From: Gemmatimonadota bacterium
Lineage (GTDB): Bacteria > Gemmatimonadota > Gemmatimonadetes > Gemmatimonadales > Gemmatimonadaceae
Direction of reading: 5' to 3'
NCBI GenBank assembly: GCA_003223425.1
Contig: QHVA01000008.1
Location: 1 to 46,632, forward strand
Length of the DNA stretch: 46,632 bases
The stretch's first letter is position 1, and every line of letters starts with the position of its first letter. The position numbers and the translations under genes are program-made. Shown here in pieces: positions 1 to 46,632 of this stretch. Below the pieces are notes generated by a model, which had not been told where the DNA came from, did not search any database, and saw only the letters and a list, made by a program, of their open reading frames with translations.

Positions 1-1
1 A

Positions 2-517
2 ATCGGGATCGCAGCCTCGGGCACGACACCCTATGTGCGCGCCGCTCTGGAGCGAGCCGCCGCACTTGGCGCGGCCACGGGGATCGTCGCCAGCTCGCCA
101 CCGCCGGCGGATTTGGTCGCGAGGGTGGATGTGACCATGCTTCCAATAGTTGGACCGGAAGTGGTCACCGGATCCACGCGAATGAAGTCAGGGACGGCAA
201 CCAAGCTCGTGCTCAATACCATCACCACCGGCGCCATGATCAGGCTCGGCAAAACGTACGGCAATCTGATGGTCGACCTCCGCGCGACGAACAACAAGCT
301 GATCGATCGCAGCCAGCGTATCGTGATGGAAGTCTGCGGTGTTTCGCGCGATGAAGCGACGAAACTCCTGGAACGCGCCGACAAGAGTGTCAAGCTCGCG
401 ATCGTTATGCAGAAGAAAGGCGTCTCGCGGCAGGAAGCGGAGAAGCTGCTCGCCGAGAATGGCGGCGTGATCCGTCGGGTGACGAAGGATCCGCCACCAC
501 CCATCAGAGAGAGTTAG
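2..517 (+). CDS. murQ: N-acetylmuramic acid 6-phosphate etherase MurQ (C-terminal part, 5' end outside window)
   Basis: This is the C-terminal part of the cytoplasmic etherase that cleaves the D-lactyl ether of MurNAc-6-phosphate, giving GlcNAc-6-phosphate and D-lactate in peptidoglycan recycling. The frame is open from base 2. It shows the family's IAASGTTPYV segment (usually GRTPYV), then GPEVVTGSTRMKSGTATKL, which belongs to the SIS sugar-phosphate site, and the helical C-terminal domain that carries a UBA-like three-helix end (EVCGVSRDEATKLLERAD). The N-terminal part lies outside the window. The stop is one base before the anmK start, so the genes are co-transcribed, and the anmK product is the MurQ substrate. 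The identification is firm. The R-to-T change in the GRTPYV motif is seen directly, and its effect is unknown. Confidence 0.97.
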   Translation: MGIAASGTTPYVRAALERAAALGAATGIVASSPPPADLVARVDVTMLPIVGPEVVTGSTRMKSGTATKLVLNTITTGAMIRLGKTYGNLMVDLRATNNKLIDRSQRIVMEVCGVSRDEATKLLERADKSVKLAIVMQKKGVSRQEAEKLLAENGGVIRRVTKDPPPPIRES

Positions 518-518
518 G

Positions 519-1646
519 GTGGCTTCCGCCGTCGTTGTCGGTTTGATGTCGGGCACCTCACTCGACGGAATCAGTGCGGCAGTAGCGCGCTTCCGCGATG
601 CGAGCGATGGGTGTATCGACGTCGATCTTCTCGCTTACACCTCGCGCGCGTACTCCAGTGCCGAGCGTACGCGATTGAGCGCGGCACTCGGCGGCGGCAC
701 TCCCGCCGAGTACTGTCGACTCAATTTCGACCTCGGAGGTTGGTTGGCAGATGCTGCGATCCAGGTGATGGCCGAAGCCGGGATTGCGCGGGAAGACATC
801 GCAGCGATCGCATCCCACGGTCAAACGATCTGGCACGAGCCGGGGCATTCCACCTGGCAGTGGGGCGAAGCGTCCGTCATCGCCGAGCGAACAGGGATCG
901 ACGTGATCAATGACTTTCGCGTCCGCGACGTCGCGGCTGGCGGTCAGGGCGCTCCACTTGTGCCCATCGCGGACGCGATGCTCTTCTCATCATCGTCTGA
1001 GTGGAGAGGGCTACAGAATCTCGGTGGCATCGGCAACATCACAGTCGTGCCGCCGCACGGCCAGCTCGACGGTGTTCGCGCGTTCGACACGGGCCCCGGT
1101 GTTGCTGTCATCGATGGAGTGACGCATGCATTGCGACCGGATCTCACCTACGACGTGGACGGCAAGCTGGCGCGCTCCGGAAAGCCAAGTATGCGGATAG
1201 TGAAAGAGTTGTTGGCGCATCCCTACTTCAGCGCGCCTCCGCCGAAGTCTACCGGTCGCGAGCTGTTCAACTCTGATTACGTCCAGAGGCTGATTTCGAC
1301 CGCGCGAACGACTGGCGCCACCGACGAGGACATAATCGCTACCGCCGTTCAGCTTACTGCCGAGAGCATCGGCGACGCATACCGACGCTTCATCGCCGAA
1401 CCGGTGCGCGAAGTGCTTGTTTCGGGGGGCGGTGCGAAAAATCCCGCGCTGTTCGCCGCGATCGAGAAAGCCGCCGCGCCGATCGCTGTTCGCCATTTCG
1501 ACGACGTCTATTTCGACGGGGAGGCCAAAGAAGCAGTGGCCTTTGCATTGCTTGGATATTTGCACGTGATGAAACGCCCTGGGAACGTGCCCTCCGCCAC
1601 TGGCGCTCGCGGCCTGCGCGTTCTCGGTAAACGAACGCCAGCGTGA
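519..1646 (+). CDS. anmK: Anhydro-N-acetylmuramic acid kinase
   Basis: AnmK hydrolyses the 1,6-anhydro ring of anhydro-MurNAc and phosphorylates it to MurNAc-6-phosphate, the MurQ substrate. The 375 residues match the usual family length. The ATP-binding GLMSGTSLDG lies at residues 8-17, the FRVRDVAAGGQGAPL segment at 133-147, and FDTGPG at 189-194, whose Asp190 corresponds to the catalytic aspartate. VSGGGAKNP near the C terminus is the second nucleotide-binding loop. The GTG start sits one base after the murQ stop. The next gene begins inside this stop codon (GTGA). The cytoplasmic location and operon position fit a murQ-anmK-nagZ-ampG recycling route. Confidence 0.97.
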   Translation: MASAVVVGLMSGTSLDGISAAVARFRDASDGCIDVDLLAYTSRAYSSAERTRLSAALGGGTPAEYCRLNFDLGGWLADAAIQVMAEAGIAREDIAAIASHGQTIWHEPGHSTWQWGEASVIAERTGIDVINDFRVRDVAAGGQGAPLVPIADAMLFSSSSEWRGLQNLGGIGNITVVPPHGQLDGVRAFDTGPGVAVIDGVTHALRPDLTYDVDGKLARSGKPSMRIVKELLAHPYFSAPPPKSTGRELFNSDYVQRLISTARTTGATDEDIIATAVQLTAESIGDAYRRFIAEPVREVLVSGGGAKNPALFAAIEKAAAPIAVRHFDDVYFDGEAKEAVAFALLGYLHVMKRPGNVPSATGARGLRVLGKRTPA

Positions 1647-3133
1647 GCGAGATCGCGGAGCTCTTCTACCCGGCCGTGCGCTGGGATGCCTCGCGAGGCT
1701 ACGAGGGCGAGCGCGCGGGCATCGAGCAGGCCCTGAAGCTAGGAGTGGGCGGGTTCATACTGTTTGGTGGTCCGGCAGAGCACGTTGCCGCGCTGACCGA
1801 GGATCTTCACTCAAAGTCGCGCAATCCTCTGCTCATCGGCGCCGACCTCGAGCGAGGCGCGGGACAGCAGTTCGCCGGACAAACTGCGTTGCCTCCGCTG
1901 GCAGCGATCGCGTCCCTCGGAGATGTCCAGGCCATCAGGCGGGCGGCCGCTGTGAGCGCCCGAGAAGCGCGAGAGCTGGGTATCAACTGGATCTACGCGC
2001 CAGACTGCGACCTCGACGTCGAGCCGAACAATCCAATCATCGGAACGCGCTCGTTCGGTAGCGATCCGGAGCAGGTCGGTGAGTATGCGGGCGCCTGGAT
2101 CGACGCGTGTCAGGCGGAAGGGGTGCTCGCTTGTGCGAAACATTTTCCCGGCCACGGCCGCACCACCACCGATTCGCACAAGGAGCTGCCGCGCGTTGAA
2201 GAGTCGGCGGACATCGTCAAGCAGACGGACCTGGTCCCTTTTCGCCGCGCGATCGAGCGGGGAGTCGCGTCGATCATGTCGGCACACGTTGCGTTCCCCG
2301 CGCTAGATCCAAGTGGCGCACCAGCAACGCTCTCGCGCGAGATTCTCACCAACCTGCTGCGTGAGGAGCTCCAGTTCACCGGTCTCGTCGTTACCGACGC
2401 GTTGATAATGGAGGGAGTGCTCGGCGGGGGAGAGGCCGAGGCGGTCGTTCGGGCGGTCGGCGCCGGATGCGACTGCTTGCTCTACCCGTCTAACATCGTC
2501 GAGTCCGAGCTGGCAGTTCGAAACGCGATCGACGAAAACCGGCTCGATGGAGAGAGAGTCCATCAGTCGATCGAGCGGCGCAAAAGATGGGCACGTTGGG
2601 CGGCATTGTCGCGAGAGACCAATCGGCCGGTGCGCGACGAGAGCGGATGGTCCAGTCAGCTGGCCGAGCAAGTGGTCCACATGGTGCGAGGCAAGCTTCC
2701 GGCGCTGGAGCAGCCCTGGCATCTCGTAATCGTGGATGATGATGTCGGTGGACCGTACCCCGCGCCGTCACGCGATCCTCTCATCTCGACATTGCGCGCA
2801 GGAGGTGTCGACCTGTCGACGAACGGAGATTCGGCCGCTGAGAGAGGTGCGACGGTAATCGCGCTGTTCGGCGACATCCGCGCCTGGAAGGGAAGGCCGG
2901 GGTACTCGACGGCGGCAAAAGCCGACGTGCAGCGAACGCTCGACAACGCACGAGCTCGAGATCGTCTCATCATCCAGTTCAGCCACCCGCGCCTCGCGGA
3001 CGAGCTCGATGTGGATGCTCCAATATTGTGCGCGTGGGGCGGAGAAGCGGTAATGCAGCGAGCAGCCGCGCGAGTCCTGCTCCGCGCGGTGGCTGCGAAC
3101 AGCGGCGCGAGGAGTGCACAAGCCGCTGGCTAA
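1643..3133 (+). CDS. nagZ: Beta-N-acetylhexosaminidase, glycoside hydrolase family 3 (NagZ)
   Basis: NagZ removes the non-reducing GlcNAc from GlcNAc-anhydro-MurNAc (peptide) during wall recycling. The GH3 barrel shows KHFPGHG at residues 166-172, the Asp177/His179 catalytic dyad in TDSH, and the nucleophile Asp252 in VVTDALIMEG. At 496 residues it is about 150 longer than the single-domain E. coli enzyme. The extra C-terminal part, from about residue 340, has alternating beta/alpha segments like the second GH3 domain of the two-domain Bacillus enzyme. No signal peptide is visible, so a cytoplasmic location is likely. It starts at a GTGA overlap with anmK, which indicates translational coupling. 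Confidence 0.93.
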   Translation: MSEIAELFYPAVRWDASRGYEGERAGIEQALKLGVGGFILFGGPAEHVAALTEDLHSKSRNPLLIGADLERGAGQQFAGQTALPPLAAIASLGDVQAIRRAAAVSAREARELGINWIYAPDCDLDVEPNNPIIGTRSFGSDPEQVGEYAGAWIDACQAEGVLACAKHFPGHGRTTTDSHKELPRVEESADIVKQTDLVPFRRAIERGVASIMSAHVAFPALDPSGAPATLSREILTNLLREELQFTGLVVTDALIMEGVLGGGEAEAVVRAVGAGCDCLLYPSNIVESELAVRNAIDENRLDGERVHQSIERRKRWARWAALSRETNRPVRDESGWSSQLAEQVVHMVRGKLPALEQPWHLVIVDDDVGGPYPAPSRDPLISTLRAGGVDLSTNGDSAAERGATVIALFGDIRAWKGRPGYSTAAKADVQRTLDNARARDRLIIQFSHPRLADELDVDAPILCAWGGEAVMQRAAARVLLRAVAANSGARSAQAAG

Positions 3134-3154
3134 CGGGAAAAACGGGAGGCTCCA

Positions 3155-4453
3155 ATGAACGAGAGCACCGCGAACACATCGCCCCTTCGGATCTTCGGTC
3201 AGCCGAAGATGGCAGTGCTGCTGTTTCTTGGTTTTTCCTCCGGGCTCCCGTTTTATCTGACTAGCAAAACCCTGCAGGGCTGGATGACCACCGCGAAAGT
3301 GGATCTCGCCACCATCGGGTTCTTCAGTCTCGTCACGCTTCCCTACTCGCTCAAGTTCGTTTGGGCGCCGGTGATGGATCGCTACGTCCCGCCATTTCTC
3401 GGTCGACGCCGCGGGTGGGTGCTGATTACACAGGTGCTACTGCTCCTCGCGATTGCAGCAATGTCGCTCCACGATCCGCAGACAGGACTGAAAATGCTGG
3501 CGGTGAACGCTATCGCCATCGCTTTCTTCAGCGCGTCACAGGACATCTCCCTCGACGCCTATCGTACCGATGTGTTGGAGACGCGCGAGATGGGCGCCGG
3601 CGCGGCGGTTTTTGTGATGGGTTACCGCATCGCGATGATCACGACCGGCGCACTGGCCTTTTTTCTTGCCGATCGAATAGCGTGGCCGACAGTGTACGTC
3701 GTGCTTTCGTTGCTGCTGATCGTCGGCATCGTGACGACCTTTGTTGCACCGGAACCGGTCTTGAGCGATGCCCCGCCAAGAACCCTTGCCGAGGCGGTCG
3801 TCCTCCCATTCGCCGATTTTTTTCAGCGCGCCGGCGTTCTGCGAGCGTTGTTGGTTTTGCTTTTTATTGTCGTGTACAAATACTCCGACAGCCTTGCCGG
3901 CAGCATGACTACGCCGTTTCTGCTCAAGGCGGGTTTTTCACAGAGTGAGGTCGGCGCCGTCTTTCTGGGAGTGGGAGTTATCGCGACGATTGCCGGAGTC
4001 GTCGTCGCGGGCGCAGCGATCGGCAACTTCGGTATCAATCGCTCTCTCTGGATTTTCGTTGTTTTCCAGGGCTTGAGTAATCTCACCTATTACGGATTGT
4101 CCCTCGCCGGCAAGAACCACGCATTCATGGTCGCCGCCGTCATCACGGAGAATTTCGGATTGGGACTGGTAACAGGCGCGATGACCGCCTACTTGATGAG
4201 CATGTGTAACAAGCGATTCACCGCGACTCAGTTCGCGCTTCTCTCCAGCCTCATGGCTGCCAGCAGGGACATACTCGTCGCGCCGGCCGGCAAGATCGCA
4301 GAATCGCTGGGCTGGCCGTCGTTCTTTTTGATCACCGTTGCTATGGCAATTCCACCGCTGGTTCTGCTTCCATTCATTGCGCCGTGGTCGCGCGACGTAC
4401 CGATCGGAGCCGCGCCCCACACGGGCGAGACTGTCCCCGCTAGAGCTGCTTAG
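3155..4453 (+). CDS. ampG: AmpG-like muropeptide permease (MFS)
   Basis: This is a 432-residue major facilitator protein with about 12 hydrophobic segments. The N-terminal part (KMAVLLFLGFSSGLPFYL, then LPYSLKFVWAPVMDRY and LGRRRGW) follows the AmpG pattern: GFSSGLP, then K/W-AP-x-D, then the RRRGW cytoplasmic loop. AmpG proteins carry GlcNAc-anhydro-muropeptides across the inner membrane, which is the step before NagZ, AnmK and MurQ, the three genes immediately upstream. The ATG is 21 bases after the nagZ stop, preceded by GGGAGG-like sequence. Its stop codon overlaps that of the convergent phosphatase gene. The family call is firm, and the substrate is inferred from sequence and neighbours. 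Confidence 0.88.
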   Translation: MNESTANTSPLRIFGQPKMAVLLFLGFSSGLPFYLTSKTLQGWMTTAKVDLATIGFFSLVTLPYSLKFVWAPVMDRYVPPFLGRRRGWVLITQVLLLLAIAAMSLHDPQTGLKMLAVNAIAIAFFSASQDISLDAYRTDVLETREMGAGAAVFVMGYRIAMITTGALAFFLADRIAWPTVYVVLSLLLIVGIVTTFVAPEPVLSDAPPRTLAEAVVLPFADFFQRAGVLRALLVLLFIVVYKYSDSLAGSMTTPFLLKAGFSQSEVGAVFLGVGVIATIAGVVVAGAAIGNFGINRSLWIFVVFQGLSNLTYYGLSLAGKNHAFMVAAVITENFGLGLVTGAMTAYLMSMCNKRFTATQFALLSSLMAASRDILVAPAGKIAESLGWPSFFLITVAMAIPPLVLLPFIAPWSRDVPIGAAPHTGETVPARAA

Positions 4454-5283
4454 CCGCCGTTGGTACTACGCCGATAGTCGCCGTCAGGCGTCCGCAACCG
4501 CGCTGTAACGACGGTGACATTGTCCGGTGCACCTGTGTGCATCGCTTCCTCGATCAGGGCCCGACAAATCTCCTCCGGCCTGCCGGCGCCGCGCGTGATC
4601 CGTCCGATTTCCTCGGCCGATACCTGATTCGACAATCCGTCGCTGCAAAGCACCAGAAAATCGCCGTTCTCGAGCTTCGCGCGGTAAAAATCGGTGACGA
4701 CCTTTTCCTCGGGTCCAAGCGCCTGGAGGATGATGTTGCGGTGCTCGCTCTGAGCCGCTTCCTTCGCCGTCATTCGCCCGGCATCGATCAGCCGCTGCAC
4801 GAATGACTGGTCCTTGGTCAGCTGCTTCGCTGCCCCTTTTCGCACCAGATACGCTCGGCTGTCGCCGACCTGCGCGATGAACGCCTCTCCATCGAGCACG
4901 AGTGCCAGCGTCGTCGTTGTTCCCATCCCGTGGTGCTCGGGTGAGGTATTGGCTTTCTGGTAGATGGCCTTGTTGGCGATGTCGATTCCGCGCTTCATCG
5001 CCGCTTCGATCGATTCTGGCGTGCGCTTGGGTACTTTGTGCCACCAGCGGTGGAGCTCGCTCAGAATTGTCTCGGTCGCGATGGAGCTCGCCAACGCCCC
5101 CGACGCCGCGCCGCCGACGCCGTCGGCGACGATGAGGATGAACGGGGCGGTGTGCACCGAAACGAGCGAGGGCGCGCTCATCGTTGCGATGTCGCCCGTC
5201 TCCAGGTTCGCAATCAAAAAGGAATCCTGATTGTCATGCCTGATCAGGCCGACATTCGAGATCCCGAAGATTTCTGCAATCAA
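4450..5283 (-). CDS. PP2C-family serine/threonine protein phosphatase
   Basis: This is a 277-residue soluble Mg/Mn-dependent phosphatase of the bacterial PrpC/Stp type. The motifs appear in order: NVGLIRHDNQDS near the N terminus (the arginine binds phosphate), VADGVGG at about 52-58 (metal Asp), GDSRAYL, LCSDGLSN and the last metal-binding Asp in PDNVTVV. Such proteins usually reverse Hanks-type kinase signalling, often on cell-wall and division proteins. No kinase gene is in the window. The start is TTG, rarer than ATG or GTG. It is transcribed divergently from the amidase gene and convergently with ampG, whose stop it overlaps. Confidence 0.93.
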   Translation of the reverse strand: MIAEIFGISNVGLIRHDNQDSFLIANLETGDIATMSAPSLVSVHTAPFILIVADGVGGAASGALASSIATETILSELHRWWHKVPKRTPESIEAAMKRGIDIANKAIYQKANTSPEHHGMGTTTTLALVLDGEAFIAQVGDSRAYLVRKGAAKQLTKDQSFVQRLIDAGRMTAKEAAQSEHRNIILQALGPEEKVVTDFYRAKLENGDFLVLCSDGLSNQVSAEEIGRITRGAGRPEEICRALIEEAMHTGAPDNVTVVTARLRTPDGDYRRSTNGG

Positions 5284-5432
5284 TCTTGGCTCGAAAGGAG
5301 CGGGGTGTTACGGTCACGGGAGAAAGCGCTCCCGGGGTGCGACAAAAGATAGTGAATGAACCCAAAGAGGGCACCACCCATGCGCGTCAGAAAGACTGTT
5401 ACGGCATTCCACGTGCAACCTTAATTCCGACG

Positions 5433-7112
5433 ATGAAAGCATCCACGTTCAGGGTTTTCGCCTGTTGCGCCGCGATTGTGAGCGCGTCCTGCAGGCCTGC
5501 TACCGGACCATCCGTGCCCGCGCCAATCGCCTTTCCAGTCGTCCCTGCTCCTCTTCCTCCCGGAAATGCGAAGCTTCCACCAGTCCCTGAGGTGCGCGGA
5601 CCGCTGCAAATCACAGTGGTCTATCCCAAGCCAGAACAGATGCTCACCGTGCGTGATTCGAACTTCATATTTGGGAGCGTCGGAACCGGAGATGCCGCAC
5701 TCAGCATCAACGGAGTGCCGGTGCCCGTGTGGCCCAACGGTGCGTTCATGGGCTGGCTTCCTGTTCCTCGGGATAATGCCCCGCGTTACGATCTGCTCGC
5801 CGCCAACAAGACGGAAAAAGCGCGCCTTGTCCTTCCGATCAAGATTCCGCCAGCCCCCGACACTACCAATCGCCAGAAGCTCGTCGGCGATACCCTCCAA
5901 CCGGTACCCTCACCAGACACTCTCCTACCGATTCCCGGAAACGTCTACGTTACGCTAGGCGCGCCAGGGTCGACGGTAAATGACACCGATCGTGTTACGA
6001 TCGCGCGGCCAGCTCCGGGCAACGGACAGGAGTACAAGTGGTTTCTGTTCCCCGGCACAGTCGTGAAGATCACGGGCGCGCAGAAAGCGAGTGGCGATGA
6101 GTTCGTTCGCATTGAGCTCGACTCCGGACAGGTGGCGTGGGTTCTAAGAAGTGAGCTTCAGGCACAGAACATCTCACCAGATTCTCTGCGGCGATTTATC
6201 GGTGATTCCGTCGCTCCGATACGGCGAGTTGGCGCAGTGAGTCTCGAGCCAGGCCCGGACTGGATCGACGTAGTCATACCGACGACCGGGCCACCCCCAC
6301 CGTACCTCGTTGCAGAAACCGACCGTTCGATCTCACTGCTGCTCTATGGCGTGACGGAAGCGCCGGTCGTCTCGATGATGCCGCAGCCGACCGACCCTTA
6401 CTTCAACAGCGTCAGCTCCACGCCGGAGCTGACCAGAGTTCGCTATGCGATCAATCTGAATCGTGCGCCCTATGGGTATCTGGCGCTGTGGCAAAACGGA
6501 AAGCTCACCTTCCGGGTGCGGCGGCCGCCTCGAATAGCGGATGCTGCGTCGCCGCTTCGTGGGCTCACAATCACCGTCGATCCTGGCCATCCTCCCGCTG
6601 GCGCCACTGGGCCGACAGGGTTTTACGAAGGCGATGGGGTGCTGCAGGTCGGCTTCAGGGTCCGCGATCTCCTCACGCAACGTGGTGTGAACGTTGTGAT
6701 GACGCGCACGACCCCAGACCCTGTCGACTTGGGACTGCGTGCGATCATTAGCCGCCGTGCAAATGCGCATGCGTTCGTGTCGATCCACCTCAATGCTTTC
6801 CCCGACGGCGTCAATCCATTTGTCAACAACGGCTCCCTGACGCTTTATTTCTGGCCTCATTCGATACCGTTGGCGGTAGCGACCCAGGCGGCTCTTCTCG
6901 CCGAGCTGGGACTGCGCGACAACGGCGCCAAATACCAGAATATTGCGGTAGCTCGCGGGACATGGATGCCATCGGTACTCACGGAGGGCGCGTTCATAAT
7001 CATGCCGGATCAGGAAGCGGCAGTCAGAACGCCGACGTACCAGGAATCGTACGCCACGGCGATAGTGCGCGGTCTCGAGAGCTACTTCGCATCACTCGCT
7101 CAAAAACCGTGA
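5433..7112 (+). CDS. N-acetylmuramoyl-L-alanine amidase (Amidase_3), probable lipoprotein
   Basis: Zn-dependent amidases of this family cut the MurNAc-L-Ala bond of peptidoglycan in the periplasm. The C-terminal third has the motifs VDPGHP (Zn His), FYEGDGVLQV, a VNVVMTRTTPD strand, SIHLNAFPD (Zn His) and VLTEGAFIIMPDQE (catalytic Glu). The N terminus (MKASTFRVFACCAAIVSASC) is a signal sequence ending in a cysteine at 20, but the lipobox is imperfect (S-A-S-C), so lipidation is likely rather than certain. The middle, about residues 60-350, is beta-rich and may hold SH3-like wall-binding modules. I chose the ATG at 5433 because it opens the signal sequence, although no clear ribosome site precedes it. 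Its stop overlaps the next gene (GTGA). It lacks the LytC/AmiC regulatory domains I would recognise. Confidence 0.9.
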   Translation: MKASTFRVFACCAAIVSASCRPATGPSVPAPIAFPVVPAPLPPGNAKLPPVPEVRGPLQITVVYPKPEQMLTVRDSNFIFGSVGTGDAALSINGVPVPVWPNGAFMGWLPVPRDNAPRYDLLAANKTEKARLVLPIKIPPAPDTTNRQKLVGDTLQPVPSPDTLLPIPGNVYVTLGAPGSTVNDTDRVTIARPAPGNGQEYKWFLFPGTVVKITGAQKASGDEFVRIELDSGQVAWVLRSELQAQNISPDSLRRFIGDSVAPIRRVGAVSLEPGPDWIDVVIPTTGPPPPYLVAETDRSISLLLYGVTEAPVVSMMPQPTDPYFNSVSSTPELTRVRYAINLNRAPYGYLALWQNGKLTFRVRRPPRIADAASPLRGLTITVDPGHPPAGATGPTGFYEGDGVLQVGFRVRDLLTQRGVNVVMTRTTPDPVDLGLRAIISRRANAHAFVSIHLNAFPDGVNPFVNNGSLTLYFWPHSIPLAVATQAALLAELGLRDNGAKYQNIAVARGTWMPSVLTEGAFIIMPDQEAAVRTPTYQESYATAIVRGLESYFASLAQKP

Positions 7113-10051
7113 GATCGTTGGCGCTCGCAGCCGCGCTGTGTCTGGGCGCGGCTAGAGCGACGAGTGCGCAGCTTCCGCCGAATGAGCACTGGCGCACAAT
7201 CCGCACGCAACATTTTCGCGTGCACTTCACTGCAGCGATCGAACAAGAGGCGCGTCGCGCCGCGGTCAACGCCGAGCGGGCGTACGCGGAGCTTTCGACG
7301 GAGCTGGTGCCGCCGCGCGGAACCATTGATCTCGTCGTATCCGACAATGTCGATTACGTGAACGGATACGCCACGCCTTTTCCATCGAATCGCATCGTCG
7401 TCTTTGCGCACCCGCCGACAGATGCCTCGGGCCTGCGCAATTACGATGACTGGAATGCGCTCGTAGTGACGCACGAGCTCACGCACATCTTCCACCTCGA
7501 CCGCTCGCGGGGCATCTGGCGCTTCGGTCAGGCCGTCTTCGGTAGAAACCCGCTGCTGTTTCCGAACCTGTATGAGCCGCGTTGGGTGCTCGAAGGACTC
7601 GCCGTCTACTACGAGTCACGATTGACCGGGGCGGGACGCCTGGAAAGCTCCGAGCATTCGATGATCGCACGCGCCGCGGCGCTCGCCAATCGCGTGCCTA
7701 CACTTCAGGAGCTGTCGCCGGGAAGCTCGCGCTTTCCCGGCGGCGAAGTGATCTACGTCTACGGCTCTCTGCTGTTCGACTATCTCTCACGCACCCGCGG
7801 GCCGGGTAGCATTCGCGAATTCGTCGAGCGCGGTGCCAAGACGCCGTTCCCTTTTATTCTCACGGTAACATCGCGCAGCGCGTTCGGCATGTCGTTCCAG
7901 ACCGCCTGGCGCAAGTGGCGCGATTCGCTGGTGCGAGAGATGCGCTCAACGCAAGAAGTGATGCCGGGCTGGCGGCAGCTCACCAACGCCGGCTACGTCG
8001 CGCTGTTCCCGCGGTGGCTCGGCGACACTGTTCTCCTCTATGCCGGCGACAAAGTGCGCGAGACACCAGCGGCGTACCGGGTGACTCTCTCCGGGCACGA
8101 GACACGACTCGGTCGACGCAATGGCACAAGCCCCAACGTGGTGCTGCCTGATGGCAGTCTTCTCTTCTCCCAGCCGGAATTCCTCGATCCGTATCACATC
8201 CGAAACGATCTCTACGTTGAAAAAAGTGGGTCGCAAACGCGGCTCACCGTCGGTGCGCGGCTCACCGGCCCCGATGCGCGCTCTGACGGTGAGATCGTCG
8301 CCGTGCAGGATCAACCGGCAACGACGAGACTCGTCCGACTTCCACGCGACGCACGCACGATCGTACCGATCACTCCGACGAGCCTCGACGTGCAATGGGC
8401 AGATCCGCGCTGGTCGCCCGACGGGTCGCGCATCGCTGCGGTGAGGCAGAGTCGCGGCAGATCCGAGATTGTCATCCTGGACTCCGATGGAAAAGTCCTC
8501 GACTCGTTCGGCGCGACACGAGCGATCAACTCGAGCCCGAGCTGGTCCGCGGACGGCCGGATGATCTATTTCTCCTCTGAGCGAACCGGCTCTCCACAGA
8601 TTTACGTCGCCGACGTTACGACTTTCGCGCCGACCGCCGCGCGAATCAGCGCCGCCCCCACGGGCGTGTTCGCGCCCCAATCGTCACCCGATCAAGCCGA
8701 GCTCGCAACGCTTGTGTTCAAGGCAGACGGCTTTCACCTCGGAGTTGCGCCGCTTTCCGGAGTCACTCGACTTGCGGCCGCGGACACAACGACGACAAGT
8801 CCCCGGGCGGGCTGTGCGAATTGCCTGTCGATTGTGCCCGGACTGCCACCACTCGGGACGTCAGACACTTCGCGGGCGACGAGCTATTCGCCCTGGTTGT
8901 CGCTACTTCCGCGATACTGGTTTCCCGTGCTGGAAAGCACGACCACCGATGGCACTTCGTTTGGCGCGTTTACGACCGGCTTCGACATCGTCAGTCGACA
9001 TAACTACACCCTCGAGGCGCTTCACAACTCACGCTGGGACGAAAACTCGGCGTGGCTCTCTTACCGCTACGCGGGCTTGGGACTGCCACTGATCGATTTG
9101 TACGTGTCGCAGAACTACTCCAACGCGAACTTCGCATTAGTGAACGGCTCATTGAGCTCGCCGTTCGGTTTCGTCGAGCGTCAGAGAATTATCTCTCTTC
9201 AAACGACCCTCATTCGTCCCCGGTTTCGAACCTACACAATTGCCTCGATTGGTGCGCAGCTGGAGAATCTGGCGTACTCGACAGTGCCGGATACGGTGCT
9301 TCAGCATCTCTCGTCGTTTTATTCAAAGGGACGAAACTACCCGGCATTAATCGCGTCGGCGGGTTTTTCGAATGCGCAACGCCCGGGGTTGAGCATTTCG
9401 CCGGAAGACGGAATCAGCATCACCGTGACCGCGCGCCAGCGCTGGCAGGGCGGGACAACCGGGGCCTCTACTAGAAGTGTTGTCGGATTGAGCTCGCTCT
9501 ACAAGTCTCTCGACCTTCCAGGGTTTGCCCATCACGTGCTTGCGGTTCGTGGCGCAGGCGGACTCACCGACGATCGAAGTCCCAATCTTTTCTCTGCTGG
9601 CGGAATCAGTGGTACCTCCCTGGAGGTTTTTCCGGGTTTTTCAGTCGGACAGCAACGCAGAATCTTCGGCGTGCGCGGTTATCCAGCCGGTGCGGAAGGT
9701 GGAACCCGCGCGTACTCGGCGGCCATTGAATATCGAGCTCCGCTTTTCGCTCCGTCGCGCGGCTTCCGCTTCATTCCTGTTTTTGTCGATCGGACTTCGC
9801 TGTCATTCTTCGGAGAGACAGGTCGGGCATATTGCCCAGCGAGCGCCGATGTGGCGAACGGAGTTTGTCGCAATATTGACATCGGTAATCCGGCGATGAC
9901 TTCTGCGGGAGCGGAGCTGAACATCGACACCGGACTGCAGCTGGACGTGCAGGCGCGAATCAGACTCGGTGTCGCCTTTGCACTGGTGAATCGAGGGCGT
10001 TTGGCAGCCAGCAAGGCACAGGTATACGGAACGTTTGGAGCTTCGTTTTAG
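7109..10051 (+). CDS. Secreted gluzincin-like peptidase with TolB/PD40 propeller and C-terminal outer-membrane beta-barrel
   Basis: The 980-residue product has a signal peptide (residues 1-20, ending ATSAQ). The N-terminal peptidase-like domain has HELTH at 122-126 and a likely third zinc ligand in WVLEGLAVYYES (Glu162), the spacing of MA-clan gluzincins. Residues of about 330-590 hold WD40-like/PD40 blades such as WSPDGSRIAAVR and WSADGRMIYFSS. From about 640 the sequence is amphipathic, with many aromatic-ended strands, and it finishes in ...GTFGASF, the terminal phenylalanine typical of outer-membrane barrels. It is therefore probably a surface- or periplasm-facing protease anchored by its own barrel. 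The GTG at 7109 overlaps the amidase stop and is the only start giving a clean signal peptide. The substrate is unknown. Confidence 0.82.
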   Translation: MRSLALAAALCLGAARATSAQLPPNEHWRTIRTQHFRVHFTAAIEQEARRAAVNAERAYAELSTELVPPRGTIDLVVSDNVDYVNGYATPFPSNRIVVFAHPPTDASGLRNYDDWNALVVTHELTHIFHLDRSRGIWRFGQAVFGRNPLLFPNLYEPRWVLEGLAVYYESRLTGAGRLESSEHSMIARAAALANRVPTLQELSPGSSRFPGGEVIYVYGSLLFDYLSRTRGPGSIREFVERGAKTPFPFILTVTSRSAFGMSFQTAWRKWRDSLVREMRSTQEVMPGWRQLTNAGYVALFPRWLGDTVLLYAGDKVRETPAAYRVTLSGHETRLGRRNGTSPNVVLPDGSLLFSQPEFLDPYHIRNDLYVEKSGSQTRLTVGARLTGPDARSDGEIVAVQDQPATTRLVRLPRDARTIVPITPTSLDVQWADPRWSPDGSRIAAVRQSRGRSEIVILDSDGKVLDSFGATRAINSSPSWSADGRMIYFSSERTGSPQIYVADVTTFAPTAARISAAPTGVFAPQSSPDQAELATLVFKADGFHLGVAPLSGVTRLAAADTTTTSPRAGCANCLSIVPGLPPLGTSDTSRATSYSPWLSLLPRYWFPVLESTTTDGTSFGAFTTGFDIVSRHNYTLEALHNSRWDENSAWLSYRYAGLGLPLIDLYVSQNYSNANFALVNGSLSSPFGFVERQRIISLQTTLIRPRFRTYTIASIGAQLENLAYSTVPDTVLQHLSSFYSKGRNYPALIASAGFSNAQRPGLSISPEDGISITVTARQRWQGGTTGASTRSVVGLSSLYKSLDLPGFAHHVLAVRGAGGLTDDRSPNLFSAGGISGTSLEVFPGFSVGQQRRIFGVRGYPAGAEGGTRAYSAAIEYRAPLFAPSRGFRFIPVFVDRTSLSFFGETGRAYCPASADVANGVCRNIDIGNPAMTSAGAELNIDTGLQLDVQARIRLGVAFALVNRGRLAASKAQVYGTFGASF

Positions 10052-10558
10052 CGGAACGTCGGTCTCTGGATTAGTTGCAGCGTACGATGCCCGGGTAGGT
10101 GCGGCTCGCATTGGACTCCTGCGATCGGACCTCGTGAGTCCAGGCAAACGCGCGTTTTTTGTATTTAGGTCTCGAGGCTGACCACGCGCCGAGGATCGAC
10201 AGCCCATTGGTGGAAAAGGAGCCGAACTGCTCCCTCTGCGCGATCTAACTGCAAGGCTTTGGGGTACTTAGGACTGGGGGCGCACGACAGCCTGGCGCTT
10301 ACCATCGGTGCCTGATATGCGTGGGCAGATCCTGACATTGGAACTGATGTTCGCGTGGAAAAATGGGGTCGCAATCTCCATTCGTGATGTGGAATACCTA
10401 AAGCGTTGTCACATAAGGAGATAACTAACCACTGGCGCGGACTCACGAATCCGGGTAGTATGCCTGCCCGCATCGAAACTATCGATGCCCAAGCGTGCTG
10501 TCCCAAGTGTGTCGTCTTCTTATTGACAACCCTTTTATCCTGCGGAGAGTTGTAACTA
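10052..10558 (+). other. 507-base non-coding leader between the barrel-peptidase gene and nrdJ
   Basis: No convincing gene is visible in this gap. It contains a short palindrome followed by six T (10146-10160), which could be a weak terminator for the preceding gene. It also holds a 7-bp hairpin (arms 10470-10476 and 10482-10488). The last 20 bases carry a GGAGAG ribosome site for nrdJ at about 10543-10548. Open frames on the minus strand here run into nrdJ antisense sequence and have no family resemblance. The length suggests a long untranslated leader, perhaps with a regulatory RNA, but no riboswitch could be assigned. Confidence 0.6.
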
Positions 10559-13048
10559 ATGCCTATACCTGCCGTACCGCCCCAAGGCGAAGCCCAGCTC
10601 AATGAGAATGCGCGCACCGTGATCAGCAAACGGTATCTGATCAAGGACGCGACGGGCACGCCCGTGGAGCAGCCGGAAGACATGTTCTGGCGTGTAGCGG
10701 GTACGGTGGCTGAGGCTGATCGCCGGTACGGATCGAGCGACACCGAAGTGGCAGACATGGCGCACGAGTTTTATCGGCTCATGGTCGAGCGTCGCTTTGA
10801 GCCGAACTCTCCGACACTCATGAACGCGGGCCGCCCGCTTGGGCAACTCTCTGCCTGCTTCGTTCTGCCGATCGAGGACGCCCTCTCCAACGGGCGCGAC
10901 GGGATCTACGATACGCTGCGCGCGATGGCGCTCATCCACCAATCAGGCGGGGGAACCGGCTTCGCTTTCTCGAAGCTGCGCGCGAAAGGCTCGATGGTTC
11001 GCTCGACGACCGGCGTGGCATCCGGCCCGGTGTCGTTCATGAAGCTGTACGATGCATCGACCGACGCGGTGAAGCAGGGCGGCACTCGCCGCGGCGCCAA
11101 CATGGGAATCCTGCGCGTCGACCATCCCGACATCATGGATTTCATCACCTGCAAGGAAGACCTCACGCAGGTGACGAACTTCAATATTTCCGTTGCAGTC
11201 ACGGATAAGTTCATGTCGGCGGTGAAGGCGGGAACGAGCTACGACCTGATCGACCCTAGCACCGGCAAGGTGGCTGGTCAGCTCGACGCCCGGGCGATCT
11301 GGGACAAGATGATCGACGGCGCCTGGAGAACAGGCGAGCCGGGTTGCTTCTTCATTGATGAAGCGAACCGCTACAATCCGGTGCCACACGTGGGACAGTA
11401 CGAGGCGACCAATCCATGCGGTGAGCAGCCACTCCTTCCGTACGACGTTTGCAACCTCGGCTCAATCAACGTCGGCTACTACGTGAAGGATGGGCAGATG
11501 GATTGGAATGCGCTAAAGCGCGACATCCATCTGTCGACGCACTTCCTCGACAACATCATCGAGGTCAACAAGTATCCGCTGCCGGAAATCGACGCTCTGT
11601 CGAAGAGAATCCGGCGCATCGGTTTCGGCATCATGGGTTTCGCTGATGCACTCGTGCGTCTCGGCATTGCCTACAACAGCATCGAGGGGGTGGAGTTCGG
11701 ACGTCAGCTGCAGAAGTTCGTCGACGTCGAGTCGAAGCGCGAGAGCGAGCGTCTCGCCAACGAGCGCGGGCCATTCCCCGAATGGGCGAGATCGATCTGG
11801 GGTCCGGACGAAACGTGCGCGCGCGACGCGAGAGGGAATCGCGTTCGTCCGATGCAGATGCTGCGCAACTGCAACGTCAATACGATTGCGCCGACCGGAA
11901 CGATCTCGATCATTGCGGGTTGCTCTTCAGGGATCGAGCCGCTGTTTGCCATCGCTTTCCTGCGGAATCAGGCAGGCGTACTGATGCCCGATGTCAACGA
12001 AGATTTCGTCGCTATCGCGAAGAAGGAAGGCTGGTACTCCGAAGAGCTGATGGAAAAAATCGCCAAGGAAGGCCACATCCACTTCGAGGAAGTGCCGAAG
12101 CAGTGGCAGCGAGTATTCGTTACTGCGCACGATATCACGCCCGAGTGGCACGTCAGGATGCAGGCCGCCTTCCAGGAGAATTGCGATTCCGCGATCTCGA
12201 AGACGACCAACTTCCCGCATGCGGCAACGCCTGAGGATGTTCGGTCGATTTACGAGCTCGCGTACGCGCTCAAGTGCAAGGGCGTGACTGTGTATCGCGA
12301 CGGCTCCCGCGACAACCAGGTTCTCTCGACTGGCGCAACAGAGCAGGCGAGAGCGGAGCGCGATGGCAGGGCGGAGCGCGGGGAGCTGCACGGGACGATT
12401 GCGGAGCTTGAGGCGGAGAACGCACGACTCAAGCAGGCGCTGTTCGATTCGGAAGCCGAGAATCTTCAGCGGCGTGCGAAGCGCGCGCGCCCGGACACGT
12501 TGCGTGGCATCACGACTCGCATCGAGACGCCGCTCGGCACGATGTTCCTCAACATCACCGAGGACGATCGTGGTCAGCCCTTCGAGGTGTTCATCAACCT
12601 CGGCAAGGCGGGTGGTGCGGCGATGGCGGATGCCGAAGCGATCGGCCGGCTAATCTCGCTGGCACTGAGGTCAGGAATTCCAATTCGCGAGGTGCACCGG
12701 CAGCTGCGCGGCATTGCGTCGGACAAGGCGATCGGACTTGGACCGAACAAGGTATTGTCTGTTCCCGATGCGATTGGAATAGCGCTCGAGAAGTGGATGC
12801 GAGAGAAGCAAGGGGTTCAGCAAGATTTGCTAGGCGCTCCACCCTCTGCGCCTTCACCGGTGGAGGTGGTTGCGCCCAAGCCACTGCCGGCCGCCGATTC
12901 CAGCGACGCGAATCAGACCCAGTTCGGATTCGACGCGCTGAATCGGAGCGAGTCGTTCATTGGCACCTGCCCGGACTGCGGATCCTCACTCGAGTTCGCT
13001 GAGGGGTGCGCCAAATGCCACGTGTGTGGATTTTCCGAGTGCGGGTGA
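10559..13048 (+). CDS. nrdJ: Adenosylcobalamin-dependent ribonucleotide reductase (class II)
   Basis: NrdJ reduces ribonucleotides to deoxyribonucleotides using a coenzyme-B12 radical, independently of oxygen. The 829 residues show [34 protein letters not shown], the [20 protein letters not shown] active-site segment near residue 285 (radical-relay Cys/Glu), the phosphate-binding [20 protein letters not shown] segment, and a C-terminal Cys-rich ribbon [19 protein letters not shown] from about residue 803 that re-reduces the active site. Between the catalytic domain and the conserved [13 protein letters not shown] domain lies a charged heptad-like stretch, about residues 595-645 ([16 protein letters not shown]), likely a coiled coil. 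The ATG has a GGAGAG ribosome site. A strong terminator follows. Confidence 0.97.
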
Positions 13049-13083
13049 GGCTTCGCGGATTCGCTCGCAGCTGAGCGTGTGTG

Positions 13084-13119
13084 AAAACCTGGCCGATTTG
13101 TTTCGGCCAGGTTTTTTTT
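13084..13119 (+). terminator. Rho-independent terminator of nrdJ (bidirectional)
   Basis: A 13-bp perfect stem (13084-13096 with 13103-13115, core CCTGGCCGA/TCGGCCAGG) has a 6-base loop and runs into eight T. The left arm starts with AAAA, so the reverse strand also ends in a short T run. It can therefore stop the convergent DUF2721 gene as well. Confidence 0.93.
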
Positions 13120-13129
13120 GCAGCAAAGA

Positions 13130-13672
13130 TTACTTTACCCCGCCGAACCAGCGTGCTTTCTTGATCCCCTGCTTGACGAGATCGGGTGGCCCGTACTCCT
13201 TCCCGCGCTTCCACATGAAATCCATCTCCTCGTTGACGGCAGCGAGGGCGAAGCGCGATTCCTTGATCAACAGAAATGCGGCGTAGAGCAGTAGTCCCGC
13301 GCCGCAAAGGCCGAGGGCGATCGGAACAAAAGTGAATTTTGAGCTGGTGATAGCAACCAGACCGATGGCGACGCTCGTGCCCACGAAAAAACCGAGCGCG
13401 GCGTAGAGACGGGACAGCGCCCGCTGCAGCAGGCGCGAGCGGGTGGTAACGAAATCCAATTGAGTGAAGAGCATTCTTCTTTCCTCTTCGCGGCCGTCGC
13501 TTCGCTGATCGGGCGAGCGGGGAATCAGTGCGATCGAGATCTCACGGGTACGCATCACCGCTTTGCTCAGGCGGTCCGACGTCGCGAGAATGAGCGATCC
13601 GCAGGCGGAGATCAGTACCGCTGGGGTGATCATCGCCGATAGGACAGAGATCGCGTCGGGGAAGTTGGTCAT
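13130..13672 (-). CDS. DUF2721 family membrane protein
   Basis: This is a 180-residue inner-membrane protein. An N-terminal hydrophobic segment (about 10-30, ITPAVLISACGSLILATSDRL) is followed by a charged amphipathic region with RTREISI and two adjacent hydrophobic segments (about 88-135). The layout and the LSxMITPAVLISACGSL..SNRL-like opening match the DUF2721 family, whose function is not known. It is convergent with nrdJ and shares its terminator. ATG start. No enzyme motif is visible. Confidence 0.8.
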   Translation of the reverse strand: MTNFPDAISVLSAMITPAVLISACGSLILATSDRLSKAVMRTREISIALIPRSPDQRSDGREEERRMLFTQLDFVTTRSRLLQRALSRLYAALGFFVGTSVAIGLVAITSSKFTFVPIALGLCGAGLLLYAAFLLIKESRFALAAVNEEMDFMWKRGKEYGPPDLVKQGIKKARWFGGVK

Positions 13673-13838
13673 CGCCAGGGCTTAGGTCGTAGGGCTCAAA
13701 TAGAGAGCCTCGTTCGCAGATTTCACGGGTAAAAAGCTACTCAGGCTTGCGTTTGCACGCCTCCGTTGCTCCCTTTAGTCATTCCCTCAACCAACGAGCC
13801 TCCCGATCAAACCTTCCAAACCCGGCTCAACGAAACCA

Positions 13839-14033
13839 ATGATGGACGACCGCAAGCTTCTGGCGCTTGCCAAAAAGAATGCTGCCAAGAGCGGCACTAA
13901 CTCTAAGGTGCCCAAGGGATTCGGAAAAAAGTACGACAAGAATCTGCCGGACGATCCTACCGATGAGGCAACTATCAAAGCGAAGGAAGAGACGAAGAAG
14001 TTCTTCTCTGAAATGAAGAAGCGGGACTTTTAG
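13839..14033 (+). CDS. Small lysine-rich hypothetical protein (64 aa)
   Basis: I do not recognise this protein. It is 64 residues, very rich in lysine (about a quarter), with an N-terminal helix (DRKLLALAKKNAAKSG), a glycine/lysine turn (KVPKGFGKKYDK) and a C-terminal acidic/basic helix (KAKEETKKFFSEMKKRDF). It has no signal peptide or cysteines. The composition suggests a cytoplasmic nucleic-acid- or ribosome-associated protein, but that is inference. It is probably real because the DUF2911 gene starts two bases after its stop and the codon use resembles that of neighbouring genes. The annotated start is ATG 13839, and ATG 13842 is equally possible. Confidence 0.6.
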   Translation: MMDDRKLLALAKKNAAKSGTNSKVPKGFGKKYDKNLPDDPTDEATIKAKEETKKFFSEMKKRDF

Positions 14034-14034
14034 C

Positions 14035-14691
14035 ATGAGCGTTACCCGCGTCCTCACTCTGATGGTTCTGGTAACCGCCAGCGCTGTCCAAGCCCAGCAA
14101 CCTACGGGCGCTGCACAACCGGTCGCACAACCGGCGCAACGTCCGGCCCCGGTTCCTCGCGCGGCACCGAGCACGCGCGCGACCGTCGCAGTACTGATCG
14201 ATCGCCGCTGGGTCGAGGGTGGTTGGGGCAACGAATCCTCGGTTGCCGGACCAGCGAAAATCGAAGTCGACTGGGGTCAGCCGCACTTGCGCGGCCGAAA
14301 CGTGATCGGCATGCCCGGCGTGGTGCCGTGGGACAGTGTCTGGCGCACCGGCGCCAACATGTCGACTCAGCTATCCACCGAGGTCGACATTACGATCGGC
14401 AACACCTTTATCCCGCGCGGCGTCTATACGCTCTTCTCACTGCCTACCCGGAATGGCTGGAAGCTCATCGTGAGCAAAGAAGTTCTGCAGTGGGGAACCG
14501 ACTACGACGCGTCGAAGGATTTCGCGCGGATCGACCTCCGCCAGCGCACGCTCGCAGAGCCTGTCGAGAGTCTGACCTTCTGGCTGATACCCGCGATCGA
14601 AAACGCTCCGTCGACTACGTTCCCGCACGGCGTCCTCAAGTTCGCATGGGGTAACACCGAGCTCTCAACGGACTGGCGAGTCGGCCGCTAA
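14035..14691 (+). CDS. DUF2911 domain secreted protein
   Basis: This is a 218-residue protein with a signal peptide (residues 1-21, cleaved after VQAQ) and a Gln/Pro/Ala-rich linker to about residue 45. The DUF2911 domain has the typical pattern: VDWGQPHLRGR, VVPWDSVWRTGAN, then TIGNTFIPRGVYTLFSLP and GWKLIVSKEVLQWGTDYD. It ends with LKFAWGNTELSTDWRV. The domain is common in Bacteroidota and Gemmatimonadota and probably periplasmic, and its function is undetermined. The ATG is two bases after the 64-residue gene, so the two are likely translated together. A hairpin terminator follows and lies inside the 3' end of the convergent gene. Confidence 0.88.
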   Translation: MSVTRVLTLMVLVTASAVQAQQPTGAAQPVAQPAQRPAPVPRAAPSTRATVAVLIDRRWVEGGWGNESSVAGPAKIEVDWGQPHLRGRNVIGMPGVVPWDSVWRTGANMSTQLSTEVDITIGNTFIPRGVYTLFSLPTRNGWKLIVSKEVLQWGTDYDASKDFARIDLRQRTLAEPVESLTFWLIPAIENAPSTTFPHGVLKFAWGNTELSTDWRVGR

Positions 14692-15335
14692 GGGTTGGCT
14701 TCGAGGCGCGCGTCGAATTCGGCGCGCGCTTTTTTTGTCGCCCTTATTCCGAGGCGGCTCGGATTGGAGACCGGGATGTAGGTGAGCTCAATACCTGACG
14801 CAGCGCGCTGCAGTAATATTCCGCCGCGAGCCATGTCGCCGTGACCAACGAATTCCTGTGGGAAAAGGAGTCGGTCTCCAAAAATTGGCTGCAGGACGTC
14901 GACGTACTTGCCCGTCGCGACGCTGCCAAGCAGAACGACATCACATTTGGACCCGATCTTTTCCGCCAATTTTTTGGCGTCACGCTCGAGCGGCCACCGG
15001 TAGCGGGACTCTTCCGCCTCGATTGGCACCATTGCAAACCGCTCCAGATCCTTGAGCGTTACTATCACGTACGGTGAGCAAAGCCCATCGGTTGGCGTGA
15101 TGATGTGCACTCCCGACGCACGTCGTGGCGGCGGGTTCTCGAACATGCGGGCATACGTAATCTTGCCCCGGAAATAGAGTCCGCTCAGGAAGCTGAACAC
15201 TTCACCCAGGGGCGCACCCTCTTCGCTTCGGACCCGTTTCGCGATGTCGAACTCCGCCCGGTCGTTAAACAGGAGAGCGGCACGCTTTCCGCCGCAGCTA
15301 GCTGGCGAGAGCAGGAAGATCTGGCGTCGTTGCAC
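14688..15335 (-). CDS. Unrecognised protein, 215 aa
   Basis: I cannot assign a family. The protein is soluble and mixed alpha/beta. It begins with a hydrophobic strand and a small-residue turn (RQIFLLSPASCGGKRA) and has a GVHIITPTDGL segment. It then has CDVVLLGSVATGKYVDVLQPIFGDRLLFP, which reads like a Rossmann-type strand-loop-helix, and a basic C-terminal helix. The SPASCGGKRA and GSVATGKY loops could bind nucleotide or phosphate, but this is inference. It is divergent from the transaldolase operon and converges with the DUF2911 gene, overlapping its stop by four bases. The ordered strand/helix alternation and codon use argue that it is a real gene. Confidence 0.65.
   Translation of the reverse strand: MQRRQIFLLSPASCGGKRAALLFNDRAEFDIAKRVRSEEGAPLGEVFSFLSGLYFRGKITYARMFENPPPRRASGVHIITPTDGLCSPYVIVTLKDLERFAMVPIEAEESRYRWPLERDAKKLAEKIGSKCDVVLLGSVATGKYVDVLQPIFGDRLLFPQEFVGHGDMARGGILLQRAASGIELTYIPVSNPSRLGIRATKKARAEFDARLEANP
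14706..14736 (+). terminator. Rho-independent terminator after the DUF2911 gene
   Basis: A GC-only 7-bp stem (GCGCGCG 14706-14712 with CGCGCGC 14723-14729) is followed by seven T. It sits within the last codons of the convergent gene on the other strand. Confidence 0.85.
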
Positions 15336-15422
15336 GAGCGGTACTGAAGCAAATCTTTCGCCGTCATGACGGAGAGAAGCGCCGCGCCGCTGCTAGCGTT
15401 AGAATTGGATAGGGGGTCATTC

Positions 15423-16562
15423 ATGGCTAAGAACGGATTACAGGAGCTTCACGACGTCGGCCAATCCATCTGGCTGGACAGCATCGACCGACGGATGCTT
15501 CACGACGGAGAGCTTGATCGTAGGATCCGCGAAGACGCATTGACTGGGATGACGTCGAATCCGACGATTTTTGAGAAGGCGCTGTCATCGAGTACCGCCT
15601 ACGACGACCAGATCACCGACGCGGAAGACCAGGGGCTTACGAGCTGGCAGCTCTTCGAGCTACTCGAGACTACTGACGTGCGTGATGCCTGCGATAGGTT
15701 TGCGGGCGTCTACAGCTCGACACGCGGCGCCGACGGATTCGTCTCGATCGAGATTTCGCCCGGTGTCTCGCATGATGCCGACGCGGCGGTAGAGGAAGCG
15801 CGCCGGCTCTGGAAAACGGTCGATCGTCCGAACGTGATGGTAAAAGTGCCAGGCACGGTCGAGGGTGCGGTCGCTGTACGACGTCTCATTGCCGAAGGTG
15901 TCAATGTCAATATCACGCTGCTCTTCGCGATCCAGGCTCATGAGCGGGTAATCGAAGCGTACATGGCCGGGCTCGAGGATCGGATCAAGACGAGACAGCC
16001 AATTGACGGACTCGCCTCTGTCGCGAGCTTTTTCGTAAGTCGCGTCGACACCGAAGTCGATAAGCGTCTCGACACGCTGATCGCCAAAGCTTCACCGGCG
16101 GAGAAGGAAAGACTCAAGATGCTGAAGGGCCGAGCCGCGATCGCGAACGCAAAGCTGGCTTACAGATTGTTCAGGCAGAAGTTTGCCGGACCGCGATGGG
16201 AAGCGTTAGCGAAGCAGGGAGCCCGCGTGCAGCGTCCGCTGTGGGCGAGCACCAGCACCAAAAATCCCGAATACCGCGACGTGATGTACGTCGAAGAACT
16301 GATCGGCCCCGACACCGTCGACACGATGCCACCTGCTACGATCGAAGCGTTCCGGGATCATGGCGCGGTAGATAGAACGGTCGACAAGAAGGTTGCTGCG
16401 GCCGAAGGACTGATCAAGGAAATCGAAGCGGTCGGAATACCGATGAAGGACGTTACGGAGAAGCTCCTGGTCGATGGGATCGCGAGCTTTCAGAAATCTT
16501 TCGACGAGTTGATCGCGGGTCTCGAGGCAAAAGTCGGCTCACTCGCACCTGGCGGGAAGTGA
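15423..16562 (+). CDS. tal: Transaldolase
   Basis: Transaldolase moves a dihydroxyacetone unit between sedoheptulose-7-phosphate and glyceraldehyde-3-phosphate in the pentose phosphate pathway. The 379-residue product opens with GQSIWLDSIDRRML and has LTGMTSNPTIFEKAL, VSIEISPGVSHDA, RPNVMVKVPGT (the Schiff-base lysine) and VNVNITLLF, followed by a WASTSTKNP segment. This is the long transaldolase subfamily also found fused to glucose-6-phosphate isomerase. The ATG at 15423 is chosen because it has a GATAGGGGG ribosome site six bases upstream and gives the normal N terminus. It is the first gene of a carbon-metabolism operon, and its stop overlaps the pyk start (GTGA). Confidence 0.96.
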   Translation: MAKNGLQELHDVGQSIWLDSIDRRMLHDGELDRRIREDALTGMTSNPTIFEKALSSSTAYDDQITDAEDQGLTSWQLFELLETTDVRDACDRFAGVYSSTRGADGFVSIEISPGVSHDADAAVEEARRLWKTVDRPNVMVKVPGTVEGAVAVRRLIAEGVNVNITLLFAIQAHERVIEAYMAGLEDRIKTRQPIDGLASVASFFVSRVDTEVDKRLDTLIAKASPAEKERLKMLKGRAAIANAKLAYRLFRQKFAGPRWEALAKQGARVQRPLWASTSTKNPEYRDVMYVEELIGPDTVDTMPPATIEAFRDHGAVDRTVDKKVAAAEGLIKEIEAVGIPMKDVTEKLLVDGIASFQKSFDELIAGLEAKVGSLAPGGK

Positions 16563-17971
16563 CGGGCATCTACACTCCTCGCACGAAGATCGTTTGTACG
16601 CTGGGCCCCTCGACCGCGACCGATGAGACGATTCGCGGGCTGATCGAGGCCGGAATGAATGTCGCGCGCGTGAATTTCTCTCACGGTACTCACGAGCAGC
16701 ACGCCGCGACAATTGCCATGGTTCGTGAGCTGGCTCAGGAGGCGAATAAGCCCATCGCCATCCTCGGCGATTTGCAGGGACCGCGCATCAGAATCGGTGA
16801 CCTCTCGAAGCCTATCAATCTCAAGGTGGGCGAGGACGTCGTGCTCGTCCACGAGGGACAGGGGGAAAAGGGCGAGATCCCCGTCACCTACGATCAGCTG
16901 GCGAGCGACGTGCGCGTCGGAGATCGCATCCTCATCGACGACGGGCTGATCGAACTGGTCGCCCTCGAGGTAGGGAATGCCCGGGTAAAAGCGCGGGTGC
17001 TGAACGGCGGAGAGCTTAAGAGCCATAAAGGATTGAACCTGCCCGGCGTTCAGGTGTCCGCGCCGTCCATCACGGAAAAAGATGCGGCCGACATTCGGTT
17101 CGCAGTGGAACAGCAGGTCGATTATCTCGCCCTCAGCTTCGTCAGACGCGCGGAAGACATCGAATCGCTTCGCAACCTCATTCCGAAGTGGGTGCTAGTC
17201 GTAGCGAAAATCGAGAAGGATGTCGCACTGCACAACATCGAAGCGATCGTCCGAGCTTCCGATGCGGTGATGGTTGCACGCGGAGACCTTGGAGTCGAGC
17301 TGCCGTTCGAGGCCGTGCCCGGGGCGCAGAAGAGAATCATCCGACTCGCGAACAGGTACGGCCGTCCCGTCATCACCGCGACACAGATGCTGGAATCGAT
17401 GATCGAGCATCCGCGGCCTACGCGCGCCGAAGCGAGCGACGTCGCCAACGCAATCATGGATGGCACGGATGCGGTGATGCTATCCGCCGAGACTGCGGCC
17501 GGCGCGTATCCGCGTCTCGCCGTGGAGGCGATGACTCGCATTATCAAGGAGATCGAGACGCATCCGCCGGTCGCCCCGTTCGCGGGCGCGGAACAGGGCG
17601 ACGGCGTGGTCACGACCGAAGGTGCCATCGCAGCGGCGACCGTTGCCGCCGTCGGCATGTTGGGCGCGCCACTCATCGCGGTCTTCACCAAGAGCGGATT
17701 CTCGGCGCGCGTCGTGGCATCGAAGCGCCCTCCCGTGCCGATTCTGGCACTCACGGACGAGGCCAGGACTTATCGCCAGCTGGCCCTCGTCTGGGGTGTG
17801 GTGCCCGAGCTCGTGCCGCATTGCACGGACTATGACGAGATGATGGAGCAGACCAAGACCGTCGTCGTTCACAGAGAGCTGGCATCGAACGGAGATCGGA
17901 TCATCGTCACCGCCGGCGTTCCATTCGACATGCCCGGAACCACCAATCTGCTCAAGGTGGAGACGGTCTGA
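16559..17971 (+). CDS. pyk: Pyruvate kinase
   Basis: Pyruvate kinase converts phosphoenolpyruvate and ADP to pyruvate and ATP, the last step of glycolysis. The 470 residues have RTKIVCTLGPSTATDE, MNVARVNFSHG, a mobile B domain (about 70-165), KIEKDVALHNIEAI with the catalytic lysine, MVARGDLGVELP, ITATQMLESMIEHPRPTRAEASDVANA and GTDAVMLSAETAAGAYP. A standard C-terminal allosteric domain follows. GTG start overlapping the tal stop by four bases. Its own stop overlaps a probable CTG start of the next gene. Confidence 0.97.
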   Translation: MTGIYTPRTKIVCTLGPSTATDETIRGLIEAGMNVARVNFSHGTHEQHAATIAMVRELAQEANKPIAILGDLQGPRIRIGDLSKPINLKVGEDVVLVHEGQGEKGEIPVTYDQLASDVRVGDRILIDDGLIELVALEVGNARVKARVLNGGELKSHKGLNLPGVQVSAPSITEKDAADIRFAVEQQVDYLALSFVRRAEDIESLRNLIPKWVLVVAKIEKDVALHNIEAIVRASDAVMVARGDLGVELPFEAVPGAQKRIIRLANRYGRPVITATQMLESMIEHPRPTRAEASDVANAIMDGTDAVMLSAETAAGAYPRLAVEAMTRIIKEIETHPPVAPFAGAEQGDGVVTTEGAIAAATVAAVGMLGAPLIAVFTKSGFSARVVASKRPPVPILALTDEARTYRQLALVWGVVPELVPHCTDYDEMMEQTKTVVVHRELASNGDRIIVTAGVPFDMPGTTNLLKVETV

Positions 17972-18747
17972 AGCTCACTTTCCTGGGAACAGGAACAAGC
18001 TTTGGCATCCCACAGATCGGATGCGCGTGCGAAGTGTGCAGGTCGACGGATCCGCGTGATAAACGCACACGTGTGGGCGCGCTGGTAGAAACCGACGGCG
18101 GGACGCGCATCCTGATTGATACTCCTCCGGAGCTACGACTCCAGCTGATCGGCGCCGGCGTGAGCAAGGTTGATGCAATTCTCTTCACGCACGATCACGC
18201 GGATCATGTTCAGGGTATAGACGACGTTCGCGCACTTTCCGATCAGAACGATGTTCCGATCGACATGTATGGACCGCCCGACTCCATGGCGCGGCTTGCA
18301 AAGCGCTTCGCATACATCTTCGACGATTCGATCCGCCCACTTCCGGGGACGAGCAAACCCGAAGGCCGCGCACGTGCAATCCCTCCCGGAAAGAGTTTCC
18401 GTGTCGGAGACGTGGAGATCATGCCGGTATCCGTACCGCACGGTCCTATCTCCGTTTACGGCTACCGCATCGGCAAGCTCGGTTACATCACGGACGCGAA
18501 GGAGCTGCCGGAAGACGCGTTGCGCGCGTTTCGCGGAGTCGATGTTCTCGTACTCAATGCCCTGTTTCGCACGCCGCATCCGACGCACCTCAGCGTATCC
18601 GAGGCCGTCAGCGCTGCGCAGAAGGTTGGGGCCAGGCAGACCTGGCTCACGCATCTAACGCATCGCACTGCTCACTCCGAGCTCGAGAAAGAGCTACCGA
18701 GCGGCATCGCTCCTGCGTTCGACGGCCTGACCGTTCGCATCGAATGA
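17968..18747 (+). CDS. Metallo-beta-lactamase-fold hydrolase, PhnP-like, with probable CTG start
   Basis: This 259-residue hydrolase has the opening KLTFLGTGTSFGIPQIGC, a paired-cysteine CACEVCRSTDPRDKRTR zinc loop, and the metal motif FTHDHADH. SVPHGPISVYGYRIG and a C-terminal HLTHRTAHSELE complete the metal site. This pattern fits the PhnP/LipB-linked phosphodiesterase-type group, and the substrate is not known. The first strand is encoded upstream of the first GTG (18034). No ATG, GTG or TTG lies in frame before it, so the CTG at 17968, forming CTGA with the pyk stop, is the probable start. A start at 18034 would lose the first strand. It lies inside the glycolytic operon, two bases before pgi. 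Confidence 0.85.
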   Translation: MKLTFLGTGTSFGIPQIGCACEVCRSTDPRDKRTRVGALVETDGGTRILIDTPPELRLQLIGAGVSKVDAILFTHDHADHVQGIDDVRALSDQNDVPIDMYGPPDSMARLAKRFAYIFDDSIRPLPGTSKPEGRARAIPPGKSFRVGDVEIMPVSVPHGPISVYGYRIGKLGYITDAKELPEDALRAFRGVDVLVLNALFRTPHPTHLSVSEAVSAAQKVGARQTWLTHLTHRTAHSELEKELPSGIAPAFDGLTVRIE

Positions 18748-18748
18748 G

Positions 18749-20125
18749 ATGCCGCTGAGACTCGATTACTCGAACATGATGATCTCGCCCGGCGGGATCG
18801 ATCCGAAAACGTGGACGACAGCTGGGAAACGGTTCGCGGATACAATGCGCGGTTTCGATTCGCTGCGAAAGTCCGGTGCCGTGGGCTTCGTGGATCTGCC
18901 CGATGATAGACGCCTGCTCGAGCAGGTCACCAGATTTTCCGCGGCGGCGCGCGGCAGTTACGACGACGTCGTCATCCTCGGAATCGGTGGGTCCGCCTTA
19001 GGGCCAATAGCCTTGCGCACAGCGCTGAGGCCGAGTGGCTGGAACATGCTGGACGAGAAAGCGCGCGGAGGATTTCCGCGGCTTCAAGTCCTCGACAACG
19101 TCGACCCGGAAACGATTGCGGCGTTGCTCGACCGGCTGCAGCTCGCGCGCACGCTCTTCATCGTCACCTCGAAATCGGGAGGCACCGCCGAAACGATGGC
19201 GCAGTTCCTCATCGTCCACGATCGAATCGTGGCCGCGAAACTCGACATGACGAAGCAAATGGTTTTCGTCACCGATCCGAAGCAGGGCGCGCTCCGGCCC
19301 CTGGCCGAGCGGCTGAGGGTGCCGGCGCTCGACATTCCGCCGAGCGTGGGCGGCAGATTCAGCGTTTTGAGTCCGGTCGGGACCCTTCCTGCCGCGCTCA
19401 TCGGCATCGACGTGAAATCTCTTCTTGCCGGCGCGGGAGAAATGGCGAGGCGTTGCGAAAATCCGGAGCTCGGGACGAACCCCGCCGGCGTGTACGCGCT
19501 GCTTCAGTGGCTCGCCGACACGCAGCTGAAAAAATCGGTCGCCGTCTTCATGCCCTACTCGGATCCTCTGCGTGATTTCGCGGCGTGGTTCGTTCAGCTG
19601 TGGGCCGAAAGTCTTGGTAAGAAAAGAGCCGATGGCAGCTCAGTGGGGTCTACGCCAATCGCCGCCCTCGGCGCGACTGACCAACACGCTCAGGTACAGC
19701 TCTTCATGGAAGGTCCGGCAGACAAGACGGTAACTTTCGTTGCGGTGAAGGAGCGGCGCACGGACGTAAAAATTCCGGCAGCGTTCGCTGACGTGAGAGA
19801 GCTTGGTTACCTCGCCGGCCATACTCTCGCGGAGCTCATAGACATTGAGCAGCGGGCAACGGCTGGTGCCCTGGCTAGACGCGAGCGGCCGAACATGACG
19901 ATCCACCTCGATCGCGTCGATGCGGCGCACGTGGGCGAGCTGATGATGTTTCTCGAGATCGCAACCGCGTATGCCGGACAGCTGTACGGGATCGACGCCT
20001 TCAATCAGCCGGGTGTCGAGCTCGGAAAGCAGTTCGCCTACGCGCTCCTGGGGCGGCCCGGCGCAGACGCTGCAAAGAAGGAATGGGATTCGCTCCCGAG
20101 GAGCGATCCCCGCTGGAGCGTGTAG
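18749..20125 (+). CDS. pgi: Glucose-6-phosphate isomerase
   Basis: Pgi interconverts glucose-6-phosphate and fructose-6-phosphate in the cytoplasm. The 458-residue protein shows ILGIGGSALGPIAL and SKSGGTAETMAQF from the two SIS sugar-phosphate domains, GGRFSVLSPVGTLPAAL, and the C-terminal NQPGVELGKQFAYALL segment that carries the catalytic lysine. The length fits the shorter bacterial isomerases. The ATG is two bases after the MBL hydrolase stop. It is placed with tal, pyk and a class II aldolase, joining pentose-phosphate and glycolytic steps. Confidence 0.96.
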   Translation: MPLRLDYSNMMISPGGIDPKTWTTAGKRFADTMRGFDSLRKSGAVGFVDLPDDRRLLEQVTRFSAAARGSYDDVVILGIGGSALGPIALRTALRPSGWNMLDEKARGGFPRLQVLDNVDPETIAALLDRLQLARTLFIVTSKSGGTAETMAQFLIVHDRIVAAKLDMTKQMVFVTDPKQGALRPLAERLRVPALDIPPSVGGRFSVLSPVGTLPAALIGIDVKSLLAGAGEMARRCENPELGTNPAGVYALLQWLADTQLKKSVAVFMPYSDPLRDFAAWFVQLWAESLGKKRADGSSVGSTPIAALGATDQHAQVQLFMEGPADKTVTFVAVKERRTDVKIPAAFADVRELGYLAGHTLAELIDIEQRATAGALARRERPNMTIHLDRVDAAHVGELMMFLEIATAYAGQLYGIDAFNQPGVELGKQFAYALLGRPGADAAKKEWDSLPRSDPRWSV

Positions 20126-20185
20126 CAGCGTCAGCCCTGCAGCCCGCGCTAGCCCCTTGCGACCGCGCAATGCCCCAACGACCTT

Positions 20186-21598
20186 GTGACTTATATGTTC
20201 GTAAATCCATTCAATAAAGCTGTCACCGTCCTCGACGGACGGGTTACCGTTCACGACGAATCGGCCATCGCATCTCCCGCGATGGACAGGCTCGCGTACA
20301 CCGCGGTGTTTGGAGATCCTGACGATCGTGATGACGCGCGCTGGCTGATCTGGGAGATCGGTCAGTCTGTAGGCGTCCGACCGTCGTCCATTCATGATCT
20401 TTATCTGGCGCGCGGTCGCGGTGAGACCGGTGGCTTCACGGTTCCCGCTATGAACATCCGCGGCATGGCTTACGACACTGGCCGCGCTCTGTTTCGCTCC
20501 GCAATCAAGCTCAAAGTCGGAGCGCTGATTCAGGAGATCGCTCGGTCGGAGATCGCGTACACCGACCAACGCCCGGCCGAGTATGTCGCGGTGATGCTGG
20601 CCGCGGCTCTGCGCGAGGGCTTTCGTGGGCCGATCTTCATTCAAGGCGATCACTTCCAGGTCAACGCCAAGAAATTCGCCGTTGATCCCGTAGCCGAAGT
20701 AAATGGTGTGAAGCAACTCGCCCGCGAAGCGATCGCGGCGGGCTTTTACAATATCGATGTCGATACGTCCACTCTCGTCGATCTCTCGAAGCCGACGCTC
20801 AGGGAGCAACAGCGCACGAATTACGAACAGGCGGTCGAGCTCGCGCTCACGGTGAGAGATCTGCAACCTGAGAGAGTCAACATCTCCATTGGTGGCGAGA
20901 TCGGAGAAGTAGGCACTCAGAATTCGACCGTCCAGGAGCTCGTCACCTACATGGATGGCTTCAACGAGACGCTGGCGAAACGCTCGCCAGCTACGGAAGG
21001 ACTGTCCAAGATCAGTGTGCAGTCGGGAACGACCCACGGTGGAGTCGTACTCGCCGACGGGAGCATTGCGGACGTCAAAATCGATTTTGATACGCTGGCG
21101 CGTCTCTCGAAGGTCGCCCGTGAGAAGTATGGTCTTGCTGGCGCCGTCCAGCATGGCGCGTCGACCCTCCCAGATAGCGCCTTCCATAATTTCCCTCGTA
21201 CTGAAACCTGCGAGATACACCTCGCAACGAATTTCCAGACGATGTTGTACGACAACATCCCGACGGCGCTGCGAAACGAGATTTACGAATGGCTCCGCGA
21301 GAATGCGAAGGATGAACGCAAGCCAACCGATACCGACGAGCAGTTCTTCTACAAGACCCGGAAGAAAGCGCTTGGCCCGTTCAAGAAGAGATTCTGGGAC
21401 CTCCCCCCGGAAGTGAAGGCCCGCCTTGCCCGAGCCTACGAAGAAAAGTTCAGTTTTCTCTTTACCCAGCTGGCGGTGACCAACACGCGCCAAGTGGTCG
21501 ATCGATTCGTGAGCGCTGTCGAGCAGCACAAGCCCCAGCCGCATCCCGATCTCGCAGTCGTGGAAGCAGCGCCGGACGACGCAGACTTGAGTGACTGA
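20186..21598 (+). CDS. Class II (zinc) fructose-bisphosphate aldolase-like protein
   Basis: This 470-residue protein follows the class II aldolase barrel: FTVPAMNIRG, then FIQGDHFQVN (Zn His156, in place of the usual HLDH), FYNIDVDTSTLVDL, INISIGGEIGEVG-like VNISIGGEIGEVG (Zn Glu), SGTTHGGV (Zn His) and AVQHGASTLPD (Zn His plus phosphate loop). EIHLATNFQ follows as in ketose-bisphosphate aldolases. It is over 100 residues longer than typical family members, with extra N-terminal (about 80 residues) and C-terminal helical parts. Cleavage of fructose-1,6-bisphosphate is inferred from the operon. GTG 20186 or ATG 20195 could start it, and neither has a strong ribosome site. Confidence 0.82.
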   Translation: MTYMFVNPFNKAVTVLDGRVTVHDESAIASPAMDRLAYTAVFGDPDDRDDARWLIWEIGQSVGVRPSSIHDLYLARGRGETGGFTVPAMNIRGMAYDTGRALFRSAIKLKVGALIQEIARSEIAYTDQRPAEYVAVMLAAALREGFRGPIFIQGDHFQVNAKKFAVDPVAEVNGVKQLAREAIAAGFYNIDVDTSTLVDLSKPTLREQQRTNYEQAVELALTVRDLQPERVNISIGGEIGEVGTQNSTVQELVTYMDGFNETLAKRSPATEGLSKISVQSGTTHGGVVLADGSIADVKIDFDTLARLSKVAREKYGLAGAVQHGASTLPDSAFHNFPRTETCEIHLATNFQTMLYDNIPTALRNEIYEWLRENAKDERKPTDTDEQFFYKTRKKALGPFKKRFWDLPPEVKARLARAYEEKFSFLFTQLAVTNTRQVVDRFVSAVEQHKPQPHPDLAVVEAAPDDADLSD

Positions 21599-22055
21599 CG
21601 CTCGTCGTCGAGCAACGGAAGCCCCCCCTCCCCAGGCAATTCGAGAAATAATCCGGCGAGCGGGCCACGAGATCCGGAACGCCTTGAACGGGGTGGCGGT
21701 AAACGTGGAGGTGGTGCGCAGCAGATCGGGGGGGGCCACCGAGACGTCGGCGGGCGAGCTAACCCCATTTGCGGAACGCGCAATGATTCAGGTTGGTGAG
21801 GCGAGCGCGCTGACGGACGGATTGCTCGCGCTGGTCAATTCAGTACTGGCCGCTCAGGCAGCCGGCACGCTGAAATCACCAGCCGGACATGGCGCTGGAA
21901 GTCGAATTGAGCTAATGATTTACGGCGACGCTGCCTCCGGGCTTATGTCTGACATCGAACGATTGGCCAGCCGTGTTGGAGTCGGCGTCGAGCAGCACGG
22001 TCAGCGCGTTATATTAACCATCTTACCAGAAGGAAAGAGCCATTCCAAAGACTGA
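21591..22055 (+). CDS. Stand-alone histidine phosphotransfer (DHp)-like protein with degenerate ATPase-like end
   Basis: This 154-residue protein has a histidine-kinase dimerisation motif, AGHEIRNALNGVAVNVEVV (about residues 24-42, phospho-acceptor His26 in the HEIRN box), and a second long helix (ERAMIQVGEASALTDGLLALVNS). The remaining 50 residues (SRIELMIYGD...RVILTIL) resemble only the strands of a catalytic domain. The N, G1 and G2 ATP-binding boxes are missing, so it probably cannot phosphorylate itself. The layout recalls ChpT-type phosphotransferases. It overlaps the aldolase end by eight bases and precedes a response regulator whose start it overlaps, its obvious partner. There is no sensor or membrane segment. 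Confidence 0.7.
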   Translation: MTDARRRATEAPPPQAIREIIRRAGHEIRNALNGVAVNVEVVRSRSGGATETSAGELTPFAERAMIQVGEASALTDGLLALVNSVLAAQAAGTLKSPAGHGAGSRIELMIYGDAASGLMSDIERLASRVGVGVEQHGQRVILTILPEGKSHSKD

Positions 22056-23571
22056 GACCAAGCACGCCAAGGTACTCATTGCGGACGACGACCGTTCCAT
22101 CACGGAAGGGTTGAGCGCGATACTGCGCGATGAGGGATACGAGGTTGCAGTTGCAGTTGATGGTCAGAAGGCTCTCGACCAGCTCGGCGCCGAAGCGTTC
22201 GGCGTGGTGCTCGCCGACCTCAAGATGCCGAAGGTGGACGGGCTGGCGCTGCTGAAGGAGCTGCAGCACCGCGCGATTCCAACCGAGTGCATAATCGTCA
22301 CCGGGCAGGCAACGGTTGATTCGGCAGTGCAGGCAATGCGTGAAGGCGCGTACGATTACGTCGAGAAGCCGCTCACTGCCGACAAGCTCAATCGACTCAA
22401 AGCGCTCATTCCCAAGGCGCTCGACAAGTTCAACGTCCAGCAGAAAAATCGTGAGCTGTCGTCGAAGCTCGAGGGACTGACGCATTACGGCGAGCTCACT
22501 GGCCAGTCGGAAGAAATGCGCGCGGTTTACCAGATCATCGAGGCAGTTGCTCCCTCCACGGCAAGCGTGTTGATCTTCGGAGAGTCCGGCACGGGAAAGG
22601 AGCTGGTCGCGCGAGCGATCCACGCCAAGAGCGATCGGGCGAAAGGGCCGTTCTTCGCACTCAACTGCGCCGCGCTCCCGAAGGACATCCTCGAGAACGA
22701 GCTGTTCGGACACGAGAAGGGTGCGTTCACCGGCTCAGTCAACGAGAAGCCGGGTGCGTTCGAGATGGCAGATGGAGGCACGATCTTTCTCGACGAAATC
22801 GCCGAGATGCCTTCCGACATCCAGGTGAAGCTGCTGCGCGCCCTCGAGTCGAGAACCGTCAGGCGCCTCGGCGGCAAGAAGGAGATCGATGTCGATATTC
22901 GAATCGTCGCGGCCACCAATCGCGACGTGCAGAAAGCCCTCTCCGACAACGACCTGCGTGAGGACCTCTATTATCGACTGGCCGTGGTCGAGCTGTTTCT
23001 GCCGCCACTGCGTGAGCGTATCGGCGACATCAAGCTGCTTGCAAATGAGTTCCTGGCGCGCTTCGCCGAGCAGAATGAAAAACCGATGTCCGGGCTCGAC
23101 GACGCAGCCTGGGAGTGGATTCTCTCGTACAACTGGCCGGGGAATGTTCGTGAGCTGAAGAACGCCGTGGAAAGGGCCGTGATCATGTGTCACGGCGACA
23201 AGATCAAGGCGGCCGACATAATGCCGCGCCACCTGCGTCGTGGGGGAGATGTGCCGATGTCGATCACCGTGCCGCCCGGGGCAACGCTGGCTGACACGCG
23301 CCGACAGTTAGTGCTTCGCGCCTTCGCTTCGACCAACGGCGACTACGCGCGCACAGCGACCATCGTTGGTATGACGCCTGCCGACGTTCGCGCGGAGATT
23401 GCATCGCTTCTCAACGGTACCGCCGGTGCAGCCCAACCGACTGGCAGCGCGGCCAATGGCGCCCAGACTGCATCCAGAAACACAGAGTCCGCAGCCCCGG
23501 CGGGTAAAGCGGCAAAGGTCCCGGCCAAGGCTTCGGGGGCGGCGGCCAAGGCAAAAGCGAGGAAGCGCTAA
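22042..23571 (+). CDS. Sigma-54-dependent response regulator (NtrC type), probable ATT start
   Basis: The 509-residue product has a receiver domain (VLIADDD at about 11-17, phospho-Asp59 in LADLKMP, TGQATVDSAV, EKPL). A sigma-54 AAA+ domain follows, with GESGTGKE at 180-187 and FLDEIAEM plus the RLGGKKEIDVDIRIVAATN segment. The loop that contacts sigma-54 reads GAFTGS at 227-232 instead of GAFTGA. A weak C-terminal helix-turn-helix is followed by an Ala/Lys-rich tail (GAAAKAKARKR). No ATG, GTG or TTG lies between the upstream in-frame stop (22015) and the receiver domain. ATT at 22042, seven bases after an AAGGA ribosome site, is the best start. The next available TTG (22111) would delete the acidic pocket. 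Confidence 0.85.
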   Translation: MPKTETKHAKVLIADDDRSITEGLSAILRDEGYEVAVAVDGQKALDQLGAEAFGVVLADLKMPKVDGLALLKELQHRAIPTECIIVTGQATVDSAVQAMREGAYDYVEKPLTADKLNRLKALIPKALDKFNVQQKNRELSSKLEGLTHYGELTGQSEEMRAVYQIIEAVAPSTASVLIFGESGTGKELVARAIHAKSDRAKGPFFALNCAALPKDILENELFGHEKGAFTGSVNEKPGAFEMADGGTIFLDEIAEMPSDIQVKLLRALESRTVRRLGGKKEIDVDIRIVAATNRDVQKALSDNDLREDLYYRLAVVELFLPPLRERIGDIKLLANEFLARFAEQNEKPMSGLDDAAWEWILSYNWPGNVRELKNAVERAVIMCHGDKIKAADIMPRHLRRGGDVPMSITVPPGATLADTRRQLVLRAFASTNGDYARTATIVGMTPADVRAEIASLLNGTAGAAQPTGSAANGAQTASRNTESAAPAGKAAKVPAKASGAAAKAKARKR

Positions 23572-24014
23572 TGAGGTGGAAGACGCGAACGGACGAGGAT
23601 GACTGGTACGACGAGGACGACGAGCCCGACTACGTGGAGCCTTACGTCATCGTCGAAAGGCAAGAAGCGGGGATTGGCCCGTTCCTTATTGGTCTCGCAA
23701 TCGGAGCGGGTGCAGCGCTTCTATTCGCGCCGCAGAGCGGCCACGAAACCCGTCGCGGGATCGCGCGGAGCGCGCGGCGCGCCCAGGATGCTGCGCAGGA
23801 TTTCGTCGGCGATGTAAGCGGCACGGTTGCCGACAAGTTCAGGGAAGTACGCGCCACCGTGGAGGATCGTATTGAGGCAACGCTCGACGCGGTCGACGAC
23901 AAGAGACGACGCGTGTCGAACGCGTTCCATGCGGGGCGGGCTGCGGCGCGTGAGGCGCGCGGCGAGCTGGAGCAGCGCATCGCCGAGAGCAAAGCGGCCT
24001 ACAAAGAAACCTAG
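23571..24014 (+). CDS. YtxH-domain membrane-anchored protein
   Basis: This 147-residue protein starts with an acidic 30-residue segment (EDDWYDEDDEPDY) and has one membrane segment at about 34-53 (IGPFLIGLAIGAGAALLFAPQSG). That glycine-rich segment ending in LFAPxSG is the YtxH signature. A long charged helix (VADKFREVRATVEDRIEATLDAV) follows and is likely a coiled coil. The family is linked to envelope or general stress, with no defined biochemical role. The ATG overlaps the regulator's stop by one base (TAATG), and its own stop overlaps the next start (TAGTG), so the genes form one operon. Confidence 0.85.
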   Translation: MRWKTRTDEDDWYDEDDEPDYVEPYVIVERQEAGIGPFLIGLAIGAGAALLFAPQSGHETRRGIARSARRAQDAAQDFVGDVSGTVADKFREVRATVEDRIEATLDAVDDKRRRVSNAFHAGRAAAREARGELEQRIAESKAAYKET

Positions 24015-24922
24015 TGCCTCAGCGCGGGCTCGCGGCCCGGCTCGGCTGGTTGCTTCGCGATTACGCGAAGCGGGTCTGGGACAACAGCGGCGAAGACAAC
24101 GTTTTTTTTCTGGCAGGCGGGATCGCGTTCAACATCCTTCTCGCGGCGGTCCCATTTTTCCTGTTGCTGGCAACCGGCCTTGTCTACCTGTTGAATCAGT
24201 CGCCGGACACGACGTCGGCGGAAGTGCTCCAGATCGTGGACAAGTTTCTCCCGCCACATCCGCCAGGCGACTCCGGCCCGGCAGCGAGCATCCTAAACGA
24301 AGTCATTAAGCGAAGTGGCGCGCTCGGTATCTACAGCGCCATTGGCTTCATCTGGTTCTCGACACGTCTGTTCGGATCTCTGCGGACGGTGCTGGCGGCG
24401 ATTTTTGACATCGATACGGATCGCGGAATAATCGCGGGCAAGATCTTCGACATCGAGATGACGCTCGTCTCGAGCCTCTTGCTCGTCGCGTACACATCTC
24501 TCAGCGCCTACCTCGCGATTGCGACGACGCGTGGTGTTCTCGTGCTCGCCGACCTCGGGCTGAGGAAAGAGCTAATGGGCCAGCTCGAGTACAATCTGGG
24601 CCAATTAGTCGCGTTCTCGTTTATCGCAACGATGTTTTTTTGTCTGTACAAATTTCTGCCGCACCGAAAAATCCGCTGGAAGATGGCGCTCATCGCCTCG
24701 CTATTCACGAGTGTATTGCTCGAGGTCGCAAAACGTGCGTTTTCAGCTTATGTGCGCTCCTTCAACCCGGGCTCGTTCTACAGCGGCACGGTCGCTGCAT
24801 TGGTTATTGTGGTCATCTGGGTTTACTACGCCTCTTTCATCTTCATTATAGGCGGCGAAGTAGCACAGGTGTACGAGCTTCGGCGCGTGCGGAAGATGCA
24901 GCGCGAGGCGTTTGAGGATTGA
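24014..24922 (+). CDS. YihY/BrkB-family inner-membrane protein
   Basis: This 302-residue membrane protein has about six hydrophobic segments. The N-terminal WDNSGEDNVFFLAGGIAFNILLAAVPFFLL is the family's signature amphipathic/first-helix region, and SGALGIYSAIGFIWFSTRLFGSLRTVLAAIFDI follows the family pattern. The end, IVVIWVYYASFIFIIGGEVAQVYELR, is also typical. It was once thought to be ribonuclease BN, which is not supported, and the present role is unknown (transport or envelope). GTG start overlapping the YtxH stop by one base. Confidence 0.93.
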   Translation: MPQRGLAARLGWLLRDYAKRVWDNSGEDNVFFLAGGIAFNILLAAVPFFLLLATGLVYLLNQSPDTTSAEVLQIVDKFLPPHPPGDSGPAASILNEVIKRSGALGIYSAIGFIWFSTRLFGSLRTVLAAIFDIDTDRGIIAGKIFDIEMTLVSSLLLVAYTSLSAYLAIATTRGVLVLADLGLRKELMGQLEYNLGQLVAFSFIATMFFCLYKFLPHRKIRWKMALIASLFTSVLLEVAKRAFSAYVRSFNPGSFYSGTVAALVIVVIWVYYASFIFIIGGEVAQVYELRRVRKMQREAFED

Positions 24923-24984
24923 GTGTCATTGGCGATGTTGCCGGGTCTTCCGGCGAACACACTTCTGGAGGGGGAGGGCGTCTC

Positions 24985-25230
24985 GTGCGCAAGTTCGCAG
25001 CAGTCGCGGCCGTACTGGCCGTTGTCTCGATCTCGGCTTGCAAGAAGACGGGAGAGGGAGAGTACCAGGTTGAGAGGCCGGTCATTGGAACGCAGACGGA
25101 CACCATCCACACTCCGACCGTGCAAGTAGGCACCGACACGGCGGCCGTCAAAGTGCCGAAAGTACAAGTGAAGACGGACACTGCGAAGATCAAGGTTCCG
25201 ACGGTGAAGGTGAATCCGCCGAAGAAGTAA
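24985..25230 (+). CDS. Small repeat-containing lipoprotein (81 aa)
   Basis: The N terminus, RKFAAVAAVLAVVSISACKK, is a lipoprotein signal with lipobox ISAC, so the mature protein begins at the cysteine. The mature part has three tandem 14-residue repeats of the form (G/K)TDTxxxxxPxVxV, the last two TDTAAVKVPKVQV and TDTAKIKVPTVKV, then NPPKK. The alternating polar/hydrophobic pattern predicts beta-strands, perhaps a short solenoid or a wall-binding tail. The GTG at 24985 is chosen because GGAGGGGGAGGG precedes it by about seven bases. A TTG at 24919 would put a long non-signal extension in front. I do not recognise the family. Confidence 0.72.
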   Translation: MRKFAAVAAVLAVVSISACKKTGEGEYQVERPVIGTQTDTIHTPTVQVGTDTAAVKVPKVQVKTDTAKIKVPTVKVNPPKK

Positions 25231-25267
25231 CTTCTTACTTACTGGGCGCGAGCGCCGCCTAACGAGC

Positions 25268-25301
25268 AGAAGAGCCCCACCAACTTTGGTGGGGCTCTTC
25301 T
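25268..25301 (+). terminator. 15-bp hairpin after the lipoprotein gene, terminator-like without T run
   Basis: Arms 25268-25282 and 25287-25301 pair perfectly (core GAGCCCCACCA/TGGTGGGGCTC) around the loop ACTT. No T tract follows, so it may act as a transcript end stabiliser rather than a true Rho-independent terminator. Confidence 0.6.
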
Positions 25302-25320
25302 CGTTCGCGTGTTGAACTGC

Positions 25321-25454
25321 AACTGAAGACTACCGGCCGGGGGCCGTGGGGGCGTGCCCGCTGTGGGCTGAGTGCTGTTTCTTTGAATCGCTTTCGTAGA
25401 AGCCCGTAGCCCTGAGCCGCCCCGCCCAAAGCCCCCAGCCGGTAGTCTTCAGTT
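25321..25454. repeat. Long inverted repeat (24-base arms, 86-base spacer)
   Basis: The left arm 25321-25344 and right arm 25431-25454 are inverted copies with one mismatch. The outer 17 bases (AACTGAAGACTACCGGC and its complement) are perfect. The spacer is GC-rich, with smaller complementary pieces (GGGGCG/CGCCCC, GGGCT/AGCCC), so the whole 134 bases can fold into one branched hairpin. No open frame of note lies inside. A run of nine A follows the right arm and leads into the SRP RNA promoter. It could be a palindromic mobile or repetitive element, or a structured RNA. The arms were not noticed elsewhere in the window. Confidence 0.85.
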
Positions 25455-25474
25455 AAAAAAAAATCCTCTCTGCG

Positions 25475-25483
25475 TGCTATATT
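25475..25483 (+). promoter_or_regulatory. Extended -10 promoter of the SRP RNA gene
   Basis: TGCTATATT is an extended -10 element (TGn plus TATATT) six to seven bases before the predicted 5' end of the SRP RNA. There is no -35 match at the right distance. The A-tract at 25455-25463 may act as an UP-like element. Confidence 0.6.
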
Positions 25484-25488
25484 TCATC

Positions 25489-25588
25489 TGCCCCAGGTCC
25501 CGGAGGGCGTTAGCCCGCTAACTCCGTCAGGACCCCGAAGGTAGCAGCGGCATGCGGTGTCTATCGTTGCTCCGTAAGACCTGGGGTA
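25489..25588 (+). ncRNA. ffs: Signal recognition particle RNA (small bacterial type, 4.5S)
   Basis: The SRP RNA binds Ffh and, with FtsY, targets nascent membrane proteins. The 100-base region closes with a perfect terminal stem (CCCCAGGTC at 25491-25499 with GACCTGGGG at 25578-25586, extendable by G-T and T-A pairs). It contains the conserved Ffh-binding region GTCAGG...GG.AGCAGC (25526-25547). The apical part reads GGACCCCGAAGGTAGC, giving a five-base CCGAA loop where most bacteria have a GGAA tetraloop. It lies directly before dnaX, a common position for this gene. The boundaries are set from the terminal stem. Confidence 0.92.
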
Positions 25589-25601
25589 CTCCCGCCTCGC
25601 A

Positions 25602-27089
25602 ATGTCTCTCGCACTCGCCCGCAAATACCGACCAAAGACCTTCGCTGACGTAGCCGTCCAGTCGCACGTGTCCAACACGTTGCGCGGCGCCATCGCCAGA
25701 GGCAGGGTCGCGCACGGCTACCTCCTTTGCGGACCCCGCGGTGTCGGCAAGACGACGCTCGCCCGCGTTCTCGCGATGGCGCTGAACTGCGAGAACAAGC
25801 GGGAGGATGGCGAGCCCTGTGGAGAGTGCATTTCCTGCCAGCGTATCTGGAGCGGCTCCTCCAGTCTCGACGTCGTCGAAATTGATGCAGCCTCGAATCG
25901 CGGCGTCGATGACGCCCGCGAGCTCCGTGAGCGCGCAATGTACGCGCCGTCGGGAGAAGATCGTTTCAAGGTCTACATCGTCGATGAAGCGCACATGCTG
26001 ACGCGCGAGGCGTGGAACGCACTGCTCAAGATTCTCGAGGAGCCGCCACCGCGCGTCATCTTCGTCTTCGCGACGACCGAGCCGCAAAAAATCGCGCAGG
26101 CAGCTGCGCCGGTTCTCAGTCGTCTGCAGCGTTTCGACCTCAAGCGCATCGGACTCGCGGACATCATCAAGCGGCTGTCGGCCGTGCTCGAGAAGGAGGG
26201 CGTGACGGTCTCTGATGATGCACTCTCGATGATCGCGCGCGCCGCCGACGGCTCGATGCGCGATGCGCTGAGCCTCGCCGACCAGGTGATATCGATCGGA
26301 GAAGGATCGGTGACCGCCGAGCGGGTGCGTGAAGCGCTTGGATTGGTGCCGGAGGATGAATTTCTGGCGATCCTCGACATCATCGGCGGACACCGCGCCG
26401 GAGACATCTTCGACACCGTGACCAAATTGGCCGATGCTGGTGTGGACTTCGGGGTGTTCCTCTCCGGCTTCGCCGATATCCTCCGCGCTCAGCTCACAGT
26501 CGTTCTTAACGGCAAGGCCGAAGGAGTCTCGGCGACCGCGGCGGCGGCGTTGCGGGAAACGAAGGACCTTTTCGCCGCCGGGGATTTGCTTCGTATGATC
26601 AGTGCCGTCAACGCGCTCGAGCCAACCTTCAAGAAGAGCTCGCAGCAGCAGCTCCTGATCGAAATGCTTCTCGTTCGAATGGCTTTGCTCGATCGCACCG
26701 TGGCGCTCGAGGATTTGCTGAAGGGTCTCGGTGGAGAATCGACGGACGCTGGAAGAATCGAATCGTCCAGCGGTTCCGTGCGTGCGCAGGCGGCCCAGTC
26801 ATCGGTTGCCCGAACGGCGCAACGGCCAGATACTCGCCCGGGATATCCCCCGCAGCTCGAAGCGCCCAATACCCTTCAGCCCGACGCGCCTCCCAAGGCG
26901 TCTGCCGCTGCTCCGAATGAATCGCAGCTTCGCGAAATGAAGCGTGCGATGGAAGCGACGGCACAGGATTCGAATCGGAGTCGCATGACGCCCGAAGCAC
27001 TGAAGGAGGAGCGGATCGGGCTGCTCCGTCAGAAGGATCCTGCACTCGGCGTCGCGATCGACGAGCTTGATCTCGAGCTCCTCGATTAA
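25602..27089 (+). CDS. dnaX: DNA polymerase III gamma/tau subunit
   Basis: DnaX is the ATPase core of the clamp loader that places the sliding clamp on primed DNA. The opening is LARKYRPKTFADV, followed by the Walker A motif CGPRGVGKTTLAR (about 44-56). A zinc-binding CENK..CGECISC, VVEIDAASNRGVDDAREL, the Walker B motif VYIVDEAHMLT and the SRC-like region ATTEPQKIAQAAAPVLSRLQRF complete the AAA+ core. Domain III runs to about residue 370, and a low-complexity Pro/Ala/Ser linker and a short C-terminal helix follow. At 495 residues the tau-specific end is short. I saw no clear frameshift site that would make a gamma form. The ATG is 13 bases after the SRP RNA. Confidence 0.97.
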   Translation: MSLALARKYRPKTFADVAVQSHVSNTLRGAIARGRVAHGYLLCGPRGVGKTTLARVLAMALNCENKREDGEPCGECISCQRIWSGSSSLDVVEIDAASNRGVDDARELRERAMYAPSGEDRFKVYIVDEAHMLTREAWNALLKILEEPPPRVIFVFATTEPQKIAQAAAPVLSRLQRFDLKRIGLADIIKRLSAVLEKEGVTVSDDALSMIARAADGSMRDALSLADQVISIGEGSVTAERVREALGLVPEDEFLAILDIIGGHRAGDIFDTVTKLADAGVDFGVFLSGFADILRAQLTVVLNGKAEGVSATAAAALRETKDLFAAGDLLRMISAVNALEPTFKKSSQQQLLIEMLLVRMALLDRTVALEDLLKGLGGESTDAGRIESSSGSVRAQAAQSSVARTAQRPDTRPGYPPQLEAPNTLQPDAPPKASAAAPNESQLREMKRAMEATAQDSNRSRMTPEALKEERIGLLRQKDPALGVAIDELDLELLD

Positions 27090-27109
27090 CTCACCTCAGA
27101 GTTCTCGAC

Positions 27110-27427
27110 ATGGCAGACTTCAACAAAATCCTCGAGCAGGCGCAGCAGATGCAGGCGCGAATGCAGCAGATGCAGTCCGAGCTGGAGAAGCAAACCGTTA
27201 CTGCAGCAGCGGGCGGTGGCATGGTCACGGTGGAAGCGGACGGGAAGGGCACGATCACAAGGGTGAAAATCGATCCCAGCGTTGCCGATCCGAAGGACGT
27301 GGAGATGCTGGAGGATCTCGTACTGGTAGCCGTCAACGAGGCACAGAAAAAAGCTAGCGACCTGGCGAAAGAGGAAATGTCTCGCCTGACAGGGGGCCTA
27401 AACCTGCCATTCAAACTGCCTTTCTAG
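27110..27427 (+). CDS. ybaB: YbaB/EbfC-family nucleoid-associated protein
   Basis: This 105-residue homodimeric DNA-binding protein has an N-terminal glutamine/methionine-rich helix (NKILEQAQQMQARMQQMQSE) and the conserved turn TAAAGGGMVTVEADGKGTITRVKIDPS. A C-terminal helix (EDLVLVAVNEAQKKASDLAKEEM) leads to a TGGLNLPF tail. The order dnaX-ybaB-recR is conserved widely among bacteria. The family binds DNA with modest specificity and may help organise the nucleoid. The recR start lies two bases beyond its stop. Confidence 0.97.
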   Translation: MADFNKILEQAQQMQARMQQMQSELEKQTVTAAAGGGMVTVEADGKGTITRVKIDPSVADPKDVEMLEDLVLVAVNEAQKKASDLAKEEMSRLTGGLNLPFKLPF

Positions 27428-27428
27428 A

Positions 27429-28019
27429 GTGGGAGCCATCGACGATTTGGCTGCGGAGCTGTCGAAGCTGCCCGGTATCGGACGGAAGACCGCGCTTCGG
27501 TTGACCTATCATCTGCTCAAGCAATCTCCCGATCAGTCCAAGAGACTTGCCTCGGCGCTAACAACTCTCGCCGAAAAGGTCCGGCCGTGTCCTCAGTGCT
27601 TCAACCTGACAGAGGAGGATTTGTGCTCCATCTGCCGTGACGCGCGCAGGGATACGGGAGTCATCTGCGCAGTAGAGGAAGCATCTGATATCGGCGCTAT
27701 CGAGCGGTCAGGCGAGTTCCGGGGTGTCTATCACGTCCTGGGAGGACGCCTGTCCCCTTTGGATGGGATCGGACCTGAGGATCTCACTATTCCACAGCTG
27801 GAGACGAGAGTGTCTGGTGGAGTCGTTCGCGAAGTGATAATTGCGACAAACCCGAGCATCGAAGGCGAGACAACGGCGCTTTATGTGCAGCGCAAGCTGT
27901 CCCGTTACCCGCTCACAATCTCCAGAATTGCGCGAGGACTGCCAGTCGGCGGCGATCTCGAATACGCCGATGGCGTGACGATTGCCCAGGCGTTGACCGC
28001 CAGGAGGGCAATGTCATGA
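27429..28019 (+). CDS. recR: Recombination protein RecR
   Basis: RecR, with RecF and RecO, loads RecA onto gapped DNA. The 196-residue protein has the helix-hairpin-helix LSKLPGIGRKTALRLTYHLL (about 12-31), the four-cysteine zinc finger CPQCFNLTEEDLCSICRD, and a Toprim domain beginning VICAVEEASDIGAIE with YHVLGGRLSPLDGIGPEDL. IIATNPSIEGETTALY and the C-terminal RGLPVGGDLEYADG follow. GTG start one base after the ybaB stop. Its stop overlaps the start of the next gene (ATGA). Confidence 0.98.
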   Translation: MGAIDDLAAELSKLPGIGRKTALRLTYHLLKQSPDQSKRLASALTTLAEKVRPCPQCFNLTEEDLCSICRDARRDTGVICAVEEASDIGAIERSGEFRGVYHVLGGRLSPLDGIGPEDLTIPQLETRVSGGVVREVIIATNPSIEGETTALYVQRKLSRYPLTISRIARGLPVGGDLEYADGVTIAQALTARRAMS

Positions 28020-28285
28020 GCAGGCAACGGGCGAGCTTTGTGGCTGTGGGTTTTCTCGGGGGAGTAGCTGCCGGCACGCTGGTCTGGAGCCGGATGCAGC
28101 GCAATTACCGCCGCAATCTTTTTTCCCGGCACGCTTTCCGGCGCGTGGCCGCGCTCGGTTATCTCCGGGCACGCCCGTCCGTCACTACGGCGCAACTGCT
28201 TCGCGAGTATGTTGCCTGGGAGCCTCGTCCAACTCTCCGCAGGCGTGGAGCGAAAATGCTGAGACGCCTCGAGGCGACACTGTGA
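28016..28285 (+). CDS. Small single-pass membrane protein (89 aa), function unknown
   Basis: I do not recognise this protein. A hydrophobic segment near the N terminus (FVAVGFLGGVAAGTLVW, about 7-23) is followed by a strongly basic stretch (RMQRNYRRNLFSRHAFRRV), so the C-terminal 65 residues should be cytoplasmic. The rest is a basic helical region (TTAQLLREYVAWEPRPTLRRRGAKMLRRLEATL). The four-base overlap with recR and its place directly before the Roadblock/MglA pair suggest a membrane anchor for that switch, which is inference from position only. Confidence 0.6.
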   Translation: MSRQRASFVAVGFLGGVAAGTLVWSRMQRNYRRNLFSRHAFRRVAALGYLRARPSVTTAQLLREYVAWEPRPTLRRRGAKMLRRLEATL

Positions 28286-28295
28286 CCGGGGGACG

Positions 28296-28787
28296 ATGAC
28301 CGCCGGCACGGCCAACTGGTCGTTCACTCAGGACGACTTCACCGCAATAACTGAATCCCTGCAGCGCTTTCTGGGCGAAACCAAGTCGCTCTGCGCGCTG
28401 CTGGTCGACCGTTCGGGCCAGCTCGTGACGACGGTTGGCGATTCGCCCGGACTCGACACGACTGCGTTCGCTACTCTCACGGCCGCTGACTACAGCGCCA
28501 ACGACCAGCTCGCGAAACTGGTTGGTGAGAACGACTTCTCCAGCCTCTTCCATCAGGGTGAAAAGGAGTCTATCTACGTCGCCGACATCGCTCGGCGGCT
28601 CCTGCTGGTGATAATCTTCGATTCACGCACGACCGTAGGCCTCGTCCGGCTGCGAATGAAGGACGAGGTCGAGGAGTTGACGCTGCTTATCGATCGTGTA
28701 TTCTCCCGCGGTCGCGATGGCGACCGGCGTGGAGAGCATCTGCTCCGCGGCGCGGATGAAGAGATCGACAAACTCTTCAACTGGTGA
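28296..28787 (+). CDS. Roadblock/LC7-domain protein, likely MglB-like GTPase regulator
   Basis: This 163-residue cytoplasmic protein has the Roadblock fold order: helix (DFTAITESLQRFLGET), strand CALLVDRSGQLVTTVGD, helix, strand pair ESIYVADIARRLLLVIIFDSRTTVGLVRLRM, and a closing helix (EELTLLIDRVF). In Myxococcus and Thermus, MglB of this family is the GTPase-activating partner of MglA, which sets cell polarity. The MglA-type gene begins 14 bases downstream. It lacks any signal peptide. The partner relation is inferred from family and adjacency. Confidence 0.88.
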   Translation: MTAGTANWSFTQDDFTAITESLQRFLGETKSLCALLVDRSGQLVTTVGDSPGLDTTAFATLTAADYSANDQLAKLVGENDFSSLFHQGEKESIYVADIARRLLLVIIFDSRTTVGLVRLRMKDEVEELTLLIDRVFSRGRDGDRRGEHLLRGADEEIDKLFNW

Positions 28788-28801
28788 GGAAGAGCTAGAC
28801 C

Positions 28802-29479
28802 GTGTCGATGATCAACTACGCCTCGCGCGAGATCAATTGTAAGATCGTTTACTATGGTCCCGGACTTGGCGGAAAGACGACAAATCTGGAGCACGTCTAC
28901 GGCAAGGTTAAGCCAGAGACGAGAGGAAAGCTGATATCTCTGGCTACGGAGACGGAGCGTACGCTCTTCTTCGATTTTCTCCCCGTGGACCTCGGCACGA
29001 TCCGCGGGTTCAAGACACGATTCCATCTGTACACTGTGCCCGGCCAGGTCTATTACAACGCCAGCCGCAAGCTCATTCTGAAGAACGTCGATGGCCTCGT
29101 CTTCGTGGGCGATTCGCAGGCTGAACGCATGGAGGCGAACCTCGAGTCGATGCAGAATCTCTATGACAACATGGCTGAGTACGGATACGATCTGACGCAG
29201 ATGCCCTTCGTGATCCAGTACAACAAGCGCGATCTTCCGAACGCCGCGCCGATCGAAGATCTGCAGGCGTCGCTGAATCCCGGATGGGAAGTTGAGGATG
29301 CGAGCAAGCAGCGCGTGCAGCCCGATCCTTATCACGCCGGACAGAATCTCGTCGAGCAGCTGTCGGGCGGTGAATGGGTGGAGCGAGCGCCGTATTTCGA
29401 GGCGATCGCGGTGCAAGGCGACGGCGTGTTCGACACGCTCAAAGCCGTGAGCAAGCTGGTGCTGAAGGCGCTCGCCTAG
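28802..29479 (+). CDS. MglA-like small Ras-type GTPase
   Basis: This 225-residue GTPase has the P-loop [17 protein letters not shown] (about 17-33), switch region [19 protein letters not shown], the G3 motif TVPGQVYY (PGQ rather than DxxG, as in MglA proteins) and the G4 motif [12 protein letters not shown]-terminal insertion of roughly 30 residues ([22 protein letters not shown]) makes it longer than Myxococcus MglA (195). The pair with the Roadblock gene is the classic polarity switch in gliding bacteria. Here it sits among recR and pgsA, with no motility genes. Start GTG 28802 or ATG 28808. Confidence 0.93.
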
Positions 29480-29497
29480 CGGGGCGGAGAGGCCTCC

Positions 29498-30169
29498 GTG
29501 AATCTCCCCAACACGATCACGGCCGGCCGGATCCTCGCCGCGCCTTTCATTGCAGCACTTCCGTTCATAGGCTCGCCCGGGGCGAGACTGATCGCGTTCG
29601 TCCTTTATATCGTAGCTGCGGTTACGGACTACTACGATGGAAAATTGGCGCGCACGCGGAATCTGATTACGGATCTTGGCCGCCTCCTCGATCCACTCGC
29701 TGACAAGCTGCTGCTGTTCGCGACCCTGATTCCAATGTTCGTGCTCATGGCTCCCCACACTGATCCGCTCATTCCCACCAGCGCTGAGAGCATCGATGCG
29801 GGGCGACTTCCGTTTCTCACTCCGTTCGGAGCCATTGGCCTGCCGTGGTGGATTGTCGCGCTCGTGATCGGGCGCGAGCTGTTCATGACAGTCTTCCGCC
29901 AGGCTGCCGCGCGGCGCGGCGTCGTCATCGCTGCAATAGGTCCGGCGAAATGGAAGACTGCGTTCCAGTCGGTATGGGTCGGCTCAGCCTATTTCTGGTT
30001 TTTTGCGGCTACGACCGCGGCGAGCCAGAATTGGGGTAGCGCCGCGTGGCGTGCTTTCGCTTACTTCAATGGAACCGTCGGCACTCTGACCATGATCGCT
30101 TCGGTCTTTCTAACCGTTTACTCGCTGGCACTCTATCTCCGACGCTACGCCGGAGTCTTCGCCTTTTGA
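29498..30169 (+). CDS. pgsA: CDP-diacylglycerol-glycerol-3-phosphate 3-phosphatidyltransferase
   Basis: PgsA makes phosphatidylglycerol phosphate from CDP-diacylglycerol and glycerol-3-phosphate in the inner membrane. The 223 residues begin NLPNTITAGRILAAPFIAAL and hold the CDP-alcohol phosphotransferase motif D-x2-DG-x2-AR-x8-G-x3-D-x3-D, seen as TDYYDGKLARTRNLITDLG then RLLDPLADKLL. Several hydrophobic segments follow. The region VFAATT-like insertion between helices makes it slightly longer than the E. coli enzyme. GTG start. The cinA start overlaps its stop (TTGA). Confidence 0.92.
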   Translation: MNLPNTITAGRILAAPFIAALPFIGSPGARLIAFVLYIVAAVTDYYDGKLARTRNLITDLGRLLDPLADKLLLFATLIPMFVLMAPHTDPLIPTSAESIDAGRLPFLTPFGAIGLPWWIVALVIGRELFMTVFRQAAARRGVVIAAIGPAKWKTAFQSVWVGSAYFWFFAATTAASQNWGSAAWRAFAYFNGTVGTLTMIASVFLTVYSLALYLRRYAGVFAF

Positions 30170-31440
30170 CCAATTCGCAGGTCGAGCTGATCACCATTGG
30201 TGATGAGCTCCTCCTCGGCTTCACCGTAGATACGAACGCAGCGCACATATCGCGCACTCTCGCCGCTGCTGGGGTCGAGGTCGTTCGCCGCACCACAGTC
30301 GGAGACGAGGCGGACAAGATCGCGGCAGCCGTTGGTGAAGCCCTCGAGCGGACCGGCGCCGTCATCACCACGGGGGGACTCGGTCCCACCAGCGACGATC
30401 TCACCAAACCGGCGATCGCGAAAATTTTCGGCCGCAGCATGAAGCTGGACGAAGAGATCGCGAGCGCGCTCGAGCAGCGTTGGAGAGCCAGATTTCCCAA
30501 TAGCAGATTTCCCGCGACCAACCGAAGCCAGGCGGAAATTCCGGAGGGCGCGCGGGTCCTTACCAACCGGCATGGCAGCGCTCCGGGCATCTGGCTCGAG
30601 GACGATAAAGGGCGATGGGTGGCGATGATTCCAGGTGTGCCCCGGGAGATGCGCGGTATGCTGGCTGAAGAAGTGTTGCCACGGATCAAAGTGGTCGCTG
30701 GCGGATCGGAGAACGCAATAATCTCTGAAACACTTCGCACTACAGGGATCGCCGAGTCCGCAATCGCGGAATTGCTCGGGCCGAATGTTCTCGGCGAGCA
30801 AGATACGGAAACGGGTTCCCTGTCCCTTGCCTATTTGCCGGGTATCGCCGGTGTCGATTTGCGCGTCACCGCGAAAAGATTGGCGCCGGCCCGCGCTGAA
30901 AAGCTGGTGAGAGAAGCGATCGAGAAACTGCGGAGTCTTGTGTCGGCGTATGTCTACGGTGAGGACGACACGGATCTCGCCGCCGTCGTTCTCGAAAAAT
31001 GTCGCTCTCTCGGGCTGAAGCTTGCCGTCGCCGAGAGCTGCACCGGTGGACTGCTGGGCGAGAGAATTACGAATATTCCGGGCTCGAGCGATGTCTTTCT
31101 GGGCGGAGTGATCGCCTACCATGACGACGTCAAGCGGCAAGCGCTGGATGTCCGCGCCGAAGAGATCGAACGATACGGCGCTGTGAGCGAGCAGGTCGCG
31201 TTGCAAATGGCGTCGGGTGTCCGCAAGAAGCTTGGGGCCGACATCGGGGTTTCGATCACGGGGATCGCCGGACCAGGCGGCGGCACGCCTGAGAAGCCGG
31301 TCGGACTTGTCTGGATTGCGGTTGACGCTTGGGAAACAAAGGCACAGCGCTTCCATCTCATCGGAGATCGCGCAGAGATCAGGCAGCGGGCAGCCCAGGC
31401 TGCGCTGGAGATAGTGCGGCGTGCCCTCTCAAACGGTTAA
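30166..31440 (+). CDS. cinA: CinA: competence/damage-inducible protein with nicotinamide-nucleotide amidase domain
   Basis: This 424-residue two-domain protein has an N-terminal MoaB-like domain (ELITIGDELLLGFTVDTNAAHI, TTGGLGPTSDDLTKPAIAK, IPGVPREMRGML). That domain is an ADP-ribose/CoA-type pyrophosphatase in studied members. The C-terminal PncC domain (LKLAVAESCTGGLLGERITNIPGSS, GVIAYHDDVK, SITGIAGPGGGTPEKPVGLVWIA) deamidates nicotinamide mononucleotide. TTG at 30166, overlapping the pgsA stop as TTGA, is chosen because the first conserved strand (ELITIG) follows it directly. An upstream start would fall inside pgsA. Confidence 0.95.
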   Translation: MTNSQVELITIGDELLLGFTVDTNAAHISRTLAAAGVEVVRRTTVGDEADKIAAAVGEALERTGAVITTGGLGPTSDDLTKPAIAKIFGRSMKLDEEIASALEQRWRARFPNSRFPATNRSQAEIPEGARVLTNRHGSAPGIWLEDDKGRWVAMIPGVPREMRGMLAEEVLPRIKVVAGGSENAIISETLRTTGIAESAIAELLGPNVLGEQDTETGSLSLAYLPGIAGVDLRVTAKRLAPARAEKLVREAIEKLRSLVSAYVYGEDDTDLAAVVLEKCRSLGLKLAVAESCTGGLLGERITNIPGSSDVFLGGVIAYHDDVKRQALDVRAEEIERYGAVSEQVALQMASGVRKKLGADIGVSITGIAGPGGGTPEKPVGLVWIAVDAWETKAQRFHLIGDRAEIRQRAAQAALEIVRRALSNG

Positions 31441-31449
31441 CTTAGGCAG

Positions 31450-32130
31450 ATGAGACATTCGAAGAAGAAAACAGAGCCTACGCCAGTGCCGGAGCAGGGT
31501 GCGATGGGCTCCGCCGATGATTTTGCCCCCGGCGCCGGAGGCGCCGCCAGCCAGGGCGATGGTCAAGCCGCCGATCCACCGTTCGAGTCTTCCACTGAGG
31601 CGAGTGGTACTGGGCCAGCCACCGGTTCCGTAGAATCCGATGATGCGACTGGCGTCGCTGAAACCAGTGTAGCAGAGACGAACCGAACGCGATTTGATCC
31701 GGCGGCTGAACGTGACAAATACCTGAGGCTCGCCGCAGAATACGACAATTATCGAAAGCGCTCGGCGAAGGAGCGGCAGGACGCCGGCGCGCGCGCGCAA
31801 GCCGACCTCGTTCGGCAGCTAATCGACGCGCTGGACGATGTCGCGCGTTTCGCGCACGTCGATCCGGCAGCCACTGATGCCGGAACTATCGTCCAGGGTG
31901 TTGACATGGTGGAAAAAAAGCTGCTCAAGGCACTGGGCAACGCTGGCCTCGAGGTAATCAATCCGGTCGGCGAGACTTTCGATCCCGCGCTCCATGAAGC
32001 TGTTGCCACTGAGCCCACTTCAGCGAAGGAGGACGATCACGTCGTATCACGCGTGTATCAGCCCGGTTACCTGTTCAACTCGCAGCTGCTTCGCCCGGCG
32101 CGTGTCGTCGTGAAGCAGTGGAACGGCTGA
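31450..32130 (+). CDS. grpE: Nucleotide exchange factor GrpE
   Basis: GrpE releases ADP from DnaK. The 226-residue protein has an unusually long low-complexity, acidic N-terminal tail (about 75 residues of Ala/Gly/Ser/Glu). The canonical coiled coil and four-helix region follow: RDKYLRLAAEYDNYRKRSAKER and DLVRQLIDALDDVARF. The beta domain follows (VDMVEKKLLKALGNAGLEVINPVGETFDPALHEAV and VYQPGYLFNSQLLRPARVVV). It is nine bases after cinA and 23 before dnaJ. No dnaK lies in the window, and no CIRCE inverted repeat was noticed upstream. Confidence 0.97.
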   Translation: MRHSKKKTEPTPVPEQGAMGSADDFAPGAGGAASQGDGQAADPPFESSTEASGTGPATGSVESDDATGVAETSVAETNRTRFDPAAERDKYLRLAAEYDNYRKRSAKERQDAGARAQADLVRQLIDALDDVARFAHVDPAATDAGTIVQGVDMVEKKLLKALGNAGLEVINPVGETFDPALHEAVATEPTSAKEDDHVVSRVYQPGYLFNSQLLRPARVVVKQWNG

Positions 32131-32153
32131 CCGCGTTCGCGCACTGATCGCAA

Positions 32154-33293
32154 ATGCCACAGACGAAGGATTTTTACTCCGTACTTGGCGTAAGCTCCAA
32201 CGCTTCACAGGACGAGATCAAGAAGGCGTATCGCAAGCTCGCCAAGAAGTATCACCCCGATGCAAATGCGAACGATGCGAAGGCGGGGGAGCGCTTCAAG
32301 GAGATCTCCGAGGCCAATAACGTCCTCGGCGATCCTGGGAAGCGGAAGCAGTACGACGAGATGCGGCGTCTCGGCGCCTTCGATGGAGGAGGCTTCGGAG
32401 GTTTTGGTGGTGCCAGATCGTCGCGCGCAGGCGCCCGGGGGGCAGCCGGTGGTGGCGCGCAGACCATCAACTTCCAGGACTTCGACATCGGTGGGCTCGG
32501 AGGGCTCGGCGACCTTTTCAGCTCGATGTTCGGCGGCGGCGAAACACGTCAGACGCGCCAACGCGGACCCGAGAAGGGACAGACCGTCGAAGCGAACCTC
32601 GAGATTCCATTCCGCACCGCGGCAAGAGGAGGAAAGGTTCCGATCGACCTCGAGGTTAGCGAAGAGTGCGGCACGTGCCACGGTAACGGTGCTGCGCCGG
32701 GGACTTCTCTCAGGATCTGTCCCGAGTGCAATGGACGCGGCGTGATCTCGTTCGGACAGGGTGGATTCGCCGTGAACCGGCCATGTCCAGTGTGCCTCGG
32801 TCGCGGTCAGGTGCCGACCGAGCCGTGCCCGACGTGTCACGGCACGGGAGAAGTGCGGGCGAAACGGAAAGTACTTATCAACGTCCCGCCCGGTGTGGAC
32901 ACTGGCTCGAAGATCCGATTGAAGGGCCAGGGCGGAAAGGGAACTCAGAACGGACCCGCGGGCGATCTCATCATCACCTTCAATGTGCAGCCTGACAAGT
33001 TCTATCGACGAGACGGGCTCGATGTTATCGCAACCGTCCCGCTCAACATCGCGCAGGCGACGCTCGGTACGAAGATCAGCGTCCGCACGCTCGACGGAAA
33101 AAAAGTGGCGATCAGAATTCCGCCCGGCACTCCGTCTGGAAAACGATTCCGCATTCGGGGGCAGGGAATTCAGAAAGGCGACAAGAAGGGCGACCTGATC
33201 GTGGAGGTATCGATCCGGGTTCCGGAGAAACTCTCCGAGGAGCAGGAACGCATGATGAAGGAGTTCGCGGAATCAGGCGGACTCAAGTACTAA
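32154..33293 (+). CDS. dnaJ: Chaperone protein DnaJ
   Basis: DnaJ is the co-chaperone that delivers clients to DnaK and stimulates its ATPase. The 379 residues show the J domain with HPD at 34-36, a Gly/Phe-rich linker ([13 protein letters not shown]), and four zinc-binding repeats: [24 protein letters not shown] and CPTCHGTG. The C-terminal substrate-binding domains include [10 protein letters not shown]-like [19 protein letters not shown] and [19 protein letters not shown]. Domain order and length are those of type I DnaJ. It ends the gene block that begins at dnaX. Confidence 0.98.
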
Positions 33294-33334
33294 GGAACTT
33301 GCGTCGAATCTGATCACGTTTTGATTTCGATTTC

Positions 33335-33982
33335 ATGCGAATCGGCATTCTTGGGACCGGTGAGGTTGGAAAAACATTGGGCACGAGGCTGGTGACCCTC
33401 GGCGACAACGTGCGCATGGGATCTCGCATCGCCGGCAATGAGAAAGCTCGCGAATGGGTCAAGAAGTCCGGGGACCAGGCGTCGGAAGGTACGTTTGCCG
33501 ACGCCGCAGCTCATGGCGAACTGGTTTTCAACTGCACACCGGGCATGGCATCGCTCGAGGTTTTGAACGCCGCCGGCTCGACGAACCTGAGCGGAAAGAT
33601 CCTTGTCGATGTCTCTAATCCCCTCGACTTTTCCAAGGGCACGCCGCCAACGCTTTCGGTCTGCAATACGGACTCGGTCGGCGAGCAGATACAGCGCGCA
33701 TTTCCAGCTGCCAAGGTCGTAAAGACACTCAATACCGTTACAGCTATGGTGATGGTGAACCCTGCGCTCATACCAGGCGTTCACACGATGTTCGTCTCGG
33801 GGAACGATTCAGCGGCAAAGGCGGAAGTAATCAATCTCCTGAAGAGTGGCTTCGGGTGGAAGGAAGTAATGGATCTCGGCGACATTGCCGGCGCGCGCGC
33901 CCAGGAGATGTTTCTTCCACTTTGGCTGCGGCTCTACATGACTCTCCAGACGCCGAACGTAAATATCCGCGTAGTGCGTTGA
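33335..33982 (+). CDS. NAD(P)-binding dehydrogenase of the F420-dependent NADP reductase family
   Basis: This 215-residue protein opens with a Rossmann motif, MRIGILGTGEVGKTLGTRL, followed by VRMGSR (a basic residue that favours NADP). It then has ELVFNCTPGMAS and KILVDVSNPLDFSKGTPPTL, which fit the F420:NADP oxidoreductase fold. Many bacterial members do not use F420 and their substrate is unknown. The ILGTGEVGK opening and the NTVTAMVMVNP segment are typical. It stands alone, 41 bases after dnaJ, with its own ATG. Confidence 0.82.
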   Translation: MRIGILGTGEVGKTLGTRLVTLGDNVRMGSRIAGNEKAREWVKKSGDQASEGTFADAAAHGELVFNCTPGMASLEVLNAAGSTNLSGKILVDVSNPLDFSKGTPPTLSVCNTDSVGEQIQRAFPAAKVVKTLNTVTAMVMVNPALIPGVHTMFVSGNDSAAKAEVINLLKSGFGWKEVMDLGDIAGARAQEMFLPLWLRLYMTLQTPNVNIRVVR

Positions 33983-34082
33983 CCTGCCCCATTAATCGCA
34001 TTTGCATACGAGCAACCAAGAAATCGTTGCGGTAGGGACCGGACCTCCTAACATTGAGTCAATTTCGACCCAGGAGCCTCGT

Positions 34083-34166
34083 ATGAAGATCCACCGGACG
34101 ACTCTCTACGCTGCGGTCTGTGCTCTCGTGCTGACAGGATGTGGCTCGCTACAGCGGGAGTCGTGA
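34083..34166 (+). pseudogene. Truncated lipoprotein gene start (27 aa), joined to a transporter fragment
   Basis: The ATG at 34083, with an AGGAG site nine bases upstream, reads a lipoprotein signal (residues 1-19, lipobox LTGC with Cys20) and stops after GSLQRES. A lipoprotein gene is therefore broken after 27 codons. Its last 28 bases overlap, in another frame, the transporter fragment below. It is probably the remnant of a deletion or recombination that joined two genes. Confidence 0.6.
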
Positions 34167-34633
34167 TCGCGACGAGTCGGGCGACCATGATGCGCTATAT
34201 CGTTCCACGCCTCGGCGAGCGCAAAGCAGCGGTCGTCGGGATATTAGGTGGCATCGCCGCCTACGCCGGCTTCGGATTGGCGACCGCCGGCTGGATGATG
34301 TTCGCAGCGCTCGCCGGTTGGTTCTTCGGCGCGATAGTGATGCCTACGATCAACGCACTCATGTCCCACCGGATAGCGCACAACGCGCAGGGAGAGCTGC
34401 AGGGCGCCGTTGCCAGCCTTTTCTCGCTGAGCGCGATCATCGGGCCGCCGCTCATGACGCACGTTTTCGCGCGATTCACTTCGCCCACATCGAGCGTTCA
34501 TGTGCCTGGAGCAGCTTTCCTCACAGCTGCTTTGCTCGCGGCCGTGTGTCTGGTGATTTTCTGGGTGTCGACTCGGGTGCCAGCCGCGGAGCCGGACGCC
34601 ACGGCGTCCGAGTCGGCGTTGACGGCCGCCTAA
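34139..34633 (+). pseudogene. C-terminal half of a TetA-type MFS transporter (5' truncated)
   Basis: The 164 residues match the last five or six membrane segments of a Tet/TCR-type drug:proton antiporter. MMRYIVPRLGERKAAVVGI is the cytoplasmic loop pattern VxRLGERxxxxxG, FGLATAGWMMFAALAGWFFGAIVMPTINALMS follows, and then GELQGAVASLFSLSAIIGPPLMTHVFARF. The N-terminal half, with motif A (GxLaDrxGrr), is absent. The sequence upstream is a lipoprotein start in another frame. An ATG exists at 34139, but a half-transporter is unlikely to work alone. Its stop overlaps that of the convergent gene. Confidence 0.72.
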
Positions 34634-35142
34634 TCGATTCGTCGATAAGTCATCTCGGTTGTAAGGTCCGGCGATGTAAAACTGGGCGCTTGCACCATGA
34701 GGCGTGTCTTGCTGAGTGTGGTGATCTTGAGCGAACGATCAATGCCGATTATCGGGGCGAAAATCGCCATCGAAGCAGTCTGATGCAGTTGACTTCCAAC
34801 GAGTCTCCACGTTCCAGCCCGTGCCGCGAATACCTGATTGCCCTTGTCATCAAATACTCTGGAGTAATCGACTTTGATTCGCTCTTCCGACGAAAGGCTG
34901 TCGTACTGAGCCGGGGTAACGGTTCTTCGTCCCGGAGACATCGCCGTTACTGAGAAGTGAGTTCTGGTGAATTGCATCCACTCTGTGCGGGGGGCAGGCG
35001 TTACAGTCCCGGTCTTCAAATCCCTGATCGAGACCAGCTCCCAGGTACCTCTGAGATCAGCGGACCTCGGTGCGTTCTGAGCGGCAAGCAGCCCAACCGG
35101 CCCGAAACATCCAGCGACGATCAGTGAGCTCATCTTCCACAT
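34630..35142 (-). CDS. Secreted lipocalin-like domain protein
   Basis: This 170-residue protein has a signal peptide (about residues 1-21, GCFGPVGLLAAQ) and then a lipocalin-like start, LRGTWELVSIRDLKTG. The beta-strand-rich body (EWMQFTRTHFSVTAM, GTWRLVGSQLHQTASM, DRSLKITTLSKTRLMVQAP, LTTEMTYRRID) fits a small barrel as in lipocalin_5 or DUF1579-like families. The ligand and role are unknown. GGAGG precedes the ATG. It is convergent with the transporter remnant. The family call is moderate, based on the GTWELVS pattern. Confidence 0.68.
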   Translation of the reverse strand: MWKMSSLIVAGCFGPVGLLAAQNAPRSADLRGTWELVSIRDLKTGTVTPAPRTEWMQFTRTHFSVTAMSPGRRTVTPAQYDSLSSEERIKVDYSRVFDDKGNQVFAARAGTWRLVGSQLHQTASMAIFAPIIGIDRSLKITTLSKTRLMVQAPSFTSPDLTTEMTYRRID

Positions 35143-35204
35143 ATTGCCTCCGTTGCTAAACCGAAATGGCTCGAACGGCTGATCACGCGTTTGAACCAGA
35201 GAAG

Positions 35205-35939
35205 CTACAGCCGTCTAATCCAGATATTTCGATACCGCACCGGGTTTCCGTGATCCTGCAGGCGCAGCGACTCATCGGCAGGATGCGCGATGTACAGCGC
35301 CGGCCGGTCGTTGTAGGTGATCCCGTAGATCTCGACGTTGTTCTGAATCAGGACTCCGTTGTGCAGCACGGTGACGCGCGCGCGATCAATGACTTTCCCC
35401 TGCTCATCGAACCTTGGCGCGTGAAAGACAATGTCATACGTCTGCCACTCACCGGGCTTTCGCGACGCGTTCACGAGTGGCGCATGCTGCTTGTAAACGG
35501 CGCCTGCCTGTCCGTGGTAGTACGTCTTGTTGTCGTATGAATCGAGCACCTGCACTTCGTAACGGCCCATGAGAAAGACGCCGCTGTTGCCTCGCTCCTG
35601 TCCCTCGCCCTTCACGACAGATGGCGTCGCCCACTCGATGTGCAGTTGAACGTCACCGAATTTGTCGCTCGTGGAGATGTCACCGCTCCCAGGAGCGACT
35701 TCGACATAGCCATCTCTCACGTTCCACTTCGCTGCCGCTCCATCCTGTGCGCGCCAGCGGGAAAGGTCCTTTCCGTTGAATAACACGATTGCGTCGGACG
35801 GGGCGTCGGCATTGGTCTTCCCAGCTGTGACGATTGGTGGCTCGGTCTTGGGCGCGGGAAACGGCCCGGGCTCTTGCGCGCTCGCGCCTGCGGCGAAGAC
35901 GACGACTCCGAACGCGATAACCGCGCGTCGCGTCACCAT
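35205..35939 (-). CDS. DUF1080 (3-keto-disaccharide hydrolase-like) secreted protein
   Basis: This 244-residue protein has a signal peptide ([20 protein letters not shown]) and a concanavalin-like DUF1080 domain. Its motifs are [88 protein letters not shown] and a final YRNIWIRRL. Family members bind or cleave glucans and 3-keto-glycosides in the periplasm. The ATG at 35939 lies in the last seven bases of the upstream GH20 gene, so the pair is coupled. It is probably exported for polysaccharide breakdown. The exact substrate is unknown. Confidence 0.9.
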
Positions 35940-37522
35940 GGCACTTGAGGCGAGCGATAATAATTGACGCCGAGGTACTGCCATCGTGGCTCGTGCGTGG
36001 CCAATCTCGAGCGGAAGTTTTCCCAATCGCGAGCTGCCTGTGGAGTCCATCCCACTTCGGCGATAGCGGGAAGCCGCGGGATCGCCAGGTACTCCACCGC
36101 GCTAATATTGCGCAGCGTCTCGCTCCATGTTGGCGCCTCGACGCCCACGATGTCACGTTCAGTGACTCCCTTCATGTAGGTCGCGGGATCCCAGTCGTAG
36201 GAGTCACGCACTTCCACATATCCGGCCCAGTTGAGTCCCAGCTTGGTTGAAGGCGTGTACTTCATGTCCAGATAGGCCTTCGGTGCGGGGGATAGAACGA
36301 GCTTCGAACCGTACTGCAACGCTGCCGTCGCAGAGTCGCTCTTCCACTGCTGCGCGACGGTAGTCGGGTTGAGCCGTGCCTTCGTGATTTCTTCCCATCC
36401 GATCATCTTCTTCCCGTATTTGTTGACAATGCCCTGCACCCGCTCGACGAAACGCACGTACTGCTCGGGTGTGAGGGTTTGAACCTCATCGCCACCTATA
36501 TGGAAGTAGGGACCGGGCGTGATCGCGCTGATCTCGCGCACGACGTCGTCGACGAACGCGTAGGTAGCTTCTTTGTCGACACACAGAGTGCTCCAACCAA
36601 CGTCTGTCCCGCTGTAAAGCCCTGGTGGACGCGTGCTGCACGCCAGATCCGGATAAGCAGCGAGCCCAGCGTTGATGTGACCGGGCATGTCGATTTCAGG
36701 CACGATGGTGATGTAGCGCGCCCGCGCGTAACGCACGATGTCCTGATAATCCTGCTGCGTGTAAAATCCGCCCGGTCCGCCTCCAACCTGCGTCAACGAA
36801 CCGATCGCGGTGAGCTTAGGACGCGAGTTGATTACGATCCGCCATCCCTGATCGTCGGCGAGATGGAGGTGCAACACATTCAGCTTGTACAGCGCAAGAA
36901 CGTCGATGTACTGCTGGACTTCTCTAACGGTGAAGAAATGACGGGCGACGTCCAGCATGGCGCCACGCCAGGCAAACCTCGGCTGATCGACAATCGTGAG
37001 GGCGGGAATCGTCCAGGAGCTGCGCTCTATTCCCATCTCCGACTCGATATCGACGGGAAGAAGCTGTCTCACGGTCTGTATTCCGCGAAACAACCCGGCC
37101 GGACTGGCGGCGACGAGGCGCACCGAGTCAGTCGTCACGTTGAGCTCGTAACCCTCGCCGCCGAGCGAGCTGCGTTCCGGTGCAAGTCGCAGAATGATCG
37201 CACCACCGGCTGTCGTGCTCGGGGACGTCACCGCGACCGGGAAACCAGTTGGCCGACGGATCAGTGCGGCCAGCATCTCGCCGATCGCACGCACCTCGGC
37301 GTTCGTTGTGTCTACGGAAATGCCGGTAGCCCGCGTGATGTTGAACGCCGCTCCCGACGCTGTGACGAGCGACGCCGGCGACGGGACCAGTTGCGGAGGG
37401 CGGATCACCGGTTGCGGCGTCGGAGGAGGTGCGACCGGCCGCGCGCACGCGGCGCCGGCGACAACAAATGCAATCACCGCAAAAGCGCGCACGCGCTGCT
37501 GTTGAGAATCTTTTCGGTGCAT
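35933..37522 (-). CDS. Glycoside hydrolase family 20 beta-N-acetylhexosaminidase, secreted
   Basis: This 529-residue exo-hexosaminidase releases terminal GlcNAc/GalNAc, probably from chitin oligomers or glycans. Its signal sequence ends in AGAACARP (Cys26, possibly lipidated though the lipobox is imperfect), and a Pro-rich linker follows. The GH20b domain (about 40-175) is followed by the catalytic barrel: [40 protein letters not shown] and the catalytic pair Asp345-Glu346 in HIGGDE, then IGWEEI and WSETLRN. An AGGAG site precedes the ATG. It is coupled to the DUF1080 gene downstream. Confidence 0.96.
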
Positions 37523-37555
37523 CTCGCCGGCTCCTCTTTTTCGAAAGGGTTTGCT

Positions 37556-37571
37556 CGGCGGAGGTCCGCCG
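37556..37571 (-). terminator. Short hairpin after mnmA, weak terminator candidate
   Basis: A perfect 16-base palindrome (CGGCGGA/TCCGCCG) lies three bases after the mnmA stop on the minus strand. There is no T run, so Rho-independent action is doubtful. Confidence 0.35.
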
Positions 37572-37574
37572 ATT

Positions 37575-38681
37575 CTACGCCGCCAGAACTGGAAGTTGCG
37601 TCCGCTGCCGTCTTGCTGCTTCTATGAATGCTCCGCCCAGCACTCGATCCCGGTCGTAAAATACGACGGACTGGCCGGGTGTGATTGCCGAGACTGGCTC
37701 ATCGAGCGCGATCTCGATCTCGCCGCCGCCGAGACGAACAATTTCCGCGTGCGCGAGCGGTGCCCGGTGACGGACGCGAACGCAAACGTGATCCCCGACT
37801 TCCGGCGCGTCCGTCAACCAATTGACTTCACGTGCTACGATCCCGTTTCCGAGCAGCTCGTCGCGCGTCCCGATGACGACAGCTCGCTGTTCCGGACGAA
37901 TCGCGATCACATACATCGGAGACGCAAAACCTCCGGGTATTCCGCGACGCTGACCAATAGTGTAGCGGGCGAACCCATTGTGCTCGCCGACGATTGCCCC
38001 ACTTGAAGTGATGATCGGGCCATGCGCCAGAGCGGGCGCATCGTGCGGCAGCCGCTGCTCGAGGATCCGCGCGTAGTCACCGTCGGGCACGAAGCAAATC
38101 TCCTGACTTTCCGGCTTCTCGGCGATTACCTCGAGACCCATCGCGTGCGCTCGTGCTCGCGTCTGCGCCTTGTCGAGCCCACCGACTGGCAGAATCATCC
38201 GCGATAGAACGGCGCGGTCGATCCCCCAGAGGAAGTAAGTCTGGTCCTTGTTCTCGTCGATTCCACGACGCAGGACGCCGTCAACCACTCGCGCGTAATG
38301 ACCCGTCGCAATCCACTGCGCATCGATAGCGTCCGCCCTTTTCAGGAAGTCACGAAACTTCGTAAAGGTGTTGCAGCGCACGCACGGAATTGGCGTTCGA
38401 CCACGCGCATATTCGTGCACGAAGTTGTCTATGACATCGTGTCCGAATCTGCTCTCGAGATTCAGCACATAGTGCGGGATCCCGAGCTGCTCGCAGACAC
38501 GACGAGCGTCGTTTACGGAGTCCAGCGAGCAGCAGGGCCGGTCGGGGACATCTTCGCCGTGGCAGAAAAGTTTCATGGTCGCGCCAACGACATCGTAGCC
38601 CTGCTCGACCAAGAGCGCGGCGGCGACGGATGAATCAACGCCGCCGGACATGGCGACCAGCACTCGCTCTTGCAACACCAT
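37575..38681 (-). CDS. mnmA: tRNA-specific 2-thiouridylase MnmA
   Basis: MnmA places sulfur on U34 of Lys, Glu and Gln tRNAs. The 368-residue protein begins with the PP-loop VLVAMSGGVDSSVAAALL and has CCSLDSVNDARRVCEQL, TPIPCVRCNTFTKFRDF (first catalytic Cys), ATGHYAR, DQTYFLWG and ESQEICFVPDGDY (second catalytic Cys). The C-terminal RNA-binding barrel is also present. The ATG at 38681 opens the PP-loop domain, and upstream in-frame sequence is not conserved. It overlaps the stop of the cysteine desulfurase gene by one base (TAATG), and that enzyme supplies its sulfur. Confidence 0.97.
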   Translation of the reverse strand: MVLQERVLVAMSGGVDSSVAAALLVEQGYDVVGATMKLFCHGEDVPDRPCCSLDSVNDARRVCEQLGIPHYVLNLESRFGHDVIDNFVHEYARGRTPIPCVRCNTFTKFRDFLKRADAIDAQWIATGHYARVVDGVLRRGIDENKDQTYFLWGIDRAVLSRMILPVGGLDKAQTRARAHAMGLEVIAEKPESQEICFVPDGDYARILEQRLPHDAPALAHGPIITSSGAIVGEHNGFARYTIGQRRGIPGGFASPMYVIAIRPEQRAVVIGTRDELLGNGIVAREVNWLTDAPEVGDHVCVRVRHRAPLAHAEIVRLGGGEIEIALDEPVSAITPGQSVVFYDRDRVLGGAFIEAARRQRTQLPVLAA

Positions 38682-39844
38682 TATTCTGCGACCGTAAGCT
38701 GCCTCGCCTTGGCGACGAGAGCAGGGAAGACTTCGATGACGCGGTCGATGCAATGATCAGTCGTCAGAACGCCGAGGCTCATACGAATTGCCGCGCTGGC
38801 GAGATCCGGACGAATGGCTAGTGCGGACAGCACGTGTGATGGCGTGACGCTTCCGCTCTGGCAGGCCGAGCCGCCCGACGCAGCGATGCCGCGAAGATCG
38901 AGAGCCATCAGCAGCGACTCACTGTCCGTCCCCGGAACAGACACGTTCACGATGTGCGGCGCGCGCTCGGCGCCGCGACCATGGATTACAGCGTCTGGCA
39001 CCTTCGCCAGAATTCCTGCCTCGAGCTTGTCACGTAGCTTTCGGATGCGTGCGCAATGCGCCTCGCACTCTGCCAGCGTCAGTTCGGCCGCGCGCGCGAT
39101 ACCCACCGCAGCGGCAACGTTTTCGGTTCCTGGTCTGCGGCCGCGATCCTGGGTTCCGCCATGCATTAGCGGCTCGATGTGTGTACCGCGCCGGATAAAT
39201 AGCGCGCCAATGCCCTTCGGCGCACCAAACTTGTGGCCCGAGATGGTGAGAAAATCGAACTGCTGTTTTTGTGCATCGATGGGGATCTTTCCGAATGCCT
39301 GCACCGCGTCGGTGTGAACGAACGCCCCGCGCGCCTTTGCCTTTGCGGCAAGCTCGGGCACGGGCTGTATAGTGCCGATCTCGTTGTTGACCCACATCAT
39401 CGAGCAGACCGCAACCTCGTCATCGACAAGTTGGTCGAACGACGCGGAATCGATTACGCCATCGGCGGTCATTCCCAGAAAACGCTCTGTAGCTCCTTCG
39501 CGTCCCGCCTGATGAACGGCGCCCAGAATCGCCTTGTGCTCGATCGGAGTCGTAACAACCGCGGTGCGCCCCTTTGCCTTGAGGGCCCGCCAGGCACCAA
39601 GTATCGCGAGGTTGTCAGCCTCGGTACCACCCGAAGTGAAGCAGATCTCGTCTGGCCGTGCGCCTAGACATCGCCCCACTCGCTCCCGGGCCTCGTCCAG
39701 TGCCGCACGCGCTTCGCGTCCCCACCGATGCGTGCTGGAAGGGTTGCCAAAGCGCGGGCCGTAAAACGGCTTCATCGCCTCGAACACCTCTTCACGCACC
39801 GGGGTCGTAGCGGCGTGGTCGAGATAAACCGGGTCAGTAGGCAT
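38681..39844 (-). CDS. Cysteine desulfurase (IscS/NifS type)
   Basis: This PLP enzyme takes sulfur from cysteine as a persulfide. The 387 residues have VYLDHAATTPV, FGNPSSTHRWGREA, EICFTSGGTEADNLAI, TPIEHKAIL, TISGHKFGAPKG (PLP lysine), MHGGTQDRGRRPGTENVA and a catalytic Cys in SACQSGS. The adjacent mnmA gene suggests it feeds tRNA thiolation, although it could also serve Fe-S assembly. No iscU or sufBCD is in the window. The C terminus is shorter than in E. coli IscS, which binds several partners. ATG start. Confidence 0.95.
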   Translation of the reverse strand: MPTDPVYLDHAATTPVREEVFEAMKPFYGPRFGNPSSTHRWGREARAALDEARERVGRCLGARPDEICFTSGGTEADNLAILGAWRALKAKGRTAVVTTPIEHKAILGAVHQAGREGATERFLGMTADGVIDSASFDQLVDDEVAVCSMMWVNNEIGTIQPVPELAAKAKARGAFVHTDAVQAFGKIPIDAQKQQFDFLTISGHKFGAPKGIGALFIRRGTHIEPLMHGGTQDRGRRPGTENVAAAVGIARAAELTLAECEAHCARIRKLRDKLEAGILAKVPDAVIHGRGAERAPHIVNVSVPGTDSESLLMALDLRGIAASGGSACQSGSVTPSHVLSALAIRPDLASAAIRMSLGVLTTDHCIDRVIEVFPALVAKARQLTVAE

Positions 39845-39896
39845 GGCTGGAATTTAAGGGACGAGAAGAGGCCGAGGGAGGCCGGCTACGCGGGGG

Positions 39897-40682
39897 CTAG
39901 CCGTTGAAGAATTTGCTTCGCACCTCCCACAGCTTCGGAAAAAAACGCTGAGAGATCGTCGTCTGAAGGTATTTGGAGCCGAGAGTTCCGCCTGTGCCGG
40001 AGGTTGCCGGGCCGATGATGCGCTCTACGAGCTGAACGTGCAGGAATCGCCACATCGCGAATCCCTGCTCGTATTCGAGCAGTCCTTCCGCCAGCATCTG
40101 CAGCGGCCTCTGATGGGGCTCGGCGTAGATCTGCTCGAGAGTGACATCGTGCGCCTCGAGCAAATCGTCGAACAGTTGCTGCAGCGTGGGTTTGGCGAGC
40201 GCCTGCTCCACCAGCGATGAAATCTCGCCGTGCTGTTTCAGCACCTGAAGAAAATGTTCGTCGCGCATTCCCGACATCGCCTCGATCGCGCGGAACTGCA
40301 CACTCTGCGATCCACTGGAGGTACCAAGGTAGCCGCGGAATTGCGCGAACCGTTGCGGAGGAAGCGTCTCGAGCGCCGAGAGCTGTCCGGTGACTATATG
40401 GACAAGCGCGTTCACTCTCCGAACCGAAGTCAATGCGCCAAGAGTGTCTCTGGCTTCGAGAAGCGCAATGAGTCCCTCGAGCTCGTGCAAAATCAGCTTG
40501 AACCAGAGCTCGCTCGCCTGATGCACGATGATGAACAACAGCTCGTCGGGGTGCTCTGGCTCGGATCGGGGACGTTGGAGCCGAAGCAGCTCGTCGAGCG
40601 CCAGATACGACGAGTAGGTGAGCTCGTCGCCGGCTTTCTTGGGTGCGGTGGACGACGCGCGCTTGCGCTTCTGGTTGGTCAA
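39897..40682 (-). CDS. kynA: Tryptophan 2,3-dioxygenase
   Basis: This enzyme opens the indole ring of tryptophan to N-formylkynurenine, using haem. The 261 residues have YSSYLALDELLRLQRP, LLFIIVHQASELWFKLILHELE, FRGYLGTSSGSQSVQFRAIE, and the haem-side AMWRFLHVQLVERIIG (His in RFLH) followed by SGTGGTLGSKYLQTT. It ends with FPKLWEVRSKFF. The length is slightly short but complete. The start is a TTG overlapping the bshB1 stop (TTGA). No other kynurenine-pathway gene lies nearby. A cytoplasmic enzyme on a mainly transport operon is unexpected. Confidence 0.95.
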   Translation of the reverse strand: MTNQKRKRASSTAPKKAGDELTYSSYLALDELLRLQRPRSEPEHPDELLFIIVHQASELWFKLILHELEGLIALLEARDTLGALTSVRRVNALVHIVTGQLSALETLPPQRFAQFRGYLGTSSGSQSVQFRAIEAMSGMRDEHFLQVLKQHGEISSLVEQALAKPTLQQLFDDLLEAHDVTLEQIYAEPHQRPLQMLAEGLLEYEQGFAMWRFLHVQLVERIIGPATSGTGGTLGSKYLQTTISQRFFPKLWEVRSKFFNG

Positions 40683-41398
40683 AAGGTCGCGACCTCGAGA
40701 GATGCCACGTCCTCCACCCGCATCGTCTCCGTCGTATAAAACGGCTCACCATAGCGGCAGCGAATCAGCGACCCGTAGTGTGCGGCGTGATGGCGAATCA
40801 GATCGTGCAGCGGGTCGCCATTTGGGTACACCTCGCCCGCTTGCACAGCGTCACCAAATTGCGATTCGTAGCACCCGATTGCTTCGAGTTTTTTCTCGAA
40901 CGCTTCCGTGATGTCGACGACGAAGGTCGGTTTCTGGTTGTCTTCGCGGAATGAAAGCGCATGAAGGACTTTGAGCGGTCGATGCGGGGCAACCTTTGGC
41001 TCGATCTTTTTCAACCCAGCAACGAAGCAGGCATCTCGCACGAGCTGTGCGACGATCGGATGATCGGGATGGCGCCCGTGCTGCGAATGAGTGATCACGA
41101 CCCTCGGCTGAAGGCGCCGAATCACGAGCGCAACCTTGGCCCGCGTCTCGGGTGTGTTCTGAATTCCGCCGTCGGGGAGGCCGAGGTTTTCGCGAACGGC
41201 GACGCCCATCACTTTCGCGGCCTTCGCGGCCTCTTTGGCTCGGAGGTCCGGTGTGCCACGGCTCGCCATCTCCCCCGCGGCGAGATCGAGAATCGCCGTT
41301 TGTCTTCCTAGCATGTGTGAGCGGATCAGTGTGCCGCCGCAAAGGAGCTCGATGTCGTCCGGGTGCGCGGCAATCGCGAGGACGTCGACGCGTTTCAT
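40679..41398 (-). CDS. bshB1: Bacillithiol biosynthesis deacetylase BshB1
   Basis: This is a 239-residue LmbE/PIG-L zinc deacetylase that removes acetate from GlcNAc-malate in bacillithiol synthesis. The motifs are AAHPDDIELLCGGT (Zn ligands at 12-16), LDLAAGEMASRGTPDLRAKEA and SQHGRHPDHPIVAQLV. A final YGSLIRCRYGEPFYTTETMRV is typical of the BshB1 branch. No bshA or bshC is in the window. The ATG lies eight bases after the permease stop. It is coupled to kynA by the TTGA overlap. Confidence 0.9.
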   Translation of the reverse strand: MKRVDVLAIAAHPDDIELLCGGTLIRSHMLGRQTAILDLAAGEMASRGTPDLRAKEAAKAAKVMGVAVRENLGLPDGGIQNTPETRAKVALVIRRLQPRVVITHSQHGRHPDHPIVAQLVRDACFVAGLKKIEPKVAPHRPLKVLHALSFREDNQKPTFVVDITEAFEKKLEAIGCYESQFGDAVQAGEVYPNGDPLHDLIRHHAAHYGSLIRCRYGEPFYTTETMRVEDVASLEVATF

Positions 41399-41407
41399 GC
41401 GGAGAAT

Positions 41408-42648
41408 CTACTCGTAACGCAACGCGTCGACCGGATCGAGCTTCGCCGCACGCTGGGCCGGCAGCATGCCGAAAACAATTCCGATGCTCACCGAGACCAT
41501 CACCGCCACTAGTGTGAGCCCAATCGGGACGCCCGCATCGATTTTCATGGCGAGCGTGGCGAGCCGGCCGAACGTCAGGCCGATCAGGATTCCAAGCGCA
41601 CCGCCAAATCCGGTCAGCGTCGCCGCTTCAACCAGGAACTGGAAAAGAATTTCCTTTCTCGTCGCGCCGAGAGCTTTGCGAATGCCGATCTCGCGAGTGC
41701 GGCTCGTAACCGACACCATCATGATTGCCATCACCCCAATGCCGCCAACCAGCAGCCCCACGCTCGACAGCACGATCATCACCAGGAAGAACACTCCAGT
41801 GATCTTGTTGAACGTGTCGAGGATCTGATCCTGAGTAATTAGGTCGAAATTGTTCTTGTCGGCGGGCCGCAGCCGACGCATTTCGCGCATCGCAATGGTC
41901 ACTGCTTCCTGCGCCTGCTCTGTCGTGAATCCCGGCTTTGGCTTGACCGGGATATAGAGCGCGTTGGTCTTATCGATGGTGAACTGATGATCCATCATCT
42001 GGTAGGGAATGATCGCGCCGATGTCCTGACCGGGCGGCGAGAAAATATTCTCGGGCTGGGCATAGAGACCGATCACGCGAGCCGGGCGCCCGCTTATCCT
42101 GATCTGCTTGTCGAGAACCGACTCCCGTCCGAACAACTTCCTCGCGGCATTCTCGTCCAACACCACGACGCTGGACCCTGCAGCGAGCTCCGCTGGTGTG
42201 AACCAGCGGCCGTCGAGCAGTTCGCCTCCCTGGATTTCCTGGTAGCGATCGTCCGCGCCCATGACGAGGATGTTCTGCGTTCGCTGCGCCTCGTACGACA
42301 GTCGACCGTTGTCCTGCGCCCAAATCGCCGCGTAAGAGACCTCAGGAAGCTGCTTGATTCTGTCCGCCTCCTCCTGGACGAGATCGGGTCGCACGCGAAT
42401 CCATTTCGGCAAGCGGTCGGGATTCACCGGCGTCTGCGAGAAGACTTTCACGACGTAGAACGTCGTCGGTCCGGCGATCTCGATTGTGCGAACGATCTGA
42501 TCCTGAATTCCCTGAACGATGGCCGCCATCGTCATCACGGTTGAAACGCCGATGACCACACCGAGGATGGTGAGAGACGAGCGCAATTTGTTCGCGCGGA
42601 GGGTGTCCACCGCGATTTGCACGTTGCTGCGGATTCGCTCGGCGATGA

Positions 42649-42652
<4 letters not shown>
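41408..42652 (-). CDS. MacB/FtsX-family ABC transporter permease (copy B2)
   Basis: This 414-residue permease has the N-terminal membrane segment SNVQIAVDTLRANKLRSSLTILGVVIGVSTVMTMAAI and a periplasmic MacB_PCD domain (about 50-285). Three C-terminal membrane segments form an FtsX domain: VMIVLSSVGLLVGGIGVMAIMMVSVTSRTREIGIRKALGA and IGIVFGMLPAQRAAKLDPVDALRYE. Such proteins act in pairs with an ATPase to move lipoproteins, toxins or peptides, or transmit force. It overlaps the permease gene upstream by four bases (ATGA). No ATP-binding subunit lies in the window. Confidence 0.92.
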
Positions 42653-43890
<1,238 letters not shown>

Positions 43891-44155
43891 GACCTAAATC
43901 TCGGCGTCTGATGCTGGGTGCGCTACGAAAATTTTCTCTTGAGACTCAACAGAACAGGTGCGAGGTGTCGGTGGCATAGATGCGAGTTACCAGTTCACTA
44001 CGCCCTGACTTACCTCCGTGGCGTGACAGCGACTGCTTGTGCCATGAATGGCGCCTAGTGAAGTCCCGACGTTCTGAACTGGCAACTGGGATCTTACCTA
44101 CTCACGCCTCGCACCCGTTCAGTTGCAGCTGATACTTATCGCCACGAGTGGCGAG
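43891..44155. other. 265-base gap between the two permease pairs
   Basis: No gene is visible. The gap holds a 9-base inverted repeat (GGTGCGAGG at 43957-43965 and CCTCGCACC at 44107-44115) with a weaker match around it. Short AACTGG/CAGTT pieces recur. It presumably contains the promoter of the downstream pair on the minus strand. Confidence 0.5.
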
Positions 44156-45427
44156 TTATTCGTAGCGCAGTGCCTCGACCGGGTCCAGCCGCGCGGCGCG
44201 CGCCGCGGGCAGCAGCCCGAACAGGATTCCGGTGAACGCGCTCGTAGCTAATGCGGCAACAACCGCCGAGACCGGCGTCGACGCGGGTACCGCAGGGAAG
44301 GCGGTCTTGATCCCGACCGCGACCAGAATGCCGAGAACGAGTCCGATCGAAGCACCAATGCTGGTCAGCGTTGCCGCCTCGACGAGGAACTGCCAGAGGA
44401 TCGCGCTCCTTGTCGCGCCGAGCGCTTTTCGCACTCCGATTTCACGCGTGCGCTCGGTGACGCTGATCATCATGATCGCCACCACGCCAACGCCACCTAC
44501 CAGCAATCCAACCGACGACAGCGCCAGTCCGACAACGAAGAAGGTGCCGAAGAGTTTGTTGTAGATACCCATCAACCGGTCCTGCGTCACGATCTCGAAG
44601 TTGTTCTTGGCGGTCGATCTGAGTCCGCGGCTTGCCCGCAACTGTGCTGTCACATCGTCCGTCGCTTCTTCCGTTGTTACGCCAGGCTCCGGCTTGACGA
44701 TGAAATCCACGCCACGCATCCACGGATTGAGACTGCGTCGCGCGGTCTCGAATGGCACGATCGCCTTCGCCTGATCGCCACCACCCGCTGACGTCGGCGT
44801 CCCCATCGGGCTCGCCGTGTAGTGATAGACTCCGATCACCTTGAACCCCACGCCATCGACATTGATCGTTTTGTCGATCGGGTCCGATGTCCCGAACAGT
44901 CGCTCGGCAAGTTTTTGGTTGACGATGATTACACGCGCAGCCGTCGTGTTCTCGGCGTAGGTGAAGCTGCGGCCCGGATAGATGTCGCCACCATCCACGT
45001 CTACCCAGTTCGGGGTGTAGATTTCCATCCCCGTGTTCACCTGCTTGTCTTTGTAGGTGAACTTGGCGCCAGACCCTAAGTGTGCGGTTACCGCCTTGAT
45101 GGTCGGCAAGCGCTCGAGCGCCGTCGCCTCCTCGATCGTCAGTGGCGGATTCCGCCGCTCCGGGCAGGTCTCGTCCGAGCCATCGCACGCTTCAAATCCA
45201 CTGATCGGACGTCGATAGATGTAGAACGATGTCGGACCAGCTGCCTCGAGGTCTCGAGCAAAGCTCTCGTTGATTCCACGCACAACCGACGACATCGCGA
45301 CCACGACGAAGACGCCGATCGCGACTCCCATGATTGTTAGCGCGGCTCGCACCTTGTTCGAGCGAATCGAGTCGACGGCCATCCCGACGCCTTCGAACGC
45401 GTTGAAAATGCGCTGTGTGATCCTCAT
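44156..45427 (-). CDS. MacB/FtsX-family ABC transporter permease (copy A2)
   Basis: This is a 423-residue permease: RITQRIFNAFEGVGMAVDSIRSNKVRAALTIMGVAIGVFVVVAMSSVV is the N-terminal segment, and a MacB_PCD periplasmic domain follows. That domain contains an unusual two-cysteine loop (FEACDGSDETCPERR). The C-terminal FtsX region reads VVGLALSSVGLLVGGVGVVAIMMISVTERTREIGVRKALGA. The ending RLDPVEALRYE matches the copy at 41408 almost exactly. The ATG at 45427 is chosen because it begins the first membrane segment. Upstream in-frame sequence belongs to the antisense of the next gene. Confidence 0.92.
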   Translation of the reverse strand: MRITQRIFNAFEGVGMAVDSIRSNKVRAALTIMGVAIGVFVVVAMSSVVRGINESFARDLEAAGPTSFYIYRRPISGFEACDGSDETCPERRNPPLTIEEATALERLPTIKAVTAHLGSGAKFTYKDKQVNTGMEIYTPNWVDVDGGDIYPGRSFTYAENTTAARVIIVNQKLAERLFGTSDPIDKTINVDGVGFKVIGVYHYTASPMGTPTSAGGGDQAKAIVPFETARRSLNPWMRGVDFIVKPEPGVTTEEATDDVTAQLRASRGLRSTAKNNFEIVTQDRLMGIYNKLFGTFFVVGLALSSVGLLVGGVGVVAIMMISVTERTREIGVRKALGATRSAILWQFLVEAATLTSIGASIGLVLGILVAVGIKTAFPAVPASTPVSAVVAALATSAFTGILFGLLPAARAARLDPVEALRYE

Positions 45428-45429
45428 CG

Positions 45430-46632
45430 CTATTCCTTCCTCAGCGCTTCGATCGGATCGAGCGACGCGGCTCTGCGAGCCGGATATACGCCGGAGATGA
45501 TGCCGACGACGGTCCCAAGCAGGGTCGCCATGACGATGGACCAGGGCGCGATGGCGGCGGGGAGAGGAGTCTTCCACTCGACTACCTTTGCGATGACAAT
45601 TCCGAGCAGGATGCCGATGATCGCGCCCAGCGTGCTCAGCGTTGCGGCTTCGACCAGAAACTGACGCATGATGTCGCGTCGCCTGGCGCCCAAAGATTTC
45701 CGAATTCCGATCTCACGGGTACGCTCAGCTACGGCGACGAGCATGATGTTCATGATTACGAGACCGCCGACTATCAATCCGATGGCCGGAAAGGCAGTGC
45801 CGGCCATGGTCATGATCTTCTTCAACTTGTCCATGAACGCCAGCGCGCTGGCCGAAGTTTCCATGAAAAAGTTGTCGGGCTCACCTGGCCTCAGCTTGCG
45901 ACGTCCGCGCATGACTTCGCGCACCGACTCCATCGCGTCGGTCATCGTGAGCGAAGTGGGAGTCTGAACCATGATTCCATCGACATCGCCGCGTGGATTG
46001 GTGAAGTGATGGAGCGGCGAGTTATACGGTGCGATCGCGACTCGATCGAGGGAAAGCCCAAAGACTGACCCCTGCTTCTCGAGTACGCCAATCACGGTGT
46101 AGGGCATTCCCTTGATCCTGAGCTGACGGCCCAGCGGATCGAGATCCTTGAAGAAATACTTCGCGACCTCGTCACCGATTACAACGACAGGCGCGCCCAG
46201 GGCGGACTCCTGCTCGGTGAACAGGCGTCCGACGCGAACATCGTATTTCTTGATCGTGAAGTAGTCGCCGTCGACCGCGTGCGCTTCTACCTGTTTCGGA
46301 CGTGCGTATTGCGACTGAGCCTGTAGGTATTCCTGGCTCTCGACCGCGTACCTCGATGCCGGCGGAAGCACGCTCGCGACCAGCGGCAGATCGGAGTGGT
46401 AGATCCGGGGACGTCGAAGCCAGCTTCGCCACTCTTCCTCCGAGCCTGCTCCATCGCCGAACCAGGGAAAGCGTCTGAGTGTGAACGTATTCACGCCGAG
46501 CATTTTCGCCGCGAAGTCGTTCTCCATGTAGCTGCTCATGCCCTGCACGATGGAAATGACGGCTATCAGGAACATCACGCCGATGCAAACGCCGAGTAGC
46601 GTGAAAAAGCTTTTCAGCTTCTGGACGCGGAT
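45430..46632 (-). CDS. MacB/FtsX-family ABC transporter permease (copy A1, 5' end outside window)
   Basis: The frame is open to the window edge, so the first residues are missing. The visible part begins with the first membrane segment (KLKSFFTLLG... to VISIVQGMSSYMEN) and the periplasmic domain (NTFTLRRFPWFGDGAGSEEEWRSWLRRPRI). The FtsX end follows (IGLIVGGLVIMNIMLVAVAERTREIGIRKSLGARRRDIMRQFLVEAATL and GVYPARRAASLDPIEALRKE). It resembles the copy at 42649 throughout. Its stop lies two bases before the start of the next permease gene. Confidence 0.92.
   Translation of the reverse strand: MRVQKLKSFFTLLGVCIGVMFLIAVISIVQGMSSYMENDFAAKMLGVNTFTLRRFPWFGDGAGSEEEWRSWLRRPRIYHSDLPLVASVLPPASRYAVESQEYLQAQSQYARPKQVEAHAVDGDYFTIKKYDVRVGRLFTEQESALGAPVVVIGDEVAKYFFKDLDPLGRQLRIKGMPYTVIGVLEKQGSVFGLSLDRVAIAPYNSPLHHFTNPRGDVDGIMVQTPTSLTMTDAMESVREVMRGRRKLRPGEPDNFFMETSASALAFMDKLKKIMTMAGTAFPAIGLIVGGLVIMNIMLVAVAERTREIGIRKSLGARRRDIMRQFLVEAATLSTLGAIIGILLGIVIAKVVEWKTPLPAAIAPWSIVMATLLGTVVGIISGVYPARRAASLDPIEALRKE

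Follow-up and report, generated by a model that had tools for sequence, protein, structure and literature searches.

The 134-nt palindrome considered here is intergenic, lying upstream of ffs, between dnaX and ffs, in the 46,632-nt stretch of DNA from a Gemmatimonadota bacterium that was analysed as a whole and that we call the window. Its arms, at 25321-25344 and 25431-25454, are complementary at all but one of 24 positions and enclose an 86-nt spacer; they extend to 30 nt at 90% complementarity (25321-25350/25425-25454) and are directly followed by a run of nine A at 25455-25463. This bears out the inverted repeat described in an earlier sequence-only reading of this DNA, and it is the only such repeat in the window: no second one with at least 23 of 24 paired positions and a spacer of up to 150 was found there, nor did any appear in 20 mononucleotide shuffles. 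The large hairpin proposed in that reading likewise holds, with a predicted RNA fold of -83.7 kcal/mol (z -7.8) that none of 200 shuffles equalled and a z of about -8 for either strand. In many other copies the similarity begins 6 nt earlier, at AACTGC. The features discussed below are the following:

25315-25454, no strand: the whole element, a palindrome without a gene, counted from the outer hexamer AACTGC (25315-25320) that it shares with other copies
25321-25350, minus strand: left arm, read as the 3' arm of a putative former S23P gene, per the orientation of gene-bearing copies at the ffs site
25425-25454, minus strand: right arm, read as the 5' arm of the putative former S23P gene
25373-25409, minus strand: probable S23P leader remnant, aligning with the ffs-site S23P leaders of genomes G011 and G014 and not with that of G010
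25268-25301, no strand: separate hairpin outside the element, by comparison with relatives a probable terminator for the small gene upstream
25492-25588, plus strand: SRP RNA gene (ffs), a neighbour outside the element

The hairpin at 25268-25301 precedes the palindrome and has a perfect 16-bp stem; we regard it as probably terminating the upstream gene, and a scan of 25200-25620 for consensus promoters and terminators listed none, passing over this hairpin as well. At the Rfam gathering threshold the window yields SRP RNA alone. Read by eye, TGCTATATT at 25476-25484, before ffs, resembles an extended -10 box. The further suggestion that the palindrome could influence SRP transcription is unsupported, as TATATT, also read by eye, precedes ffs in each of the 15 regions seen, whether or not the element is there.

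The host assembly, a MAG with relatives named Gemmatimonadaceae, comprises 2.52 Mb in 247 contigs and is 86% complete. Comparison of the 134-nt element with it gave 53 alignments; because a palindrome matches both strands, these were merged by hand count into 28 sites, of which 16 are full inverted pairs and 12 are solo halves about 54 nt long, the arm tip being present in additional tandem copies at some of them. Such a search of the genome and relatives for the arms had been proposed in the sequence-only reading, and what it found is a multi-copy element rather than a single copy without compensating changes. The gene-less form is near-constant in length: with ends placed manually at the tips, 15 of the 16 full copies measure 125-134 nt and the remaining one 171 nt. 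The best host copy is 84% identical to that in the window, no near-identical pairs were seen among the copies in the assembly, and the window and other host copies are old. By our own codon-based caller, which overlooked the small gene preceding the window element, none of the 28 sites overlaps a called gene, 13 of the 16 full copies lie within 60 nt of a gene 3' end, and 7 of the 12 solo halves begin no more than 23 nt past the end of a same-strand gene. Among the candidates scored (14 in many genomes), the repeat occurs in 13 of 61 genomes, host included: 12 of these are among the 19 of the genus, and one is among the 42 others, where the 29-nt match at E 4e-4 is taken for chance. Across a set of species-level bacterial and archaeal genomes, which possibly leaves the host's own records outside, the exact arm pattern recovered 10 stretches in five MAGs named Gemmatimonadaceae, Gemmatimonadales or Gemmatimonadetes.

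The same arms also surround a gene. S23P is a protein known from insertions in rRNA. Its family, PF05635 (23S rRNA-intervening-sequence protein), was matched 72 times across 17 of the 19 genus genomes, exclusive of the ffs-site frames of G010 (at a contig end) and G014 (shortened, at an assembly gap). Window-type arms flank S23P at 8 places, in G001, G004, G011, G014 and G017, with six of the frames intact, one G014 copy lacking a start and one G011 copy broken; one of the 8 is the dnaX/ffs site of the sister species G011. The complete form runs from a 5' arm through a leader and the S23P gene to a 3' arm, about 0.6 kb in all, and those gene-bearing copies whose bodies were read show no gene besides S23P. 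Three of the proteins, including the one at the ffs site of G011, carry the name four helix bundle protein (TIGR02436); among solved structures, those most closely related to the G011 protein are 2gsc (from Xanthomonas campestris, XCC0516) and 2rld.

Usually the 3' arm also codes for the tail of S23P: in 6 of the 8 copies the last residues are encoded there, ending PPTAPGR or similar, and in the G004 copy and the G011 ffs-site copy S23P stops before it. On the minus strand, the left arm of the window reads GHAPTAPGR-stop, an S23P-type C-terminus, and the other arm reads AAPPKAPSR-stop. These readings fit a former minus-strand S23P gene, which is also how the copies of G010, G011 and G014 are oriented; as the G011 ffs-site gene ends before its arm, the tail reading draws on the other copies. 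Furthermore, part of the interior of the window copy aligns with ffs-site S23P leaders such that shuffles did as well in 1 of 5000 cases for G011, 0 of 5000 for G014 and 1246 of 5000 for G010. The match is short, and the gene-less copy L036 scores equally, so the alignment points to family membership and not to orthology.

The region upstream of ffs is visible in 15 genomes, G004, G005, G008 and G016 not being among them, and five of these regions carry arms of the window's family (G011, G014, G010, G017 and the window itself). G011 holds a complete element with its S23P gene; by eye, G010, G011 and G014 all show the same arm beside a reverse-strand S23P-like frame; and G017 retains both ends of an S23P element, 73 nt at 84% and 62 nt at 79%, without the gene. 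Homologous copies of the window element are present in the host and the genus, and both gene-bearing and internally deleted copies stand at the ffs site. Nine regions (G001, G003, G006, G007, G009, G012, G013, G015 and G018) appear by eye to be without window-family arms, and that of G002 (L066) has a different long palindrome whose best match is to the arms of another S23P subfamily (score 29, without shuffle control). On the right side, the flanks in the window and in G010 resemble each other, suggesting an insertion common to both. In a DnaX tree, whose inner nodes have low support, the carriers fall within one part of the genus, mixed with non-carriers. Shortening in place is seen elsewhere, with a stub in G011 where G014 holds an S23P element and a half in G009 where G005 holds a full palindrome. 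No target-site duplication was found at ffs, where the empty regions are too diverged, nor in the pairs G011/G014 and G005/G009, which present in-place deletions, an assembly gap and ambiguous differences and no clean filled/empty pair. Several GCAGTT hexamers in a row come after the S23P-element end at L155/L091 (G014:C51) and likewise at L159 (G011:C5).

No S23P gene with window-type arms was found in the 86% of the host genome that the assembly covers. Its single PF05635 match (L102, G000:C29:6675-6980) is flanked by arms unlike those of the window; it is of another type (MRAYRLA..) with very long inverted arms (score 110), and part of its sequence recurs beside the solo half L048. That solo half also gave the one candidate in a search for S23P remnants beside host copies (33% over 129 residues, E 2e-4, composition correction off). 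The S23P-like matches at L045 and L055 were set aside, being located at the arm and looking like arm-encoded tails, as was that of L049, well over 1 kb away. Given that the sole PF05635 match has other arms and that near-identical copies were not seen, the family of the window element looks inactive in the host.

Inverted arms accompany S23P well beyond the window's family. Taking an inverted-arm score of at least 18 as a pass, and the 62 of 72 genus sites with 250 nt on both sides as testable, we found such arms around 54 S23P sites, the other 8 being without clear arms; of 216 positions picked at random within these loci, 0 passed. PF05635 also matches in 105 of 200 genomes of other genera of Gemmatimonadota; there, 27 of the 28 top-scoring S23P loci had full flanks, and 19 of the 27 pass, with 1 of 140 controls. 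Among 14 plasmid loci chosen from 44 PF05635-matching records (12 from cyanobacteria, one each from Gemmatirosa and Azospirillum), a test that took in the last 60 nt of the S23P gene detected inverted arms in 10, and in 0 of 70 controls; in Oscillatoria (L226) the flanking repeats run in the same direction, contrary to the inverted-arm rule. Across these three samples it is S23P, and not one arm sequence, that is the constant part.

These inverted repeats are built partly on a degenerate 7-nt period. Identity at lag 7 is 0.44 (z 22.5) in the 54 genus S23P arms, with 7 the best lag in 39, 0.64 (z 19.5) in 19 arms from other genera, with 7 the best lag in 16, and 0.55 (z 15.6) in the 32 inner arm halves of the host's 16 full copies, whose heptads are degenerate; all of these z values are overstated, many arms being related. 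Among the plasmid S23P arms, lag 7 is the best of lags 5-9 in 10 of the 12 that were of sufficient length.

The S23P genes themselves are under purifying selection. By simple counting, 10 of 12 pairs gave a dN/dS of 0.07-0.20 and two were saturated; of the 8 pairs judged syntenic, one of which compares fragments, seven fell within that range and one was saturated. In the 45 of 54 armed elements for which both neighbours were called, the neighbour on the S23P 3' side converges on S23P in 37 (p 2e-5), that on the 5' side is unbiased (24 of 45), and S23P is antisense in 18 of 23 codirectional contexts (p 0.01), counts that are not independent because some elements are orthologous. Divergent contexts are rare around the genus elements (3 of 45). 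The orientation bias is not general, since S23P lies in sense between genes at many annotated cyanobacterial loci.

We consider it likely, at a probability of roughly 0.78, that the palindrome derives from an IVS/S23P-type element, being a MITE-like form without the gene that spread in the past via S23P and, in the window copy, is now an immobile relic without a role for ffs. Its identity as such a derivative appears well supported by the comparisons made here, in that copies are dispersed, the same arms flank S23P genes, including one at the same site, and an S23P-type tail is retained. We speak of a derivative, and not of a member, because the S23P frame is absent from the window copy and present with the same arms elsewhere. 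Set against IVS/S23P elements, the window copy has the inverted terminal repeats in a long stem, and heptameric repeats are present, in degenerate form, in the host's full copies; it has no S23P frame within its 134 nt and is intergenic, not in an rRNA gene. Mechanistically, S23P supplied by complete copies may have recognised the arms, letting complete and gene-less copies alike spread in the past, and this action on the arms is the step that we prefer for that spread. Arm transcripts would form a duplex cleavable by RNase III, in the manner reported for the IVS of Coxiella; an intergenic copy might therefore do little harm. The window copy would by now be immobile and of no use to ffs.

Alternatively, the arms could be MITE ends moved in trans by an unrelated transposase, S23P being a mere passenger in the larger version. 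No target site or enzyme was identified, S23P is not known as a transposase, and gene-less copies outnumber gene-bearing ones with window-type arms, all of which would suit that account; however, S23P of other clades, genera and phyla also lies between inverted arms, of different sequence, and the gene-bearing copies that were read show no other gene in their bodies, which makes it unlikely. The mobile palindrome proposed in the sequence-only reading as REP/MITE-like fits in its MITE half, on the strength of the 28 host sites, near-constant length and shared tips, and is unsupported in its REP half, the host assembly having no PF01797 match. A REP/REPIN element mobilised by a RAYT would account for intergenic singlets and inverted pairs, yet PF01797 (Y1/RAYT) is absent from the host assembly and found in just 3 of the 19 genus genomes, two of which (G006, G015) lack the repeat and one of which (G016) has it, and the unit is about 54 nt long. 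Such an origin is unsupported, and we give it hardly any credence.

The other proposal, a structured RNA, could be framed as a host-useful RNA or 3'-end element, such as a processing or protection site, kept by selection. The strong fold, the proximity of full copies to gene 3' ends and some paired changes in the outer stem would be expected of it, and the covariation score of the copies (0.093 vs 0.076 +/- 0.008 in shuffles, with 9 of 500 scoring as high) leans the same way. That excess is slight, however, and across the 16 copies, arms from the same copy resemble each other no more than arms from separate copies do (an equal or higher value in 17298 of 20000 permutations), which together argue against selection on the hairpin of the gene-less copies; 9 of the 15 ffs regions are, moreover, seen without a copy. 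The proposal thus gains weak support at best, and we judge it very improbable, though less so than a RAYT origin.

The reading as an S23P-element derivative has its closest parallel in Coxiella burnetii, where an IVS in the 23S rRNA gene is described as having a 28-bp terminal inverted repeat and heptameric repeats before the S23p frame, as being cut out by RNase III and as having known gene-deleted variants, with its being a transposition remnant or carrying a mobility gene cited as unproven ideas (PMC4990558). The terminal inverted repeat, the S23p frame inside, the heptameric repeats and the gene-deleted variants are features of both systems as so described, whereas the Coxiella IVS sits in the 23S rRNA gene and the elements of the genus lie between genes, in many copies. 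The likeness to MITEs lies in short, gene-less, multi-copy units with inverted ends and larger gene-bearing relatives with the same ends; unlike in MITEs, the gene of the larger relative is S23P and not a transposase, and target-site duplication was not seen. REP/REPIN elements share the intergenic singlets and inverted pairs, but the host assembly has no RAYT, and the unit of the window element is longer and G-rich. Arrays of heptameric G-rich repeats are described in Xanthomonas and Nostoc, many as inverted pairs in Xanthomonas, in a paper whose available parts make no mention of S23 (PMC4692102); judged from those parts, the 7-nt period, the intergenic location and, often in Xanthomonas, the inverted pairing are common ground. 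In partly narrow searches of the open-licence literature, we found no paper linking S23P with intergenic inverted repeats and no S23P-heptamer link outside the Coxiella IVS.

The window element represents a dispersed form of an element type already known, which suggests that rRNA insertions with S23P are part of a broader, dispersed class. The nature of IVSs, their possible mobility and the function of S23P have been standing questions since about 1990. A genus with dozens of armed S23P loci, gene-less derivatives, occupied and empty sites, and purifying selection makes the idea of IVS mobility testable. S23P elements are also a possible source of unexplained heptanucleotide repeats, offering an origin for arrays described without one. 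More tentatively, and at somewhat short of even odds, S23P with inverted heptad arrays may form a general class of transposase-less intergenic mobile elements, of which the rRNA IVSs would be the best-known insertions and the cyanobacterial and Xanthomonas heptad arrays the arms and gene-less derivatives, with S23P, which is distantly related to Avd, an accessory protein of DGRs, acting as an RNA- or DNA-binding mobility factor. Of five S23P proteins compared with Avd models, the two from cyanobacterial plasmids match, below the curated cut-offs, and the three from the genus gave no match. On cyanobacterial plasmids, S23P genes are also found within CRISPR operons, at L214, L218 and L224 (cas6 - S23P - cas4; cas10 - S23P - cmr3 module).
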